From contig JAQVCW010000010.1 of assembly GCA_028689585.1 (NCBI GenBank), forward strand, positions 50,036-114,035: 64,000 nt of DNA, in the 5' to 3' direction. Each line of letters begins with the position of its first letter. The stretch's first letter is position 1. This DNA comes from Lachnospiraceae bacterium (GTDB lineage Bacteria > Bacillota > Clostridia > Lachnospirales > Lachnospiraceae). A program made the position numbers and the translations under genes. The notes beneath the pieces are model-generated. The model was not told the DNA's origin, made no database searches, and saw nothing but the letters and a program-made list of their open reading frames with translations. Positions 1 through 64,000 of this stretch are shown piece after piece.

Positions 1-2
1 TG

Positions 3-1283
3 GCCACCACGGCCGCAGCGGATATCCCGGCCTGGAATTTTGGATTTTTCAAAGTGGAAATGATCGGCTATCAGGCACAGGTACTTCCGGCTATCCTGGC
101 AGGCTTTACACTGGTCTATCTGGAGCGGTTCTTCCGTAAAATCTGTCCGGCTGTAATTTCCATGATTGTAGTACCGTTTTTATCTCTGTTGTTGTCCTTG
201 GTGATTGCCCATGCTGTGCTGGGTCCTATCGGATGGCAGATTGGTTCCTGGATCTCAGATATTGTAAATGCAGGTCTGACATCTGATTTTAAAGCTGTTT
301 TTGCCGGAGTATTCGGCCTGTTGTATGCACCTCTGGTAATTACAGGGCTTCATCATATGAGCAATGCGATTGATCTGCAGTTGATTGCAGACTTTGGCGG
401 AACCACACTGTGGCCGATGATCGCACTCTCCAATATTGCTCAGGGCTCCGCGGTACTGGCTATGATCTTCCTTCAGAAAAAAGACGCGAAAGCAAAAGAA
501 GTTTCCATTCCGGCCTGCATTTCCTGCTATCTGGGTGTGACAGAACCAGCAATGTTTGGAGTCAATCTGAAATACGGTTTCCCGTTTATCTGCGGGATGA
601 TCGGCTCCGCAATCGCAGCAGTGCTCTCTATTGTGTGCAATGTCATGGCAAATGCAATCGGGGTGGGAGGACTTCCGGGAATTCTGTCGATCCGCCCTCA
701 GCAAATGGGCATATTCGCAGTGGCTATGGCAGTGGCTATTGTGGTGCCGTTTGTACTGACTATGATCGTGGGCAAGAAAAAAGGCATAGAAGCGCAGGAA
801 AATAAAGAGAAAATGGATGCGGGAGACAGCCAGGTAAAATTAAAAGCATTTTTATCCGGAAAAGTAATCCCCATCGAAGAGGTGCCGGATCAGGTATTTT
901 CCGCAAAGGTACTGGGAGACGGCCTTGCAATCGAACCCTCCGATCATGTCCTGGTGGCACCGGCGGACGGTGAGGTCAGCGTAGTGATGGAGGGAAGCAA
1001 CCATGCCTGTGGTCTGACGCTGAACAATGGAATGGAAATCCTGCTACACATCGGGCTGGATACTGTGGAAATGAATGGAGACGGATTTACTTCCCATATC
1101 CAGATGGGGGACAGGGTAAAAGCCGGAGACAAATTGATCACGTTCGACGCAGAAAAGATCCGAAAGGCAGGACATCCCACGGTGACCATCATGGTGGTGA
1201 CGGAAGCTGCCGGAGCAGAACCGGTATTTCATACAGGGAAAAAGGTAACTGCAAATCAGGATGTGATCGTGACAACAGAATAA
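3..1283 (+). CDS. treP: Trehalose-type PTS permease, EIIC end plus fused EIIA domain (5' truncated by window)
   Basis: Membrane component that imports and phosphorylates trehalose. The frame is open from base 3, so the gene starts before the window; the GTG at 54 is an internal Val. What is visible is the C-terminal part of the hydrophobic EIIC domain, including the conserved GVTEPAMFGVNL stretch, then a linker and a glucose-type EIIA domain with the phosphorylatable His in LLHIGLDTV, about 100 residues from the end. Many Bacillus TreP proteins lack a fused EIIA, so this is the three-domain (IIBCA) form, with EIIB presumably upstream. It lies 16 bp before the phospho-trehalase gene, which supports trehalose rather than sucrose or beta-glucoside as substrate. 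Substrate specificity is inferred from this neighbour. Confidence 0.85.
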   Translation, partial: ATTAAADIPAWNFGFFKVEMIGYQAQVLPAILAGFTLVYLERFFRKICPAVISMIVVPFLSLLLSLVIAHAVLGPIGWQIGSWISDIVNAGLTSDFKAVFAGVFGLLYAPLVITGLHHMSNAIDLQLIADFGGTTLWPMIALSNIAQGSAVLAMIFLQKKDAKAKEVSIPACISCYLGVTEPAMFGVNLKYGFPFICGMIGSAIAAVLSIVCNVMANAIGVGGLPGILSIRPQQMGIFAVAMAVAIVVPFVLTMIVGKKKGIEAQENKEKMDAGDSQVKLKAFLSGKVIPIEEVPDQVFSAKVLGDGLAIEPSDHVLVAPADGEVSVVMEGSNHACGLTLNNGMEILLHIGLDTVEMNGDGFTSHIQMGDRVKAGDKLITFDAEKIRKAGHPTVTIMVVTEAAGAEPVFHTGKKVTANQDVIVTTE

Positions 1284-1299
1284 TAAAGGGAGGTTTCCT

Positions 1300-2934
1300 A
1301 TGCGGAATTTTAAAAACAGCACCATCTACCAAATCTACACAAAGTCTTTTCAGGACTCCAACGGAGACGGCCTGGGAGATTTAAACGGCGTCACTTCAAG
1401 ACTGGATTATCTCAAGGAGCTGGGAGTTGATTATATCTGGCTGACACCGTTCTTCGTATCGCCCATGAACGATAACGGTTATGATGTGGCAGATTATACA
1501 GCCGTTGATCCTTCCTTTGGAACGATGGAGGATGCCTGCCGGCTGATCGCGGAGGCGAAGCTGCGGGGCATTGGCTTGATGTTTGATATGGTGTTCAACC
1601 ATACCTCTACAGAGCATGAGTGGTTTTTGCGTGCCATGAAGGGGGAAGAGAAGTACATGAATTATTATATTTTCCGGGATGGGAGTCCGGATCTGCCGCC
1701 CACCAACTGGGAGTCCAAATTCGGCGGGAATGCCTGGGAATACGTTCCGCATTTGAAAAAATGGTATCTGCATTTATTTGATGTGACGCAGGCGGATCTG
1801 AACTGGGATAATCCCGAAGTGCGTGAAGAATTGAAAAAAGTGATTTTATTCTGGAAAGAAAAAGGAATCGAGGGATTTCGCTTTGATGTGGTGAACCTGA
1901 TCTCCAAACCGGAACAGTTGGAAAATGATGAGATCGGGGATGGCAGACGCTTCTATACGGATGGGCCTCATGTCCATGAATATTTGAAGGAGCTGGTGAG
2001 AGATACCGGGATTGCCGATATGGTCACCGTGGGTGAAATGTCCTCCACTTCTTTGGAGAACTGCATCCGTTATTCCAATCCGGCGGAAAAAGAATTGTCC
2101 ATGGTATTCAGCTTTCATCATCTGAAGGTGGACTATCGGGACGGGAAAAAATGGGAACTGAAAGCTCCGGATTATCAGGAGCTGAAGAGCCTTCTGGAGA
2201 CCTGGCAGATGGGAATGCAGAAAGCAAACGGCTGGAATGCAGTTTTCTGGTGCAACCATGACCAGCCCCGGATCGTATCCCGTCTCGGCGATGATCAGAA
2301 TTATTGGAAAGAATCCGCAAAAATGCTGGCTGCCTGTATCCATCTGCTTCGAGGAACCCCTTATCTGTTTCAGGGGGAGGAGCTGGGCATGACCAATCCG
2401 GGCTATCCTGATATCACATATTACAAAGATGTGGAAAGTACGAACTACTATGAAATCATGCGAAGCCAGGGCAAAACAAAGGCAGAAGCACTTCAGATCC
2501 TGGCGGCCAGATCCAGGGACAATGGCAGAACACCCATGCAGTGGAATGGCGGAAAAGAGGCAGGTTTCACAGAGGGAACTCCGTGGATTACCATACCGCA
2601 GAATCATGAATACATTAATGTGGAAACAGAAAAAGAAGATGAGACTTCGATATTGAATTATTACAAAAAGCTAATCGCACTGAGAAAGGAATCCTCCATC
2701 ATTGCAGATGGAAAAATCGAATTTCTGTATCAGGAAAACCCGGACGTGCTGGCTTACCGACGTTTTAATGAGCAGGGAGAGCTGCGGGTATTCAACAATT
2801 TTACCGGACAGAAGGTTGTGCTGGAGGAAAATGTGGCAGGATATGCTGTACTGTTAGGAAATTATGAAGATGCACAGGAAAGTCAGGCTGGGATCGTGCT
2901 CCGCCCTTACGAAACGGTGGTATATAGAAAATAG
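1300..2934 (+). CDS. treA: Trehalose-6-phosphate hydrolase (alpha,alpha-phosphotrehalase), GH13
   Basis: Cytoplasmic GH13 enzyme that splits trehalose 6-phosphate into glucose and glucose 6-phosphate. The 544 residues match the usual family length. Family motifs are present: DMVFNHTS (about 96-103), GFRFDVVNL with nucleophile Asp196, VGEMSS with acid/base Glu246, and CNHDQPR with Asp321. A GGGAGG ribosome site precedes the ATG. It is in operon with the PTS permease just upstream. No TreR regulator is seen in the window. Confidence 0.94.
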   Translation: MRNFKNSTIYQIYTKSFQDSNGDGLGDLNGVTSRLDYLKELGVDYIWLTPFFVSPMNDNGYDVADYTAVDPSFGTMEDACRLIAEAKLRGIGLMFDMVFNHTSTEHEWFLRAMKGEEKYMNYYIFRDGSPDLPPTNWESKFGGNAWEYVPHLKKWYLHLFDVTQADLNWDNPEVREELKKVILFWKEKGIEGFRFDVVNLISKPEQLENDEIGDGRRFYTDGPHVHEYLKELVRDTGIADMVTVGEMSSTSLENCIRYSNPAEKELSMVFSFHHLKVDYRDGKKWELKAPDYQELKSLLETWQMGMQKANGWNAVFWCNHDQPRIVSRLGDDQNYWKESAKMLAACIHLLRGTPYLFQGEELGMTNPGYPDITYYKDVESTNYYEIMRSQGKTKAEALQILAARSRDNGRTPMQWNGGKEAGFTEGTPWITIPQNHEYINVETEKEDETSILNYYKKLIALRKESSIIADGKIEFLYQENPDVLAYRRFNEQGELRVFNNFTGQKVVLEENVAGYAVLLGNYEDAQESQAGIVLRPYETVVYRK

Positions 2935-2942
2935 ATAAAGGG

Positions 2943-2993
2943 CAGGCAGCTCTTTTGGGATTGGCATTTGCGCCGTCCCGAAGGAGCTGCCTG
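2943..2993 (+). terminator. Long hairpin after the trehalose operon
   Basis: CAGGCAGCTC (2943-2952) pairs perfectly with GAGCTGCCTG (2984-2993), with an inner GGGA/TCCC pair in the loop. It sits 9 bp after treA. There is no clear T-run, so it may be a weak terminator or an mRNA-stabilising structure. Confidence 0.5.
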
Positions 2994-3143
2994 TAAACCG
3001 TAATATTTTGTGATTAATAAGTTGCGTATAAGTGCTGAAAAGGTTAAAATATAAATGCGCATTAGCAAGTAATTTTGGCACTTGGCAGCGCAGCAGGTAC
3101 GCCAGGGGCTGTCAAGCTTAGATAACAGGAAAGTGAGAATACC

Positions 3144-3824
3144 GTGGAAGAGATTACAAAACATTTATTTGAACTGCAGGATCTGACCTACCGCACGTTC
3201 AATGCAAAATTAATTCCGGGCACGGATCCGAAAAAAATAATTGGCATACGGACACCGGCTCTGCGAAAATATGCAAAAGAGCTGATTAAGACAGGTCAAT
3301 GGAGAGAATTTATCAGGGAGCTTCCTCATCAGTACCATGAAGAAAATGCACTGCATGGGTATATTCTGGGAACGATAAAAGAAGACTATGAAGAAGTGAT
3401 GGAGCTGCTGGAAGAATTTCTTCCTTATATAGAGAACTGGGGCGTCTGTGATACCATCTGTCCGAAGATATTTAAGAAACACCCCCGGGAAGTATATGAG
3501 AAGATAAAAGGCTGGGTGAAAAGCGAACATGAATATACGGTAAGGTTCGCAGTGGTCAGCCTGCTGCAGTTTTTTCTGGATGAGGAGTTTCGGCCGGAAA
3601 TGCTGGAGCTGGTGGCGGGAATACATCGGGAAGAGTATTACATTAATATGGCGGTTGCCTGGTATTTCAGCTTTGCGCTGATCAAGCAGTATGAGATCAT
3701 GCTGCCGCTGGTGGAGAGCAAAAGCCTGGATCCGTGGATTCAGAATAAGACGATCCAAAAGGCGGTGGAGAGTTACCGAATCAGTGATGAGCGGAAGCAG
3801 TATCTGCGGACGCTGAAAAATTGA
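3144..3824 (+). CDS. DNA alkylation repair protein, AlkD/AlkC-type HEAT-like glycosylase
   Basis: 226-residue all-helical protein resembling the DNA alkylation repair (AlkD) family, which removes bulky N3/N7-alkylated bases without base flipping. Recognisable parts are GIRTPALRKYAKEL near residue 35, the ENWGVCDTIC segment with the conserved Trp and Asp near 97-101, and the MAVAWYFSFAL helix with the second conserved Trp. Start is GTG, preceded by AGGAAAGTGAG. It is a single gene between the trehalose operon and pepT, with no obvious functional link to either. Confidence 0.82.
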   Translation: MEEITKHLFELQDLTYRTFNAKLIPGTDPKKIIGIRTPALRKYAKELIKTGQWREFIRELPHQYHEENALHGYILGTIKEDYEEVMELLEEFLPYIENWGVCDTICPKIFKKHPREVYEKIKGWVKSEHEYTVRFAVVSLLQFFLDEEFRPEMLELVAGIHREEYYINMAVAWYFSFALIKQYEIMLPLVESKSLDPWIQNKTIQKAVESYRISDERKQYLRTLKN

Positions 3825-3861
3825 TAGACAATATGGGTTTCAGGAAAGGAAAAGAAGAACA

Positions 3862-5082
3862 ATGAGAGCATATGAACGTTTACTGAACTATGTGAAAATT
3901 CACACCACCAGCGATGAGGAAAGCACTTCGGTGCCAACCACCCGGCGTCAGTTTGACCTGGCGAAACTTCTGGTGGAAGAGATGAAGCAGATGGGAGTGT
4001 CCGATGTACGTCTGGAGGATAACTGCTACGTCTATGGCCGTATTCCAGCCACAAAAGGATATGAGAATAAAAAGAAGATCGGTTTTATTGCCCATATGGA
4101 TACGGCTCCGGATTTTAATGGAGAGAATGTAAAACCCGTGGTGATCCCGGATTATGACGGAACGGATGTGGCGCTGGGCAGCAGCGGACGGACGCTGGAA
4201 TTAAAGAAATTTCCTCATCTGGCCGGACTGAAAGGGCGGACATTGATTACGACAGACGGAACTACTCTGCTGGGAGCGGATGACAAGGCGGGCGTGGCGG
4301 AGATCATGACGCTGGCAGAGGTACTTTTGCATTCGAATCAGCCTCATGGAGAAGTGGAGATTGGATTTACACCCGATGAGGAAGTGGGCAGCGGAGCTGC
4401 AGAGTTTGATATTCCCGGATTTGGCGCGGAGTTTGCCTATACTGTTGACGGCGGCTGTGAGACTGAGATCGTATATGAAAATTTCAATGCCTGCGGTGCA
4501 GAATTTGAGATCAAAGGCTTCAATATTCATCCGGGAGATGCAAAAGATACCATGATCAATGCAGCTCTGGTGGCGATGGAAATCAACGGTATGCTGCCGG
4601 GCGAGGATACACCGGAACACACCGAACTGTATGAAGGATTTTATCATCTGACTTCGATGGAAGGGAATGTGGAGGAGGCAAAGCTGCACTATATTGTGAG
4701 AGATCACAGTGCTGTCTTCTTTGAAGCCAGACAGGAAACCCTGCGTCATATCGAAAAGTGTATCAATGAAAAATACGGTGCAGGCACAGCAAAGCTGACG
4801 ATACATCAGCAGTATCGAAATATGGAAGAAATGATCAAGCCATGTATGCATCTGATCGATTATGCGAAAGATGCCATCCGTGAACTGGGTATGGAACCCG
4901 CCACGGCACCGGTGCGGGGCGGCACAGACGGAGCCCAGCTCAGCTTCCGCGGCCTGCCCTGCCCGAACCTGGGAACCGGGGGCTACGCCTTCCATGGTCC
5001 TTACGAGCATATTACTGCAGAAGGGATGGAATTTGTGGTGGCAGTGATGCAGGGCATTGTAAAGCGTTATTCCGAAGAGTAA
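3862..5082 (+). CDS. pepT: Peptidase T (tripeptide aminopeptidase)
   Basis: Zinc metallopeptidase of the M20B family that releases the N-terminal residue of tripeptides in the cytoplasm. The 406 residues are the normal length. Metal-site motifs are in order: HMDT (His78, Asp80), TTLLGADDKAG (Asp140), TPDEEVG (Glu173/174), and a C-terminal FHGPYEH with the last His ligand. Start ATG is preceded by AGGAAAGG. It is followed by a palindromic hairpin that may end the transcript. Confidence 0.95.
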   Translation: MRAYERLLNYVKIHTTSDEESTSVPTTRRQFDLAKLLVEEMKQMGVSDVRLEDNCYVYGRIPATKGYENKKKIGFIAHMDTAPDFNGENVKPVVIPDYDGTDVALGSSGRTLELKKFPHLAGLKGRTLITTDGTTLLGADDKAGVAEIMTLAEVLLHSNQPHGEVEIGFTPDEEVGSGAAEFDIPGFGAEFAYTVDGGCETEIVYENFNACGAEFEIKGFNIHPGDAKDTMINAALVAMEINGMLPGEDTPEHTELYEGFYHLTSMEGNVEEAKLHYIVRDHSAVFFEARQETLRHIEKCINEKYGAGTAKLTIHQQYRNMEEMIKPCMHLIDYAKDAIRELGMEPATAPVRGGTDGAQLSFRGLPCPNLGTGGYAFHGPYEHITAEGMEFVVAVMQGIVKRYSEE

Positions 5083-5093
5083 GCTTATTTCAT

Positions 5094-5143
5094 GTTACCA
5101 TTCACGGCAGGCATGTCGCTGTAAATTGGCCGTGAATGGTAAC
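5094..5143 (+). repeat. Minimal member of dispersed palindrome family A (possible terminator)
   Basis: GTTACCATTCACGGC (5094-5108) and its exact complement GCCGTGAATGGTAAC (5129-5143) form a 15-bp stem with a 20-nt loop. The same end motif (GTTACtATTCAyGG and its complement, with small changes) bounds the larger elements at 17156 and 58401 and is partly kept at 43132. It lies 11 bp past pepT and could also act as its terminator, although the following T-run is weak. Confidence 0.7.
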
Positions 5144-5257
5144 TATTTCATTCCCTCCTCACACTTCAATCACAGGATAGACACAATACGGGAATAGGAT
5201 AAAGAAAGATGAAACCCGTAAATAGAGCAGGAAACGACGGTGAGGAGCGGAATAATT

Positions 5258-6937
5258 ATGAAGAAAAGAAATTTGATTTTATGCGGACTTTTATCCATGA
5301 GTATGGCAGCAGGAAGTGTATTTCCGGTGATGGCGACGGGAAATGGAGCAGAAAGCCAGGAAGCAGCGGATGCAAAGACGGCAGAAAAGGCAAAGGAGAA
5401 AGCCACTGAATTTGTGCAGACAGTGACCGGAACCACAGTTAAGACAAAGAGCGGTGACGAGACAGAAAGCAATTCAGAATCCGAGAGCAGCGTCGATGTT
5501 CAGGCGCAGGACGGCGGAACACCTCCACAGATGCCGGACGCAGCGGCACAGGGCGAAGATCAATCTGCCCCGGATGGCGCTCCTGGCGGTGCAGGTCAGC
5601 CCCCCGCAGGCGCGCCCGGCGGACAGAGCCAGGGTGTAGACAGCTATACGGCTGTCAATGAATTTACGGAAGATATCACACTGGACGGCGATGCACTGGA
5701 ATCCACCGGCACCGATGAAAATGCGGTACTGGTATCCGGGGCGGATGTCAATGCGGTGCTGAATAATGTGACGGTATCCAGAACTTCATCCGACAGCACC
5801 GGCGGGGATAATTCCAGCTTCTATGGAGTAGGTGCCGCACTGCTGGCCACCGCAGGCAATCTGTACGTGCATGGGGCCACCATTGATACGGATGCATCCG
5901 GAGCAGCCGGGGTATTCGCCTATGGTGACAGTACCGTCTATGTATCAGACAGCACGATCAATACGAAGCAGGATACTTCGGGCGGCATTCATGCGGCAGG
6001 CGGCGGAACCTTATATGCCTGGGATCTGACGGTCAGCACCGATGGAGAATCGGCAGCGGCGATCCGCAGTGACCGTGGCGGAGGAACCATGGTAGTGGAC
6101 GGCGGGAGCTATACCTCAAACGGCATCGGTTCGCCGGCCGTATACTGCACCGCAGATATCTCAATTAACAATGCCGATCTGACGGCCGGCGGCTCTGAAG
6201 CAGTCTGCATCGAAGGGTTGAATACCACCCGTCTGTATGACTGCAATCTTACTGGAAACATGACAGATCAGGATCAGAATGACTGTACCTGGAACGTGAT
6301 TGTATATCAGAGTATGTCAGGAGATTCCGAAGTGGGAAATGGCACCTTCCAGATGGTGGGCGGTACTCTGACTGCAGTTAATGGCGGACAGTTCTACAGT
6401 ACAAATACAGAATGCACGATTATCCTTGAAGGCGTAAATATTATTCCGGCCGCGGAAAATGATTTCTTCCTGCGCTGCACCGGCAATAACAACGCCAGAG
6501 GCTGGGGCAGTGCAGGCGACAATGCATCGGACTGCCTTTTTACCGCGATCAATCAGGTAATGGAAGGCGATGTGATCTGGGACAGCATCAGTAATCTGGA
6601 TTTTTACATGACAGATGGAAGCACTCTGACGGGAGCGTTCCGGCAGGACGAAACCTATGCAGGCGGCAGTGGAACCGGATACTGCAACGTATATGTAGAC
6701 GAGAATTCTACCTGGACAGTGACAGGGGACAGCACCGTAACCGCACTCTGCCAGGCTGGCAGCATTGTGGATCCCGATGGACAGACAGTTTCAATCGTGG
6801 GTTTTAATGGCACCGTCTACGTGGATGGGGACAGTGACTATACTATTACAGCAGATACCTATACGGCTTCTGCCGATACCTCAAATGCATCCGTGGCATC
6901 GGAATGGGCAGAGCATCAGGCAGAGAAGCCGGTATAG
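5258..6937 (+). CDS. Secreted repeat-rich protein, probably right-handed beta-helix
   Basis: About 559 residues with a clear Sec signal peptide (MKKRNLILCGLLSMSMAAGS..., likely cleaved after VMA). A low-complexity Gly/Pro/Ala/Gln stretch follows (about residues 80-130). The rest is short repeated strands rich in Asn, Asp, Gly, Thr and Ser, such as VSGADVNAVLNNVTV and DSTINTKQDTSG, typical of parallel beta-helix surface proteins. There is no LPXTG or membrane anchor, so it is likely released or weakly cell-associated. ATG 5258 is preferred over an upstream GTG at 5240 because GAGGAG sits 10 bp before it. Function unknown; adhesion or polysaccharide binding is only a guess. Confidence 0.78.
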   Translation: MKKRNLILCGLLSMSMAAGSVFPVMATGNGAESQEAADAKTAEKAKEKATEFVQTVTGTTVKTKSGDETESNSESESSVDVQAQDGGTPPQMPDAAAQGEDQSAPDGAPGGAGQPPAGAPGGQSQGVDSYTAVNEFTEDITLDGDALESTGTDENAVLVSGADVNAVLNNVTVSRTSSDSTGGDNSSFYGVGAALLATAGNLYVHGATIDTDASGAAGVFAYGDSTVYVSDSTINTKQDTSGGIHAAGGGTLYAWDLTVSTDGESAAAIRSDRGGGTMVVDGGSYTSNGIGSPAVYCTADISINNADLTAGGSEAVCIEGLNTTRLYDCNLTGNMTDQDQNDCTWNVIVYQSMSGDSEVGNGTFQMVGGTLTAVNGGQFYSTNTECTIILEGVNIIPAAENDFFLRCTGNNNARGWGSAGDNASDCLFTAINQVMEGDVIWDSISNLDFYMTDGSTLTGAFRQDETYAGGSGTGYCNVYVDENSTWTVTGDSTVTALCQAGSIVDPDGQTVSIVGFNGTVYVDGDSDYTITADTYTASADTSNASVASEWAEHQAEKPV

Positions 6938-6960
6938 GAAAGCACTTTTTTAGGATAATC

Positions 6961-7467
6961 TCAATCCATATCCGGAACGTCCGGGACATCCGGCATCTTC
7001 AGCCATTCCTTCAAACTGCGGATCAGAAAATCATGATCTTTGATATGAGGTAAATTAGACACGGTCAGCACGGCCACCAGTTCGCCGGAGGTCAAACGGA
7101 TCGGGAAACCACCTCCGGCAAATACGTATTCCAATTCACTCAGACCGTGAACTGCAGGCGGCTCTCCGTTCAGCTCTGAAGCTACCCATACACCGAGGGA
7201 GCTGCGTTCCATAGCGGATACTGTGCGGAACTTCCGATCCATCCAGTTCTGATTATTCAACCCGGTTTTCTCTGTCAGATATTGAAATATAACCATACCA
7301 TTTAGTTTCCGTATTGCCACAGACATTTCCTTTTTCTCAGCATACATTCTATTTGCCATAAAATTGCCCAGTTCCAGTGCATCCCGATTGGAAAAGTGAG
7401 TGAAGCGCAGCAGTTCATCCTGCTGTAAAGTAATTTCATTGATTGCGGTTAATTGATCTTTTGTCAT
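6961..7467 (-). CDS. UPF0303 / GlcG-HbpS-like heme-binding-fold protein
   Basis: 168 residues matching the UPF0303 group of the DUF336 fold: an N-terminal helix, RFTHFSNRDALELGNFM, then SAMERSSLGVWVASE and VFAGGGFPIRLTSGELVAVLTVSN. The family includes proteins called heme-degrading or heme-binding; biochemical function in this branch is unclear. The gene is convergent with the secreted protein. Its promoter region contains a perfect 30-bp palindrome, so it is probably regulated on its own. Confidence 0.75.
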   Translation of the reverse strand: MTKDQLTAINEITLQQDELLRFTHFSNRDALELGNFMANRMYAEKKEMSVAIRKLNGMVIFQYLTEKTGLNNQNWMDRKFRTVSAMERSSLGVWVASELNGEPPAVHGLSELEYVFAGGGFPIRLTSGELVAVLTVSNLPHIKDHDFLIRSLKEWLKMPDVPDVPDMD

Positions 7468-7480
7468 ATTTGCCCTCCCT

Positions 7481-7510
7481 AATATAGTAATGTAACTACA
7501 TTACTATATT
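7481..7510. promoter_or_regulatory. Perfect 30-bp palindromic operator
   Basis: AATATAGTAATGTA, a 2-bp spacer, then TACATTACTATATT: a 14-bp perfect inverted repeat about 15 bp upstream of the UPF0303 start codon. It overlaps where that minus-strand gene's promoter and leader should lie. The half-site is AT-rich with a TGTA/TACA core, as bound by dimeric winged-helix repressors. The cognate repressor is not adjacent. Confidence 0.75.
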
Positions 7511-7540
7511 ATCATTTATTGGATCTTTTTGCAAGAAAAT

Positions 7541-7735
7541 TTAAAGCACATCAGCCTTGCCCGATACTCGCTTAATCCTTCGTGCCATATCGCATAGCTT
7601 GCACACAAACTCCGTGCAGGCTGCAACGGTATCCGGCTCGATCAGCTTTTTGAGGTTCTCCAGTGTCGTGGCAATCTCCTCCGCCAGTTTCGGACGCTGC
7701 TTTGGTTTCAATTCAAATCTGATGTTCATCTGCAT
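7541..7735 (-). CDS. Small hypothetical protein (64 aa)
   Basis: Short, charged, predicted helical protein with two Cys in FVCKLCDMARRIKRV and an N-terminal ELKPKQRPKLAEE segment. A plausible ribosome site (AGGCAGG) lies about 11 bp before the ATG. No family recognised. It is downstream of the RiPP-like cluster on the same strand but separated by about 195 bp with no gene, so operon membership is uncertain. Confidence 0.45.
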   Translation of the reverse strand: MQMNIRFELKPKQRPKLAEEIATTLENLKKLIEPDTVAACTEFVCKLCDMARRIKRVSGKADVL

Positions 7736-7930
7736 AATATGTACCTGCCTTTCTCGCCCCAGCTTTGGGGGCAGTGAATTTCTTTATTGCATATATCACT
7801 CTAAAGGCACATAATAGCAAGTCCTGTCTGGGTATATTTTTGCCAAAATGTATGCAATGCGTGGAAACTATGCATTTTATGATGCTTTTTCCGCTGTTTA
7901 GCGGAACGATGATGGCTTGCGTGGCTGTTA

Positions 7931-9082
7931 TCAATCATTTTTTTCTTTTTGGCTTTTTACTATCATGTGAAGTTCCATCTTCACCCGTTTTCTTTTCTGG
8001 ATTACTGCCAGAATCAAACGCATGAGCCAGCAGAAGGGCAGCAGTATTGGTAGCTTCTTTAATACTGGGAACAAGAAACACATCGTTTTATACGGAAGGA
8101 AGATTCTGGAGAAGAAATAGCTGACCTTTCCTTTCCAAACAGAGTTTGCTTTTGTTTCTGCTTTTTTGATTTTGTTTTTGATGGCCTGTTTTGACGTTCC
8201 GTACACACCACTGGAAATTACATAGGAGGCCATTTCTTCTGTTTTCTCTGTTTGATCGGCATCACCAAACCAACACTCAGCCAGATGCTCCGCAGTTTCT
8301 TTGAATTCCGACAAATCAAGCTGTTCCAATTCCTGTTTCAGATAGTTCTGATGCAAATCAATTTTATGCCTGTCTAAAAACACATGAATATCCATAATTG
8401 AACGAATGCCGCTGCCACCGCCAAAGTAATGCTTTGCAAAGTGTGTCAGCATAAAAATATAGTAATCATCCCATGAGAAATGAAAGCAATGTGCTCTGCC
8501 CTCATCCGGGATTGCTTTTTCCCATACATTTTTATAATAGGCGTGTGCTTCATACTGCTCATGCAGCATATCTCTATGTAATTCCACGCCCATATACGGA
8601 GATTTTATATAATTATCATGATTGCTGACAGCAAAATGCTCGGTCGTATAACCAAGTGTCTCCATCTGTTTTCTTGCCAGCTCTGCCTTTTTCGCATCAA
8701 TCAAGATATCCAGATCTGCCATCTCCCGGTAATCCGCCTGCGGGTACATTTCTTTCAGCAAACAGCCTTTCAGTGGCAAAGCATCAATTCCAGCACCCAT
8801 CAGATTCTCGAGGATAGAATTACGTTCTGAAAGCTGAATCATACTCCTGACAATGTGCTGGTCACGTTCGCTTTTCCATTTATGACCTTGCTTCGGCTCT
8901 GGCTGTGTTTTCAGTTTTTCCACTGCATAATATGCCATGCACTGAACACAATGAAATTTTGCCAGCTTATAGAGCTGCTCAAAAGAAACCTGCTCCGGCT
9001 TCTCCGCCGGGCAGGTACCATCCAATACAGATTTCAGCAATGCAATCAAATAGTCTGCCGTCTTTCTTGTTTCCTCATTCAT
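7931..9082 (-). CDS. Nucleotidyltransferase family protein (NTP_transf_5-like) of the RiPP-like cluster
   Basis: 383 residues. The polymerase-beta-like nucleotidyltransferase core is visible as ALPLKGCLLKEMYPQADYR followed by the metal-binding MADLDILID. Homologous uncharacterised nucleotidyltransferases accompany Firmicutes lasso-peptide clusters (paeninodin type), where they sit with the exporter and kinase. The start overlaps the end of the ABC exporter by 4 bp (ATGA), so it is the last translationally coupled gene of the cluster. The substrate is unknown; modification of the peptide or of an immunity target is possible. Confidence 0.8.
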   Translation of the reverse strand: MNEETRKTADYLIALLKSVLDGTCPAEKPEQVSFEQLYKLAKFHCVQCMAYYAVEKLKTQPEPKQGHKWKSERDQHIVRSMIQLSERNSILENLMGAGIDALPLKGCLLKEMYPQADYREMADLDILIDAKKAELARKQMETLGYTTEHFAVSNHDNYIKSPYMGVELHRDMLHEQYEAHAYYKNVWEKAIPDEGRAHCFHFSWDDYYIFMLTHFAKHYFGGGSGIRSIMDIHVFLDRHKIDLHQNYLKQELEQLDLSEFKETAEHLAECWFGDADQTEKTEEMASYVISSGVYGTSKQAIKNKIKKAETKANSVWKGKVSYFFSRIFLPYKTMCFLFPVLKKLPILLPFCWLMRLILAVIQKRKRVKMELHMIVKSQKEKND

Positions 9083-10758
9083 CCTTCTTGCCCCTCGCTG
9101 TACTTTCCATGATTTTTGTTGACTGTAACACCATCCTCCAGCATAATCTGTTTATTGCAGATGTGAAGCGCCGCTTCCCGGTGAGTCACAATAAAGCAGG
9201 TGCGATTTTTCAATCCGGCGATATGCTCCAGCACCTTCCCCTCTGTCAGGTTGTCCAGCGCACTGGTAGCCTCGTCTAAAAGAATGACAGGTGCCTCAGA
9301 CAGCACTGCTCTCGCAATGGCAATCCGCTGCCGCTGACCTTCTGAAAATCCATTCCCACGCTCACCTAACATGGTATATAAGCCCTCCGGCAATTCACGG
9401 ATGAACTCGTCAGCACAGGCAATCTGCAAAGCCGTTTCAATTTCATCCTCTGTGGCATTCTGTTTTGCCATCTGCAGGTTTTCCAGTATTGTGCCGGAAA
9501 ACAGTCCATTCTGCTGGGGGACATAGGTAAACAGGCTTCTTGTGCGCTTTCCCGGTATCATCGCTTTTCCATCAGCCACGATTTGAATTGCACCGCCATT
9601 TGCCGTATAAATACCCAGCAGCAACAGAAAGATGGTGCTTTTTCCACCGCCGGAGAGTCCGGTCAATGCAACCATATCACCTGTATTGATTTGAAATGAC
9701 ACATCTCTAAGGACTTCCGTTCTCCCATAAGAAAATACCACATGGTCAAATGTGATTTTCTCAAGGCTTCCGGCAAAGGTTTCTTTCTCCTGTGGTTCAT
9801 CTTCAAACTGGTTTAATTCCATCAGCCGCTCGGAACTTGCAATAATACCATAATACTTTGGCAGGATACCGGACAGATTGGCAATCGGCCCCTGTATCTG
9901 TCCTACCAGCTGCAAGATAGCCGTCAAGGTTCCATAAGTCATAATCCCATAATATAATCCACGGGCACCCCAGCATAAGGCGAACAGATATCCAAGCTGA
10001 AAAATCAAGCTGAAGCTTGAATTAGCAATAATGGATATGGTTCTCCGCTTCATCTGGGCCTCATAGTGCTCCTGCTGATACCCGCCGCACTTTTCTTCAA
10101 CGGCTCTTTCTCCACAAAATACACGGACAATCAAAAAATTTTCGATGGTTTCCTGTAAGAAGGACTCTACCTTGCCCTGTTTCTTCTGCACATCCTTATG
10201 AAGTTCCTTCATTTTTTTACGAAAAGTACCCGTTAGAAGAATCAGTAAAAGACCACCAATGATAAAAATGCCTGCAAAGACGGGTTCCAGTACAATCAAA
10301 ACCGCAATTGCACAAACCAGCCTTGTAATCATACTGAACAAATTGGGCAATATGGTTGCCACGCCGTCCGATATAATCTGTACATCTGAGAAGAAGCGGT
10401 TCATCCACTCACCGCTGTGGATACTCCAAACAGCGGAATATTCCTTTTTCAGCAGTTCGTGAAGGCGGTCTTTCCTCAGCAGTACACCCATCCCGGAACG
10501 GATGCGCTCTTCGCTGCTGTTTAGCGATAATCTCAAAATAAATTGAAGCAGAATAAGTGCAAAGAGAAAAGCAGCGGCCAGCATTGCTTTATGCAATTCT
10601 GTTGTGATGGCGGCATCAATAATTGCCCGGCAGGACAGCGCAAAGAAAACGGAACTGATGGAAAAAACACCAGCACCGGCAGCGACCATGAATATTCTTT
10701 TATGTAATGTTTTTGTCTGCATCCATATCCAGTGCAAAGCGGTTCGGTTTCCGTTCAC
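9079..10758 (-). CDS. ABC exporter with fused permease and ATPase domains
   Basis: 559 residues. The N-terminal half has about six membrane helices of the type I exporter fold. The ATPase half has Walker A GLSGGGKST, signature FSEGQRQRIAIA, Walker B VILLDEATSALD and the switch His in VTHRE. There is no N-terminal C39 peptidase domain, so leader removal must be done by another protein, plausibly the S24/S26 peptidase immediately upstream. By position and type it is the probable exporter of the cluster's peptide products, and may give self-immunity. Confidence 0.9.
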   Translation of the reverse strand: MNGNRTALHWIWMQTKTLHKRIFMVAAGAGVFSISSVFFALSCRAIIDAAITTELHKAMLAAAFLFALILLQFILRLSLNSSEERIRSGMGVLLRKDRLHELLKKEYSAVWSIHSGEWMNRFFSDVQIISDGVATILPNLFSMITRLVCAIAVLIVLEPVFAGIFIIGGLLLILLTGTFRKKMKELHKDVQKKQGKVESFLQETIENFLIVRVFCGERAVEEKCGGYQQEHYEAQMKRRTISIIANSSFSLIFQLGYLFALCWGARGLYYGIMTYGTLTAILQLVGQIQGPIANLSGILPKYYGIIASSERLMELNQFEDEPQEKETFAGSLEKITFDHVVFSYGRTEVLRDVSFQINTGDMVALTGLSGGGKSTIFLLLLGIYTANGGAIQIVADGKAMIPGKRTRSLFTYVPQQNGLFSGTILENLQMAKQNATEDEIETALQIACADEFIRELPEGLYTMLGERGNGFSEGQRQRIAIARAVLSEAPVILLDEATSALDNLTEGKVLEHIAGLKNRTCFIVTHREAALHICNKQIMLEDGVTVNKNHGKYSEGQEG

Positions 10759-10783
10759 AGTGCTTTCCCTTTCCTGCGCAGTT

Positions 10784-11215
10784 TTAGTGCCGTATTTTTC
10801 TTACAATACCTCTCATTTTGTTTCTGACTCTAAGAAGCATCATTCTTATGCGATATGGCCGACACCACAAAAGAATATAGAACCGGTAGATTGGAAAATT
10901 CAGCTTGATTTCTTTTTCGTTATGATAAACCTTCGTTAATTTTCCAATCACCTTCGCTTTTTCTATATGCTCCAAAAAAGTGCAGTTATCCCCACAAATC
11001 AGATAATGCCTCTCCTGTGCCCTGATGATCCGATGCAAGACCATCTGCCCACTGGGATTTCGATAAAGGACAATCTCCATAGGCACGCAATCCTCTGTCA
11101 CCTTTTCAATCACCACCGTATCCACTTTAGGGCGAATAAATGGCAGCATGCTGACGCCTTGAGCTGCTGTCATATAAAAGCCATCTTTCAGGATTATTTC
11201 TTCAATGGTCTGCAT
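10784..11215 (-). CDS. S24/S26-type peptidase with Ser-His dyad, probable leader peptidase
   Basis: 143 residues. The nucleophile motif is GVSMLPFI (Ser22). The general base position is VLHRII (His61) rather than Lys, as in ER/SipW-type signal peptidases, and is followed by the GDNC box. The C-terminal region, FYILLWCRPYRIRMMLL, is hydrophobic and basic and could touch the membrane. It lies between the PqqD-like and ABC genes, 1 bp from the former. That position is taken in lasso clusters by the B2 transglutaminase-like leader protease, so a leader-cleaving role is inferred. Confidence 0.8.
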   Translation of the reverse strand: MQTIEEIILKDGFYMTAAQGVSMLPFIRPKVDTVVIEKVTEDCVPMEIVLYRNPSGQMVLHRIIRAQERHYLICGDNCTFLEHIEKAKVIGKLTKVYHNEKEIKLNFPIYRFYILLWCRPYRIRMMLLRVRNKMRGIVRKIRH

Positions 11216-11216
11216 A

Positions 11217-11486
11217 TCAGCGTTCCAGTAATTCTGCCTTGGTCAGCTTATCAATAAATTCCTCCGCATCCTTTTCCACCGTTGCTCTGTCGATTTCATA
11301 CTGGTTCAGCATTTCAGCCACTAACGTTTCTTTGTTCATATCCTGAGCGACAAGCTGCTTCCATAAAAATGCTCCCGCCTTATTCAGACGAATCATGCCC
11401 TTAAATTCATCCGCTGCTTTTCCAAGAGCAACGACCACATACTGGTCTCCAAGCTGTCTGATCATAAATCCTTCTTTGATTTTCAT
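11217..11486 (-). CDS. PqqD-family peptide chaperone (RiPP recognition element)
   Basis: 89 residues with the PqqD winged-helix pattern: VVALGKAADEFKGMIRLNKAGAFLW, then an acidic helix and a C-terminal helix ending KAELLER. Such proteins (PqqD, lasso B1) bind the leader of ribosomal peptides and present it to modifying enzymes. Both candidate precursors upstream carry a YEKPEV motif, close to the YxxPxL leader motif recognised by lasso B1 proteins. Spacing is 1 bp to the peptidase and 3 bp to the kinase-like gene. Confidence 0.88.
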   Translation of the reverse strand: MKIKEGFMIRQLGDQYVVVALGKAADEFKGMIRLNKAGAFLWKQLVAQDMNKETLVAEMLNQYEIDRATVEKDAEEFIDKLTKAELLER

Positions 11487-11489
11487 GTT

Positions 11490-12206
11490 CTATTCCCCCT
11501 GACATTTACCATTCATTCCTTCGTAGGCAGTCTCAGCCGCCTCTAATTCCATGTTGCACTGTAGACGGTAGCATGGAATATTTTTGACTATCCAGTCCAG
11601 AATCGCAAGCAGTTTTTCCAGCTTTTCGGTGTCCTTAGGAAGCCTTAACTGCCGGAAGATACGTTCTGCCACCTCTGCATCGGATACCCTCTGGATTTTA
11701 TTTTCAGTTCCTCTCTCTAAAAAGCATAATGCTTTCAAAGGAACCATAACATTGGTACTCCAGCCTTCTTTTCCACACCACGGAGAACCACCGGCGTATA
11801 AGGTATTGTCGATTCTTCTCAGAAAAGGTCTGTCCCCATTTACTACAAACGCCCTGTCCCCGAAAACCTGTTTCCACAGCTTAATGTGAGTGCTTTTCCC
11901 AGTTCCACTCTTTGCTGTAAAGGCATATGCAAAGCCATCTACAGCAATGGTGGCAGCATGAAGATAAAAAGCATCAAAGGCAAGCATCTCCATATCCAGT
12001 TTTTCCAGATATGCAAAACTTTTTGTGGTCCTTCTGTCAAAATCAAGTTCTTTGTTTTCTTCCTCGACCAGTGCTATCTCCTGTTCGGAAACAGCAATTG
12101 TCAACTCTGTGTGTTCTTTGTCTGTCAGGTAATCCCTGCTGATGCGTTTTGTATATTCATCCACATCAAGCAGTTCGATTGTAACATCTGCAATCTGTAT
12201 TTTCAT
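11490..12206 (-). CDS. HPr-kinase-like ATP-binding protein of the RiPP-like cluster
   Basis: About 238 residues from the ATG at 12206, which has a GGAGAG ribosome site; the frame extends to 12296 but that extension lacks a ribosome site and crosses a glycine-rich small frame. The C-terminal domain has a P-loop, AKSGTGKST (98-106), after LHAATIAVDGFAYAF, the pattern of HprK/PEP-carboxykinase-fold kinases. Relatives in paeninodin-type lasso clusters phosphorylate the C-terminal Ser of the precursor. Neither precursor here ends in Ser, so the substrate may differ. Confidence 0.82.
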   Translation of the reverse strand: MKIQIADVTIELLDVDEYTKRISRDYLTDKEHTELTIAVSEQEIALVEEENKELDFDRRTTKSFAYLEKLDMEMLAFDAFYLHAATIAVDGFAYAFTAKSGTGKSTHIKLWKQVFGDRAFVVNGDRPFLRRIDNTLYAGGSPWCGKEGWSTNVMVPLKALCFLERGTENKIQRVSDAEVAERIFRQLRLPKDTEKLEKLLAILDWIVKNIPCYRLQCNMELEAAETAYEGMNGKCQGE

Positions 12207-12258
12207 TTTCTCTCCATAATAGAAAACAGGCAGACATATGAGCCTGCCTGTGAACAAA

Positions 12259-12336
12259 TTAAAAAACACCAGCGCCGCCGGTATTGCCGCCACCACTCAT
12301 ATCGTCACTTCCACCAATTCCGCCTACATTTAACAT
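12259..12336 (-). other. Glycine-rich small reading frame between precursor 1 and the kinase gene
   Basis: A 25-codon frame starting MLNVGGIGGSDDM and ending GGAGVF. It is in frame with an upstream AAT TAT CTG GTC GTT segment that also follows precursor 2, where that segment begins with ATG; here the ATG position is GCG. It may be the remnant of a second small peptide gene, or chance. No ribosome site is seen before the 12336 ATG. Confidence 0.25.
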
Positions 12337-12374
12337 ATTGACAATGACAATATTAACGACCAGATAATTCGCTA

Positions 12375-12494
12375 TTACCCCCGGGGGAAGTAGCCACCAT
12401 CCTGCCCGTCTGAACCAAATCCGGTCCCCATCACAATATCATCTTTATCGAATATTACAACTGACACTTCTGGCTTCTCATATACTTCTTTCAT
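12375..12494 (-). CDS. Candidate RiPP precursor peptide 1 (39 aa)
   Basis: Too short for ordinary gene calling. It reads MKEVYEKPEVSVVIFDKDD, then a Gly-rich C-terminal region ending DGGYFPRG. The leader-like first 21 residues are nearly identical to the paralog at 12781-12903, while the C-terminal half has diverged but keeps a DGG motif. The 5' region shares TTTTGCGgAAGCGAGG with the paralog, with the ribosome site in the last bases. The YxxPxV element matches the docking motif of PqqD-type proteins. If a Thr at leader position -2 marks the cut as in lasso precursors, the core would start at FGSDGQD with Asp at position 7; this is speculative. Confidence 0.75.
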   Translation of the reverse strand: MKEVYEKPEVSVVIFDKDDIVMGTGFGSDGQDGGYFPRG

Positions 12495-12636
12495 TTTCAG
12501 TACCTCGCTTCCGCAAAATTTTTTACATTTAATTATAGTAACAGTTCAGGGCGGCGAAAAAAAGGCAAAAAGCAATATATGAATCCTTCTATATACTAAA
12601 TAAATCCATATAAACCGATATGTCTTTAATTAGACT

Positions 12637-12750
12637 TCCCTCCAATGGACCGCCGTTTTTATGACCGCCGCTTCGAGCGGAGCACTGCTGCTGCAGCTGC
12701 TCGGGATTGTCCTGTTCTCAAAGAGTATGTATCTGTTTCATGCCCTGTTC
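12637..12750 (+). pseudogene. Stray 114-bp fragment of the adjacent sensor kinase gene
   Basis: Bases 12637-12750 are roughly 90% or more identical by eye to 14633-14746 inside the sensor kinase gene, from the CTCCAATGGAC start through AAGAGTATGTATCTGTTTCATG. The fragment lies between the two precursor genes and joins directly to AACGACCAGATAATTC, which also follows precursor 1. It is the trace of an earlier tandem duplication of the peptide/kinase locus that later collapsed. It has no coding capacity of its own. Confidence 0.9.
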
Positions 12751-12780
12751 CAGCTTGCTTAACGACCAGATAATTCATTA

Positions 12781-12903
12781 TTACTCCCGACCATAGTGTC
12801 CACCATCCTCAAAATCGGGGCCTGACGCTAGTGTCATGGTCACAATATCATCTTTATCAAACATCACTACTTTAACCTCTGGCTTTTCATATGCTTCTCT
12901 CAT
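12781..12903 (-). CDS. Candidate RiPP precursor peptide 2 (40 aa)
   Basis: Reads MREAYEKPEVKVVMFDKDD, then IVTMTLASGPDFEDGG and a short HYGRE end. ATG 12903 has GAGGAG 7-8 bp upstream and is preferred over the in-frame start at 12963, because precursor 1 begins at the same alignment position. Acidic and Gly-rich C-terminus, no Cys, so neither a lanthipeptide nor a sactipeptide. The gene is divergent from the response regulator, whose promoter starts about 160 bp away, suggesting the two-component system controls it. Confidence 0.78.
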   Translation of the reverse strand: MREAYEKPEVKVVMFDKDDIVTMTLASGPDFEDGGHYGRE

Positions 12904-13060
12904 TTCTATCTCCTCGCTTTCGCAAAATTTTTCTCTTTTTTCATTGCATTTATCATTAATCAAACATACCGCCTCGTTTTTTATTTATCAATACTATTTT
13001 ACTTTTTTTCAAATTCTTTTCCAGTACCATAAATGCTGGTTTATATGTCATAATTCGTAC

Positions 13061-13090
13061 TTGACAAATTGACTTTCTTGTGCATATATG
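13061..13090 (+). promoter_or_regulatory. Promoter of the LytTR/GHKL two-component operon
   Basis: TTGACA (13061-13066), 18-bp spacer, TATATG (13085-13090). The -10 box overlaps an ATG at 13088 that could be mistaken for the gene start; this supports the downstream ATG at 13115. Confidence 0.6.
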
Positions 13091-13114
13091 CTATTCTTGC
13101 AGCGAGGTGATAAG

Positions 13115-13840
13115 ATGGAGCCATTAAAAATTGCAATTTGCGAGGATATGCACAATGAGGAAGAAAAGCTTCTTGCTCTTTTACAGAAAAGCAGCATACC
13201 AACAAGCTGTACCGTTTTCACAAGCGGGGAAGCATTGCTGTATGCATATCAGCCGCAAATCTTTGATTTGCTGCTGATGGATATTTATATGGGTGGGATC
13301 ACAGGAGTAGAGACCATTACTAAAATCAGAGAAACAGACGAGGAGATTCCCGTTGCCTTTATTACGACCAGTACCGACCACGCTTTGGAAAGCTACCGGC
13401 TTTCGGCACTGAAGTACATAGAAAAGCCATTTAAACAGAAGGATATTGAAGATATTTTAAAACTGGTGCTGCTCAAAAAAAACAATGTACCTTCACTGAT
13501 GATTCAAAAAAACGGAAAAGCAGAAAAAATTCCATTTTCCCAGATTCTCTATTTGGAGCAGCAGACGCATCGACTGAATATTTATCTGAAAAACGGGGAG
13601 ATGGTTCTGATCTATGAAAAGCTGTCTGCACTTTTTTCGCAGCTTGCGGAGCAGGATTTTTTCAATTCCCACAAAAGCTTTTCGGTCAATCTTTCTTTTG
13701 TCCGCTTTATCGATACCGAGCTAAAATGCTTTGTGATGCAAAATGGCAGGAATGTTCCGATTCGCAGGGAAAGCATGGGAAAAGCAAAAAAAGCCCTCGA
13801 AAACTTTTTATTTCATAAAACAAGGGGGATTTCAGAATGA
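13115..13840 (+). CDS. LytTR-family response regulator
   Basis: 241 residues. The N-terminal receiver domain has acidic residues in AICEDMHNEEE, phospho-acceptor Asp in LLLMDIYMGG and conserved Lys in KYIEKPFK. A C-terminal LytTR DNA-binding domain starts near PSLMIQKNGKAEKIPFSQILYLE. The start at 13115 has GAGGTGAT just upstream. The end overlaps the kinase start by 4 bp (ATGA). LytTR regulators with GHKL kinases typically control peptide or bacteriocin genes, which fits the divergent precursor cluster. Confidence 0.92.
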   Translation: MEPLKIAICEDMHNEEEKLLALLQKSSIPTSCTVFTSGEALLYAYQPQIFDLLLMDIYMGGITGVETITKIRETDEEIPVAFITTSTDHALESYRLSALKYIEKPFKQKDIEDILKLVLLKKNNVPSLMIQKNGKAEKIPFSQILYLEQQTHRLNIYLKNGEMVLIYEKLSALFSQLAEQDFFNSHKSFSVNLSFVRFIDTELKCFVMQNGRNVPIRRESMGKAKKALENFLFHKTRGISE

Positions 13841-15645
13841 AAAAACGAATCTCTCCCGCTCTTATTACGCAGGTGATCCTTATTTTGATGGTTTGTCTGC
13901 TGCTGGCTGGCGCCAAAGGGTTTGTCATAAAGAGCACAAAACTGGACCGCGTCACTACGGTTACCGATGTAACAGCAAGCATTAACGGTGAAGAAAAAGC
14001 GATTACGCTGCCCTATAGTTTCAAACAGTTAGCACCTCGTACCCCTGTTACCATCCGTGCCCGGATTACACCAAAAGCCCATGATGTGATCTACATGAAG
14101 AGTGTTTATTCCCCTGCAAAAATCTATGTGGATGATACGCTGATTCACGAATTTGGTGTTTCGGACAGCTACCCCGGGTTTATGGTGGACCCGGCCACCG
14201 AGGTTTATATGATCCCGTTGGGAAATCACAGCGGGGAGGTGACGTTGCGCATGGAATTCCTCTCTCCCATAGCCCGTGATGTGCTGACGGTACACGCACC
14301 GATTCTGGGTGATATCAAATCCGTTTTTGGGGACAGGACCAAAGCACTTGGAATGCCTTTTATCTTTTCTACTATGCAGTTGATTGTAGGAATACTTCTT
14401 ATTTTAATTTCTATTTTTGTGATGATTTTTGAAAAGAAGGGCGTCATATTCTTCTGGCTGGGTCTGTTCTCCCTTACTACCGGAGTGTGGGCATTTGGCG
14501 AATGTAACTTTTCCGGAGTTTTGTTTAAGAACCCCACTCTGCTGTATCTGCTTGCCTTTATAGGCCTGTTTACATTTGCAATCCCACTGCTTTATTTTGC
14601 AATGACGACCATTCATTTTACACACGAGAAGCCCCTCCAATGGACGGCCATTTTTATGACAGCCGCTTCGAGCGGGGCACTGCTGCTGCAGCTACTCGGG
14701 ATTGTCCCGCTCTCAAAGAGTATGTATCTGTTTCATGTCCTGGTACCGCTGACCCTTTGTATCCTGACAGGCTTTACGGTTTATGAACGCATCTTCCACA
14801 GGGAAATCGGGGCAATGCGGTTTGTACTGCCCATTGGGGTATTGACACTTTGCTCACTGCTTGAGGTGTTTAATTATCAGCTTGCATTCACCTATATGTT
14901 TGCCTCCCTGTTCCAGATGGGAGTCCTGTTTTTCATCGTGTTTACAGGGATCGCCGGCGGCCTCTATATCCGGGATGTGATTAAGCTTGAAAACCAGCGG
15001 AGAGAACTTGCCTTTGAGGTAAGTCTGATGGAAATACAGATCGAAGAGCAGAAAAAGCACAGCCTTTTAATAGTGGAAAATGCAGAAAAACTCAAACAGC
15101 AGCGTCATGATCTGCGCCATCAGCTCACCGTAGTAAAGGAGCTGGCCGACTATGACAACAAGGAATTAAAGGAGTACATCAACTCCTTAATTGAACAGGT
15201 ACCGTCCGCGCCGGGGAACTACTGCGAAAATGCTGCGGTAAACGCCATTGTTTCCCGTTATGTTTCTGTATGTGAAAAAGAGGGAATTGAATGCATCATA
15301 AACCTCACCGTCCCTGAACGCAATGAGCCGATGACCGACAGCAGCCTTAGTGTGATTTTCGGAAACCTTCTGGAAAATGCGGTGGAGGCCTGCGGACGCA
15401 TGACCGGGGGGCATAAGTTTATCCGCTTAAACAGCAGTCTGCAATATGATATGCTCACCATCACCATGGATAACAGCTTTGACGGGAAGGTCACAGAGGA
15501 AAATGGACGCTTTCATTCCCGGAAACGGGAGGATTTTGGAATCGGTCTTTCCTCTGTTCAGGCAGTGGCAAAAAAAGGACAGGGCGATGCCCGGTTTGAA
15601 TGTGATGGGGTGGTTTTTCTATCCTCCGTGTATGTTCGGATATAA
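13837..15645 (+). CDS. Membrane sensor histidine kinase, 7TM sensor plus GHKL ATPase
   Basis: 602 residues: an N-terminal signal/membrane anchor, an extracellular beta-rich domain (about 35-170, with VYSPAKIYVDDTLIHEFG, as in 7TMR-DISM extracellular modules), seven membrane helices (about 175-380), a coiled linker, an H-box RHDLRHQ near residue 425, and a GHKL ATPase domain with N-box FGNLLENAVEA and G-box GIGLSSV. It partners the upstream regulator. A 114-bp duplicate of its membrane region lies at 12637-12750. Confidence 0.9.
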   Translation: MKKRISPALITQVILILMVCLLLAGAKGFVIKSTKLDRVTTVTDVTASINGEEKAITLPYSFKQLAPRTPVTIRARITPKAHDVIYMKSVYSPAKIYVDDTLIHEFGVSDSYPGFMVDPATEVYMIPLGNHSGEVTLRMEFLSPIARDVLTVHAPILGDIKSVFGDRTKALGMPFIFSTMQLIVGILLILISIFVMIFEKKGVIFFWLGLFSLTTGVWAFGECNFSGVLFKNPTLLYLLAFIGLFTFAIPLLYFAMTTIHFTHEKPLQWTAIFMTAASSGALLLQLLGIVPLSKSMYLFHVLVPLTLCILTGFTVYERIFHREIGAMRFVLPIGVLTLCSLLEVFNYQLAFTYMFASLFQMGVLFFIVFTGIAGGLYIRDVIKLENQRRELAFEVSLMEIQIEEQKKHSLLIVENAEKLKQQRHDLRHQLTVVKELADYDNKELKEYINSLIEQVPSAPGNYCENAAVNAIVSRYVSVCEKEGIECIINLTVPERNEPMTDSSLSVIFGNLLENAVEACGRMTGGHKFIRLNSSLQYDMLTITMDNSFDGKVTEENGRFHSRKREDFGIGLSSVQAVAKKGQGDARFECDGVVFLSSVYVRI

Positions 15646-15659
15646 GCCATAAATACCAT

Positions 15660-16357
15660 GAGCCGCCTGTTCTGGCTTTCTTTCCCATCCACAGATAAGA
15701 TACTGTGTTCGTGAAGCTGGTCTTCCTTTCCTGAAAGCCGGATAATCTCATCTACGGTATTGAGCAGTATCTGCTCAGTTACCCGGAAGAAATGTTCGGT
15801 ATCAATGTTCCCTATGACGATTCGGAAGGTATCGTCTGTCGGAATACCATAGGGTAGTTCCAGATATTTTCTCAGCCATTTTTCCTTTTTCTTTGCAAAG
15901 CTTTCAATCTCGCCCCATTCATTGGCATTACCAAGAATGGCAAAGAAAACGATCATGATAATATCGCCCAGTAAATGCTGGGAATAAGATGGATGGCAAT
16001 AATCGGGCACGGCATCTGCATTCTTTTTGATTTTTTTAATGAGGGAATCATTTCCCCCATTGTATGCTGTCCGCATACATTCTTCAGGATTGCCATATAT
16101 CCCAGATCTGATTGAGTATAGGTTATATAACTTTAATTTCTTGGATCCATCATTTCTGATATCCAATCCGTTAAGGAATGGAAGAAATGATTTGTTACCA
16201 TCATAAAATCAACAATCCCACGGTCTTTTTTCTTACGTTCGCGTTTTTCTTTCCTTGTCATCTCTAAAATCTTCCTGTGCGAAAAGTTTTTATTCCTCAG
16301 AGCTGGAAGCACATTTTGAGGAAAACGGCTCACTGCGCCGGCGGCAATGAAATGCAA
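15660..16357 (-). pseudogene. Decayed ISAs1-family transposase
   Basis: Minus-strand frame 15558-16166 encodes the ISAs1 N-terminal domain pattern (HLLGDIIMIVFFAILGNANE, SFAKKKEKWLRKYLELPYG, IPTDDTFRIVIGNID) and reaches SVDGKESQNRR before homology ends and the frame runs antisense into the sensor kinase. The first part, with LTDWISEMMDPRN, lies in another frame (16133-16357), so a frameshift separates them. The catalytic C-terminal half is missing. Terminal inverted repeats were not found. Confidence 0.75.
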
Positions 16358-16457
16358 TACTTTAAATCCAAAGGTTGCAATTTGTATAAAAGAGTGCTAA
16401 AATTAATTTATTCCAGGAGGTTAAGATGTAGGATATGATGGAGAGGAATCACAGAAC

Positions 16458-17093
16458 ATGAGATATTTTATATCAGATTTGCATTTTTACCATCAGAGTC
16501 TGAATGCCCGGATGGACTGCCGGGGCTTTGCGGATGGTGAGGAAATGAATGCTTATATGATACAGCAATGGAACAAAAAAGTGCGAAGCAGCGATGAAGT
16601 TATTATCCTGGGGGATTTCTCTTACGGAAAGGGAAAAGCCACCAATGCGATCGTGGAACAACTGAAGGGAAAACTGTTTTTAATAGAAGGAAACCATGAC
16701 CGTTTTCTCACGGACCGGCACTTTGACCGCTCCCGGTTTGGATGGATCAAACCATATGCGGAGGTACATGATAACAAACGAAAAGTGGTTTTGAGCCATT
16801 ATCCCATATTCTGCTACAATGGTCAGTACCGAAAGGCGAAGGATGGCTCATCGAAAAGCTATATGCTGTACGGGCACGTCCATAATACGTTCGATGAACT
16901 GCTGGTGAATCAGTTTCAAAATCAGACCAGAGCATGTCTGAGGCCGGTTTTTGGAGAAGAAGAGCCCCAGAATATTCCATGCCATATGATCAACTGTTTC
17001 TGTGTGTTTTCCGATTATGTTCCGCTGACATTGGACGAATGGATCGAAGTGGATCAAAAACGCAGGGAAGGGCTGCCTGGCCTGGCCCTTTAA
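16458..17093 (+). CDS. Calcineurin-like metallophosphoesterase
   Basis: 211 residues with the full set of metallophosphoesterase motifs: ISDLHFYHQSL, ILGDFSYG, IEGNHDRF, LSHYPIF and LYGHVHNTF. Two metal ions are expected; the substrate is unknown. It is a single gene. A decayed relative, with only the middle region left, lies at 51195-51420. Confidence 0.85.
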   Translation: MRYFISDLHFYHQSLNARMDCRGFADGEEMNAYMIQQWNKKVRSSDEVIILGDFSYGKGKATNAIVEQLKGKLFLIEGNHDRFLTDRHFDRSRFGWIKPYAEVHDNKRKVVLSHYPIFCYNGQYRKAKDGSSKSYMLYGHVHNTFDELLVNQFQNQTRACLRPVFGEEEPQNIPCHMINCFCVFSDYVPLTLDEWIEVDQKRREGLPGLAL

Positions 17094-17155
17094 CGGCTCA
17101 GTGGGGCAGCCACCCGGAAAGCGTCATCATTTCAAGGCTGAACTGTAAAGAACTT

Positions 17156-17393
17156 GTTACTATTCATGGTTGACTTGAAAGACAGCTGCCGTGTGGGCTG
17201 GGTATCTCAAAGGAAACCATTGGCGGGCGCTTTTAACGGCGGTGAGATCCACCGTTTACGTAAACTTAGACGCGAAGGCTTTCCTGAGCGTCTTATGTTG
17301 AAGTTAACGGTTAGCTCACCAGAGTGCTGCACGCGTTTCCGTGAGATACCCAGCCCGCACGGCAGCGTTCTCCAATGAGCTGTGAATAGTAAC
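17156..17393. repeat. Long member of dispersed palindrome family A
   Basis: Starts GTTACTATTCATGGTTGAC and ends GAGCTGTGAATAGTAAC, near-complementary ends. Inside, TGCCGTGTGGGCTGGGTATCTCA near the left pairs with TGAGATACCCAGCCCGCACGGCA near the right, with further nested hairpins in between. It fills the gap between the phosphoesterase and the trp leader. Related shorter copies are at 43132-43240 and 58401-58470. Confidence 0.85.
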
Positions 17394-17424
17394 AAGAACT
17401 TCGAAACCTCGGACGAAAAAAATC

Positions 17425-17453
17425 TTGACAATTGAAATTTCGAGTGGTATTAT
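17425..17453 (+). promoter_or_regulatory. trp operon promoter
   Basis: TTGACA (17425-17430), exactly 17 bp, TATTAT (17448-17453): a near-consensus vegetative promoter directly before the T-box leader. Confidence 0.85.
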
Positions 17454-17484
17454 TATGGAAATTTAACACAGTAACAATTTATTA

Positions 17485-17778
17485 CACTAAACCGTTGATG
17501 CGGAGATAACGGTGATGATGCTCCTACAGAGAGCCTGCAGTGCTGAGAAGCAGGTGGAAAACAATTCATCAAATGGACCGCTGAGGGCACAGTCAAAGGC
17601 ACGTTGGATCAGAACAGGATTGACGGCTGAGTATTCTGTGACGTGAGAGCATACGTGAAAGGCTCAGGGTATGACAGTACCTGATAAGAGTATGGAGTGA
17701 TTCCATAAAACAGGGTGGTACCGCGGATTAAATAATTCGTCCCTGACAGAAAAGATTATTTTCTGTCAGGGATTTTTT
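17485..17778 (+). promoter_or_regulatory. T-box riboswitch, probably tryptophan-tRNA sensing
   Basis: The leader contains the stem I AGAGAG element (near 17528), the canonical antiterminator/T-box sequence GGGTGGTACCGCGG (17713-17726), and a strong terminator in which CCCTGACAGAAAA (17741-17753) pairs with TTTTCTGTCAGGG (17759-17771) followed by TTTTTT. A TGG at 17574-17576 lies where the specifier codon should be. Uncharged tRNA-Trp would stabilise the antiterminator and switch on trp genes. The T-box assignment is firm; the specifier is by eye. Confidence 0.93.
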
Positions 17779-17806
17779 GTTGAAAAAGAGAGTAAGGAGG
17801 GAAATC

Positions 17807-19276
17807 ATGATACGACCAAGTCTGGAAGAAGTAAAACAACTGGCAGCAGAGGGCAGCTACAAAACCGTGCCGGTCAGTATGGAAATTTTATCCGATGTAA
17901 AGACACCGATTGAGGTGCTGCGGATATTAAAAAATGTATCGGGACACTGTTATATGCTGGAGTCCGTGAGCGAAAGTGAAAAATGGGGGCGGTATACATT
18001 TCTGGGATTTGATCCGGGGATGGAACTGACCTGTACCAACGGGATGATGAAAGTAGATTCCCTGACGTTTCAGACAAAGGATCCCGGCAGCTATATCCAG
18101 CAGGTGATCGAAGAACATAAGAGTCCCAAATTTGCATACCTTCCCTCTTTTACCGGCGGTCTGGTGGGATATTTTTCCTACGATTATCTGAAATATTCGG
18201 AACCTTCTTTAAGGCTGGATGCAGAGGACAGCGAAGGCTTCCACGATGTGGATCTGATGCTGTTTGATAAGGTGATTGCCTTTGATAATTTTAAGCAGAA
18301 GATTGTATTGATTGTAAATATGTCTCTGGAAAATACGGAAGCGGAATATAATAGGGCTGCTCTGGAACTAAAGCATATGGCGGAACTGATCCGCACCGGA
18401 GCACCCTGTCAGGATCAGCCGGGGCATCTGACCACAGAGGTAAAGCCGCTGTTCACCAAAGAAGAATACTGTGCAATGGTGGAGAAAGCAAAGTATCATA
18501 TCCATGAAGGTGATATTTTCCAGATTGTCCTGTCGAACCGTCTGGAGGCCGGGTTTGAAGGAAGCCTGCTGAATACTTACCGGATCCTGCGCACGGTGAA
18601 TCCTTCTCCTTATATGTTTTATTTTTCCAGCTCCGATATGGAGGTGGCCGGTGCTTCACCGGAAACACTGGTGAAGCTGGAGGAAGGGGTGCTTCATACT
18701 TTTCCGCTGGCCGGTACCAGACCGAGGGGAAAGACGGAAGAAGAGGATGCGCGGCTGGAAAAAGAACTGCTGGCGGATCCCAAAGAACTGGCGGAACACA
18801 GCATGCTGGTCGATCTGGGAAGAAACGATATCGGCAGGATCAGCAAATTCGGAACGGTTGAAGTGGAAAAATCCTTCTGCGTAGAGCGGTATTCCCATGT
18901 GATGCATATCGGTTCCACAGTCCGCGGGGAGATAAGGGAAGACAAGACACCGTTATCCGCAGTGGACGCGATCCTGCCGGCGGGTACCCTGTCCGGTGCG
19001 CCGAAGATCCGGGCCTGTCAGCTCATTAATGATCTGGAAAATAATAAAAGGGGCATTTACGGAGGGGCAATCGGGTATCTGAGCTTTACCGGCAATCTGG
19101 ATACCTGCATAGCGATCCGGATCGCATATAAAAAGAACGGAAAGGTATTTGTGCGCAGCGGTGCAGGCATTGTGGCAGATTCCGTACCGGAAACAGAATA
19201 CCAGGAATGCATCAACAAAGCGGCAGCGGTGGTGAAATCGCTGCAGATGGCAGGGGAGGTTGACCAGGACTTATGA
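17807..19276 (+). CDS. trpE: Anthranilate synthase component I
   Basis: Converts chorismate and ammonia or glutamine to anthranilate with TrpG. The ATG at 17807 follows AAGGAGGG; the longer frame from 17777 begins inside the T-box terminator and is rejected. 489 residues. The N-terminal LLES-type feedback element reads YMLESVSESEKWGRYTFLG. The chorismate-binding domain has GDIFQIVLSNR, AGASPETLV, PLAGTRPRG, LPAGTLSGAPK and GGAIGYL. Overlaps trpG by 4 bp. Confidence 0.96.
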   Translation: MIRPSLEEVKQLAAEGSYKTVPVSMEILSDVKTPIEVLRILKNVSGHCYMLESVSESEKWGRYTFLGFDPGMELTCTNGMMKVDSLTFQTKDPGSYIQQVIEEHKSPKFAYLPSFTGGLVGYFSYDYLKYSEPSLRLDAEDSEGFHDVDLMLFDKVIAFDNFKQKIVLIVNMSLENTEAEYNRAALELKHMAELIRTGAPCQDQPGHLTTEVKPLFTKEEYCAMVEKAKYHIHEGDIFQIVLSNRLEAGFEGSLLNTYRILRTVNPSPYMFYFSSSDMEVAGASPETLVKLEEGVLHTFPLAGTRPRGKTEEEDARLEKELLADPKELAEHSMLVDLGRNDIGRISKFGTVEVEKSFCVERYSHVMHIGSTVRGEIREDKTPLSAVDAILPAGTLSGAPKIRACQLINDLENNKRGIYGGAIGYLSFTGNLDTCIAIRIAYKKNGKVFVRSGAGIVADSVPETEYQECINKAAAVVKSLQMAGEVDQDL

Positions 19277-19851
19277 TTTTGCTGATTGATAATTATGACA
19301 GTTTTTCCTATAACCTGTATCAGTTGATCGGATCGATCAATCCGGATATTAAAGTAATTCGTAATGATGAAATGACGGTGGAAGAGATTGCGGCTCTTGC
19401 GCCCCAGGCCATCGTGATATCACCGGGGCCCGGACGGCCGGAGGATGCAGGCATCTGTATCCAGGTGATCCGGGAGCTGGGCGGGCGTTTTCCCATGCTG
19501 GGTGTCTGCCTGGGCCATCAGTCTATCTGCAAAGCCTATGGCGCGGTGGTTTCCTATGCCAAGGAATTGATGCACGGAAAACAATCTGCGGCAAAGCTGG
19601 ATCTGGAAAGTCCGATTTTTCAGGGATGCCCGGAATGTGTGCCGGTAGCCAGGTATCATTCGCTGGCGGCGGTGGAGGACACCATGCCGGACTGCCTGAA
19701 CATCATCGCCCGCACGGAAGACGGCGAGATTATGGCTGTGCAGCATAAGGAATATCCGGTCTATGGGCTGCAGTTTCATCCGGAGTCCATTCTTACACCG
19801 AACGGGCCGCAGATCGTGGAAAACTTCCTGAAATTATACTGTAAATTGTAA
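19273..19851 (+). CDS. trpG: Anthranilate synthase glutamine amidotransferase subunit
   Basis: 192-residue class I glutamine amidotransferase supplying ammonia to TrpE. Catalytic Cys in LGVCLGHQSI and the His-Glu pair in LQFHPESIL are present, with the oxyanion PGPGRPEDAG loop. It is a separate gene, not fused to TrpD. ATGA overlap with trpE gives coupling. Confidence 0.95.
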   Translation: MILLIDNYDSFSYNLYQLIGSINPDIKVIRNDEMTVEEIAALAPQAIVISPGPGRPEDAGICIQVIRELGGRFPMLGVCLGHQSICKAYGAVVSYAKELMHGKQSAAKLDLESPIFQGCPECVPVARYHSLAAVEDTMPDCLNIIARTEDGEIMAVQHKEYPVYGLQFHPESILTPNGPQIVENFLKLYCKL

Positions 19852-19929
19852 TAGATAGAAATGCAGAAATGTCCTCAAACAGCAGGACCGAAAATATTCA
19901 GACAAAACAGAAAGGATCAGGTGAGATAA

Positions 19930-20955
19930 ATGATTAAAGAAGCAATTGTAAAAGTAGTGGACAAACAGGATTTAACTTATGAGGAAGCATATCAGGTAAT
20001 GAATGAGATCATGAGCGGTGAGACCAGTCAGGTGCAGAATGCGGCATTTCTGGCGGCGCTTTCCACCAAGAGCACAAAATCAGAGACGATTGCCGAGATT
20101 TCAGGCTGTGCAGCAGCCATGAGAGAACATGCGATGAAGGTAGATGTGAAGGATATGGATGTGCTGGAAATCGTGGGAACCGGCGGAGACAACGCACACA
20201 GCTTCAATATTTCCACCACGTCAGCGCTGGTCATTGCAGCCGCAGGCGTGAAGGTGGCAAAACATGGAAACCGAGCCGCTTCCTCGAAATCCGGTACAGC
20301 GGACTGTCTGGAGGCGCTGGGGGTCAACATCAGCCTGACTCCAAAGCAGTGTGCTGCACTGCTGGATAAAGTGGGCATCTGCTTCTTCTTTGCACAGAAA
20401 TATCATACTTCCATGAAATATGTGGGCTCCATTCGTAAGGAGCTGGGCATTCGTACCGTATTCAATATCCTGGGGCCGCTGACGAATCCGGCTTCTCCAT
20501 CTATTCAGATCCTGGGCGTTTATGATCCTTCGCTGGTGGAGCCGCTGGCGCACGTGCTTTACAGCCTGGGCGTGAAGCGGGGGCTGGTGGTCTATGGACA
20601 GGACAAGCTGGATGAGATCAGCATGAGCGCACCCACTACCGTTTGTGAATTTTTCAATGGGGAATACAAGACCTATGCCATCACACCCGAAGAGTTTGGC
20701 TTCGAACGGTGCCGGAAATCGGATCTGGAGGGCGGCACTCCTCAGGAAAACGCGGCGATTACTCTGGCGATCTTAAAGGGGGAGGAAACGGGCGCAAAAC
20801 GAAATACCGTCCTGATGAATGCGGGAGCTTCCCTTTATGCGGCAGAAAGAGCAGGTTCGATTGCAGAAGGAATTAAGATGGCGGCGGAGCTGATCGATTC
20901 CGGAGCAGCACTGAAAAAACTGGAAGAGTTTAAGGCGGCTTCGCAGGAAGCCTGA
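19930..20955 (+). CDS. trpD: Anthranilate phosphoribosyltransferase
   Basis: 341 residues. Transfers phosphoribose from PRPP to anthranilate. PRPP-binding [17 protein letters not shown] (near residue 80), [21 protein letters not shown] and the [11 protein letters not shown] element are intact. Preceded by AAAGGATCAGGTGAG. Third gene of the trp operon; the 78-bp gap before it holds no gene. Confidence 0.96.
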
Positions 20956-21007
20956 CCGTTACCGGGCGCACAGTGAACAGCGGCGTCTGATCCTGAGAGG
21001 AGGCAGC

Positions 21008-21796
21008 ATGGCAGAAAATATATTGACTGCCATTGCGGATTATGCGAAGATCCGCGTGGAGGAAGCAAAAAAGAAGGTTTCCCCGGATGAGATGAAAAGC
21101 CGGGCTCTGGCAATGGACTGCAATACGGGCTTCCCGTTCGAGCGGTCGCTGGCCGGTGATGATATTGGTTTTATCTGTGAATGCAAGAAAGCGTCCCCCT
21201 CAAAGGGACTGATCGCACCGGACTTTCCCTATAGGGAAATCGCAAAGGATTATGAAGCGGCCGGGGCATCCTGTATTTCCGTGCTGACAGAGCCGAAATG
21301 GTTTCTGGGAAAAAATGAGTATCTGATGGAAATTGCGGACGCGGTAAAGATACCCTGCATCCGAAAGGACTTTACTGTTGATGAGTATATGATTTATGAG
21401 GCCAGGACTCTGGGCGCGGCGGCAGTGCTTCTCATCTGCGCGCTGCTGGATATTGATACATTAAAACGATATATATCGATCTGTGATGAACTGGGATTAT
21501 CTGCACTGGTAGAAGCTCATGATGAGGAAGAAATCGCGGCGGCAATCGAGGCAGGAGCCAGGATAATCGGCGTGAATAACCGCAATCTGAAGGACTTTAC
21601 CGTGGATGTGCATAACAGCGAACGGCTGCGGAGGCTGGTGCCGGAACACATTTTATTTGTGGCAGAGAGCGGGATCAAAACCAGCGGGGATATCGATGTA
21701 TTGCGGAAAGCCCATGTGAATGGCGCACTGATCGGGGAAACCCTGATGCGGGCAGCGGATAAGAAGGCTGTGCTGGACGGACTGCGGGGGCGGTAG
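21008..21796 (+). CDS. trpC: Indole-3-glycerol phosphate synthase
   Basis: 262-residue TIM barrel that closes the indole ring. Visible active-site elements: ECKKASPSKG, VLTEPKWFLG, IRKDFTVDEYMIYEA, LLICALLD, GVNNRNLKDFTVD and VAESGI. Strong GAGAGGAGG site 5 bp before the ATG. Typical length, so not fused to TrpF. Confidence 0.96.
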   Translation: MAENILTAIADYAKIRVEEAKKKVSPDEMKSRALAMDCNTGFPFERSLAGDDIGFICECKKASPSKGLIAPDFPYREIAKDYEAAGASCISVLTEPKWFLGKNEYLMEIADAVKIPCIRKDFTVDEYMIYEARTLGAAAVLLICALLDIDTLKRYISICDELGLSALVEAHDEEEIAAAIEAGARIIGVNNRNLKDFTVDVHNSERLRRLVPEHILFVAESGIKTSGDIDVLRKAHVNGALIGETLMRAADKKAVLDGLRGR

Positions 21797-21916
21797 TGTT
21801 CTCGTACAGGATGGTTCGCCTATACAAAAACGGCCTTCGGGGTAGGGATGCGCAGCCTGCGCGCGCGGAACAAAGATCCGGTCCTGAAGGTCAGGAAATA
21901 GAAGGGAGAGCACTGC

Positions 21917-22711
21917 TTGAGAACAAAAATAAAAATCTGCGGTTTAAAAAGAGAAGAAGATATACAATACGCAAATGAATTACATCCGGAATATGTGGGA
22001 TTTGTCTTTGCTCCCGGAAGTTCCCGGTGCATTACAATGGAGCAGGCCCGCCATCTGCGGCAGCTCCTGGATCCGAATATCATATCTGTGGGCGTATTTG
22101 TCAATCAGCCGCCAGAGCAGGTGGCGGACCTGCTGGCAGAGGGCATTATTTCCATGGCCCAGCTTCATGGTCAGGAGGGGGAAGCCTATCTGAAACAACT
22201 GAGAGAGCTGACGAAAAGCCCGCTGATAAAGGCTTTTCGGATTGAAACCGGGGAGGATGCGCAGAGAGCGGAAGCCTCTTTGGCGGATTATATCCTGCTG
22301 GACCATGGAAACGGCGGAACCGGAGAAAGCTTTGACTGGTCGCTGGTGAAGTACATACGCAGACCGTTTTTTCTGGCCGGCGGTCTGAACGCGGATAATG
22401 TAAAAGAAGCGCTGGCGTGCTGCGCAGGAAATGAGGGCGTGATCCATGGCGGAGAAATGGATGGAGCTTCAGACCGGGGGCCGGATCACGATTCAGACGA
22501 AGGCCCCGGAAAAGAACCAGGGAAAGAACCAGGGAAAGAACCGGGGAAAGAGCCGGGAAAGAAATTATATTTACCCACAGGGAACGTATATGCGGTGGAT
22601 GTCAGTTCCGGGGTGGAGACAAATGGAAGCAAGGACCTGGAGAAAATGAGAAGATTTGTACAGACAGTTCACGATGCAGCAGGGCATGGAACAATAACAC
22701 ACCAGGAGTGA
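21917..22711 (+). CDS. trpF: Phosphoribosylanthranilate isomerase with low-complexity insertion
   Basis: TIM-barrel isomerase (Amadori rearrangement). Catalytic Cys in KICGL, catalytic Asp in DYILLDHGNGGTG, and phosphate-binding LAGGLNADNV and AVDVSSGVE are kept. At 264 residues it is about 55 longer than usual. The excess is one block (about 171-222) after ALACCAGNEGV: an acidic stretch, then a GKEP repeat (about four to five units), inserted in the barrel before the strand that carries AVDVSSGVE. Start is TTG at 21917 with GAAGGGAGAG upstream. Probably functional because motifs on both sides remain, but this is inference. Confidence 0.92.
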   Translation: MRTKIKICGLKREEDIQYANELHPEYVGFVFAPGSSRCITMEQARHLRQLLDPNIISVGVFVNQPPEQVADLLAEGIISMAQLHGQEGEAYLKQLRELTKSPLIKAFRIETGEDAQRAEASLADYILLDHGNGGTGESFDWSLVKYIRRPFFLAGGLNADNVKEALACCAGNEGVIHGGEMDGASDRGPDHDSDEGPGKEPGKEPGKEPGKEPGKKLYLPTGNVYAVDVSSGVETNGSKDLEKMRRFVQTVHDAAGHGTITHQE

Positions 22712-22726
22712 AAGAGGAGGAGCATC

Positions 22727-23917
22727 ATGGCAGAGAAAAACGGACGTTTTGGCATTCACGGAGGGCAGTATATACCGGAAACCCTGATGAATGCGGTGAT
22801 TGAACTGGAAGCAGCATATCATCACTATAAGGATGACGCGGAATTTAATGCAGAGCTGACGGAGCTGCTGAATGAATATGCAGGCAGACCAAGCCGCCTG
22901 TACTATGCAAAGAAAATGACAGAAGACCTGGGCGGGGCGAAAATCTATCTGAAGAGAGAAGATTTAAACCACACCGGGGCCCACAAGATCAACAATGTGC
23001 TGGGCCAGGCTCTGCTGGCAAAGAAGATGGGAAAGACCAGACTGATTGCGGAGACAGGCGCAGGACAGCACGGGGTGGCAACGGCTACCGCGGCCGCCCT
23101 GATGGGATTGGAATGCGTGGTTTTCATGGGAGAAGAAGATACGAAGCGTCAGGCCTTGAATGTATACCGTATGCGGCTTCTGGGCGCGGAAGTCATTCCG
23201 GTTACTTCGGGAACCGGCACTCTGAAGGATGCCGTTTCAGAGGCGATGAGAGAATGGACGAACCGGATCTCGGATACCCATTACTGCCTGGGCTCTGTTA
23301 TGGGACCGCATCCGTTTCCCACGATCGTCCGGGATTTTCAGGCGGTGATATCGAAGGAGATCAGGGAGCAGATACTGGAAAAGGAAGGATGTCTTCCGGA
23401 TGCGGTGATCGCCTGCGTGGGCGGAGGCAGCAATGCCATCGGAACCTTCTACAATTTTATCAATGACAAAGAAGTCCGCCTCATCGGCTGCGAGGCAGCG
23501 GGGCGCGGTGTGGACGGCTGGGAAACAGCGGCTACCATCGCCACCGGACGCCCTGGTATTTTCCACGGAATGAAATCTTATTTCTGTCAGGATAAGTACG
23601 GGCAGATCGCTCCGGTATATTCCATCTCTGCGGGGCTGGATTATCCGGGGATCGGGCCGGAACACGCATGGCTGCATGACATCGGACGGGCCGAATACGT
23701 GCCGGTGACGGATGATGAGGCCGTGAATGCATTTGAATATCTGAGCCGGACGGAGGGTATTATTCCGGCGATTGAATCCGCCCATGCGGTGGCTCATGCG
23801 ATGAAAATAGCACCGCAAATGGAAAAAGACAAGGTGATCGTGATTACGATTTCAGGCCGGGGCGACAAAGACTGTGCTGCGATTGCCAGATACCGTGGAG
23901 AGGAGATTTCAGAATGA
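22727..23917 (+). CDS. trpB: Tryptophan synthase beta chain
   Basis: 396-residue PLP enzyme joining indole and serine. PLP Lys in [10 protein letters not shown], phosphate cup [17 protein letters not shown] and the C-terminal ISGRGDKD are present. It is the TrpB1-type chain expected to pair with the TrpA encoded next. 4-bp overlap (ATGA) with trpA. Confidence 0.97.
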
Positions 23918-24723
23918 GCAGAATAAAAGAAGCCTTTAAAAATGGAAAAGCATTTATTCCCTTTATCACCTGTGGGGATCCGGATCTGGAAACCACCATC
24001 AAGATCGTGCGGGCGGCCCAGGAAAACGGAGCGGATCTGATCGAGCTTGGCATTCCTTTTTCAGATCCCACCGCGGAAGGGCCGGTGATCCAGGCCGCAA
24101 ATCTCCGGGCGCTGACCGGAGGGGTGACTACCGATAAAATCTTTGATATGGTGCGTGAACTGCGAAAAGATGTTACCGTACCTATGGTATTTATGACTTA
24201 TGCAAATGTGGTATTTTCCTATGGAGCGGATAAATTCTTAAGCACCTGCCGGGAAATCGGCATGGACGGGCTGATTCTGCCGGATGTCCCCTTTGAAGAA
24301 AAAGCAGAGTTCGACGCGGTCTGCAGAAAGTATGATCAGGATCTGGTTTCCCTGATCGCGCCCACTTCCGAAAACCGAATTGCTATGATTGCCAAAGAAG
24401 CCAGAGGCTTTATTTATATCGTATCCAGCCTGGGCGTCACCGGCGTCCGCAGCGAGATCACCACGGATATCGGCGCAATGGCCAGGCTGGTCAAAGAAAA
24501 TTCCAGCGTTCCCTGCGCGGTGGGCTTTGGCATTTCCAGACCGGAGCAGGCAAAGAAAATGGCCGGCCTCTCTGATGGAGCAATCGTAGGCTCCGCAATT
24601 ATTAAGATAATAGAAAAATATGGAAGAGATGCCGCTCCTTATGTAGGCGAATACATCAAATCCATGAAAGATGCGATGCGGTCTGATGCGGCATCAGAAG
24701 AAGCTGTGTGCACTGCCGAATAA
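23914..24723 (+). CDS. trpA: Tryptophan synthase alpha chain
   Basis: 269-residue TIM barrel that cleaves indole-3-glycerol phosphate. Catalytic Glu in [11 protein letters not shown] and Asp in FSDPTAEGP, plus the [11 protein letters not shown] and SSLGVTGVR loops, are intact. Last gene of the trp operon; a strong terminator follows 55 bp later. Confidence 0.96.
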
Positions 24724-24778
24724 GCACTGCTGCAGAAAAATAAAAATGAGTGGAATGAATTTTCAAACACGCTCTAAG

Positions 24779-24856
24779 AGGCGGGGGGCATCTCATCATC
24801 CATGTACAGCAGGCAATGCAGTACATCTGGATTGATGAGCTGCCCCCCGCTTTTTA
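24779..24856 (+). terminator. Terminator of the trp operon
   Basis: GCGGGGGGCA plus CTCATCA on the left arm (from 24781) pairs with TGATGAG plus TGCCCCCCGC on the right arm (to 24850), followed by TTTTT. Long GC-rich stem with an inner AATGCAGTACAT loop. Confidence 0.9.
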
Positions 24857-24873
24857 GTGCGGCAGCTCCCCGC

Positions 24874-24953
24874 TTTACATGACTTTACAAATCCTCAAAA
24901 ACATTACTGAAATTTAACGCAGATTTTACATTATTGTGGTTTTGAACTTTACA
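24874..24953 (+). promoter_or_regulatory. Pho box array upstream of pstS
   Basis: TTTACA occurs at 24874, 24884, 24925 and 24948, with a related TTTAAC at 24913, spaced by about one or two helical turns. This matches the direct-repeat pattern bound by PhoP/PhoB-type regulators. A TATTGTATAG-type -10 lies near 24963. Phosphate starvation should induce the pst operon. Confidence 0.75.
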
Positions 24954-25027
24954 CGATACCTTTATTGTATAGGAGAACTTAAAAACAACCAAATAAAAAA
25001 AGCAATAAAGAAAAGAGGATAATAACA

Positions 25028-25909
25028 ATGAAAAAATTTGCTAATGTAATGATGGCTTGTGCATTAACCGCTACCTGCGCTATGGGAGCTGCTACAGTAG
25101 GATTTGCTGCAGACTTTGATAACACTTCTGATATCTCTGTACTTTCCAGAGAAGATGGATCAGGCACAAGAGGAGCATTCATCGAACTGTTCGGTATTGA
25201 GCAGAAAGATGCTGATGGAAATAAAGTAGACAACACCACAGAAGAAGCAAGCATCACAAACAGCACTTCTGTAATGATGACTTCTGTAGCAAATGATGAA
25301 TATGCAATCGGATATATTTCACTTGGTTCTTTAAATGACACTGTAAAAGCAGTTAAGATCGATGGCGCTGAAGCATCTGTAGACAGCGTAACTGCCGGTG
25401 AATACAAAATCGTAAGACCTTTCAACATCGTTACAAAAGAGGGTATGGACAATGCTCTGGCTGCCGACTTCATCAACTACATCATGAGCGCTGACGGACA
25501 GGCAGTGGTAACAGACAACGGCTATATCGCAGTATCTGATGCAGAAGCATTTACTTCTGATATGACAGAAGGCAAACTGGTAATCGGCGGTTCTTCTTCC
25601 GTATCTCCGGTAATGGAAAAACTGGTAGAAGCTTACAAGGCAATCAATACCAATGCTGACATCGAAATCCAGACCACAGACAGCACCACAGGCGTATCTT
25701 CTGCAGTGGAAGGAACTTATGACATCGGTATGGCATCCAGAGAACTGAAGGATACAGAAATTTCGGAAGGCGTGGCAGGCACCACAATCGCACAGGATGG
25801 TATCGCAGTAATCGTAAACAACGGCAATCCGGTAGAAGAACTTACTTCTGAGCAGGTGCTGAGCGTATACACCGGCGAAACAACTACATGGGCTGACATC
25901 GCTGAATAA
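25028..25909 (+). CDS. pstS: Phosphate ABC transporter substrate-binding protein, apparent circular permutation
   Basis: 293 residues with a Sec signal ending near GFAAD; no convincing lipobox at the usual place. The order of the phosphate-binding segments is unusual. SREDGSGTRGAF, normally in the C-terminal half, is at 40-51. GGSSSVSPVMEKL, normally the first strand after the signal, is at about 188-199, and the protein ends at TGETTTWADIAE, which in classical PstS directly precedes the SREDGSGTRG block. Both phosphate-contacting segments are intact. First gene of the pst operon. Confidence 0.92.
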   Translation: MKKFANVMMACALTATCAMGAATVGFAADFDNTSDISVLSREDGSGTRGAFIELFGIEQKDADGNKVDNTTEEASITNSTSVMMTSVANDEYAIGYISLGSLNDTVKAVKIDGAEASVDSVTAGEYKIVRPFNIVTKEGMDNALAADFINYIMSADGQAVVTDNGYIAVSDAEAFTSDMTEGKLVIGGSSSVSPVMEKLVEAYKAINTNADIEIQTTDSTTGVSSAVEGTYDIGMASRELKDTEISEGVAGTTIAQDGIAVIVNNGNPVEELTSEQVLSVYTGETTTWADIAE

Positions 25910-26002
25910 TTTGGAAACAACATAGAGATACTGCAATGGAAAAGAAATGTGTCTGCCGCAGTAAAATGCAGACGATACCGGAAGCAGGTACAGAAGATAA
26001 AA

Positions 26003-26032
26003 TGCCAGGTGGAAGTAAAACTTCACCTGGCA
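26003..26032 (+). terminator. Intercistronic hairpin between pstS and pstC
   Basis: TGCCAGGTGGAAGT pairs with ACTTCACCTGGCA across a short AAA loop. It lies mid-way in the 219-bp pstS-pstC gap, followed by AAAAATATA rather than T-rich sequence. It likely protects the pstS mRNA or partly terminates, giving more PstS than permease. Confidence 0.7.
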
Positions 26033-26128
26033 AAAATATATAACATAATGTTATCGGTGTATAAATCAATAAATTCACAAAATGCCGGACGGCAGTGAGT
26101 TTACTTGTTTCAAATGAGAGGAAGCATA

Positions 26129-27016
26129 ATGGCAGCAAATGAAAATACGAAACATATAAATTGGAAGAATTTCAGGGAAACCAGCATGAAGTATGTTTTT
26201 CTTGCTGCTGCCTGCGTGTCCATTCTGGCAGTTGCCCTGATTTGCGTTTTCCTGTTTGCAAACGGAATTCCAGCCATTTCTGAAATTGGTATTGTGAAAT
26301 TCCTGCTGGGAAGAACATGGAAACCGGGAAATAACCTTTACGGAATTTTCCCAATGATTATTGGAAGCATCTATATTACAGCAGGCGCGATTGCAGTGGG
26401 AGTACCGGTTGGACTTTTGACCGCCGTCTTCCTCGCAAAGTATTGCCCCAAAAAGATTTACGGAATTCTGAAAACAATGATTGACCTGCTGGCAGGTATT
26501 CCGTCTGTTGTATACGGATTTTTTGGTATGGTAGTAATCATCCCCTTTGTCCGCAATGTCTTTGGCGGAAAGGGAAGCAGCATCCTGACGGCATCTCTGC
26601 TTCTTGGCATGATGATCCTGCCTACGATTATCAGTACCGCGGAAGCATCCATCCGTGCTGTGCCGGAAAGTTATTATGAAGGTTCGCTGGCACTGGGAGC
26701 TACCCATGAAAGAAGTGTTTTCTGTTCCATGCTCCCGGCAGCAAAATCCGGCATTATGGCAGGAATTATTCTGGGAATTGGCCGTGCCATCGGAGAGACC
26801 ATGGCAGTTATCATGGTAGCCGGAAACCAGGCTCGAATTACCGGCGATATTTTAAAAGGGATCCGTACCCTGACTGCCAATATCGTTCTGGAAATGGGAT
26901 ATGCCACGGATCTTCACAGAGAAGCGCTGATCGCCACGGGCGTGGTTCTGTTCGTCTTCATTCTGATTATTAATCTGCTGTTTTCTATTGTAAAGATGCG
27001 TGGAGAAAGGAATTAA
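26129..27016 (+). CDS. pstC: Phosphate ABC transporter permease
   Basis: 295 residues from ATG 26129, which has AGAGGAAG before it; a TTG eight codons upstream is less likely. Six membrane helices. The cytoplasmic EAA-type loop AVPESYYEGSLALGATHERS and the DLLAGIPSVVYGFFG segment are typical of PstC. Forms the channel with PstA. Confidence 0.94.
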   Translation: MAANENTKHINWKNFRETSMKYVFLAAACVSILAVALICVFLFANGIPAISEIGIVKFLLGRTWKPGNNLYGIFPMIIGSIYITAGAIAVGVPVGLLTAVFLAKYCPKKIYGILKTMIDLLAGIPSVVYGFFGMVVIIPFVRNVFGGKGSSILTASLLLGMMILPTIISTAEASIRAVPESYYEGSLALGATHERSVFCSMLPAAKSGIMAGIILGIGRAIGETMAVIMVAGNQARITGDILKGIRTLTANIVLEMGYATDLHREALIATGVVLFVFILIINLLFSIVKMRGERN

Positions 27017-27019
27017 ACT

Positions 27020-27958
27020 ATGGAACTTGCAGTAAACCAAAAAGTTGGTTCGTCCGCGCCTCAGCCGGATATGAACCCGAATACAAAAGACATTGCCGCA
27101 ATGAATAAAGTATCACTGCGTGACCGGATCAAATCCTATCTGCGCACCCCGGGTTCCTTTGTTGTCTGTCTTCTGGTTCTGATAGCAGCAGCGCTTACCG
27201 TCTGTGTACTGGTATTCATGATAGGTTATATTCTGGTAAATGGCGTCCCGTATCTGAATGCGGATCTGTTTTCCTGGAACTACACTTCCGATAACTGTTC
27301 GGTGGTGCCGGCATTAGTAAATACTGTTTTTATGACTCTGCTTGCTTTGCTGATCGCAGTACCCTTTGGTATTTTCGCAGCAATTTATCTGGTGGAGTAT
27401 GCAAATAAAGGAAACAGGCTGGTAAAGGTGATTCGTATCACAGCGGAGACGCTGACCGGTATTCCTTCCATCGTTTATGGTCTGTTCGGTATGCTGTTTT
27501 TCGTAACTGCTCTGAAATGGAAATATTCCCTGCTGGCCGGTGCCTGCACACTTTCCATTATGATACTGCCGGTCATCCTGCGGACTACAGAGGAAGCACT
27601 GATGGCAGTTTCAGACTCTTTCAGGGAAGGAAGCTTCGGTCTGGGAGCGGGCAAGCTGCGCACGGTATTCCGTATTGTAATCCCTTCTGCAATCCCTGGA
27701 ATTCTTTCCGGTGTCATTCTGGCAACGGGACGTATCGTAGGTGAGACAGCAGCTTTGATCTACACTGCCGGATCCGTGGCAGAGATTCCAAAGAGCGTAT
27801 TTTCTTCAACCAGAACGCTGGCAGTACATATGTACCAGCTTTCCAATGAAGGTCTGCATATTAATCAGGCTTATGCAACGGCAGTAGTTTTGCTGGTACT
27901 GGTCGTTGTGATTAATCTGCTGTCCTCTGCACTGGCAAAGAAAATTTCAAAGGCCTGA
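27020..27958 (+). CDS. pstA: Phosphate ABC transporter permease
   Basis: 312 residues. Six membrane helices after a 40-residue cytoplasmic N-terminus; ETLTGIPSIVYGLFGM and the EAA loop AVSDSFREGSFGLGAGKLRT define the family. Starts 3 bp after pstC stops. Confidence 0.94.
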   Translation: MELAVNQKVGSSAPQPDMNPNTKDIAAMNKVSLRDRIKSYLRTPGSFVVCLLVLIAAALTVCVLVFMIGYILVNGVPYLNADLFSWNYTSDNCSVVPALVNTVFMTLLALLIAVPFGIFAAIYLVEYANKGNRLVKVIRITAETLTGIPSIVYGLFGMLFFVTALKWKYSLLAGACTLSIMILPVILRTTEEALMAVSDSFREGSFGLGAGKLRTVFRIVIPSAIPGILSGVILATGRIVGETAALIYTAGSVAEIPKSVFSSTRTLAVHMYQLSNEGLHINQAYATAVVLLVLVVVINLLSSALAKKISKA

Positions 27959-28050
27959 AGATAAGAATTAAGGGAACCGGTCCGTTACGGAACAGTTACG
28001 AATTAAATTATTAGTTACCGATACTTAACAAAAGAATGAGGATAGAATTC

Positions 28051-28800
28051 ATGAATAAGATGACAGTAGAAAATCTGGAATTATACTATGGCAGCTTTCA
28101 CGCATTGAAAACAGTGTCCATGGATATTCCGGAAAAACAGATTACGGCATTTATCGGACCGTCCGGCTGCGGAAAATCTACCCTGCTGAAATCCTTAAAC
28201 CGGATGAATGATCTGGTGGAAGGATGTAAGATCACAGGAAAGGTGCTGCTGGACAAGGATGATGTGTACCGCGATTTAGATGTAAACCTGCTGAGAAAAA
28301 GAGTGGGTATGGTATTCCAGAAACCGAATCCGTTTCCAATGAGTGTATATGATAATGTGGCTTACGGCCCCAGAACTCATGGCATTCGTTCCAAGGCAAA
28401 GCTGGATGACATCGTGGAGAAATCTCTTCGTGATGCGGCGATCTGGGATGAATTGAAGGACCGTCTGAAAAAAAGCGCGCTGGGACTTTCTGGCGGACAG
28501 CAGCAGCGTCTCTGCATCGCAAGAGCGCTGGCAGTGCAGCCGGAGGTTCTTCTGATGGACGAACCGACTTCCGCTCTGGATCCGATTTCCACATCAAAGA
28601 TCGAGGATCTGGCATCGGAATTAAAGAGCCAGTATACGATTGTAATGGTAACTCATAACATGCAGCAGGCCGTTCGTATTTCAGACCGTACTGTATTCTT
28701 CCTCCTGGGAGAAGTCGTTGAAGTCGGCAAGACAGATGAGATATTCTCCATGCCGAAGGATAAACGGACAGAAGATTATATTACAGGGAGGTTTGGTTGA
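28051..28800 (+). CDS. pstB: Phosphate ABC transporter ATPase
   Basis: 249 residues from ATG 28051 (GAGGAT site 6 bp before); the frame also opens at 28036. Walker [10 protein letters not shown], signature LSGGQQQRL, Walker [14 protein letters not shown] and switch VTHNM are all present. Energises PstCA. Confidence 0.97.
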
Positions 28801-28801
28801 T

Positions 28802-29461
28802 ATGCGTGCACACTTTGATGAACAACTGGACAGATTAAATGAAGAACTGATTGCCATGGGCAATATGATTGAGCAGGCAATCGGAGCGGCGGTGGATGCC
28901 CTGATCCGTCAGGACGTGGAAAAAGCAAGGCAGACGGCTCAGAATGATACTCAGATCGATGAGCAGGAAAAAGAAATTGAGAACCTGTGCCTGAGACTGC
29001 TTCTTCAGCAGCAGCCGGTGGCAAGGGATCTGAGAAATATTTCTGCTGCGTTGAAAATGATTACAGATATGGAACGGATCGGTGATCATGCGGTTGATAT
29101 TTCCGAGCTGACCATCGTGATGGCAGAACATCCTTATATCAAGAAGCTGGATCATATTTCCCAGATGGCGAAAGAGACTATGGTGATGCTGATCAGAAGC
29201 ATAGAAGCATATGCGACGAAAGACCTGAAAAAAGCGCAGGCAGTGATTGAGCAGGATGATGTTATCGATGATCTGTTCCTGAAGGTAAAGACCGAGCTGA
29301 TCGGACTGATCCGTGAAAATGCTGAAAACGGCGAGCAGGCGGCGGATCTGCTGATGGTGGCAAAATATTTTGAGCGTATCGGAGATCATGCGACAAATAT
29401 TGCGGAATGGGTGATTTTCTCCATTACCGGCCAGCATAAGTATGCGTTTGAAAAAGCGTAA
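28802..29461 (+). CDS. phoU: Phosphate signalling protein PhoU
   Basis: 219 residues from ATG 28802, one base after the pstB stop, with GGGAGG inside the pstB end. Two PhoU three-helix repeats, each with a metal-site motif: MERIGDHAVDISE and FERIGDHATNIAE. Links Pst transport state to the PhoR/PhoP system and blocks excess uptake. Confidence 0.96.
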   Translation: MRAHFDEQLDRLNEELIAMGNMIEQAIGAAVDALIRQDVEKARQTAQNDTQIDEQEKEIENLCLRLLLQQQPVARDLRNISAALKMITDMERIGDHAVDISELTIVMAEHPYIKKLDHISQMAKETMVMLIRSIEAYATKDLKKAQAVIEQDDVIDDLFLKVKTELIGLIRENAENGEQAADLLMVAKYFERIGDHATNIAEWVIFSITGQHKYAFEKA

Positions 29462-29546
29462 CCGGCTTTGTACTGCCGGAGGTTTTGAATTACCAGTATA
29501 GGAGGGAGCGGCGTTCAACAGCAGATGCGGGCAGGAGGCAGACATA

Positions 29547-29795
29547 ATGCACAGATTATTTTTAATTTCTGAGAAAATACATGATATGACAAAGTGGAAA
29601 GTAAGCAGCGTATTTCTTTTTTTAAATATAGTGTACTGGTGTCTGATAGCTTTGGTTGTGGCTATTCTGGGTGTCTATGCAGGTTGTGGAACGATCGCAG
29701 GTCATGAAATTACGATTATCTGCATTGTAGGTTATACTGGACTGATCGTGGGTTTCCTGGGCGGAGTCTGGTATCTGGACCGTCAGGGAATGTGA
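29547..29795 (+). CDS. Small two-helix membrane protein
   Basis: 82 residues with two membrane helices (about 23-47 and 55-76) and a short basic N-terminus. GCAGGAGG site before the ATG. No family recognised. It follows phoU by 85 bp and precedes the operon terminator, so it may be transcribed with pst. Confidence 0.6.
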   Translation: MHRLFLISEKIHDMTKWKVSSVFLFLNIVYWCLIALVVAILGVYAGCGTIAGHEITIICIVGYTGLIVGFLGGVWYLDRQGM

Positions 29796-29808
29796 AAAAA
29801 TAATTTTG

Positions 29809-29854
29809 AAATGGTCATGCAGAGGCAGAGAGCTTCTGTGGGACCATTTTTTTG
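29809..29854 (+). terminator. Terminator after the pst-phoU region
   Basis: AAATGGTC ... GACCATTT with an inner CAGAGGC/GCTTCTG pairing, then TTTTTTT. Confidence 0.85.
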
Positions 29855-29980
29855 GTTATTCCGATTTTTATGTTGTTTTATTGCTTCTTTCGTTTTAGAA
29901 TGGAAAGCATGATGAGCAAAGCATATGCTGAAAGCAAATTTAAGATGGGCTGATGCTCAGAAGGAACGGGAGAAATCATT

Positions 29981-31150
29981 ATGAAACGTACAATGGAAAA
30001 AGCATCGATTTTATCATTATCTCTGATGCTGGTGTCTTCTTATTCGGTATCGACGGCGCTGCCGGATATGATGAATTTTTATAAGGGATTTTCAAGAAGC
30101 AGGGTGGAGCAGTTGATTTCCATTTCTTCGCTGGCAATTATGTGTGTCATTCTCTTAAATGGCTGGATTTCCCGTTATTTAAGCGAAAGGAAGAGCATTA
30201 TCGCAGGTCTCTTTCTCATTGCGGCGGGCGGATGTGTGCCGGTGCTGTGGCAGAGTTATCCGGTGGTATTTGCGGGCAGGGTGGTACTGGGCGTGGGCAT
30301 TGGCCTGATCAATGTACATGCGGTGAACATGATAAATGAACGGTATGAAGGAGAGGAACGGGCTTCTCTTCTGGGGTACCGGGCAGCGGCGGAGGTACTT
30401 GGCAATGCGGTGCTGACTCTGATCGTGGGACAGCTTCTGGGCTTTGGGTGGACAAAGGCATTCCTGATCTATTTCGCGGGGCTTCCGATTCTTTTTCTGT
30501 ATCTCGCCTTTGTCCCGGGCAAGAAAACGATTCCGGAAGAAGCAGAAGATCAGATAAAGGAAGGTGGGGCGGGGACCAGAAGACTTGCCATTTACATAAT
30601 GAGCGCGTGCATGGGAGGTCTGTTTATCTGCATTAACTCCAGCAGCACCATGCGTATTCCAAGTCTGATACTGGAACGGGGCATGGGGACGGAGGTGGAG
30701 TCCAGCATTGTTCTGAGTGCAATGATGATCATGGGAATTGTGTCCGGGGTGTTTTTTGGAAAGCTGGTACATCTGCTTGGAGGGTATCTGCGTCCGGTTA
30801 TGCTGCTGACACTGACTGTGGGCCTGGCCCTGGTAGCCTTTGCTCCAGGCATCTGGCTTCTTGGTATTGGAGCCATGGCGGCCGGGATGGCGCTGAATGT
30901 GCTGGTGACAACCGTGTTTCACCGGCTGTCCGGGCGGCTTTCACCAAAGGAAATAAAAACGGCAACCACAATGACGCTGGTGGGCTGTAATCTGGGTGCG
31001 TCCAGCTCTTCCCTGGTCATGGGAGCGATCGGACACATCAGTGATAACATAGGCGCTCCATTTGTGGTATTTGCCGCAGTGACGGCGCTGCTGGGGCTTG
31101 GCACAATAGTGAAAGCAGGACAAAGGGCGGCGGCAGGAAAGATATCATGA
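29981..31150 (+). CDS. MFS transporter
   Basis: 389 residues with about 12 membrane helices. The loop-2 type motif appears as GWISRYLSERKSIIAG and the helix-4 region as GRVVLGVGIGLIN. Resembles drug or metabolite exporters of the major facilitator superfamily; substrate unknown. The end overlaps the response regulator by 4 bp, so the transporter and the two-component system form one operon and the system may sense its substrate. Confidence 0.87.
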   Translation: MKRTMEKASILSLSLMLVSSYSVSTALPDMMNFYKGFSRSRVEQLISISSLAIMCVILLNGWISRYLSERKSIIAGLFLIAAGGCVPVLWQSYPVVFAGRVVLGVGIGLINVHAVNMINERYEGEERASLLGYRAAAEVLGNAVLTLIVGQLLGFGWTKAFLIYFAGLPILFLYLAFVPGKKTIPEEAEDQIKEGGAGTRRLAIYIMSACMGGLFICINSSSTMRIPSLILERGMGTEVESSIVLSAMMIMGIVSGVFFGKLVHLLGGYLRPVMLLTLTVGLALVAFAPGIWLLGIGAMAAGMALNVLVTTVFHRLSGRLSPKEIKTATTMTLVGCNLGASSSSLVMGAIGHISDNIGAPFVVFAAVTALLGLGTIVKAGQRAAAGKIS

Positions 31151-31812
31151 AGACGAAATTACTTGTGATTGAGGATGATACGGCGCTGGCCGAATTGATG
31201 TGCATGAATCTGGAAGCGGCGGGATATGAGGTGATCTATGCCTGCGATGGGGAGGCTGCTGTTTTGCTGATGCAGCAGCATGGGGATATCGCCCTTGCAC
31301 TGGCGGATATCATGCTTCCGGGCCGGGATGGTTTTTCACTCATGGAAGAGTTCCGGTGGAGAAAACTTCCGATTATCTATCTGACGGCAAAAGGAGATGT
31401 GGCATCCAAGGTAAAAGGGCTGAAAATAGGTGCTGAAGATTACATGGTAAAGCCGGTGGAGGTTCTGGAGCTTCTGGTGCGGATCGAAAAGGTGCTGGAG
31501 CGGACGGGAAGAGCCAGGAAGGCTCAGGAAATCGGGAATGTGAAGGTGGATTTAAAAAGGCACCAGGTCTATAAAAATGGTGAGATGGTGCGCCTGAAGC
31601 CCATGGAGTATGAACTATTGGTATTGCTGCTGCAAAATCGAAATGTGGCGGTGAGCAGAGAATATATTCTAAATCATGTGTGGGGAACGGATTTTATGGG
31701 AGAAACCCGGACAGTGGATGTACATATCGGACAACTGCGCAAAAAGCTGGGACTTGGGGAGGCGATAAAGACAATACCGAAGCTGGGATACCGTCTGGAG
31801 GAGAATGAATGA
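31147..31812 (+). CDS. OmpR/PhoB-type response regulator
   Basis: 221 residues. Receiver domain with EDD near the start, phospho-Asp in LALADIMLPG and Lys in YMVKPVE. A winged-helix C-terminus has VDLKRHQVYKNG, LKPMEYELLVLLLQN and TRTVDVHIGQLRKKLG. Overlaps both neighbours by 4 bp (MFS and kinase). Confidence 0.95.
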   Translation: MKTKLLVIEDDTALAELMCMNLEAAGYEVIYACDGEAAVLLMQQHGDIALALADIMLPGRDGFSLMEEFRWRKLPIIYLTAKGDVASKVKGLKIGAEDYMVKPVEVLELLVRIEKVLERTGRARKAQEIGNVKVDLKRHQVYKNGEMVRLKPMEYELLVLLLQNRNVAVSREYILNHVWGTDFMGETRTVDVHIGQLRKKLGLGEAIKTIPKLGYRLEENE

Positions 31813-33149
31813 AACTTTGGAAGAAAACGGTTTTGCTGATGCTGGTTACGCTGCTTCTCTCCATGCTGCTGACCGGAGGTATGACGCTTTATGCCACAGG
31901 CCGGAGAAATCTGGCGAATACCGCACAAAACTATGGGAAACAGATGCAGGTGTCTGCGGCACTTTTGGAGCAGTTCTGGGATAGTGCAAAGTACCGGCAG
32001 ATGAGTGAGACAGGAAAAGCATCTTACCGCAATTTTCAGTTCCGACAGTGCTGCGGGCGGGGGTATATTCTGCTGTCAGGAAAAGAGACTCTGGAAAATC
32101 TGACCGATTATGAAATTGACAATCTGGAGGATCTTCATCTGGAGGAAGAACAAAAGGCTTTCGATGGGAGTGTGGAGACGGAAAAAGCCGGGAGTTCTTC
32201 GGGCCTGAATTTAGAAACCGCGAAAAAGTATGATTATCAGATACAGCATTTGAATCAAAAGGATTTGATGCTGCAGAGAATATATCTGACGCAGCCGGAG
32301 CAGTGGATACTTTTGTCTGTGCAGGACATTACAGATATCATGAAAGAAATGAGGACACAGGTTCTGTGGTACGCAGGGAGCTGTGTGCTTATTTTTTGTG
32401 TGGCCGGATGTTTTATTTACTTTATGATGCGCCGTTATATGAAGCGGATGGAGGAACTGCAGGAGGTCTCCAGAAAGCAGGAGCAGTTGATGGGTGCACT
32501 GGCTCATGAAATGAAAACGCCGATGGCATCTATTATAGGATTTTCGGACAGTCTGATGCGGGTTCATCTGGGCGAAGGGCAGAAATTAAGAGCACTGAAG
32601 CATATCAACCGGGAGGGAAAGCGTCTGGAGGGGCTTTCGGCAAAAATGCTGCAGCTCCTTGGCCTTTATGAAAATGACGCCATTAAAATGAAAATCTATC
32701 CGGTCACGGAACTGGCTCAGCGCGTGATGGAAATTCAGCAGGAGAAGGCGGAGAACCAGGGGATACACCTGGTCTGCAGATGTGAAAAATTCCGCTTTCA
32801 GATGGATATTGATCTGATGGAAAACCTGCTGATCAATCTGCTGGATAATGCCATACAGGCATCCAGCCCGGGAGTTTCAGTACAGCTTCGGATTTTCCAG
32901 GAAGATCAAGAATGTATTTTCGAAGTAAAGGATTCCGGTGTGGGCATTCCGGAAGCGGAAATACCAAAGGTGACGGAGGCTTTCTACATGGCAGACAAAT
33001 CCAGAAGCAGAAAAAACGGCGGCGCAGGACTGGGGCTGTCTATATGCCAGCAGATTGTCCGGCTGCACGGCGGCTGCCTGCACATCAGCAGCGAGGAGGG
33101 TGTGGGAACCTCCGTGCGGGCAGAATTTCCGGGGAAGTCAGAGCGGTGA
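31809..33149 (+). CDS. Sensor histidine kinase
   Basis: 446 residues. Membrane helices at about 8-28 and 190-212 flank an extracytoplasmic sensor. The H-box is GALAHEMKTPMAS (His near 237), N-box LINLLDNAIQAS, G1 DSGVGIP and G2 NGGAGLGLSI. Pairs with the regulator just upstream. Confidence 0.94.
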   Translation: MKLWKKTVLLMLVTLLLSMLLTGGMTLYATGRRNLANTAQNYGKQMQVSAALLEQFWDSAKYRQMSETGKASYRNFQFRQCCGRGYILLSGKETLENLTDYEIDNLEDLHLEEEQKAFDGSVETEKAGSSSGLNLETAKKYDYQIQHLNQKDLMLQRIYLTQPEQWILLSVQDITDIMKEMRTQVLWYAGSCVLIFCVAGCFIYFMMRRYMKRMEELQEVSRKQEQLMGALAHEMKTPMASIIGFSDSLMRVHLGEGQKLRALKHINREGKRLEGLSAKMLQLLGLYENDAIKMKIYPVTELAQRVMEIQQEKAENQGIHLVCRCEKFRFQMDIDLMENLLINLLDNAIQASSPGVSVQLRIFQEDQECIFEVKDSGVGIPEAEIPKVTEAFYMADKSRSRKNGGAGLGLSICQQIVRLHGGCLHISSEEGVGTSVRAEFPGKSER

Positions 33150-33271
33150 CAGCTCGATGGCGGATTTGCCGAGGCGTTCTTGAAAGTTTACAAATTGCTT
33201 ACATTTTGCTGAATACTTTGTGCTCCGGAATGATTACTATGAGTTTATCAAGTGAAGGGAGCTGAGTATAG

Positions 33272-34750
33272 ATGAAAAAAGGAAAAGGATATGCAGGACT
33301 GGCAGTTGGCCTGGTCTTGAGTCTGTCAGGAAGTGCGTGGGCAAATGCGGATGTACTGAAGGAAAAAAATACGGAATCCAAAGTGCAGTTAATAGAGGGA
33401 AGTTCGAAAGCGGGGGAGGAAACGAAGGACAGGGAAGCAAAGAGTGTGGCAGAGCAGCTCCAGGCACCAGAGTACTACCGGACGGAGCTGCCTGGTCAGG
33501 CATCACCTGACGCAGAAGGTGAGACCACCGGCAGTGAAATGGAAGAGGCACAGCACGATTCTGAAAGCAGGGCAGAAGAAGCGCTGTCAGTTTTGGACAG
33601 TGAAAAATTGGCAGCACAGATAGAGGTAACTGTGGATGCTAAAGTAAATGTCCCCAAGACAGAGAAAATCTGTCTAAAAAAAGTCACCTGTTTCACGGGC
33701 AAAGAGGCGTTGGATATAACATCAAAATTAATGGATGCATTTCCCCTGGATTCTGGCAGTGAATTGATCGATACTTCTGAGACAGAAATAGAGGATTACG
33801 GAAGAATAGAAGAAAAAATTATTAAGGCCGGAGAACTTTTTTACGATGTACATTCATCTGTGGCGATGGAAAGTCCAAATGGAGAAACCAAAAAGATAAA
33901 AGCGATGAGTTTTTATTATTATTTGGATACCGAGCGCTTACCAGAGATTGCTGGCAGGACGAAAACCCTGGAGGAACTGTCCGGGGCAGACGAGGCTGCA
34001 GACAGTGTGGAGGCACAGAAAAAAGCACTTATGAAACTTTTTCAAAAATTGGGTATAAATGATCTGGAATTTGGAGGGCAATCTAGTGATAAGGTGAGTC
34101 TGAGTGATAAAAACGGGAACGAAATTCCGGTAGATTTCAATTTATACCATATGAAACGGCTGGTGGACAGTGTACCGGTAACTCTGGTTTGTGACGGCAA
34201 TGAATACCCGATTTATCCGCTGGCTGTAGATACAGAGACACAGTCAATGACAGAAAATAACTGGAATATGGAAGCATTCACCGCCTCCTTTTACAACGGG
34301 GTATTGCGCGGCTTTAACTGGTCTTTCCCGATGAAAATATCAGATTATTCGGATGAAGGAGAATTTTTACTTCCATTTGAAGAAATCAAAACTATTTTTG
34401 AAAATACGGTCACGGCAAAGACCGGAACCGTATCGGAACTCAATGTGGAACAGTATGCAGGCCCGGAAAAAACGTGGTACGGAACTTACGGATACCGTTT
34501 GGAAGAAATGAAAAATGTGAAAATAAAGATTGACCGGATTGACCTTGGCTATATGCGTGTCCGAATTGATGAGCGGGACAACAGCGAAGGACTTCTGATA
34601 CCGGTATGGGATTTCTTTGGAAGCTGGGAGGGAGAAATTCAAAACGAAGATGGCAGTGTGGAAAAGGTTGTGATGGATACGGACGACCTGTCACTGCTGA
34701 CGCTGGACGCCAGAGATGGCTCCGTAATCGAGCGGATGAGGGGGTATTAA
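33272..34750 (+). CDS. Secreted DUF6034-like protein
   Basis: 492 residues with a signal peptide ending near AWANAD. Mature part is acidic at the start, then mixed alpha/beta with TVSELNVEQYAGPEKTWYG and ...MRVRIDERDNSEGLLIPVWDF near the C-terminus. The overall look resembles the Lachnospiraceae DUF6034 group; this is from memory and not certain. It lies 122 bp after the kinase and may be a target of that system. Function unknown. Confidence 0.6.
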   Translation: MKKGKGYAGLAVGLVLSLSGSAWANADVLKEKNTESKVQLIEGSSKAGEETKDREAKSVAEQLQAPEYYRTELPGQASPDAEGETTGSEMEEAQHDSESRAEEALSVLDSEKLAAQIEVTVDAKVNVPKTEKICLKKVTCFTGKEALDITSKLMDAFPLDSGSELIDTSETEIEDYGRIEEKIIKAGELFYDVHSSVAMESPNGETKKIKAMSFYYYLDTERLPEIAGRTKTLEELSGADEAADSVEAQKKALMKLFQKLGINDLEFGGQSSDKVSLSDKNGNEIPVDFNLYHMKRLVDSVPVTLVCDGNEYPIYPLAVDTETQSMTENNWNMEAFTASFYNGVLRGFNWSFPMKISDYSDEGEFLLPFEEIKTIFENTVTAKTGTVSELNVEQYAGPEKTWYGTYGYRLEEMKNVKIKIDRIDLGYMRVRIDERDNSEGLLIPVWDFFGSWEGEIQNEDGSVEKVVMDTDDLSLLTLDARDGSVIERMRGY

Positions 34751-34761
34751 AGGAGGCTATT

Positions 34762-34878
34762 ATGTCCTCTCAGATTGGGGCTGGAAAGACAACAGCGATA
34801 CGTGTCTATATGAACAGCGTGAATTTCAAAACAGCGGAGGCCGTTGCAGGATCTATGCTGAAAATAATCAAAATATAG
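34762..34878 (+). CDS. Short reading frame with P-loop-like start, possible gene remnant
   Basis: 38 codons with an AGGAGG site 5 bp before the ATG. Reads MSSQIGAGKTTAIRVYMNS and ends SMLKIIKI. GAGKTTAI resembles an ABC ATPase Walker A, but the rest does not continue the fold. It may be the fused ends of a deleted ABC gene downstream of the secreted protein. A terminator follows 20 bp later. Confidence 0.35.
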   Translation: MSSQIGAGKTTAIRVYMNSVNFKTAEAVAGSMLKIIKI

Positions 34879-34897
34879 AAAAAGTCATAAAAAAGAA

Positions 34898-34942
34898 TCC
34901 CGGCGGATTTTGGTATAAATACCAAAACAGCCGGGGTTTTTA
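34898..34942 (+). terminator. Rho-independent terminator
   Basis: CCCGGCGGATTTTGGTA pairs with TACCAAAACAGCCGGGG, loop TAAA, followed by TTTTT. Ends the MFS/TCS/secreted-protein transcript; it faces the converging nucleosidase-like gene. Confidence 0.9.
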
Positions 34943-34997
34943 ACTGGGGTAGTTCAAATTTACTGAGAACAGAAAAAACGATTTGAGATTACAGTGT

Positions 34998-35936
34998 TTA
35001 TTCTGCTTTTGCAGCCATATACGCTTCTGCTACATTCAGCACGTAACCCTGGCAGGCAGCACCGGTCTCCGGATTAAAGTCTTCGCCGTAAATACCGGTG
35101 TTGGACAGAATACGAATGCCAATGAAGGGGATGCCGTAGTTTGCGCACATCTGTGCAGCGGCATTTGTTTCCATTTCTTCACAGGAAGATCCGGTGAGTT
35201 CATGCAGATAGAGCATGCGGTCGATCTGGTTATTCCATTCGTTGCTGGTAGAGATAACGCCCTCGATAATGGTACCTTCCGTGTAAGTATCGGTCACACT
35301 TTCAGCGGCTGCGAGCAGTTCTTCATCACAAGGATAATCTACTTTTTCGGTAAACTCTCCAGCTTCAGGATCATAGCTGTAGACACCCTGCATTTCGATA
35401 GCCTTGTAGTCCACGCCTTCGCCTTCTGCGGATGGCGTGCTTTTCCATGCACTGGAAGCAACACTGTTTTTACCGAGTACAATATCAAAGGTATGTAATT
35501 CCGGATCATGTCCGCCGCTGGTCCCCTGATTGATAACTGCACATGGATGGAATTTTTCTATGGCAAGAGCGGTAGAAGCACCGGCATTGGCAGATTCCTG
35601 CTCTGTACGAAGCACTACGACAGGATATCCCTTATAGGTACCGGATACGCAGTAATATGGTCCAACATACATTTCTTCTGCATTTTCCAGTGCAGCGATC
35701 ATCTCAGAAGTTTCCAGGCTCATGGCGCCCTCGAGAAGAATTGGTCCGTTGGGATCGTAGCAGTCGGTTAAATAGGATCCGGCGGCTTCGGTAACGGCCT
35801 CGGTCATTTCTTCCATGGCTGTGTCTGCGGCTGTTTCTGCTTCAGTAGAGACTTCTGTCTCCTCTGCGAAGGAAATTGCGGTCATGGATAAGGTCATGCT
35901 CCCTGCCAGCAGGAAGGCTAATACAGTTTTTTTCAT
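34998..35936 (-). CDS. Secreted nucleosidase/phosphorylase-superfamily protein with altered active site
   Basis: 312 residues. Sec signal (MKKTVLAFLLAGSMTLSMTA..., cut near SFA|EE), an acidic Glu/Thr/Ala linker, then a PNP/MTA-SAH nucleosidase fold: EGAMSLETSEMI, INQGTSGGHDPELHTFDIVLG (spread over 136-155), EEMETNAAAQMC and IGIRILSNTG. The ribose-contacting Glu is kept (Glu256), but the catalytic Asp of MTAN (usually RxxSD) is Asn279. It is therefore closer to secreted homologs of unknown substrate than to MtnN. Single gene. Confidence 0.75.
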   Translation of the reverse strand: MKKTVLAFLLAGSMTLSMTAISFAEETEVSTEAETAADTAMEEMTEAVTEAAGSYLTDCYDPNGPILLEGAMSLETSEMIAALENAEEMYVGPYYCVSGTYKGYPVVVLRTEQESANAGASTALAIEKFHPCAVINQGTSGGHDPELHTFDIVLGKNSVASSAWKSTPSAEGEGVDYKAIEMQGVYSYDPEAGEFTEKVDYPCDEELLAAAESVTDTYTEGTIIEGVISTSNEWNNQIDRMLYLHELTGSSCEEMETNAAAQMCANYGIPFIGIRILSNTGIYGEDFNPETGAACQGYVLNVAEAYMAAKAE

Positions 35937-36072
35937 ATGTGTGTTCTCCTTTTGATGTGAATTTCAAGTCACAAGGAATTCTAGCATTACATGGCTGGTG
36001 CGTCAAGAAAATTATTTTTATGGGACCTTCAAAGATAAAAAAATAAAAAGATAAAAAGCACATAGAAAATAC

Positions 36073-36099
36073 TTGACATAGATAGATCAACGATATAAT
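36073..36099 (+). promoter_or_regulatory. padR promoter with repeated GATATA operator
   Basis: TTGACA at 36073 and TATAAT at 36094, a short 15-bp spacer. From 36091 to 36134 the word CGATATA recurs three times with about 20-bp spacing, a likely autoregulatory binding site for the PadR protein encoded next. Confidence 0.55.
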
Positions 36100-36154
36100 A
36101 TGTAGATAACCGATATATAGATGGCCGATATAGAAAACGAGAGGAGAGGTAATT

Positions 36155-36481
36155 ATGGCGATTGATAAAACACTGGTGTCTGGCAGCATGACGATGCTGC
36201 TGCTGAAGCTGTTGTCGGAGCAGGATATGTATGGATATGAGATGATTGATACCCTGCGGCAGCGTTCGCAAAATGTATTTGAACTGAAGGCGGGCACACT
36301 GTATCCGCTGCTGCACAGCCTGGAGGATAAGGGACTGCTGGGCGTTTATGAAAAGGAAGTGCTGGGGAAGACACGCAAGTATTACAGCATCACCCGGGAG
36401 GGGAAGCATCTTCTGAAGAATAAAGAAGAGGAATGGAAGAAGTATTCCAATGCAGTTGCCAGTGTGCTGGCGCTGGCATAG
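36155..36481 (+). CDS. PadR-family transcriptional regulator
   Basis: 108 residues with the PadR winged helix: LLLKLLSEQDMYGYEMIDTL, LKAGTLYPLLHSLEDKGLL and RKYYSITREGKHLL. The short C-terminal helix places it in subfamily 2. AGGAGAGG site. It precedes a membrane protein whose N-terminus is the kind often coupled to PadR repressors; co-transcription is likely. Confidence 0.92.
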   Translation: MAIDKTLVSGSMTMLLLKLLSEQDMYGYEMIDTLRQRSQNVFELKAGTLYPLLHSLEDKGLLGVYEKEVLGKTRKYYSITREGKHLLKNKEEEWKKYSNAVASVLALA

Positions 36482-36567
36482 GGCAGGATAGAAATGGCTG
36501 GATGGTTGTCGGTCCATTTGCTGAAGGCAAATTTAGGTTGGGCTGATGTTCGATGGGGGTATAATAT

Positions 36568-37965
36568 ATGGAAGAATATCTGAGCACTCTTCTGTCACAG
36601 ATCCGCTGTGAAAAAGCACGAAATCTGGTAAATGCAGAAATCAGGGGACATATTGAGGATCAGGCAGAGGAGAACAGAAAAAAAGGTATGTCAGAGGCGC
36701 AGGCGCTGGAGGCTGCGGTAAAGGATATGGGCGATCCGGTGGAGGCCGGTGTCATGCTGGATCAGATCCATCGGCCACAGGCGGCATGGGGCATGATTCT
36801 GCTGATGGCTGTGATCAGTCTGGTCAGTGTGCTTATCCATGTGGTCATTGGCATCAATGCAGATGATACTATGGTATATTCCGGCAGGCAGTATATACTG
36901 CGGAGTGCTGGATCTGTGTTGATCGGCTTTGGAGCGATGCTGGCAGTGTATCGGATTGATTACAGCTTTATGGGCAAATTCGCAAAAATAATCGCAGCAG
37001 TCTGCGTGATATTTCTGGCTTTGCTGTTTTTTGTGCCGGGCTTGTCACTTACGCTAAATGGCAGTATAGGATATATTCCCATTGGAAGTGGTACAATTTC
37101 AATCAAATATGGTTTGCTGCTTTTAGTGCCCATATATGGGGCACTGCTCTATCAATACAGGGGAAGCGGATATAAGGGACTGCTGAAATCACTGCTATGG
37201 ATGTTTAGCATTGTTTTTCTGACGATTTGCCTTCCTGCAATCAGCATGGCGGCAGAGCTGCTTCTGATGATGGGAGTGCTGCTGACCATGGCAGTGTGGA
37301 AGGGCTGGTTTGGAACTGCAAGAAAGCGGATTCTGGCCGCTTTTTGGAGCGTGGCAGCAGGCGGACCGATGCTGCTGGCGGCACAGCTTTTCCTGTCAGG
37401 GCGGCTGGCCGGATACCAGACAGAACGATTCCGATATTTTCTGAGCGGGGACACCAGCAAATATGACTATACCGGTACGATGCTGAAATCCTGTCTGACG
37501 CAGATGAAAGTCCTGGGTGCCGGAGAAAAAAGCACTGCAGTTACGGTGCCTTGTTTTAACAGCGATTATATACTGACCTTTCTGGGCACCTTTTATGGAT
37601 TGATCGCGGCTATTCTGGTATGCCTTGTTTTATTGTTTGTCACCTTTCGGATTTTCCGGATTTCCATCCGGCAGAAAAATCAACTGGGAATGATCATGGG
37701 CTGTGGATGTGGTCTGGTTTTTCTGGTCAGCATTTTGACAAATATTGCTCAAAATCTGTCATTACTCCCCAGAATGGGCAGTTTTCTGCCTCTCTTTTCC
37801 TTTGGCGGGACGGGAATAGTGGTATGCTATGTGCTGATTGGCATTATTTTGAGCGTATACCGGTATAAAAATGTGCTGCCGGTACATCTTGGTGAGAGCG
37901 CCGCTATAGGCCGTGGTCAGCAATTTGGGCTAAAGGGCGGGGATCAATCCCCCACGGAGATGTAA
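36568..37965 (+). CDS. FtsW/RodA/SpoVE-like membrane protein with PadR-linked N-terminal domain
   Basis: 465 residues. The first 70 residues form a soluble helical 'permease prefix' domain (VNAEIRGHIEDQAEENRKKG, AVKDMGDPVEAG). About ten membrane helices follow, with a SEDS-like pattern, e.g. LNGSIGYIPIGSGTISI, GDTSKYDYTGTML and PRMGSFLPLFSFGGTGIV. The SEDS catalytic Asp region was not located with confidence. Proteins of this layout sit beside padR in many clostridia and may respond to cell-wall stress. Confidence 0.75.
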   Translation: MEEYLSTLLSQIRCEKARNLVNAEIRGHIEDQAEENRKKGMSEAQALEAAVKDMGDPVEAGVMLDQIHRPQAAWGMILLMAVISLVSVLIHVVIGINADDTMVYSGRQYILRSAGSVLIGFGAMLAVYRIDYSFMGKFAKIIAAVCVIFLALLFFVPGLSLTLNGSIGYIPIGSGTISIKYGLLLLVPIYGALLYQYRGSGYKGLLKSLLWMFSIVFLTICLPAISMAAELLLMMGVLLTMAVWKGWFGTARKRILAAFWSVAAGGPMLLAAQLFLSGRLAGYQTERFRYFLSGDTSKYDYTGTMLKSCLTQMKVLGAGEKSTAVTVPCFNSDYILTFLGTFYGLIAAILVCLVLLFVTFRIFRISIRQKNQLGMIMGCGCGLVFLVSILTNIAQNLSLLPRMGSFLPLFSFGGTGIVVCYVLIGIILSVYRYKNVLPVHLGESAAIGRGQQFGLKGGDQSPTEM

Positions 37966-38006
37966 TTATCCGGCGGGATTGCAGAGGTGTTTCTGAATTG
38001 CAGGAA

Positions 38007-38648
38007 CTATTCGACACGTTCGCTCAACAGCAGCTCTCGAATTTCATCGTGAGGTTTCTGACTGTCTTTTTGAAATACTGCAATGCGGTTGGGATCTCCG
38101 CTTCGATCCCGAAAGGACGGAAACAAAAATCCGCATTCGGGTGCCCCGGGTTCATATTCTCCTGCAAGAGGACAGATGGCGCAGATCAGGTATTCAAATA
38201 CCTCTTCGGATTCCCACAGCCGTTCTTTATCGGACGCTTTTGCCGGAATATCATAGCAGTCATGAAAAATAAAGACGGCATATTCCTGATCGGTCTGATA
38301 GCAGCCGGAAATTAATTCATAAAAGGTTTCCATCAGAGCGTCATTTTTCAGGCCGCAGGACTTAATGCCGCAGAGCAGCCGCCACATGCTGTCTTTTCCC
38401 TGTGCATTTTCGGGAAAAATATATTCCTTCAGATTTTGATTTGTGTCAGAAAAGGGAATTGCCTTGGCAATCATAAGATTTTTCTGCTTTTCAGAAGGAG
38501 AAAGTTTCAGAAAATTCGTATTGAAGGTTCCTTCGATATAAGCATCTTCGTCTACATAGCATCCCGCAATCCGGGTAAAGGAGGTTCGGCTGGGTGTCAT
38601 TCGCCGGGTAAGCTCCAGCATGTCTTCTCTGTTTATTTTGATTGTCAT
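38007..38648 (-). CDS. DUF4317-like protein, short version
   Basis: 213 residues resembling the N-terminal part of DUF4317 proteins of Lachnospiraceae: MTPSRTSFTRIAGCYVDEDA, VFIFHDCYDIPAKASD, EVFEYLICAICPLAGEYEPG and CGFLFPSFRDRSGDPNRIAV. Family members I recall are nearer 380-400 residues, so the C-terminal half is absent. The stop is clean and no downstream remnant is seen. Function unknown. Confidence 0.7.
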   Translation of the reverse strand: MTIKINREDMLELTRRMTPSRTSFTRIAGCYVDEDAYIEGTFNTNFLKLSPSEKQKNLMIAKAIPFSDTNQNLKEYIFPENAQGKDSMWRLLCGIKSCGLKNDALMETFYELISGCYQTDQEYAVFIFHDCYDIPAKASDKERLWESEEVFEYLICAICPLAGEYEPGAPECGFLFPSFRDRSGDPNRIAVFQKDSQKPHDEIRELLLSERVE

Positions 38649-38746
38649 AGGCAGTTGATCCTTTTTTTATCCATTTCTGGGTTTTGTTTGTATGTTCTGG
38701 TGTGTTTGTCCGTTGTTGTTCCGGACAAATATGCATGGGCAGAGGG

Positions 38747-40075
38747 TTAAGACCTTCCTTTGTGTTCTTCCTTCCACTGTTTGATCTGCTCCAGCCGGGT
38801 TTTGCAGCGGGCTTCCACACCCTGATCGGTTGGCCGGTAATATTCCCGGTCAGCCAGGGAATCCGGCAGGCACTGCAGATTAGTCAGTTTTTCCTGCGTA
38901 TCATGAGCATATTGATAGTCTCTGCCATAGTTCAGCTCTTTCATCAGTCCGGTGGGGGCGTTGCGCAGTGCCAGCGGAACCGGTTCGGCCAGGTGCTGTC
39001 CGGCATCTTTTTTTGCCTGTTCATAGGCGATATACAAAGAATTGGATTTGGGGGCCAGGGCCATGTAGACAACCGCTTCCGTCAGGTGAACGCTGCATTC
39101 CGGCATTCCGATCAGATGGCAGGCCTGATAGGCTGCCACTGCCAACTCCAGGGCTCTGGGATCTGCCAGCCCCACATCCTCGCTGGCGAACCTGGTCACC
39201 CGGCGCGCCACATACAGAGGATCTTCTCCGGCCTCCAGCATTCTGGCCAGCCAGTAGACAGAAGCATCCGGATCAGAATTGCGCATGGACTTGTGAAGGG
39301 CGGAAATCAGGTTATAGTGTTCTTCTCCGTTCTTATCGTAAAGTAAAGATTTTTTGGAAGTACACTGCTCCAGAGTTTCTTTTGTGACAGTGACGGTGCC
39401 ATCATGGGACAATTCACCATTCAAAACCACCATTTCCAGTGTGGAGAGGGCGGTTCTGGCATCTCCGTTGGCAAAGCCTGCAATAAATTGAAGCATATCC
39501 TCTGAAATGCAGATTTTCTGACTGCCGAAGCCTCTTGGATCCTTCTGGGCCCGAACCAGCAGTGCGGTCAGTTCTTCTGTCTTCAGGGGCTGCAGCACAA
39601 ATACCTTGCAGCGGGACAGAAGAGCGCTGTTAATCTCAAAGGAAGGGTTTTCCGTGGTGGCGCCGATGAGAATAATGCTTCCTTTTTCCACGAAGGGAAG
39701 GAAAGCATCCTGCTGCGCCTTGTTAAAACGGTGAATCTCATCCACGAATACGATGGTCTTTTCTCCGTAGCGGCGGTTATCTTCAGCCTGCTGCATCACA
39801 GTACGGATCTCTTTAATTCCGCTGGTCACTGCAGAAAAATCAATAAAGGCGGCCTGAGTCTTGTGAGCAATGATGCGGGCCAGAGTGGTTTTGCCCACAC
39901 CGGGAGGTCCCCAGAAAATCATGGAAGAGACCTGATCACTTTCAATCAGCCGGCGAAGGACCTTCCCCTTTCCCAGCAGGTGAGTCTGCCCGGCGTATTC
40001 TTCCAGCGTCTCAGGCCGAAGTCTGGCGGCCAGGGGCTGGGGGACCGTATTTTCAAAAAGTGTCATCTGTTTCAT
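38747..40075 (-). CDS. rarA: Replication-associated recombination protein A
   Basis: 442-residue AAA+ clamp-loader-like ATPase (RarA/MgsA) acting at stalled forks. Walker A GPPGVGKTTLA, Walker B IVFVDEIHRFN, sensor 1 GATTENPSFE and the C-terminal helical MgsA domain (ARRVTRFASEDVGLADP) are present. Start overlaps the stop of the upstream secreted protein by 4 bp, so the two are co-translated although functionally unrelated. Confidence 0.95.
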   Translation of the reverse strand: MKQMTLFENTVPQPLAARLRPETLEEYAGQTHLLGKGKVLRRLIESDQVSSMIFWGPPGVGKTTLARIIAHKTQAAFIDFSAVTSGIKEIRTVMQQAEDNRRYGEKTIVFVDEIHRFNKAQQDAFLPFVEKGSIILIGATTENPSFEINSALLSRCKVFVLQPLKTEELTALLVRAQKDPRGFGSQKICISEDMLQFIAGFANGDARTALSTLEMVVLNGELSHDGTVTVTKETLEQCTSKKSLLYDKNGEEHYNLISALHKSMRNSDPDASVYWLARMLEAGEDPLYVARRVTRFASEDVGLADPRALELAVAAYQACHLIGMPECSVHLTEAVVYMALAPKSNSLYIAYEQAKKDAGQHLAEPVPLALRNAPTGLMKELNYGRDYQYAHDTQEKLTNLQCLPDSLADREYYRPTDQGVEARCKTRLEQIKQWKEEHKGRS

Positions 40076-40977
40076 TCTTGTTTAAAGCTGCCCTGAGACA
40101 TGGCCTCAAAAAATTCCGTCACCATGCTGGTATCTGCAGTATCCAGGGTCAGCGTGCCGTCCTGCAGGCCGATTTCGATGGTGTCCTCGCCTTCACCTTC
40201 TACCGTGAATTCAAAAACATTGCCCAGATCCTTATCTTCGAACTGGAAGTTTGTTCCGTCACCGGTCCATTCTCCAAAACATACCCAGTCCAATGTATTT
40301 TCCGTAGGGTTCGTAATGGCAGCCAGCCCATAGGCGGCCTCCGTATTAAATCCCAGAAGCAGATACTGGTCATCATTGTACTGGCCATAATAAGCCAGAT
40401 CAAAGCTCTCAATCAATTCGTTGTATTGCGCTTCATCAGAGGCTGCAATTTCACCGGAGTCCCCTTCGGAGGAACTTCCCAGGCTGCCGGAAACGTCACC
40501 GCTTCCGGAGGAATTGCCGCTGATGGATGACAGCCATGCAAAGAAAGACTCTATGACATCCGTATCTGCGGTTTCCAGGGTAAGGTAACCGTCCTGAAGC
40601 TGGATTTCCAGCGTATCATCTCCTTCGGATACTAATGTAAATTCGAAAGAAGTTCCTGCTTCAGCGCTTTCGATTTTGCACAGGTCATTTTCGTCGATCG
40701 TATAGTCTCCCATGCAGGCCCATTCCAGTTCGGTGGCATCCGGCTCATACATAGCCGCAATAGCCTTTCCATTGGTGGCGTCAAATCCTATGAAGATCTG
40801 AAGGGTGTCGCTGTACTGGCCGTAATAAGCGACTGTGATTTCGGAAGCCATCTCAGCCGGGAATGACTCAGCCGAAGACTCTTTGCCAGCGGCCGCTTCT
40901 TCTGGGAATGCCGTGAAGGATGCGGTCATCATAACGGCAGCAGTTAGTAATGCAATAAAACATTTTTTCTTTTTCAT
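40072..40977 (-). CDS. Secreted protein with two tandem homologous domains
   Basis: 301 residues from ATG 40977 (AAAGGAGAG site). Signal peptide MKKKKCFIALLTAAVMMTAS. Two copies of a roughly 100-residue unit follow: VAYYGQYSDTLQIFIGFDA...DGYLTLETADTDVIESFF and LAYYGQYNDDQYLLLGFNT...DGTLTLDTADTSMVTEFF, joined by a Gly/Ser-rich linker. Highly acidic. No known family recognised; function unknown. Confidence 0.75.
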   Translation of the reverse strand: MKKKKCFIALLTAAVMMTASFTAFPEEAAAGKESSAESFPAEMASEITVAYYGQYSDTLQIFIGFDATNGKAIAAMYEPDATELEWACMGDYTIDENDLCKIESAEAGTSFEFTLVSEGDDTLEIQLQDGYLTLETADTDVIESFFAWLSSISGNSSGSGDVSGSLGSSSEGDSGEIAASDEAQYNELIESFDLAYYGQYNDDQYLLLGFNTEAAYGLAAITNPTENTLDWVCFGEWTGDGTNFQFEDKDLGNVFEFTVEGEGEDTIEIGLQDGTLTLDTADTSMVTEFFEAMSQGSFKQE

Positions 40978-41250
40978 TTTCTCTCCTTTGTCTGAACATC
41001 GGCCAGGCATTTGAGAAATGCCATAGTCTCTTGAGTTTACTGAGTATTATCCTGAATACCCAAGTTATATAAATTTCTGTTTTACTGCGGGAACACCTGC
41101 CATACGGCAGGATCCCTGACAAACAGGATATTTAATACTGTTAATTATAGATTTCGGCGGCGGTAATGTCAATGTAATTTGGATTGACAAAGAAAAGAAT
41201 GTGGAGCGATAATTTTGGGCGGGGAATGGAAAAATACAGGTTGCATTTTT

Positions 41251-41278
41251 TGTAACATTTTCCATGGCCAGTCGTTAT
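41251..41278 (+). promoter_or_regulatory. ECF-type promoter, probably autoregulatory
   Basis: TGTAAC (41251-41256), 16 bp, CGTTAT (41273-41278), about 40 bp before the sigma gene. The AAC / CGT signature is that of ECF sigma factors (SigW-like), so the sigma factor probably drives its own operon. Confidence 0.65.
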
Positions 41279-41315
41279 ATAATCAGAAGCGGTCACAGAA
41301 GGGAGGCATTCAGTA

Positions 41316-41816
41316 TTGGATGATAAGATACTAAGTCAGTTTTATATGCGGTACAGCCGGGAAATCTACCTGTATCTGTACTCTATGAGCCATGACAGAA
41401 TGCTTTCCGAAGACCTGATGCAGGAAACTTTTATGAAGGCGCTGCTGTCACTCTATGATCAGCATGCAAATGTGCGGGCCTGGCTGTATATGGTTGCCAG
41501 AAATCAGTTTTATGATTATAAAAAAACATCACGAAAACAGGTCCATTATGAAGCGCTGGAAGATACGCTTCATACAGAAGAGGATTTGATCGCCGGACTG
41601 ATTTCATCAGAGCAAAAACGCTCCCTGTATTTTGCACTGTCCCATCTGGACAGCAGGAAGCGGGAAATACTGGTTCTGCAGTATTACAGTGAGTTATCTC
41701 AAAAAGAGATTGCCCGGCTGATGCATCTGTCACTGGAAAATGTGCGTGTTCTTGCTTATCGGGGAAAACGCGAACTGAAAAAATATCTGGAGGAAAATGG
41801 CTATGAAATATCGTGA
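41316..41816 (+). CDS. ECF-type RNA polymerase sigma factor
   Basis: 166 residues. Region 2 has SEDLMQETFMKALLSL and NVRAWLYMVARNQFYDYKK; region 4 has LDSRKREILVLQYYSELSQK and EIARLMHLSLENVRVLAYRGK. TTG start with GGGAGG 9 bp upstream; no ATG is available in frame. Overlaps the anti-sigma gene. Confidence 0.92.
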   Translation: MDDKILSQFYMRYSREIYLYLYSMSHDRMLSEDLMQETFMKALLSLYDQHANVRAWLYMVARNQFYDYKKTSRKQVHYEALEDTLHTEEDLIAGLISSEQKRSLYFALSHLDSRKREILVLQYYSELSQKEIARLMHLSLENVRVLAYRGKRELKKYLEENGYEIS

Positions 41817-43122
41817 ATTACTGCGGCTATATAAGGAAGGGAAGCTGGATGATGAGACCAGAAAAGAGATAGAAGAGACGTTGGAAAAAGAAGATGCTAT
41901 TATGGAATATCTTTTTGAAGATTCAGAGATTCCGGGGCTGGACGATGAGTCTTTCCGCGGCAAAGCATCCGGAACGAAAAGTACAGTTTTTGACTTCGGA
42001 TCATTGGGAAGAGAGAGAAGTGCAGCTTCGGATATCGGCCAGTTGTCGGAAGCAGATCGACTGGAAGAAAAATTTAAACAATCGCTTCAGAAAAGCATAC
42101 GCAGGGCATTTACAAAAATGGGAGTAACCGTAGGCGCTGTCCTGCTGTCCTGCCTTTTGCTGATTGAATTTGTGCTGCCTCATGTGGTGGACTGCTTTTA
42201 TTATGATCCGGGAGAAATGGTTGCCCGTTATCAGGATGAGGGATATGATATGGAAACGAATCGCATGTCACTGGATATGGCGGTTTATACGGAACTGTTT
42301 CTGCCGGAGCGGACACGCAATAATGTAAATGTGATTGACAACGGGTATGGCAGCTATGACATTACGGTCACTCAGAACTGGGCTTATTCCGGCTATCCTT
42401 TTGTGGATGTAGGCGGCCGTATCGAGAAGGGAAAGCTGGTTTTGTATGATACAAACACATTAAAACTTCCGGTGGACAATGTATTTGAGTGGGGGACGAA
42501 TCGATGGGACACTGCGAAATCATTGACAGAGCAGATAAAAGAACCCAAGGAAAATGCAGACGGAACCGTAGAACATTATGGTGTATCGGCAGGCGGCACA
42601 CCGGAGGAAGCCCTGGAATCTATCAAAAAATTAGAGGATGACAGACTGTATCTGGCTTATGTTTCGCTGGACCGGATCCTGCCTTATGAAACGCTGGTGG
42701 AGAAGATGGAGGCTTTTGAACTTTCCTCAGCCTGGTATGCAGCCCGGACCGGTGAATATATCAATGGACCGAATCTTGGATTTTGTGTGAATCAAAACGG
42801 TTCTCAGGTGGCATGGGACAATGAAAAATATCCTATGCTGCGTGTATCGTACCTTTATGGGGAGAATGAGGAAAAAATGCAGACGGCCCAGGGGGCCGCC
42901 CAGCATTTGAGCAGTATGTTGGACTATCTGGGAGACCAGAAGAGGTTCTGCAGCATGATGGAACTTAAGATGGACGCTGCCAGAGTACAGGAGAGCCAGG
43001 ATTATCTGCAGACCAATGGACTGAATATCTATGGCTTCGCAGTGGCCACGGATAAGAAAACGATGGTGCAGCTTATGGATATGGAGGAAGTATATTCCAT
43101 CTATGTGGAGCCGATTCAGTAG
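41803..43122 (+). CDS. Membrane anti-sigma factor with Sigma_reg-type sensor domain
   Basis: 439 residues from ATG 41803 (GGAGG 9 bp before; an ATG at 41797 is too close). Cytoplasmic N-terminal part of about 100 residues (YRELLRLYKEGKLDDETRKE), one membrane helix (about 106-128, VGAVLLSCLLLIEFVLPHVV), then a large extracellular domain with VDVGGRIEKGKLVLYDTN, resembling the Sigma_reg_N/C arrangement. Binds and silences the sigma factor until a surface stress. Gene overlap gives stoichiometric synthesis. Confidence 0.85.
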   Translation: MKYRELLRLYKEGKLDDETRKEIEETLEKEDAIMEYLFEDSEIPGLDDESFRGKASGTKSTVFDFGSLGRERSAASDIGQLSEADRLEEKFKQSLQKSIRRAFTKMGVTVGAVLLSCLLLIEFVLPHVVDCFYYDPGEMVARYQDEGYDMETNRMSLDMAVYTELFLPERTRNNVNVIDNGYGSYDITVTQNWAYSGYPFVDVGGRIEKGKLVLYDTNTLKLPVDNVFEWGTNRWDTAKSLTEQIKEPKENADGTVEHYGVSAGGTPEEALESIKKLEDDRLYLAYVSLDRILPYETLVEKMEAFELSSAWYAARTGEYINGPNLGFCVNQNGSQVAWDNEKYPMLRVSYLYGENEEKMQTAQGAAQHLSSMLDYLGDQKRFCSMMELKMDAARVQESQDYLQTNGLNIYGFAVATDKKTMVQLMDMEEVYSIYVEPIQ

Positions 43123-43131
43123 AGGGGGCCG

Positions 43132-43240
43132 CTGCCGTGTGGGCTGGGTATCTCACCGCCGTTAAAAGCGCCCGCGAATGATTTCCTTTGAGACACCCCG
43201 CCCACACGGCAGTTGATTTTCAAATCAGCCATGAATAGCA
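43132..43240. repeat. Dispersed palindrome family A, mid-size copy
   Basis: GCTGCCGTGTGGGCTGGG (43132 on) pairs with CCCGCCCACACGGCAG, and ATCTCA pairs with TGAGAC nearer the loop. The right flank CAGCCATGAATAGCAA is a degenerate family end; the left end is missing. The core is the same as at 17156-17393. Confidence 0.85.
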
Positions 43241-43245
43241 ATCCG

Positions 43246-43638
43246 AAACAAAAAAAGTTCATATAAAAAGTCATAAACAAAAAAGTTTCAAACAAAAAAG
43301 TTCATACAAAAAGTGATTGACATACGACAATAAATGAATTAATATAATACATATCGAAAATGCAAATTCATTTCACCGGATTTGCAGCATATCTACATTC
43401 TGGCTGTATCAGCCAAATTTCAGTTCAATAAATTAAAGACAAACAAAGGGAAGAAGTAGCGGAAGAAAGAAGAACGGCAAATAATGTCCGGTTCGTCAGG
43501 CGCATCGAACATTACTTTGAAAAAGTTTTTATAAAAAAGAAAAAATACAGGTTGCTTTTTTAAAGTCTTATTTTATAATAAGGGCAGAGAAACATTCTTC
43601 TTTCTTACAAACAATCGTAGGGAAGGGAGAAACGGGAT
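43246..43638 (+). other. Gene-free 393 bp with short direct repeats and a promoter
   Basis: Starts with three imperfect copies of AACAAAAAAGTTCATA-type words (43248-43314). TTGACA near 43317 with TAATAT about 17 bp later may be a promoter. AAAAATACAGGTTGC (43541-43555) repeats a word found upstream of the sigma gene (41230-41244). No coding potential seen before the Rpn gene. Confidence 0.5.
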
Positions 43639-44628
43639 ATGGGAACACCAGATGTTGTATGCAACACCTACCTGGAAAATCCAATGCGCTTTGCAGACGT
43701 GATTAACCATGGAATTTTTGGCGGATTGCCGGTGATTGATCCGAAAAAATTGGAGGCTATGGACAGCGGAAGCAGCGTATATGGAGGGACAAAGAAGGCC
43801 AGGGATATTGTGAAAAAATACTATGACGGAAAAGTGGTGATAGGAATTATCGGTATTGAGGACCAGACGCGGATTCATTATGCGATGCCACTGAAGAATA
43901 TGTGGTACGATTTGTACTCCTATGAAAAGCAGCGTCAGGATATCGCCAGATACCATACGAAATTCAAAGATCTGCAGGGGGATGAATGGCTCAGCAAATT
44001 TGGAAAAGAGGATAAATTGATTCCGGTCATTACCCTGACGGTGTATTATGGAACAAAAACATGGGATGGCCCCAAGACGCTCCATGAGATGCTTTCCATT
44101 CCACCGGGCCTAAAGCGGTTTCAGCCATTATTCTGTAATTATCATGCTCATCTGCTGCAGATTACGGAGATTCAGGATTTGGAAAGCTACAGCGATGATC
44201 TGAAGATCGTATTTGGTTTTGTAAAATATCAGAAAGAAAAAGAAGCACTTCTGAACTATGTACAGGAAAATAAAGAGTTGTTTCAATCCGTATCAGATGA
44301 AAATTATTATGTGATAAAACAATTGACAAGGTCAGATGAGATAGACCGGTACCGAAAGAACGAAGAAAGTGAGGGGATGAATGTGTGTAAGGCATTGCAG
44401 GATTTAAAAGAAGAAGGAAGAGAAGAGGGCAGGACAGAAGGTAAAACTCAAAATTTGGCAGAGCAGATCATGAAGAAGCTGAAAAAAGGACTGGATATCA
44501 AAACAATTGCGGAGCATGTGGAGGAATCGGAGGCATTTGTTCAGGAAATATGCAATGTCATTAGGGAAAACCCGGAAGCAGATTCAAAGGAAGTTTTTAA
44601 ATTGTTTCTGAAAAAACAGATGCAGTAG
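43639..44628 (+). CDS. Rpn/PD-(D/E)XK-family recombination-promoting nuclease (putative transposase)
   Basis: 329 residues. N-terminal 230 residues show the Rpn family pattern: CNTYLENPMRFADVINHGIF, GIEDQTRIHYAMPLKNMWYD, LIPVITLTVYYGTKTWDGPK and LHEMLSIP. The tail has a charged EEGREEGRTEGKTQNLAEQ stretch typical of the family, ending in a short helical tail. RpnA-type proteins stimulate RecA-independent recombination, and others act in phage defence. No terminal repeats mark it as mobile itself. Confidence 0.85.
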   Translation: MGTPDVVCNTYLENPMRFADVINHGIFGGLPVIDPKKLEAMDSGSSVYGGTKKARDIVKKYYDGKVVIGIIGIEDQTRIHYAMPLKNMWYDLYSYEKQRQDIARYHTKFKDLQGDEWLSKFGKEDKLIPVITLTVYYGTKTWDGPKTLHEMLSIPPGLKRFQPLFCNYHAHLLQITEIQDLESYSDDLKIVFGFVKYQKEKEALLNYVQENKELFQSVSDENYYVIKQLTRSDEIDRYRKNEESEGMNVCKALQDLKEEGREEGRTEGKTQNLAEQIMKKLKKGLDIKTIAEHVEESEAFVQEICNVIRENPEADSKEVFKLFLKKQMQ

Positions 44629-44857
44629 ACAGACGGTAATGGTGAAATACCTGGATCATATCGATGTGATTATGGAAATTTTTGCGGGAGCAAAATAAAG
44701 AATGAAGGAACTGCTGTGCATATTTTGAACCGGAAAGGAAATAATTATAAAAACAGGATAGTTTGGGAGGCCGTTGAGACAGGTCTTCCAACGAGAAAAT
44801 TGCTGTAAGGCAGCCGCCAATCGCGTTCGTCTTACGACAGGAAAAGAGGATGTTTTT

Positions 44858-45289
44858 ATGAATGAGCATAGCAGAAAATTGCTGCAGGAATGCAGCTCCG
44901 GATGCAAAATGGCAATGGAAAGTATGGATCAGGTAGAAAAATATGTGCAGGACGATACGCTGCAGAGCGTAATTGCAGAGTATAGAAAGAAACATGATGA
45001 GCTGGAACAGAAAGCTTCCGAACTGCTGGCGCAGAGCGGAAACTCGGAGAAAGAGCCGGGGGCAGCGGCACGGGCTTTTTCGTGGATTACCACAGAGATG
45101 AAAATGATGATGAAAGAGGACAATAATCAGATCGCAAAGCTGCTGATGGATGGCTGCAACATGGGAATTCAGTCAATCACAGAATATCAGCATGAATATT
45201 GTGAGGCATCGAAGGAAGCGGAAGGGTTGGCGGACGATCTGGTAAAGATGGAAGAAGAGTTCAGCAGAGAATTAAAGAAATTTTTATAG
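44858..45289 (+). CDS. Conserved helical-bundle protein of unknown function
   Basis: 143 residues from ATG 44858 (AGAGGATG site); the longer frame from 44774 lacks a site. Nearly all helical: MNEHSRKLLQECSSGCKMAM, then WITTEMKMMMKEDNNQIAKL and MGIQSITEYQHEY. Resembles four-helix, ferritin-like DUF2383-type proteins, with no clear metal-site pattern. The 5' leader (44760-44850) can form two hairpins. Single gene with its own terminator. Confidence 0.7.
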   Translation: MNEHSRKLLQECSSGCKMAMESMDQVEKYVQDDTLQSVIAEYRKKHDELEQKASELLAQSGNSEKEPGAAARAFSWITTEMKMMMKEDNNQIAKLLMDGCNMGIQSITEYQHEYCEASKEAEGLADDLVKMEEEFSRELKKFL

Positions 45290-45300
45290 ACATTACTGTA

Positions 45301-45330
45301 ATTGCCAGATATGTATCATCTGGCAATTTG
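45301..45330 (+). terminator. Terminator
   Basis: ATTGCCAGAT (45301-45310) and ATCTGGCAAT (45318-45327) flank a 7-nt loop, followed by TTGTTG. Confidence 0.7.
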
Positions 45331-45400
45331 TTGTAAACTGCGGCAATTCGTTGTAAAATGAAATCATATAGTTGATATTTGATCTTTTACAAGGGAGGCG

Positions 45401-45772
45401 ATGCAGAGAATGAAGCTGAAAAATGTATTAATCGTTGCAGAGGACCTGGAGCGATCCAAGGCGTTTTACCGGGATTTGTTTGGATTAGAGGTGGTACTGG
45501 ACAATGATGGAAATATAATTCTTACAGAAGGTCTGGTTCTTCAGGACAGGAAAATATGGCAGGGGTTTTTAGGGCGTGACAGTATTCCCAAAAACTGTGC
45601 ATCAGAACTGTATTTTGAAGAGGCGGACATCGAAGCATTCAGCAAAAAACTGGAGAATTATAAAGAACCGATAGAGTATGTGAATCCTCTGATGGAACAT
45701 TCCTGGGGACAGAAAGTAATCCGTTTTTATGATCCGGATGGCAATTTGATTGAGGTTGGCACTCCGGTCTGA
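45401..45772 (+). CDS. VOC (glyoxalase/bleomycin-resistance fold) family protein
   Basis: 123 residues. One pair of beta-alpha-beta-beta-beta modules: KNVLIVAEDLERSKAFYRDL, FGLEVVLDN, then ASELYFEEADIEAFSKKLEN and VIRFYDPDGNLIEVGTP. The metal-binding Glu in the last strand is kept. GGGAGG lies just before ATG 45401; an internal ATG at 45410 (MKLKNV) is equally possible. Substrate unknown. Confidence 0.85.
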   Translation: MQRMKLKNVLIVAEDLERSKAFYRDLFGLEVVLDNDGNIILTEGLVLQDRKIWQGFLGRDSIPKNCASELYFEEADIEAFSKKLENYKEPIEYVNPLMEHSWGQKVIRFYDPDGNLIEVGTPV

Positions 45773-45874
45773 ACATGAACGCAGGGGTGTTCTTGAATAT
45801 AAAAGCATAAAAAAGAGAAGCGGTCTGGGCGAAATGGGAAAGATAGAAGACAGAAAAATGCAGAAGACAGAAAA

Positions 45875-45970
45875 GAAATCGTAACGATAGAAGGTTTGAA
45901 TAAATTTTACGGGGGAAAGCAGGTGGTGAAGAACCTGTCTTTTCAAATCAGGCAGGCGGGCACAGGATGG
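45875..45970 (+). pseudogene. N-terminal stub of an ABC transporter ATPase
   Basis: Translates as EIVTIEGLNKFYGGKQVVKN followed by LSFQI, the exact opening of an ABC ATPase (before Walker A). It then runs into unrelated sequence, RQAGTGW, and the palindrome at 45990. No start codon or Walker motifs remain. Confidence 0.8.
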
Positions 45971-45989
45971 CGTGAAAAGCCAGGAGCGG

Positions 45990-46140
45990 ATTATTTCTGC
46001 CCTACTGTTCACTTCGTGACCAATAACATGCTGAAATTTATTCTCAATCTCCTTCGGAGATGGAATTTCAGCATTCTTGCTTCATTTTCTTACGGACTGT
46101 GCAGTGAATGCACAGTCCTGTGTGACCAGTAACTGTCAGA
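45990..46140. repeat. Compound hairpin element
   Basis: Two nested stems: CATGCTGAAATT (near 46027) with AATTTCAGCATTC (near 46063), and GGACTGTGCA (near 46095) with TGCACAGTCC. The outer ends read CTACTGTTCACTTCGTGACC and GTGTGACCAGTAAC, recalling family A ends. It abuts the ABC stub and probably replaced the rest of that gene. Confidence 0.65.
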
Positions 46141-46242
46141 TTTCGCGCCGCTGAAAAATTCCAAAAACAGCTTGGTTATAGAATACGAATCGGTTATAAT
46201 GGAAGCAAAGAAATTTTCCAGGAAAGCCGGAGGAATATTTTT

Positions 46243-48177
46243 ATGGAAATTGGTGTACAGATTGTTTCGCTTGCTGTCATTCTTGCAATTGTAATCACAT
46301 TTTTTGAAAACAGGCGGCTCCCGCTGCTGTCTACCAGGCTGTTTACCGGATTCATTCTCCTGGCATTATTCAATATTTTATCTGAATTTTCTACTTTATA
46401 TACAATCTATCGGATTGATCAAATCGAACCGTGGAAGAACCGGCTGTGCCATCAGTGCTTCATCGGTTCTCTGGATCTGATGATCTTTTTTTTGTTTCTG
46501 TATGTAGATGTAAAATCAAGGCAGCAGAAGCGGTACAGTCTGAAGCAGGCCATGCTGAGACTGGGGCCCGTCTGTGCAGCTACCGTTATGGTGATCTTCG
46601 GGCAGTTGAACTATTACATTGGAACGGACGGCAGATATTCCTACGGCGTTATGGCGATGACGGTGTACTGTTCCATCGCGGTCTATGTGCTGCTGATTAT
46701 GGTGCAGTTATTCCGTGGGCAGAAATGGTTTGAAAAAAATGAGAAAAGGAATATTCTGTACGGTGTTATCGTCTGGACAATGATAGCGGTGATCCAGTTT
46801 TTTCACCCAACGCTGCTTTTGTCCTCTATGGGGGTGGCGCTGATGACGCTGTTTGTCTATATTTCGTTTGAGAATCCCAGAGAGTATATGGATTATGAAA
46901 TCCCCCATGCTCTAAACGACCGGGCTTATGACGTGGTGATGCAGAATCAGACTGCGCAGAAAAAACCATTTTTTTATGTCAGCCTTGCCATAGTCAATGA
47001 AAATCTGCTGCGCAATACCTATGGAAATCAGGAACTGCTTCGCATATTAGATACTCTGGCAGCCCGGATGGAGGAACACTGCCATACGGTCATTTATCAT
47101 TCGGATAAGGGTGTAATCACAGCAATTCTTCCGGACAGAGAAGCGGCTCTGGATCCAAAGCTGACGGAAGTCCTGCATAAAACGGGCAGAGAATTGAATG
47201 AAATGGCAGACCTGCGGATCAGCATCCTGGAGTGTCCTGCCTATGCGGCTTCACCGGAGGAAATACGGAACGTGAGTTTTTTTGTAAATCAAAATAAAAA
47301 GGATTTTCCGCCAAATGCAAGGATTGTGATCGAAAAAAAGATCATTGACCAGCTCAACTACCTGGAGATGATTGAGCGGATTGTGCAAAAGGCAATCTGT
47401 GAGGACGGACTGGAGGTGTATTACCAGCCAATCTATTCGGTAAAACAGGGACGTTTTGTATCGGCGGAGGCGCTGGTGCGGTTAAAAGACCGGGATACGG
47501 CAGGGTATATTTCGCCGGAGATCTTTATTCCCATTGCGGAAAAGCGCAATATGATCGGAGAACTGGGAAAAATCGTCTTTGAAAAGGTCTGCCGATTTTA
47601 CAGCGATTATCGGCTGGAACAGATGGGAGTGGAGTACATAGAGGTAAATTTGTCCGGAAAGCAGATCGTGGACCGGCAGCTTCCTGCCCAGCTGCTGCAG
47701 TGCGCGAAGAAGTGGGGAGTATCCCCCGGGCACCTTAATCTGGAAATTACGGAAACGGCTGCGGTAGAGGCGGAAGAACGGCTGAAGGATCATATGAGGA
47801 TCCTTCAGAATGCCGGTTTTGGATTTTCCATGGATGATTTTGGTACGGGATATTCCAATCTTTCTGAGATGCGGAATACGGAATTTGATCTGATCAAGCT
47901 GGATAAGAGCCTGATCTGGCCCTGCTTTGAGGCAGAAAGCAGGGAAGCACTGGTGATACTGGATGCCTGTGTGAATATGATACACCGTCTGGGAAAACAG
48001 ATTGTGGCGGAGGGTGTGGAGACAAAGGAACAGGCAGAACTTCTGTCGGAAAAAGGGATTGCGTATCTGCAGGGCTACTATTATTCCAGGCCGCTGCCGG
48101 AGCAGGCATATCTGCAGTTTATGCTGAAAAAAGACAGGACGGGCGCCGCAGCAAAGGGCGGGCAGGAAAAGGAATAA
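46243..48177 (+). CDS. Membrane EAL-domain cyclic-di-GMP phosphodiesterase
   Basis: 644 residues: about seven membrane helices (1-215), a middle domain that looks like a degenerate GGDEF (no GGDEF signature, LAIVNENLLRNTYGNQ), then a complete EAL domain. Catalytic motifs are SAEALVRL, EVNLSGKQIVD, LNLEITETAA, FSMDDFGTGYSNL, IKLDKSL and VAEGVETKEQ. The EAL and DDFGTG residues are intact, so hydrolysis of c-di-GMP is expected. Single gene. Confidence 0.92.
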   Translation: MEIGVQIVSLAVILAIVITFFENRRLPLLSTRLFTGFILLALFNILSEFSTLYTIYRIDQIEPWKNRLCHQCFIGSLDLMIFFLFLYVDVKSRQQKRYSLKQAMLRLGPVCAATVMVIFGQLNYYIGTDGRYSYGVMAMTVYCSIAVYVLLIMVQLFRGQKWFEKNEKRNILYGVIVWTMIAVIQFFHPTLLLSSMGVALMTLFVYISFENPREYMDYEIPHALNDRAYDVVMQNQTAQKKPFFYVSLAIVNENLLRNTYGNQELLRILDTLAARMEEHCHTVIYHSDKGVITAILPDREAALDPKLTEVLHKTGRELNEMADLRISILECPAYAASPEEIRNVSFFVNQNKKDFPPNARIVIEKKIIDQLNYLEMIERIVQKAICEDGLEVYYQPIYSVKQGRFVSAEALVRLKDRDTAGYISPEIFIPIAEKRNMIGELGKIVFEKVCRFYSDYRLEQMGVEYIEVNLSGKQIVDRQLPAQLLQCAKKWGVSPGHLNLEITETAAVEAEERLKDHMRILQNAGFGFSMDDFGTGYSNLSEMRNTEFDLIKLDKSLIWPCFEAESREALVILDACVNMIHRLGKQIVAEGVETKEQAELLSEKGIAYLQGYYYSRPLPEQAYLQFMLKKDRTGAAAKGGQEKE

Positions 48178-48283
48178 TGAGATATAAGCAGTGCTGACAG
48201 CGAAGCAGGCGCATCATCTGAGAGCAGCTGTCAAGCTTGTATTTGAGCAGTAACAATATATTAGAATTTGAGGGAAGTGCGAA

Positions 48284-49186
48284 GTGAAAAAGAGGATAAG
48301 ACCTATTTGGATGATACTTTTCCTATTTGTATGTTGTATTTCTGGGTGCGCAAATAATAAAGAGAATAGTGCAGACCTCATTCGCGGGGATGAGAAACTT
48401 TCGTCTGGGTCAGAAATTCAAACAGAAGAACAGATACAAACAACGGAATCCACTGAAATACAGAATGAAATTGACTTAAAAAATAAGTTTAATGATATAA
48501 ACGGTTGTGCTGTACTCTATAGTGTAAAGGATAAGGAATATTTATTGTATAATTCCGATATGTGCAGACAGGAGGTATCACCATATTCAACATTTAAAAT
48601 TATTTCTGCATTAGCAGGATTGCATAATGGAGTACTTCAAGATGAAACGTCAAAAATGAATTACACAGGTAATCAATATTCGGTTTCTGATTGGAATACG
48701 GATTTGGACTTGAAGGAAGCATTTCAGACATCATGCATATGGTATTTTCGCCAAGTTGTTGATGCGGTAGGCGCTGATGAGATAGAAAAAGAATTAAATG
48801 AGATTTCATATGGAAATTGTGATGTGTCAGAGTGGGAAGGGAGCAATATAAATCCACAAGCAGAATTGAACGGTTTTTGGCTTGGCTCATCGCTAAAAAT
48901 ATCTCCGATTGAGCAGGTACAGATTTTAGCATATATTTTTGAGGGAAACAGTATATACAATGCGAATGAAATAAATATACTGAAAGAGATTATGTTAGTT
49001 GATGATGACGGAACAGAAAGAATTTATGGAAAAACAGGTTCCGATCCAGATGGTAAGGCGTGGTTTGTCGGATTCTCAGAGACGGACAATAAGAAAAAAT
49101 ATTTTGCAGTATATTTAAATGATAGTACACAAGAAAAGAACATATCCGGTAGTTTGGCGAAAGAAATAGCTTTGAAAATAAAGTAA
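48284..49186 (+). CDS. Class D beta-lactamase-like lipoprotein
   Basis: 300 residues. Lipoprotein signal with CISGC (Cys22), a Ser/Thr/Glu-rich spacer, then a penicillin-binding fold with every class D landmark: STFK (Ser102, Lys105), SCI (Ser150), YGN (176-178), FWLGSSLKISP, KTG (250-252) and WFVGF. These are shared by OXA-type enzymes and the CDD enzymes of Clostridioides, and by BlaR-type sensor domains; no BlaR1 membrane part is present. It is notably A+T-richer than its neighbours, suggesting transfer. Activity cannot be judged from sequence. Confidence 0.82.
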   Translation: MKKRIRPIWMILFLFVCCISGCANNKENSADLIRGDEKLSSGSEIQTEEQIQTTESTEIQNEIDLKNKFNDINGCAVLYSVKDKEYLLYNSDMCRQEVSPYSTFKIISALAGLHNGVLQDETSKMNYTGNQYSVSDWNTDLDLKEAFQTSCIWYFRQVVDAVGADEIEKELNEISYGNCDVSEWEGSNINPQAELNGFWLGSSLKISPIEQVQILAYIFEGNSIYNANEINILKEIMLVDDDGTERIYGKTGSDPDGKAWFVGFSETDNKKKYFAVYLNDSTQEKNISGSLAKEIALKIK

Positions 49187-49320
49187 GGGACGGTTCTTAG
49201 GCCCCATTCCGGCATTTGGGAGGTGGCAGGGGAACCTGTCCCAGGTGGAAATCCCAAGCGTCCCATTGTCTCCCTCTGCCCCTCGCGGCATTCCTTCATG
49301 TGGGGCAAACCACGCCCCAC
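49187..49320. repeat. Dispersed palindrome family C, copy 1
   Basis: Begins GGGACGGTTCTTAGGCCCC directly at the end of the beta-lactamase-like gene, contains GGGGAACCTGTCCC, and ends with GTGGGGC...GCCCCAC. The GGGACGGTTCTT head is shared with 50512 and 59247. Confidence 0.7.
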
Positions 49321-49327
49321 AGTCTTT

Positions 49328-50749
49328 TTATTTGTCATATTTCGTGAGTTTATAAGTTTTGATAATATTACAGACCTTGCTCACATAAGCAGGATCCGTT
49401 GCATATCCGCCCTTTTTGATGATCTGGATCGTTTTTTTATAGCTCTTGTTGCCTATGACTCCCTTGTAACGCAGCCGGCTGCCATTCATGGCACGAGACA
49501 GATATGCGGAATGATCTGCCAGGCTCTGAGCGAAGGTATCATAGGAGCGAAAGGTGTCTGTGATCGTATACCATTTGTTGTTCAGATATTCCTTGGTGGA
49601 CTTCTGGAAAGTAGTTCCGTCCCAGGAAGAGGCCCAGGCATTTCCGGACAGAGTGGCCTTCATGCCGAACAGGTTGTGGGCTTCCATAGCCAGGGAGGAT
49701 GTACCGGAGGCACTCTCAAGGATGGCCTGTGCGATGGTGACAGAAGCCAGGATTCCGGAACGCTTCATATCCTGCTTTGCCAGCTTGCCGATGGTCTTGA
49801 TGAACTGTTCCTGACTCATGGTATTAGGATTGACGGTACCGTTGGAATTAAAATAGGTATTTACTCCATCAACGCTCGCCCATTCACTTTTGTAGCAGGC
49901 TCCTTTTTCCCCTTTTTTACCAGTGGTCCGAAAATAATATTTCTTTTTGCCGATGGTCTTCCATCCGGTGCTCATCTGTCCTTTTTTCCCAAGACTACCG
50001 GAGGTGGCAAAGTGGAAACGCTTTCCGCCGATGGTTTTCCATCCGGTCTGCAAAATTCCTTCCTTATTAAAATAGTATGTCTGGCTCTTCAGGTTCTGCC
50101 ATCCGGTCAGCATCCGGCCGTAATAACCGCTTTTCTGAGTATTTAGAAAGAAATAGGTTTTACCGCTGATGGTATGCCATCCACTGTAGATCCGGCCGCA
50201 TTTACCGGCAGCGCTGTTTTTGGAGGCGAAGTAGCGATGTCTGCCGGCAGTGAACCATCCGGTGGTAACACAGCCGTTCCGGTCAAAATAATACCAGTAG
50301 TTTCCAATCTGAAAGAAACCTGATTTTGCATAGACTTTATTGGTAAACCGGTATTTCAGTTTTCCGCTTTTTTTCACCCATTTTCCCTCTGATGCAGAGG
50401 ACCGGGGCAGTGTGGCTGCGGCAGAGGAATCAGTGACTTCTGCCAGGACAGACTGGGCAGGCATCAGCAGAAGCAACAGCAGCAGGCAGAAAAACAGGGG
50501 AGAGAACTTATGGGGACGGTTCTTCTGCCCCATTCCTGGGTTCTTAAGAGAGATGAGAAATCGTTTCCGGACTGCGGGTCTGGGGCTGCATGGGGCATTC
50601 CTTAAAGAACCGTCCCCGGGCTGCTCGATGGTGTTCGTTGCTCCAAGACCATCGGCAATCATTCCAACCGTTGGTTCTATATTGGCATCACGCAATAATT
50701 GTTGTGCATTGTTCATATTCGCCCCTCCAAATTCTTGTTTGCTTATCAA
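49328..50749 (-). CDS. Secreted glucosaminidase with choline-binding-type repeats and a chimeric N-terminus
   Basis: 473 residues. From about residue 84 a normal secreted protein: hydrophobic FFCLLLLLLLMPAQSVLA, then about eight CW-binding repeats (GNYWYYFDRNGCVTTGWF, SGKTYFFLN, KTIGGKRFHFATSG), then a C-terminal glucosaminidase (NAGidase) domain with VTIAQAILESASGTSSLA and HNLFGMK. The first 43 residues (MISKQEF..., MNNAQQLLRDANIEPTVG) belong to something else. Residues 44-80 are the translation of a family C palindrome. The only good ribosome site (GGAGGGG) precedes the foreign start at 50716, so the original start appears lost. Confidence 0.85.
   Translation of the reverse strand: MISKQEFGGANMNNAQQLLRDANIEPTVGMIADGLGATNTIEQPGDGSLRNAPCSPRPAVRKRFLISLKNPGMGQKNRPHKFSPLFFCLLLLLLLMPAQSVLAEVTDSSAAATLPRSSASEGKWVKKSGKLKYRFTNKVYAKSGFFQIGNYWYYFDRNGCVTTGWFTAGRHRYFASKNSAAGKCGRIYSGWHTISGKTYFFLNTQKSGYYGRMLTGWQNLKSQTYYFNKEGILQTGWKTIGGKRFHFATSGSLGKKGQMSTGWKTIGKKKYYFRTTGKKGEKGACYKSEWASVDGVNTYFNSNGTVNPNTMSQEQFIKTIGKLAKQDMKRSGILASVTIAQAILESASGTSSLAMEAHNLFGMKATLSGNAWASSWDGTTFQKSTKEYLNNKWYTITDTFRSYDTFAQSLADHSAYLSRAMNGSRLRYKGVIGNKSYKKTIQIIKKGGYATDPAYVSKVCNIIKTYKLTKYDK
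50512..50617. repeat. Dispersed palindrome family C, copy 2, inside a coding frame
   Basis: Perfect 13-bp terminal inverted repeat GGGGACGGTTCTT (50512-50524) and AAGAACCGTCCCC (50605-50617), with inner TGCCCCA/TGGGGCA. It keeps the glucosaminidase frame open across about 106 bp. Confidence 0.9.
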
Positions 50750-50919
50750 ATTATATCATGCCCGATCCCCATTCAGCAACCTGTTCTCAAAATTGGTGGC
50801 GGCATTGCATAAGTCAATAAATAAGGGGCTGTAAAAAAAGTCTCCTAATCCATTGATTAATAAATCGCAGCTCAATGAAAATGGAATTTATTACAGGAAT
50901 CTAAAACAATTGGTAGATA

Positions 50920-51181
50920 ATGGCGAGGCTGATAACTGGAACAGAACAGATTACATTAGAAAAGAAATATCCGGGTGTGAAAACAAAATTGGTTGGTAAA
51001 ATATAAAGGTACCATTTTCAATAGATGTAGGTATTGATGATGTGATTGTTCCAAATGCAGAAATACGTGCATTAACTACTGGATTAGAAGGATTTTCTAA
51101 ACCTGAAATATGCACTTATTCTATAGAAAGCACAATTGCAGAAAAAATGGATACCATACTGCAGCGTATGGAAACCCTTTG
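50920..51181 (+). pseudogene. Relic of an AbiEii-type nucleotidyltransferase toxin
   Basis: One frame gives ITLEKKYPGVKTKLVGKI then a stop. The next frame continues VPFSIDVGIDDVIVPNAEIR and YSIESTIAEKMDTILQRMET. This order and spacing match the middle of AbiEii/AbiGii toxins of type IV toxin-antitoxin systems. A frameshift splits it and both ends are missing; no AbiEi antitoxin was found nearby. Confidence 0.75.
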
Positions 51182-51194
51182 AACCTGCAAAAGA

Positions 51195-51420
51195 GGCAGA
51201 ACTAAACTTTCAAGTGACATTAGACCAAATACATATTTTTATGGAACCAGTGATAATATCAATCATGGATGGACAAACTTTTGATAAGAAATGGACCTGT
51301 AAAGAAAAGATCAGGAAGAATGATGATGTGGTCATTCTTCCTGACCTGTCCTGGGGAAATGCCGAGGAGACAAATGCGGTGCTGAAGCGGTTGGATGGGT
51401 TTGCTATCTTGACTCGCTGA
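51195..51420 (+). pseudogene. Relic of a metallophosphoesterase
   Basis: Frame pieces RPNTYFYGTSDNINHG and CKEKIRKNDDVVILPDLSWG-NAEETNAVLKRLDG line up with the first 75 residues of phosphoesterases such as the one at 16458. The metal motifs are broken (GDF is PDL), and frames must be switched. Confidence 0.7.
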
Positions 51421-52330
51421 GTACCGTTGACGGCGTAACAGACTGAAAAATAATCATACCGTCAAAGGTGTCTTGTGGAGTAATCGTTACTGTATATGCT
51501 GACTTTAACATTTTCTGCATGCCGGACAAACTAACATTGAGTGTGGTAATTGACTGTTCGCTGCCCAAAATCTGCTCCCACACTTCATCAGAAGTTACAC
51601 TTGTAAAATCAATAAAATACTGACCGTTATCTGCATTGGGGAACTGACTATTCAAATCATTTGAGTTACTGACTTCCAAAACCTCAAACTCTCCATTATC
51701 CTTTTGAGAGTTAAACTGCGTTTCCTGTGCGTCTGTTCCTATCGAATAGTATCCGTTACCAAGATTGTCTGAAAGCAATTCTCCCAAACAGGTATATCCT
51801 GCAACAGAGCTTTTACCAATGTGACCATTATGTCCATTAATAAACAGAACGGTATTATCGCCATGCTGTAAGAACCACTCTACTTTTTCATACATATACT
51901 GGTCGCGGGCAGCGTTGTAGTTATCGCTTAACTGTACCTCACAACAGGCATAAATGGTTTTTGCACATTCTTTTGCAAAATCAAAAGCCGGCTGACCTAA
52001 ACTGTCTGCAATGTCGGTTTCAACAGAGTCCAGTTTGTCAAATCAGCCATTTCATGTGTACGATAAATGGCAAAGCCTATTTCTGCAACGACTTCTTCAG
52101 CAGTTCCATTACCGCCATTGATATACTGGTCTACTTTGAGCGCTCCGCCAAAATCTCCCTCTATGATGAAAGTGCGGCAACCATTATTTTCTGCCAGAGC
52201 TTTGAAAAAATAGCTGGCACATTCTTGTGACTTCAGTCGTGAGTTAGCCAGCAGAAATTTTATCGTTATAAAAGAACAAAAGTTCGATAAAACACTTGCA
52301 TAATGATACAACATATGGTATGATATAGAT

Positions 52331-52775
52331 ATGGAAAAACGATATGATTTACCAATTAAAAATAATTTAACATATGGTCGTGGATATGTATACTCTCTTC
52401 CATATCACATTGTGTGGTGCACGAAATATCGTAAAAAGGTATTATGCAATGCAATGCAATGCAATGGTATGGATGAGAAATGTAAGGAACTGCTGTACGG
52501 CCTGGCAAAGGACTACCGGTTTACAATACTGGCGATGGAGGTAATGCCGGAACAGATACCTATGCTGGTAGACTGCAAGCCTCAGTTCATGATTTCGGAC
52601 ATGATCAAGATCTTTAAGGGAAACCTTGGCAAGAAGGCTGTTTCTGGATCATCCGGAGCTGAAAAAGGAACTATGGGGAGGACATCTGTGGAATCCTTCT
52701 TACTGCGTGGTAACAGTCAGTGACCGGAGCAGACAACAGGTAGAACACTACATTGCAACTCAGAAAACCAAATGA
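52331..52775 (+). pseudogene. tnpA: IS200-type Y1 transposase TnpA, inactivated
   Basis: The N-terminal part YVYSLPYHIVWCTKYRKKVL is typical. The HUH motif (normally HxH in a PDHVHLL-like context) reads MPEQIPMLVDCKPQ, so both metal-binding His are lost. A GCAAT-type pentamer is repeated at 52446-52465 (NAMQCNG). After KGNLGKKA the frame shifts; the proper continuation FLDHPELKKELWGGHLWNPS is in the next frame, ending at 52775. The element cannot mobilise itself. Confidence 0.88.
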
Positions 52776-52789
52776 GCAGGTGATCGGGA

Positions 52790-53905
52790 ATGAACAGGGC
52801 ATACAAGTACAGGATCTATCCAAATAAGGAACAGGAACAGCTGCTTTTCAGTACATTTGGAAGTTGTCGGTTTGTTTACAATCAGATACTGGCACTGCAG
52901 GCTGCGAATTACAAAGCAGGGATAAAACATCTGTCACGGTTTGATGCAAACAAATATGTAAATAACACGTTAAAAAAAGAATATCCCTTTTTAAAAGAGG
53001 TGGATAAATTTGCCCTGACAAATGCCGTATATGCGTTGGAGAATGGATATCAGAAGTTCTTCAAAAAGCAGGGCGGATATCCCAGATTTAAGAAGAAACA
53101 CCGGGCAAAAAGAAGCTATACCACTAATTTTACCAATGGAAATATCGTGGTGGAAGAAACCTATATCAAACTTCCAAAGCTGAAAAAGATAAAGGCATCC
53201 GTTCACCGGCGGGCACCGGAGAAATGGAAACTGAAATCGGCAACGATCAGTCAGGAACGGGATGGAAGCTATTACTGCTCCATATTATATGAGTTTGAGC
53301 ATAATCCGGCCCTATCAGAGGAACCGCTGTTTCCAACCATAGGGCTGGATTATAAATCAGACGGCCTCTATGCAGATTCAGAGGGAAATATAGGTGGAAG
53401 CCCGAAGTATTACCGTAAGCAGTCTGCAAAACTGGCAAAAGCCCAGCGGAAGCTGAAAGGAAAAACGGCAGGCAGCAATAATTATGATAAACAGCAGAAG
53501 AAAGCAGCAAAAATCCATCGAAAGATCGCAAACCGGAGGAAAGATTATCTGCACAAAGAGAGTACCAGGATAGCCAACTGTTACAGCGTTGTATGTGTAG
53601 AAGATCTGAACATGAGAGCGATGAGCAACAAAGGATTTGGCAACGGAAAGGCAACACTGGATAATGGATATGGGATGTTCTTGACCATGCTGGAGTATAA
53701 GCTGGCATACCGGGGAAAACGACTGGTAAAAGTCGATCCGTGGTTTCCCAGCAGTCAGATCTGTTCGTGCTGTGGGGCACTCCATAAACTTTCGTTGGCA
53801 GACAGAATATACCGTTGTGGATGTGGAGCAGTCATGGACAGAGATTACAATGCAGCGGTTAATATCAGGGATGAGGGGCTGAGACTGCTCAAAGAATGTG
53901 CATAA
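52790..53905 (+). CDS. tnpB: RNA-guided nuclease TnpB (IS605 OrfB)
   Basis: 371 residues, a usual length. N-terminal helix-turn-helix segment YRIYPNKEQEQLLFSTFGSC. Split RuvC site appears intact: Asp187 in IGLDYKSDG, Glu271 in VCVEDLNM, Asp352 in MDRDYNAAVN. Zinc ribbon CSCCGALH ... CGCG between them. Expected to cleave DNA guided by RNA from the element's right end and so maintain the IS. Starts 14 bp after the dead tnpA. Confidence 0.93.
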   Translation: MNRAYKYRIYPNKEQEQLLFSTFGSCRFVYNQILALQAANYKAGIKHLSRFDANKYVNNTLKKEYPFLKEVDKFALTNAVYALENGYQKFFKKQGGYPRFKKKHRAKRSYTTNFTNGNIVVEETYIKLPKLKKIKASVHRRAPEKWKLKSATISQERDGSYYCSILYEFEHNPALSEEPLFPTIGLDYKSDGLYADSEGNIGGSPKYYRKQSAKLAKAQRKLKGKTAGSNNYDKQQKKAAKIHRKIANRRKDYLHKESTRIANCYSVVCVEDLNMRAMSNKGFGNGKATLDNGYGMFLTMLEYKLAYRGKRLVKVDPWFPSSQICSCCGALHKLSLADRIYRCGCGAVMDRDYNAAVNIRDEGLRLLKECA

Positions 53906-54027
53906 AAATAAAAGGTAGGGCTGGGATAGTCCGAATTTACGCCTGTGGAGTCAGCATAAAACCAGCTAATACAGAGGCATTTGACGTTGATACAGGAAGC
54001 TCGTTATTTTAGTGATGAGTGATTCAC
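53760..54027 (+). ncRNA. Predicted omega/reRNA region of the TnpB system
   Basis: In IS605 elements the guide RNA covers the 3' part of tnpB and the right end, with the guide being the flanking DNA. Here the region spans the zinc-ribbon codons through AGGCATTTGACGTTGATAC to the right boundary at 54027. The guide would then be TACATCTGCTTTC..., the esterase-like gene itself. Predicted by position only. Confidence 0.4.
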
Positions 54028-54253
54028 TACATCTGCTTTCATTTGATGATACTGCGCCACACCATGACTTGCTTCTCCCAGCCCGACAATCTGCACATCA
54101 GAAGATACAGAAATTGTCCCTATGTCAGATTGCGTAAAAGATAAATCTGCTGGTACAGATGATTTCGTATTACCACACCCAGTAAACAGAGTAAGGCAGA
54201 CTGCGGTCGAAAGACATAAATTAAATATTTTTTTCAGCTTCACAATAGATACC

Positions 54254-54463
54254 TCATTTTTCATCATCTACAAATTCGAACAAGTCCTCAACAGTCACAT
54301 GGAATACTTTTGCAATATCCATAGCTAATTTAAGGGACGGATTATATCTGCCATTTTCAAGGTGAACGATTGTTTCTCGTCTCGCACCAACAAGCTCTGC
54401 AAGTTCGCTTTGTTTATATCCTGCCTGCTCACGATATTCTTTAATTTTTGTAACAAGAGCCAT
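54254..54463 (-). CDS. Small XRE-family HTH regulator
   Basis: 69 residues: ALVTKIKEYREQAGYKQSEL, AELVGARRETIVHLENGRYN, PSLKLAMDIAKVF. The size and shape match the short HipB/Cro-like regulators paired with small membrane proteins. It overlaps the esterase-like start by 14 bp and follows the membrane gene by 1 bp: a three-gene operon. Confidence 0.92.
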   Translation of the reverse strand: MALVTKIKEYREQAGYKQSELAELVGARRETIVHLENGRYNPSLKLAMDIAKVFHVTVEDLFEFVDDEK

Positions 54464-54464
54464 A

Positions 54465-54881
54465 TCATACCCCCTTGCTATCTATAATCACAAACATCAA
54501 TGTCCGAATGATAGATAAAATCAAAATAGACAAAACAATAATCCATCCAATCATTCCCATATTGATAGCATTAACATGACCAAGAATAGCACAGCCCCAG
54601 GCAACTACAACCATAACAGCAACAAAAATTTTCAAACAAAATAAGTCACACCGTTTCAAGTTCCGCTCTGCCATTTCATCAACACCTTCCTTTTTGTATT
54701 TCTTAATTCTCATTTGCTGAAATGCAAAAAAAGCAGCAAGGAAACAGCTAAGTACAAACTGTAAAGTTAGATACCAGTCTTTCCAATCCGTTCTTGCCCA
54801 CATCCAGTAGTACAGTGCAAGAATGATTGCGTAGATTATTTTTGTTCCAACAAGTTCTCTTAAAGATACTTTTTTATTCAT
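54465..54881 (-). CDS. Four-helix membrane protein linked to the HTH regulator
   Basis: 138 residues with four membrane helices in two pairs (about 13-28, 36-54, 80-100, 110-133) and a basic loop MRIKKYKKEGVDEMAERNLK. First gene of the membrane protein / XRE / esterase-like operon. Such pairs are common in Firmicutes; function unknown. Confidence 0.7.
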   Translation of the reverse strand: MNKKVSLRELVGTKIIYAIILALYYWMWARTDWKDWYLTLQFVLSCFLAAFFAFQQMRIKKYKKEGVDEMAERNLKRCDLFCLKIFVAVMVVVAWGCAILGHVNAINMGMIGWIIVLSILILSIIRTLMFVIIDSKGV

Positions 54882-55170
54882 ATTTCCTTCTCCCGTGTGA
54901 TATATTTCGCACTTACGATGTTATAAATATATCACTTGCATTTGCGTATGTCAATAGGGAAAGTGAAATATTTTTAACTTTCATTTTTCGGAATAGTGGG
55001 ATGCTGTCTATTATTTTATGGCTGACAGACAAAGATGTCTGCGTAAAGCATTGGACATAGTAAGAGGAGCGCGCAGAGTTGTGCGGTCCTTTCACTATAA
55101 CAAAATGAGAGAGGGGGATGCGGTGATAAATGACAGCATAAACAGAAAAGTGGAATTATAAGATGGAAAA

Positions 55171-55560
55171 CAGGGCAATTGCATGGTATAATAAGGAGCA
55201 AAGCGCATGCAGAAAACGCAAAAAGCGCGTTTGCGCTTTGCGTAGGTAATTGCCCAAGAGCAGGGCAATTACATGGTATAATAAGGTGCAAAGCGCATGC
55301 AGAAAACGCAAAAAAGCGCGTTTGCGCTTTGCGTGGGTAATTGCCCCAAAGCAGGGCAATTACATAATATAATAAGAGCAAAGCGCATGCAGAAAACGCA
55401 AAAAGCGCGTTTGCGCTTTGCGTAGGTAATTGCCCCAAAGCAGGGCAATTACATAATATAATAAGAGCAAAGCGCATGCAGAAAACGCAAAAAAGCGCGT
55501 TTGCGCTTTGCGTGGGTAATTGCCCAAGAATAGGGCAATTACATAATATAATAAGAGCAA
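55171..55560. repeat. Tandem array of family B repeats (four units of 89-90 bp plus a part)
   Basis: Units start at 55198, 55288, 55378 and 55467. Each has a hairpin GCAAAGCGC...GCGCTTTGC, a second hairpin TAATTGCCC...GGGCAATTA, then TATAATAAG. Two sequence versions alternate (GTAGG/GTGGG, and A-run of 5 or 6). A part unit (55171-55197) leads the array and the last TATAATAAG is 42 bp before degV. Spurious minus-strand frames run through it. The rest of the gap from 54882 to 55170 holds no gene. Confidence 0.95.
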
Positions 55561-55594
55561 AAGATAACCCAAGAGAAATGAGGACAAAATAAGC

Positions 55595-56539
55595 ATGTTT
55601 GAAATTTTTGTTGATTCCGCGGCGAATCTGCCTGCTGAACAGGTAAAAAAATATGGAATTCGTGTCATTTCCTTTGTGAATTTTGTAAATGGAAAGGAAA
55701 TGATTAATTTTGACGGCGGTCTTACTCCGGAAGAGGAGCGGGTGCGCGGTAAGGAATATTATGATGCAATGAGAGCGGATGTAGAGATTAAAACTTCCCT
55801 GATCAATGCATCAGATTTTATTGATCATTTTGAGGCTGTTTTGAAAGAGGGAAAAGATATTTTATATATTTCTCTCAGTAAGAACATCAGCGGAACCTTT
55901 AATGCATCAAAACTGGCAGCAGAGGAGCTGAAGGAAAATTATCCGGAGCGGAAGATTATGCTTGTGGATTCACTGAATGCGTCTCTGGCACAGGGGATTC
56001 TGGCTATTTATGCGTATGAAATGAGGGGAAAAGGACATCCTCTCGAACAAATTGCAGATGTTTTGGGACGAACGGCTTACAGTATGAATGGTACCTTTAC
56101 GGTAGGCAATCTAAGATATCTGGCTCGTACCGGAAGAATTCATAAGGCTACGGCAACAGTAGGAAATCTTCTCAGTATCAAACCTATTCTGAGGGGAAAT
56201 AAAGAAGGCTTTATCGTACAATTTGGCAGTTGCAGAGGAAGAAAAAAATCATTGAATACGCTGGTGGATCTGGTTTGCAGTAATATTGTAGAGCCGGAGA
56301 AGCAGATCATAGGAATTGCGCAGGCGGATGCCTATGAGGATTCCCTCTACGTTGTGGAACAGATCAGAAACCGTGTGAAGGTAAGAGATTTTATCAATAC
56401 ATCATATGACTATTGCACGGGATCTCACGTAGGGCCGGATACGATTGCAGTATTCTTCATTGGTTATGACCGGGAACTGCAGGGCTCTCCATCGGAGCCG
56501 GATTATAAACCACAGCAGATTTTTGATATGATCGGATAG
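55595..56539 (+). CDS. DegV-family fatty-acid-binding protein
   Basis: 314 residues, EDD fold that carries a fatty acid to FakA-type kinases. Conserved parts: FVDSAANLPAEQ at the start, YISLSKNISGTFNASKLAAE, VDSLNASLAQGILAIYA, TVGNLRYLARTGRI and the C-terminal DRELQGSPSEP. The start has a weak site (GAGGAC). Located directly after the family B array. Confidence 0.92.
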   Translation: MFEIFVDSAANLPAEQVKKYGIRVISFVNFVNGKEMINFDGGLTPEEERVRGKEYYDAMRADVEIKTSLINASDFIDHFEAVLKEGKDILYISLSKNISGTFNASKLAAEELKENYPERKIMLVDSLNASLAQGILAIYAYEMRGKGHPLEQIADVLGRTAYSMNGTFTVGNLRYLARTGRIHKATATVGNLLSIKPILRGNKEGFIVQFGSCRGRKKSLNTLVDLVCSNIVEPEKQIIGIAQADAYEDSLYVVEQIRNRVKVRDFINTSYDYCTGSHVGPDTIAVFFIGYDRELQGSPSEPDYKPQQIFDMIG

Positions 56540-56653
56540 GGGCTGACTCCTTTCGCGGAAGCAGCGATCAGCGTCAGGTACGCTTCTGCAATCCCGCCGG
56601 AGCCTCAGGTTCTTTCGGGATGAAATCAGTTCCTGCATAAAGGAGCAGTTTAG

Positions 56654-56797
56654 ATGGATTCAAGAAAAAAGAACGGGTATTCACAGGAACAACTGGCAGA
56701 TAAACTGGGCACTGTCGGGCATCTCATCCTGCAGTACAGGCAGGACTGCTGCCTGTGCAGGGAGATTAATCAGGCACCGGAGAAGTATCAGAAGTGA
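56654..56797 (+). pseudogene. Remnant of an XRE-type HTH gene
   Basis: 47 codons: MDSRKKNGYSQEQLADKLGT matches the first helices of a Cro/C1 HTH, after which VGHLILQYRQDCCLC is unrelated. It ends 10 bp inside the end of the converging MATE gene. Confidence 0.65.
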
Positions 56798-58125
56798 TAT
56801 ATCTTTTTCCATTTTCCGGTGCGATATTGTATAAATGAAATAATCCAGTTTGCGAACCAGCCAACCGGCACAGCATACCATATCATAGCGATGCCGTAAC
56901 GGGGGGCAAATGTCATGGCAATGAAAACCCGGATAAACAGATTCACTAAATTTGCAATTGTAAACATTTTCATATCGCCGGCCCCGCGCAGCAGGCCGTC
57001 AACTGCCATTTTGAAACCAATCAGGCAGAAGAAGTGGCCCATAAAGGTCAGATAGTTACGGCCGGTTGACATGGCTAAAGAGTTACCGTCTGTGCCTAAG
57101 AACAGGGCGATAATCTGCCGGTTGAAAAGCTCTAATATAAGAAAAATAATTGCAGCGCAGACCAGTACCAGCTTATTCGCGGCATGATATCCTTCCGTAA
57201 CCCGCTTTTCTTTATGAGCCCCAATGTTTTGGGCGGTATAGGAAGATACCGCGTTTCCGATGCCGCTCATGGGAACTACACAGATTGCTTCGATTCGCAT
57301 TGCGGCTGAAAATCCCGCCAGTGCTTCAGAGCCAAAACCATTCACAACAGACTGCACCAGCATCATTCCGATGGAAACAGTGGACTGCTGCAGGATAGAC
57401 GGAAGAGAAATCTTCATCATTGGCAATAATTCTTCTCCTGCAAATAGCTTAGAATATCCTGTTTTCATTTTTTTGAATTGAAGGATAAGGACAAGAAAAG
57501 ATAAGACAGCCGATATGCTCTGTGCGATCAGCGTAGCCCATGCCACGCCTGCCACACCCATATGAAACTGCGTTACCAGGATCCAATCCAGAATTATATT
57601 TAAAATGGAAGAAAAGATCAGAAAACAGAGTGGTATTCTCGACTTTCCCAGTGCGTTAAACATGGCAGACAGCACGTTATACATAAAAAGAAAGGGCAGG
57701 CCAATAAAATATATTTTCAGATATTCAATGGCTGTATCAAATACATCATTCGGCGTGTTTAAGGCTGCCATAATTTCTCTGCTGAACAACAGGCCGAATC
57801 CGCCTAAAAGTATGCTTAGAACCAGAAATACAATAAGAGAGGTAAAAACTGCCGTTTTCATCTTGGTGTAGTTTTTGGCACCGAAATATTGGCTGACAAT
57901 AACTGAGGCACCCATCCCGCCGCCAATCGCAATACAAATAAAAATATTGGTTAAAGAGTAAGATGCTCCCACCGCAGCCAGGGCCTGCTCACTGACATAA
58001 CGCCCTACAATAGCGGAGTCCGCCATGGTATAGGTCTGCTGAAAGAGGTTCCCAATAATGATGGGCAGTGAGAATATAATTAATGCATTTAATGGCTTTT
58101 TTTGAATCAGATAATCATTTTCCAT
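56788..58125 (-). CDS. MATE family efflux transporter
   Basis: 445 residues from ATG 58125 (GAGGAGG site 8-9 bp before); the frame continues to 58182 without a better site. About 12 membrane helices in two six-helix halves: PIIIGNLFQQTYTMADSAIV in the first and LPSILQQSTVSIGMMLVQSV in the second. NorM/DinF-type drug or cation antiporter; substrate unknown. Confidence 0.93.
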   Translation of the reverse strand: MENDYLIQKKPLNALIIFSLPIIIGNLFQQTYTMADSAIVGRYVSEQALAAVGASYSLTNIFICIAIGGGMGASVIVSQYFGAKNYTKMKTAVFTSLIVFLVLSILLGGFGLLFSREIMAALNTPNDVFDTAIEYLKIYFIGLPFLFMYNVLSAMFNALGKSRIPLCFLIFSSILNIILDWILVTQFHMGVAGVAWATLIAQSISAVLSFLVLILQFKKMKTGYSKLFAGEELLPMMKISLPSILQQSTVSIGMMLVQSVVNGFGSEALAGFSAAMRIEAICVVPMSGIGNAVSSYTAQNIGAHKEKRVTEGYHAANKLVLVCAAIIFLILELFNRQIIALFLGTDGNSLAMSTGRNYLTFMGHFFCLIGFKMAVDGLLRGAGDMKMFTIANLVNLFIRVFIAMTFAPRYGIAMIWYAVPVGWFANWIISFIQYRTGKWKKIYHF

Positions 58126-58400
58126 CGCGTTGTTCCTCCTCAAAATTGGCATCTCTTTTGACACACCCGGATATAAATTCACAAGAACAATTTCAGTCCT
58201 TTATGATAGCCGTACTAAGAGTATATTGTGATATTTGCTTAAATATCATAGGGCTAAATGACGAAACTGTCAATGTTTGAGAAAATTATTTTCCCGCTGT
58301 GAAAGCGGTATTTTTGATAAATTCATATATTTTTTCGTACATAAAAGGTTCTCCGTGAAAGCGAAAAAACAGTTATAATTATGGCCGCTTACTATGGAGG

Positions 58401-58470
58401 GTTAATATTCACGGCTGATTTGAAAAACAGCCCACACGGCAGCGTTCTCCTATGAGCCGCGAACAGTAAC
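58401..58470. repeat. Dispersed palindrome family A, short copy
   Basis: Ends GTTAATATTCACGGCT and AGCCGCGAACAGTAAC are near-complementary; between them CAGCCCACACGGCAGCGTTC is shared with the right half of 17156-17393. It lies just upstream of the promoter at 58500. The rest of the gap 58126-58400 holds no gene. Confidence 0.8.
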
Positions 58471-58499
58471 TATGGAGGTGCATTTTGAGTTTGATTTCC

Positions 58500-58528
58500 T
58501 TGACAATTAGATTCTACAGAACTACAAT
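58500..58528 (+). promoter_or_regulatory. Promoter of the cytidylate-kinase-like gene
   Basis: TTGACA (58500-58505), exactly 17 bp, TACAAT (58523-58528). Confidence 0.75.
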
Positions 58529-58584
58529 GATTTTATGGAGTAGCAGATACACCGGGATAATATAAAAATGTAGGAGGTTTTACA

Positions 58585-59247
58585 ATGAAAAACTATATAT
58601 TTACGATTGCAAGAGGATTTGGCTCCGGGGGGAAACAGATTGGAATGCAGTTGGCAAATGAGCTGGGGATAGAATGCTATGAGCACCGGATTTTGGCGCT
58701 GGCGTCCCAGTACAGCGGATATGTGGAAGCGGAATTTAAGGAAAACGATGAGCGTCTGAAGGGATCCTATCTTATTAATAAACTGGCGGCGATACCGCTG
58801 CTGCTGGCAGCCACGCCGGAGGAAAGAGAATTCAGGGAGTTTCAGTCTCAGCATATCCGGTATTACAAATACCAGGAACAGATCATCAAAGAACTGGCGG
58901 ACACAAAATCCTGTGTTTTTATTGGAAAATGTGCGGATTATATATTAAAGGATCGGAAAAATGTAATCAGCATTTATATCGAGGCACCAAGAGATTTCTG
59001 CGTTCAGCGTATTCAGAACAGAATGGGTATTTCTGTGGCAGAAGCAAATAAAAAGATTGAAAAGACAGACCGGTATAGAGCGGAATATTATGAATTTTTT
59101 ACCGGCGGTGGTGACTGGATGTGTCCGGTTAATTATGATCTGACCATCAACAGTGCCAGAGTAGGAAAGGTAGATGATCTGTCAGACTGCGTGAAGCTGA
59201 TCAAGCTGTATGCTCAGATGAAGTTTGGTGCGGATTTCGCAGAATAG
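58585..59247 (+). CDS. Cytidylate-kinase-like P-loop protein
   Basis: 220 residues. P-loop-type start ARGFGSGGKQIGMQLANELG, then VFIGKCADYILKDRKNVISI, IQNRMGISVAEANKKIEKTD and WMCPVNYDLTINSARVG. This matches the Cytidylate_kin2 family common in Firmicutes, which is distinct from Cmk; the substrate is not established. AGGAGG site before the ATG. Confidence 0.88.
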   Translation: MKNYIFTIARGFGSGGKQIGMQLANELGIECYEHRILALASQYSGYVEAEFKENDERLKGSYLINKLAAIPLLLAATPEEREFREFQSQHIRYYKYQEQIIKELADTKSCVFIGKCADYILKDRKNVISIYIEAPRDFCVQRIQNRMGISVAEANKKIEKTDRYRAEYYEFFTGGGDWMCPVNYDLTINSARVGKVDDLSDCVKLIKLYAQMKFGADFAE

Positions 59248-59258
59248 GGACGGTTCTT
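59247..59258. repeat. Family C repeat head (degenerate copy)
   Basis: GGGACGGTTCTT starts within the stop codon of the kinase-like gene, as copy 1 starts at a stop codon. The partner arm is missing. The 140 bp that follow (to 59400) show only an uninformative open frame. Confidence 0.6.
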
Positions 59259-59404
59259 TCACTTTCCAAATGCATTACTGGCATCATGTGGGATATACCA
59301 AAATAGTGGTACCCATCAAAGTATGCTGGAATAACAGAATAAAAAAATGGTTAAACCTCGGGCCCTATTTTGGGGATCCGGGGTTTCTTAATGCCATCTT
59401 ATTA

Positions 59405-59506
59405 GGATATAATAAGAGCAAAGCGCATGCAGAAAACGCAAAGAGCGCGTTTGCGCTTTGCGTAGGTAATTGCCCAAAGGCAGGGCAATTACATGATATA
59501 ATGAGT
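59405..59506. repeat. Single family B unit
   Basis: GATATAATAAGAGCAAAGCG..., the GCAAAGCGC and TAATTGCCC hairpins, then GATATAATGAG. It stands alone, about 260 bp downstream of the kinase-like gene end. Sequence from 59507 to 59676 shows no gene. Confidence 0.95.
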
Positions 59507-59676
59507 GTTAGAGAGCCAACACGCTTGCGTGATTGGCGAACGGCGAATGATGATCATGAAGCGGTTTTCTTCATGATATAATAGGAAGCATGTGAAGACG
59601 AACTATTGTGCTGAGAGATTGAACGGATGCAAAACCTGCAGCAGTTCAATCTAAAAGAGACCGGATAATTGTGGTA

Positions 59677-60213
59677 TCATTTTAAAATATAGGCACTTAC
59701 AATTTCGCCATAATAGGCTGTATGGTAGTCTTTGTTTGCACCGTGAAATGTACTTTCAACATCTTGAGGATAAAATTTTCTATTGTTTTCTTCAGTGATT
59801 TCGTGGGCTTTCTGCTGATTCTTATAAATTACCTTGCATTCAAGAGTAAGCGGCAATTCCCTGATTCCGGGAGCAGAAACATGTTCTGACGGTATTAGGG
59901 TTAATCCGAGTTCCTTTACCTTATCAACGCTATGACCAGACTTTGTACCGCAAAAACCCAATATTTTTTTGTCAAATTCTCCATAAGGGATGTTGATTGT
60001 AAATTCTCCGCTTTCCTCAAGCTGGTGTTTTGTAAATCTGTTTTCTCTTACAAACACTGTGAATATTGGTTTGCCCCACTCGATGCCAAGTGTGCCCCAG
60101 GAAATTGTCATCGTGTTTACTTTGTTGTCAGCTTTGGTGGTGAGCAAGACCCCGGTTTTTATCCCTTTCATAATTTCATTGGCATAGTCAAAAACTTTGA
60201 TTTCGTCTTTCAT
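59677..60213 (-). CDS. Flavin reductase-like FMN-binding protein
   Basis: 178 residues: VLLTTKADNKVNTMTISWG, PIFTVFVRENRFTKHQLEES, FTINIPYGEFDKKILGFCGT, then IRELPLTLECKVIYKNQ. Typical split-barrel flavin reductase family, FMN-dependent. Divergent from an HxlR regulator with shared control region, a common redox-responsive pair. Confidence 0.9.
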   Translation of the reverse strand: MKDEIKVFDYANEIMKGIKTGVLLTTKADNKVNTMTISWGTLGIEWGKPIFTVFVRENRFTKHQLEESGEFTINIPYGEFDKKILGFCGTKSGHSVDKVKELGLTLIPSEHVSAPGIRELPLTLECKVIYKNQQKAHEITEENNRKFYPQDVESTFHGANKDYHTAYYGEIVSAYILK

Positions 60214-60270
60214 TCGATGTTCCTCCTTGAAATGTTCTTTTCGCTATGATAGTATTAAACAATCGAATAT

Positions 60271-60300
60271 GCAAGTATGCACTTTTTAGTAAGATACTAT
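60271..60300. promoter_or_regulatory. Probable HxlR operator
   Basis: CAAGTATGCACTTTTTAGTA followed by AGATACTATC, in the divergent gap. It has the spaced TACT/AGTA signature seen at HxlR-family sites, and an outer TGATAGTA (60246 region) complements TACTATCA. Confidence 0.55.
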
Positions 60301-60317
60301 CAAAAAGGAGAGTGAAG

Positions 60318-60635
60318 ATGAGCGAAGAAGTAAATATCCGGCCTTTCGCCTATGCAATGTCAATAATTGACGGGAAATGGAAAATGCACATATTATTTTG
60401 GCTCTGGAAAAAACAAGTGCTGCGCTATAGCGAACTAAAACGCTCTTTGGATGGAGTTACTCATAAAATGCTTAGCTCCCAATTAAAGGAGTTGGAGCGT
60501 GACAAGCTGATTATTCGCAAAGAATATCCCCAGGTACCTCCCAAGGTGGAATATTCTTTGTCAAAAAGGGGATTGACTCTTATGCCTGTGTTACAGTTAT
60601 TATGTAAATGGGGTACTGCCCATATGAATGATTAG
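60318..60635 (+). CDS. HxlR-family transcriptional regulator
   Basis: 105 residues from ATG 60318 (AAAGGAGAG site); the longer frame from 60246 crosses the operator. Winged helix: IIDGKWKMHILFWLWKKQVL, RYSELKRSLDGVTHKMLSSQ, LKELERDKLI. No N-terminal Cys of the YodB/QorR type. Controls the divergent flavin reductase in all likelihood. Confidence 0.92.
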   Translation: MSEEVNIRPFAYAMSIIDGKWKMHILFWLWKKQVLRYSELKRSLDGVTHKMLSSQLKELERDKLIIRKEYPQVPPKVEYSLSKRGLTLMPVLQLLCKWGTAHMND

Positions 60636-60718
60636 CCCGGCATTTTACCCGTCCCACGGTGTAATGGATGCAGGGTGTTGTCAGTCAACAGGCAGATCCA
60701 CGAAAATTCCAATAATTG

Positions 60719-60755
60719 CTGCCCGCATCCTAAAAAGATGCGGGCAGTAATTTTT
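60719..60755 (+). terminator. Terminator of the HxlR gene
   Basis: CTGCCCGCATC (60719-60729) pairs with GATGCGGGCAG (60738-60748), loop CTAAAAA, then TAATTTTT. Confidence 0.9.
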
Positions 60756-60806
60756 AAAAAACTTGATGTAACTATTGACTGCACAACCGAAAGATGATAT
60801 AACAAT

Positions 60807-60829
60807 GTTGTAATTAAAACGATTACAAC
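60807..60829. promoter_or_regulatory. Palindromic operator before the PNPOx-family gene
   Basis: GTTGTAAT, 7 bp, ATTACAAC, just downstream of a TTGACT...TATAAC promoter (60775-60803). A MarR- or TetR-like dimer site; the regulator is not next to it. Confidence 0.7.
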
Positions 60830-60850
60830 GAATAAACGGAGGTTATTATC

Positions 60851-61252
60851 ATGAAAAAAGTAGTAGAGTTTTTACAGGCAAACCCGGTTCAGTATTTGGC
60901 CACAGTTGGCCGTGACGGAAAGGCAAAGTGCCGCCCATTCATGTTTTGCTTTGAACAGGAAGGTAAACTTTGGTTCTGCACCAACAACACAAAAGATGTG
61001 TATAAGGATATGCTTCACAATCCAGAAGTGGAGGTTTCTGTTTCCTCTCCGGAATACGCATGGATCCGCCTTGCAGGAAAAGCCGTATTTGAAAATAATA
61101 TGGCTGTAAAAGAAGGCTGCATGAATAATCCAATCGTAAGGGGGCAGTACCAGACAGCAGACAACCCAATCTTCGAGGTTTTCTATCTGGAGAATCCGCA
61201 TGGCGTAATTGCAGATTTTTCGGGCAATGCTCCTTATAAATTTTGTTTATGA
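60851..61252 (+). CDS. Pyridoxamine 5'-phosphate oxidase-family protein
   Basis: 133 residues with the split-barrel flavin-binding pattern: NPVQYLATVGRDGKAKCRPF, KLWFCTNNTKDVYKDMLHNP, EVSVSSPEYAWIRLAGKAVF. This small subgroup is usually annotated as PNPOx-like or nitroimidazole-type reductases; no true PdxH function is implied. Own promoter and operator. Confidence 0.88.
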   Translation: MKKVVEFLQANPVQYLATVGRDGKAKCRPFMFCFEQEGKLWFCTNNTKDVYKDMLHNPEVEVSVSSPEYAWIRLAGKAVFENNMAVKEGCMNNPIVRGQYQTADNPIFEVFYLENPHGVIADFSGNAPYKFCL

Positions 61253-61373
61253 GGCGATTTGAACCTTCATATCCGAATTTAGCTGCTCAATCGGAAGATT
61301 TTGGGGCATTTATAAAATTGTTAAAAATTTATGCTGAAATCCTATTGCATATTACGTTACGTGATATTATAGA

Positions 61374-61641
61374 ATGAGCAAAGCGCATGCAGAAAACGCA
61401 AAAAGCGCGTTTGCGCTTTGCGCGGGTAATTGCCCCAAGATCAGGGCAATTACAAGATATAATGAGCAAAGCGTATGCAGAAAACGCAAAGAGCGCGTTT
61501 GCGCTTTGCGTGGGTAATTGCCCTAAAGCAGGGCAATTACAAGATATAATGAGCAAAGCGCGTGCAGAAAACGCAAAGAGCGCGTTTGCGCTTTGCGCGG
61601 GTAATTGCCCAAGAGCAGGGCAATTACAAGATATAATAAGC
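61374..61641. repeat. Tandem array of family B repeats (three 87-bp units)
   Basis: Units begin at about 61378, 61465 and 61552 and each ends in GATATAATGAG or GATATAATAAG. The last TATAATAAG ends 17 bp before the Hsp33-like start. Same sequence as the arrays at 55171 and 59405 with small changes. A spurious plus-strand frame (61387-61650) runs through all units. Confidence 0.95.
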
Positions 61642-61657
61642 TTGAGGTGAATAGAAT

Positions 61658-62308
61658 ATGAAAAATATTATCAAGATGCTTTCGGCTAACAAAGATTATC
61701 GAGTGGTGGTAACGGATACTCTTCAGATTGCAGAAAAAGAGTTGGGCGATTTTGCAGGACAAGACGGTATACGTAGATTTTTAGAACAAATCATTACAAA
61801 CTGCACTTTACTATCTGCTATGAATGATTTTAGCCAAAAAATTAGTTTTGTGCTGCGTTTGACTAAAGATATCACCATTTCCTGTATGATTTCAAATTCA
61901 AAGCTCCATATTTATTATACGGCGAAACTTAATGAATTTGATGGGACAATATCAGATTTATTTGATGATAAATCGATGCTGTCGATAACAACAGGCGACT
62001 GGGAAACAGGCTTGCACACGGGTACAGTTGAAGCACATATTGATAATGTTGATATGTTGTTTGCACATTTCACAGTACAGAGCGAACAGCTTCCGAGCCA
62101 TTTTATTATGGCCGGAACAAAAACCACCAGAGGCCTATTGGTTCAACCGCTTCCATTTGCGGATGAAAAGCTGATGGAGCAGGCAGACCGGGAATTGGTG
62201 TATTTGTCAACGGCATTGGAGCAGACGGACTGGAAGAGTGTATTGGATATATACAGACCTCTGGCAACTGTTATATCAGAAAGTGAGATTGCTTCGGGGA
62301 TGGTATGA
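61658..62308 (+). CDS. Hsp33-like protein without the zinc redox switch
   Basis: 216 residues similar to the N-terminal chaperone domain of Hsp33 (HslO): LEQIITNCTLLSAMNDFSQK, GTISDLFDDKSMLSITTGDW, HFTVQSEQLPSHFIMAG and RGLLVQPLPFADEKLMEQAD. The C-terminal CxC...CxxC zinc domain, needed for redox activation, is absent; the protein ends at that point. Overlaps the MerR gene by 4 bp, so a sensory or accessory role for that regulator is possible. GCTTGAGGTG site. Confidence 0.75.
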   Translation: MKNIIKMLSANKDYRVVVTDTLQIAEKELGDFAGQDGIRRFLEQIITNCTLLSAMNDFSQKISFVLRLTKDITISCMISNSKLHIYYTAKLNEFDGTISDLFDDKSMLSITTGDWETGLHTGTVEAHIDNVDMLFAHFTVQSEQLPSHFIMAGTKTTRGLLVQPLPFADEKLMEQADRELVYLSTALEQTDWKSVLDIYRPLATVISESEIASGMV

Positions 62309-63021
62309 TGATGAACCGCTATATAAAAACCAAGGCATTTGGCCAACTGACCGGCGTAAGCGTACGGACATTGCAGTATTATGATGAAATAGACTTGCTC
62401 AAGCCTGCCTATATCAATGAGTATGGGCATAGGTTTTACGATTCAGATTCTTTTTCTAAGATGTTTGTAATTCTTTCCCTTAAAGACATGGGAATGAATT
62501 TGAGCGAAATACACCAGTATATCAATGGAAACGATTTTGACATTCAGGTTTTTGTCGAAGAAGAAAAACGGAGGGTTGAAGCTGCAATTACAGATTTGAA
62601 GCTGCGTTTAATGCGGCTGTCCAGATTGAATGAGCAAGTAAATGAAAAGGGAAATATAATGCCCTATATTCTTCCGCTTTTCTCACATATGGCGAATATC
62701 AGCAGTATGTCGGAGGCACAAATAGACAACTTTATAAAGAGCGCAGATAAAAAGCCGGCTTTCAACATAAAAGAATGGGATACTTTCATAAAAGATCTGA
62801 ACTTTTGCTTTGAAAAAAGCCTGCCTGTTTCCGATAAAAGGACTGTAAAATGTGTCCTTTATTGGAAAGAAAGTGTCCTTAAAGCAAATCAGGTTGATGA
62901 CGACACGGTTAAGCTGGCAGAAGATTTTTACCAGCGAAATCCTACAAATGGTTTTGGAATTACGGAGGACACCTATAAATATTTGTTGGGGATGATTGAT
63001 GAATATGACAGGATACATTAG
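62305..63021 (+). CDS. MerR-family transcriptional regulator
   Basis: 238 residues. N-terminal winged helix IKTKAFGQLTGVSVRTLQYY, DEIDLLKPAYINEYGHRFYD, LSLKDMGMNLSEIHQYING, a coiled-coil helix (about 75-115), then a 120-residue C-terminal region of TipAS-like helical character. No metal-binding Cys. Coupled to the Hsp33-like gene; start may be either of two adjacent ATGs. Confidence 0.92.
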   Translation: MMMNRYIKTKAFGQLTGVSVRTLQYYDEIDLLKPAYINEYGHRFYDSDSFSKMFVILSLKDMGMNLSEIHQYINGNDFDIQVFVEEEKRRVEAAITDLKLRLMRLSRLNEQVNEKGNIMPYILPLFSHMANISSMSEAQIDNFIKSADKKPAFNIKEWDTFIKDLNFCFEKSLPVSDKRTVKCVLYWKESVLKANQVDDDTVKLAEDFYQRNPTNGFGITEDTYKYLLGMIDEYDRIH

Positions 63022-63047
63022 GCACGACTAAAAAGGGTAAAGGGAAT

Positions 63048-63413
63048 ATGATGAAACAATATACAGATAAACAGATCCAGGATACATTGAAAATAGTTGA
63101 TTCATCTATTGCGGGTTGTGAGAAGGTGAAATTAAAATTGAAAGAGGGTTCACCTCAATTATCTTTGAACACAAACAGACTAAAAGCCTTGTATCTTTCA
63201 AAAGCCTTTTTAGAAGAAAAAAAGCAGAATTATACAAGCGATGAAATAGAAAGAGCGGTCATACAAATTACTTCAATAAAAGACAAAAGCACAACAGGAA
63301 TTAAGAATGCAAAAGAAGGAACAGGAACATATACGAGGTTTTGCAGAATAATTCAGGCAATGGACATTGTATTAGATTATTTGCAATGTGGTTACAGTTC
63401 AGTCTTGGAATGA
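63048..63413 (+). CDS. Hypothetical helical protein
   Basis: 121 residues, Lys/Glu-rich, helical (YTDKQIQDTLKIVDSSIAGC, KVKLKLKEGSPQLSLNTNRL, ALYLSKAFLEEKKQNYTSDE). A GGGTAAAGGG-type site precedes the ATG pair. It follows the MerR gene by 26 bp and is probably in the same operon. No family recognised. Confidence 0.65.
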   Translation: MMKQYTDKQIQDTLKIVDSSIAGCEKVKLKLKEGSPQLSLNTNRLKALYLSKAFLEEKKQNYTSDEIERAVIQITSIKDKSTTGIKNAKEGTGTYTRFCRIIQAMDIVLDYLQCGYSSVLE

Positions 63414-63420
63414 GGACGCT

Positions 63421-63693
63421 TTCCGGGCGGCGGCTCCAGGTATGCCGCAGGTGCTGTTTCGAAAGCCAAGAGCATCTAAGGCTTCCACAAGGTGTTCCAA
63501 AAGCAGGAATTGGGAGCCATAACTCACCTTCGGTTCAAACAAATGGCTCCCAATTCCTATGGAACATCTTGTGGAACCCAAGATGCTGCCTTCGTCTCTG
63601 CGAGACTCCGTGTTCTCGATTGCTTTGCAATCGGAACATATTTTAGTCTTTCTGCAAATGCACCTGCAACATACCTGGGGCAGCCGCCTGGAA
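63421..63693. repeat. Large palindrome, family D
   Basis: TTCCGGGCGGCGGCTCCAGG (63421-63440) complements CCTGGGGCAGCCGCCTGGAA (63674-63693) with few mismatches; then GCAGGTGC with GCACCTGC, and GCAGGAATTGGGAGCCAT (near 63503) with ATGGCTCCCAATTCC (near 63545). A 273-bp near-cruciform that fills the space between the last gene and the rRNA promoter. One copy only in the window. Confidence 0.85.
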
Positions 63694-63873
63694 GCTGTGC
63701 GTCAAATAAAAAGCTGAACTTTAACGTAATGTGTAGAAAAAATATAAAAAAACATTTGACAGGTTTGAGAAAGAATGGTATATTAATAAACGTTCCGCAA
63801 ACGAAATGAATATATATAATAAACAATTTAGAAAATTCAAACAATTTGCCGAAAAAATAAAATAAAAAAGTTG

Positions 63874-63902
63874 TTGACAAAACATTGCACACATGATATT
63901 AT
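63874..63902 (+). promoter_or_regulatory. Strong promoter, probably of an rRNA operon
   Basis: TTGACA (63874-63879), 17 bp, TATTAT (63897-63902). Preceded by an A/T-rich stretch like an UP element. The downstream leader contains AACCAAAGAGTACATTGATA and GAACAGTGAAACAACCTTG, which look like rRNA precursor leader sequence. The 16S gene would start beyond base 64000. Confidence 0.7.
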
Positions 63903-64000
63903 ATCAAAGTTGCGCCGATGAAACGGACAACAACAAACCAAAGAGTACATTGATAACTGAACAGTGAAACAACCTTGAAAAATTCTAAACAAGTTTTAAT

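Follow-up and report, generated by a model that had tools for sequence, protein, structure and literature searches.

The locus analysed here, in a 64,000-nt stretch of a Lachnospiraceae genome (hereafter the window), raises the question of what kind of peptide is made by a cluster that contains a kinase, a PqqD protein, a Ser-His peptidase, an exporter and a nucleotidyltransferase, but no recognisable cyclase. A preliminary description had left two answers side by side, namely a lasso cluster whose cyclase was lost or acts in trans, or a distinct peptide class modified by the kinase and/or the nucleotidyltransferase. ORF calls on the window and Pfam searches recovered every gene that it had listed: seven genes with intact ORFs, all in one direction on the minus strand, transcribed in the order precursor, precursor, HprK-like kinase, PqqD, S24/S26-type peptidase, ABC exporter and NTP_transf_5 nucleotidyltransferase (A-A-K-B-S-D-N). 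The features are as follows, with names after their probable counterparts in the lpp operon discussed below, and with the kinase start assumed to be an ATG (a longer ORF begins with GTG at 12296):

12781..12903, minus strand: precursor peptide 1, 40 aa (ORF with a Shine-Dalgarno-like GAGGAG upstream; similar to precursor 2)
12375..12494, minus strand: precursor peptide 2, 39 aa (ORF; similar to precursor 1; within a repeat)
12226..12251, minus strand: terminator-like hairpin in the gap that separates the precursor genes from the kinase gene, a possible attenuator (stem of 10 pairs with a T run; pattern match only)
11490..12206, minus strand: LppK-type HprK-like kinase, 238 aa (invariant residues, predicted fold, PF27840)
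11217..11486, minus strand: LppB-type RiPP recognition element (RRE), PqqD family, 89 aa (PF05402, 2.9e-15)
10784..11215, minus strand: LppS-type leader peptidase with an S24/S26-like fold, S22/H61/D76 (conserved triad, predicted fold)
9079..10758, minus strand: LppD-type ABC exporter, 559 aa (PF00664 and PF00005)
7931..9082, minus strand: LppN-type nucleotidyltransferase NTP_transf_5, 383 aa (PF14907, 2e-45)
13112-13840, plus strand: divergent LytTR response regulator (Pfam LytTR, Response_reg)
13837-15645, plus strand: divergent GHKL histidine kinase (Pfam HATPase_c_5)

Linear polyphosphorylated peptides (LPP) were reported in May 2026 from the lpp operon of Paenibacillus alginolyticus DSM5050 (PMC13381572). 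In that system the phosphate is placed on a core serine by an HprK-like kinase, and a SipW-like Ser-His-Asp peptidase, aided by a PqqD-type RRE, takes off the YxxP leader (PMC13381572). The experiments concern the Bacilli member only, and comprise phosphorylation of core Ser3, which was abolished by an S3T change, RRE-dependent cleavage and YxxP binding; deletion of lppN left the detectable products unchanged in the published host, and the native product was not identified and its biological role was left open (PMC13381572).

The whole LPP enzyme set (SpI-like peptidase, discrete RRE, HprK-like kinase, NTP transferase and MsbA-like exporter) is present in the window. Since the five enzyme genes and their order match the lpp operon, and two short YxxP precursors accompany them, we consider it probable, at roughly 80%, that the products of the cluster are linear peptides phosphorylated by the kinase, as in LPP, and not lasso peptides. 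So far as the published lpp cluster is described in the accessible text, the likeness extends to the YxxPxV leader, the lack of a cyclase and B2 protease among the core genes, the SipW-like Ser-His-Asp peptidase with 39 residues from Ser to His, and a precursor length inside the published range of 35-200 aa (PMC13381572). The suggestion of a distinct class modified by the kinase is thus supported, as it matches a family for which there is experiment in a Bacilli member; the class itself is already known, and only the present branch of it is new.

Both precursors carry a YEKPEV...DDIV leader, and therewith the YxxPxV of LPP. Precursor 1 has Ser27 followed by Gly and a core with EDGG, and precursor 2 has Ser28 and a core with QDGG; neither core contains Cys. 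They share 62% protein identity and lie in a 100-nt repeat of 80% identity, and a distant genome has precursors of this type next to the same set of five genes (locus L015, with two DDIV...DGG precursors, the closest complete relative fetched), so that they are more than chance reading frames. A search with these precursors in 5.8 billion proteins gave five matches, four being those of the cluster and of L015 themselves and one being new (P0125). A class-wide search matched 22 of 361 genomes, including the cluster's own, and the matches outside it mostly covered the leader, at 27.5 bits or less.

The remainder of the LPP leader consensus, LxHQxIxFETxxS, is however not present: the cluster peptides read K/S VV M/I FDKDDIV at this place, and relatives of the same family share FxxxDxIxTS instead. 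At 19 residues past the leader Tyr, where most relatives have Ser, the cluster peptides have Thr, and their own Ser lies at +22 and +23, in contrast to +18 in LPP. Together with the divergent leader consensus this counts against the LPP reading, given that the S3T change abolished phosphorylation in the published case. Among 61 peptides of relatives, 58 have a Ser 15-25 residues past the Tyr, and in 52 the first such Ser is at +19, near the LPP position. The cluster further differs from the lpp operon, as far as the accessible text describes the latter, in its predicted core of about 15 residues (45 in LPP), in its divergent two-component pair, and in having no lasso genes found in its genome (PMC13381572). 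With YxxPxV kept, the rest of the leader consensus replaced and the Ser further downstream, we therefore regard it as an LPP variant.

Among the enzymes, the PqqD, ABC and NTP_transf_5 proteins pass the Pfam cut-offs, whereas the kinase (11.8 bits, against AAA_29) and the peptidase (15.9 bits against Peptidase_S24, with a cut-off of 23.3) do not, and their NCBIfam matches are likewise under the cut-off, which counts against the LPP reading; both are assigned from the conservation of key residues and from predicted folds instead of curated cut-offs. The best NCBIfam match of the exporter, MsbA_rel, is also under the cut-off. In the kinase, H83, G101, G103, the P-loop K104 and D125 are each conserved in all 103 homologues, and position 105 is occupied by Ser (79) or Thr (24). 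The homologues in this and the following residue counts were chosen by profiles seeded from the cluster's own proteins. Precomputed annotation places PF27840 on the kinase and on 117 of 119 other listed homologues. The kinase structure model (pLDDT 94) has Lactobacillus casei HprK/P (1kkm, E 7e-7) as its best PDB match, found solely by fold search; the only match of the kinase profile to PDB sequences was TsaE, at E 0.13. A distant likeness (4.4e-6) to the kinase of the SynChlorMet cassette, ScmC (TIGR04249), does not amount to membership (26.2 bits, with the cut-off at 125).

S22, H61 and D76 of the peptidase are each kept in all 72 homologues. Ser and His are 39 residues apart, as they are in LppS, but the distance from His to the putative catalytic Asp, D76, is 15 and not 25, which speaks against the LPP assignment. 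Its model (pLDDT 90) best matches signal peptidases and LexA, none at E 0.001 or below (SipA, a weak top match, has E 2.9e-3), and comparison with PDB sequences gave no useful match. For the RRE, phmmer aligns D73 with an Asp of LppB, where the paeninodin-type PbaB1 has Gln; judging by its spacing to F74, that Asp is the Tyr-binding D70 of LppB. Asp occupies this position in 71 of 82 RRE homologues. The pairwise scores place the lasso RRE TbiB1 first (26.3 bits), ahead of LppB (18.1) and PbaB1 (14.2), which counts against the LPP reading.

On the LPP reading, maturation would begin with recognition of the YEKPEV leader by the PqqD protein, after which the HprK-like kinase would place one or more phosphates on the serine with which the core opens (Ser27 or Ser28). 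Cleavage by the Ser-His-Asp peptidase close to this serine would follow and free the core, some 15 residues long, for export by the ABC protein; the nucleotidyltransferase would add a further group. Each of these reactions is inferred for this organism, as are the sites of phosphorylation and cleavage and the nature of the final product.

A paeninodin-type lasso cluster, with its cyclase and B2 lost or used in trans, would also account for several features: kinase, PqqD, exporter and nucleotidyltransferase are common to paeninodin clusters according to the accessible part of PMC13381572, rumen lasso clusters carry the same accessory genes in what is accessible of PMC7533575, the leaders share an aromatic-xxP motif, and the cores have an Asp or Glu 7-8 residues past a small residue, which is compatible with a ring. 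The leader residue is nonetheless Tyr and not Trp, as YEKP stands in both precursors in place of the WxxP of Bacillota lasso peptides, and the kinase belongs to another subfamily. The cluster's own genome, 96% complete, yielded no lasso cyclase: the matches were an ordinary asparagine synthetase and a LarE-like protein. Nor did any B2 match exceed the cut-off there, the one match being partial, at 22.1 bits, in a lipoprotein-like protein. No lasso cyclase or B2 was thus found in the cluster or elsewhere in the genome, and the five-gene set recurs without a cyclase. The idea of a cyclase lost or acting in trans, raised in the preliminary description, is not supported, and its in-trans form is rejected; we regard a lasso origin as extremely improbable. 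An AsnB query found an Asn-synthetase-like ORF in none of 152 loci. Among 10 other five-gene genomes, B2 is over the cut-off in none and under it in five, and a full-length Asn-synthetase match is absent in three, their completeness not being given. Most of the full-length matches with loci in these other five-gene genomes begin MCG or MCT, as does ordinary AsnB. Four exceptions of 513-552 aa (L140, L141, L145 and L146, belonging respectively to the genomes of L071, L081, L038 and L061) lie outside the fetched cluster loci and may have a role in those genomes; the cluster's own genome has none of this type.

B2 was found in 0 of 31 genomes with a strong kinase match and in 13 of 397 overall, a difference that is not significant, since chance alone would put roughly one positive among the 31. 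The 11 loci of this family that bear B2 look different: six have a cyclase, six have WxxP precursors, six have a larger kinase, scoring just 22-38 bits with the cluster kinase profile, and none has an S26 peptidase. This suggests a provisional rule for telling the two kinds apart in this family: LPP clusters would have a Tyr leader, a kinase near 240 aa and an S26 peptidase, and lasso clusters a Trp leader, a kinase near 305-325 aa and both B2 and cyclase. The kinds are not cleanly apart everywhere, since the RRE of one B2 locus (L287) reaches 103 bits against the RRE profile of the LPP side.

The relatives also bear on a radical SAM (rSAM)-dependent cluster that lost its rSAM gene, to which the other enzymes would be accessory. 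In two relatives of the same genus (G002 and G007), counting against the LPP reading, a gene with a CxxxCxxC motif, which we take to be rSAM-like, adjoins the kinase, and a profile grown from it matches 12 of 83 kinase loci. Four loci (L012, L013, L014 and L036) combine such a gene with a homologous kinase, RRE and peptidase and Y-containing leaders, whereas the present cluster has no rSAM maturase in or near it, and the G007 protein finds a single match, 28% identical, in the cluster's own genome. All five genes are found in 15 of the 83 loci, 11 of them without an rSAM match (some contigs end near the kinase), and in 9 of 26 further kinase loci, one locus being in both sets (L050 = L210). 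As the Cys-free cores also speak against it, we find this explanation quite improbable. A decaying, non-functional locus is very improbable too: a 118-nt copy of part of the histidine-kinase gene lies between the precursors, and a Gly-rich frame without a leader follows precursor 2, but the seven ORFs are intact and the catalytic residues are kept. The divergent LytTR/GHKL pair, whose start lies some 200 bp away from that of the precursor, is by its position a possible regulator or sensor for the peptide. That the precursors are signalling peptides read by this pair is compatible with LPP chemistry, but rather unlikely, as the genes flanking L015 are by eye of housekeeping type.

Returning to the LPP reading, a relative with many LPP-like peptides and one detected kinase locus, and the secreted-looking neighbours of such peptide genes, suggest a possible surface-linked role with trans-acting enzymes. 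We propose tentatively, as a possibility that falls well short of an expectation, that LPP enzymes of gut Clostridia may act in trans on many partner peptides, each beside a gene for a secreted protein (carbohydrate-binding, glycosidase, leucine-rich or other surface protein), and that the phosphopeptides may be surface parts or tags and not antibiotics; the present cluster would be a self-contained two-peptide form with its own sensor kinase. These neighbourhoods are a concrete lead to the role of LPP, in which one enzyme set may serve many peptides. The profile used (A3) was built partly from peptides of the same genomes, some picked near a kinase, and favours the leader Tyr; one genome survey scored at most seven peptide candidates per genome. 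Of the 62 LPP-like peptides considered, 40 have no kinase in the fetched stretch. For 33 no LPP-type gene was seen, taking any ABC or rSAM profile match as LPP-type, with less than 9 kb visible on at least one side of each. Fifteen of the 62 come from one genome (G270), with one detected kinase locus; this relative, and the secreted-neighbour pattern, are new relative to the accessible part of PMC13381572. By a crude home-made signal-peptide rule, a secreted-looking gene adjoins 43 of the 62 peptide genes, and 31 of 47 (hand count) when G270's are left out; in this bacterial family such neighbours are far commoner for LPP-like peptide genes than for other genes in the same stretches.

All seven co-oriented genes named in the preliminary description are present, on the minus strand between positions 12903 and 7931 of the window; the features of this region are as follows.

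12903-7931, minus strand: two precursor genes (40 and 39 aa), first in the cluster, and genes for an HprK-like kinase, a PqqD-family protein (the RiPP recognition element, RRE), an S24/S26-type (S26) peptidase, an ABC exporter and an NTP_transf_5 nucleotidyltransferase
Divergent from the seven genes: a LytTR regulator and a GHKL histidine kinase
14633-14750: 118 nt of the histidine-kinase gene, copied with 91% identity at 12638-12755 between the precursor genes
About 12262-12345, minus strand: a Gly-rich open frame, MLNVGGIGGSDDMSGGGNTGGAGVF, 3' of precursor 2, without a YxxP leader and overlapped by a terminator-like hairpin
15558-16166, minus strand: an ORF that we take to resemble the start of an ISAs1-type transposase

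Both precursors share YEKPEVxVVxFDKDDIV and a short DGG-containing core, and the two genes have a 100-nt repeat with 80% identity in common, so that the pair looks like a duplication.

The enzyme set and gene order are those of lppA-K-B-S-D-N (precursor, kinase, RRE, peptidase, exporter and nucleotidyltransferase) of Paenibacillus alginolyticus, the cluster studied experimentally by Popov et al. (Nat Commun, 20 May 2026; PMC13381572), the only paper found in a literature search on the family name, linear polyphosphorylated peptides (LPP). According to that paper, the conserved LPP set comprises a SipW-like peptidase, an RRE, an HprK-like kinase, an NTP transferase and an MsbA-like exporter. 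LppK adds several phosphates to core Ser3, leader cleavage by LppS (S29, H68, D93) in vitro requires LppB, efficient binding requires YxxP, and deletion of lppN leaves the detectable products unchanged (PMC13381572). The distinct peptide class offered earlier as an alternative to a lasso peptide was right in kind, but this class is already published as LPP.

The AlphaFold2 model of the kinase (pLDDT 94) has HprK/P structures as its top PDB matches (1kkm, E 7e-7), and the P-loop Lys and D125 are kept in 103/103 homologues. Peptidase residues S22, H61 and D76 are kept in all 72 homologues; compared with LppS, the Ser-His spacing is 39 in both, whereas the His-Asp spacing is 15 rather than 25. 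The peptidase model (pLDDT 90) has only weak top structural matches, SipA and LexA, none better than E 2.9e-3. D73 of the window RRE aligns with the LppB Asp that, judged by its spacing to F74, holds the leader Tyr, and Asp occupies this position in 71 of 82 homologues. Among 61 of 62 relatives' peptides (one was unparsable), the aromatic residue of the leader motif is Tyr in 59 and Phe in two, under a profile that favours Tyr. A Ser lies 15-25 residues past it in 58, the first such Ser being at +19 in 52; the published phosphosite is at +18 (PMC13381572). Since the window precursors depart from the remainder of the published leader consensus and their Ser residues lie at +22 and +23, position +19 being Thr, we call the cluster a putative LPP variant and its phosphosite a prediction.

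The preliminary description had also suggested a lasso cluster whose cyclase was lost or acts in trans. PbaB1, the paeninodin-type RRE, has Gln at the D73 position. In overall similarity the window RRE is closer to TbiB1, a lasso RRE, than to LppB. An Asn-synthetase family search of the genome that holds the window (4.14 Mb; completeness 96%) yielded only two proteins; from their sequences we take one to be an AsnB, beginning with MCG as is usual, and the other to be LarE-like. No lasso leader protease (B2, PF13471) scored above cut-off there, the only match being a partial one of 22 bits in a lipoprotein-like protein. To run the refutation test set in the preliminary description, we compared 83 kinase loci, comprising the 80 best-ranking among at least 583 relatives and three from the same genus. 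The five-gene set does recur: 15 of these loci have all five enzyme genes no more than 7 kb from the kinase, 11 of them without a radical SAM (rSAM) match (some contigs are short). Across 152 loci, an AsnB query did not detect a single Asn-synthetase-like ORF. The same query detects such an ORF in 6 of 11 B2 loci, so this absence is not mere blindness, although sensitivity is incomplete. In the genomes of 10 of the 11 rSAM-free loci (L050 was left out), B2 was above cut-off in none, with weak sub-cut-off matches in five, and those of L044, L052 and L055 lacked a full-length Asn-synthetase match. With no lasso enzymes detected in its own genome and a five-gene set that recurs cyclase-less, the lasso reading is not supported. 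Variant clusters with an rSAM-like gene adjoining the kinase occur in L012, L013 (same genus) and L014; the L012 peptide has several Cys.

L015, the closest complete relative fetched (kinase 52% identical), holds the kinase, PqqD, S26, ABC and nucleotidyltransferase genes together, plus two precursors (MKKYVKPEISVTEFEEDDIVLTVMSSGQDYEDGGSLGKSW and a sister peptide) on the opposite strand, between genes that presumably encode cysteine desulfurase, ThiI and CoA-activase. The cyclase-less form thus seems to have been passed on as one unit. L015 is a MAG labelled Spirochaetales (possibly mis-binned), whereas the LPP family is described as restricted to Bacillota (PMC13381572).

Within the same bacterial family, 13 of the 397 genomes searched carry B2. 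The 11 B2 loci fetched include six with WxxP precursors, six with a cyclase-like ORF and six with a kinase of 303-324 aa that reaches just 22-38 bits against the window-type profile; none has an S26 peptidase. Strong kinase matches (over 150 bits) occur in 31 of the 397 genomes, none with B2, which is not significant alone. L287 (in genome G357) breaks the clean split: this B2 locus has two RRE genes, one of which reaches 103 bits against the LPP-side profile, and may represent a lasso system next to an LPP-like one.

With the four precursors as query, 17 family genomes matched, one of which was dropped (match within a 1058-codon frame); the remaining 16 all have a strong kinase match, vs. 31/397 overall. 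A broader profile, partly built from these same genomes, matched 25, of which 24 are among the 31, as are eight of the nine newly matched. Single kinase hits accompany 15 peptide matches in G270 and four in G293 (one contig). Several G270 peptides (L255-L266) end in a DVTFDDxFF-like pattern, so cores appear partly conserved too.

The remaining interest lies in the window's branch of the LPP family and in how this branch is tied to secreted proteins. The 69 fetched loci contain 62 LPP-like peptides, 43 of which have a same-strand, secreted-looking gene (by a crude rule) within 250 bp, frequently ending 10-55 bp upstream. By this rule, 53 of 79 adjacent genes look secreted vs. 97 of 480 others in the same stretches (Fisher P 4e-16, genes non-independent). 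Such a neighbour accompanies 26 of the 33 peptides without an LPP-type profile hit within the fetched stretch; the window precursors have no adjacent secreted gene. Six neighbours, five directly adjoining the peptide gene and the sixth (L061) one gene away, carry Pfam GH53, F5/8 C and laminin-G-like domains, BspA leucine-rich repeats, InlB-type repeats or a transglutaminase domain. A literature search for a peptide-secreted protein link found nothing, which is thin evidence, and none of the terms secreted, surface, orphan, Clostridi- or Lachnospir- appears in the main text of PMC13381572.

In 13 loci (L044, L050, L055, L061, L068, L071, L083, L089, L091, L092, L163, L172 and L174), large proteins predicted to be secreted and encoded near kinase or peptide genes have a C-terminal domain of ~110 aa in common, in many ending in an ALYLYxxAAxxY-like pattern; Pfam recognised only leucine-rich repeats in the L163 protein and only a transglutaminase domain in that of L061. 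L216 encodes an identical peptide twice (9096-9263 and 11039-11206), each after a different secreted-looking gene.
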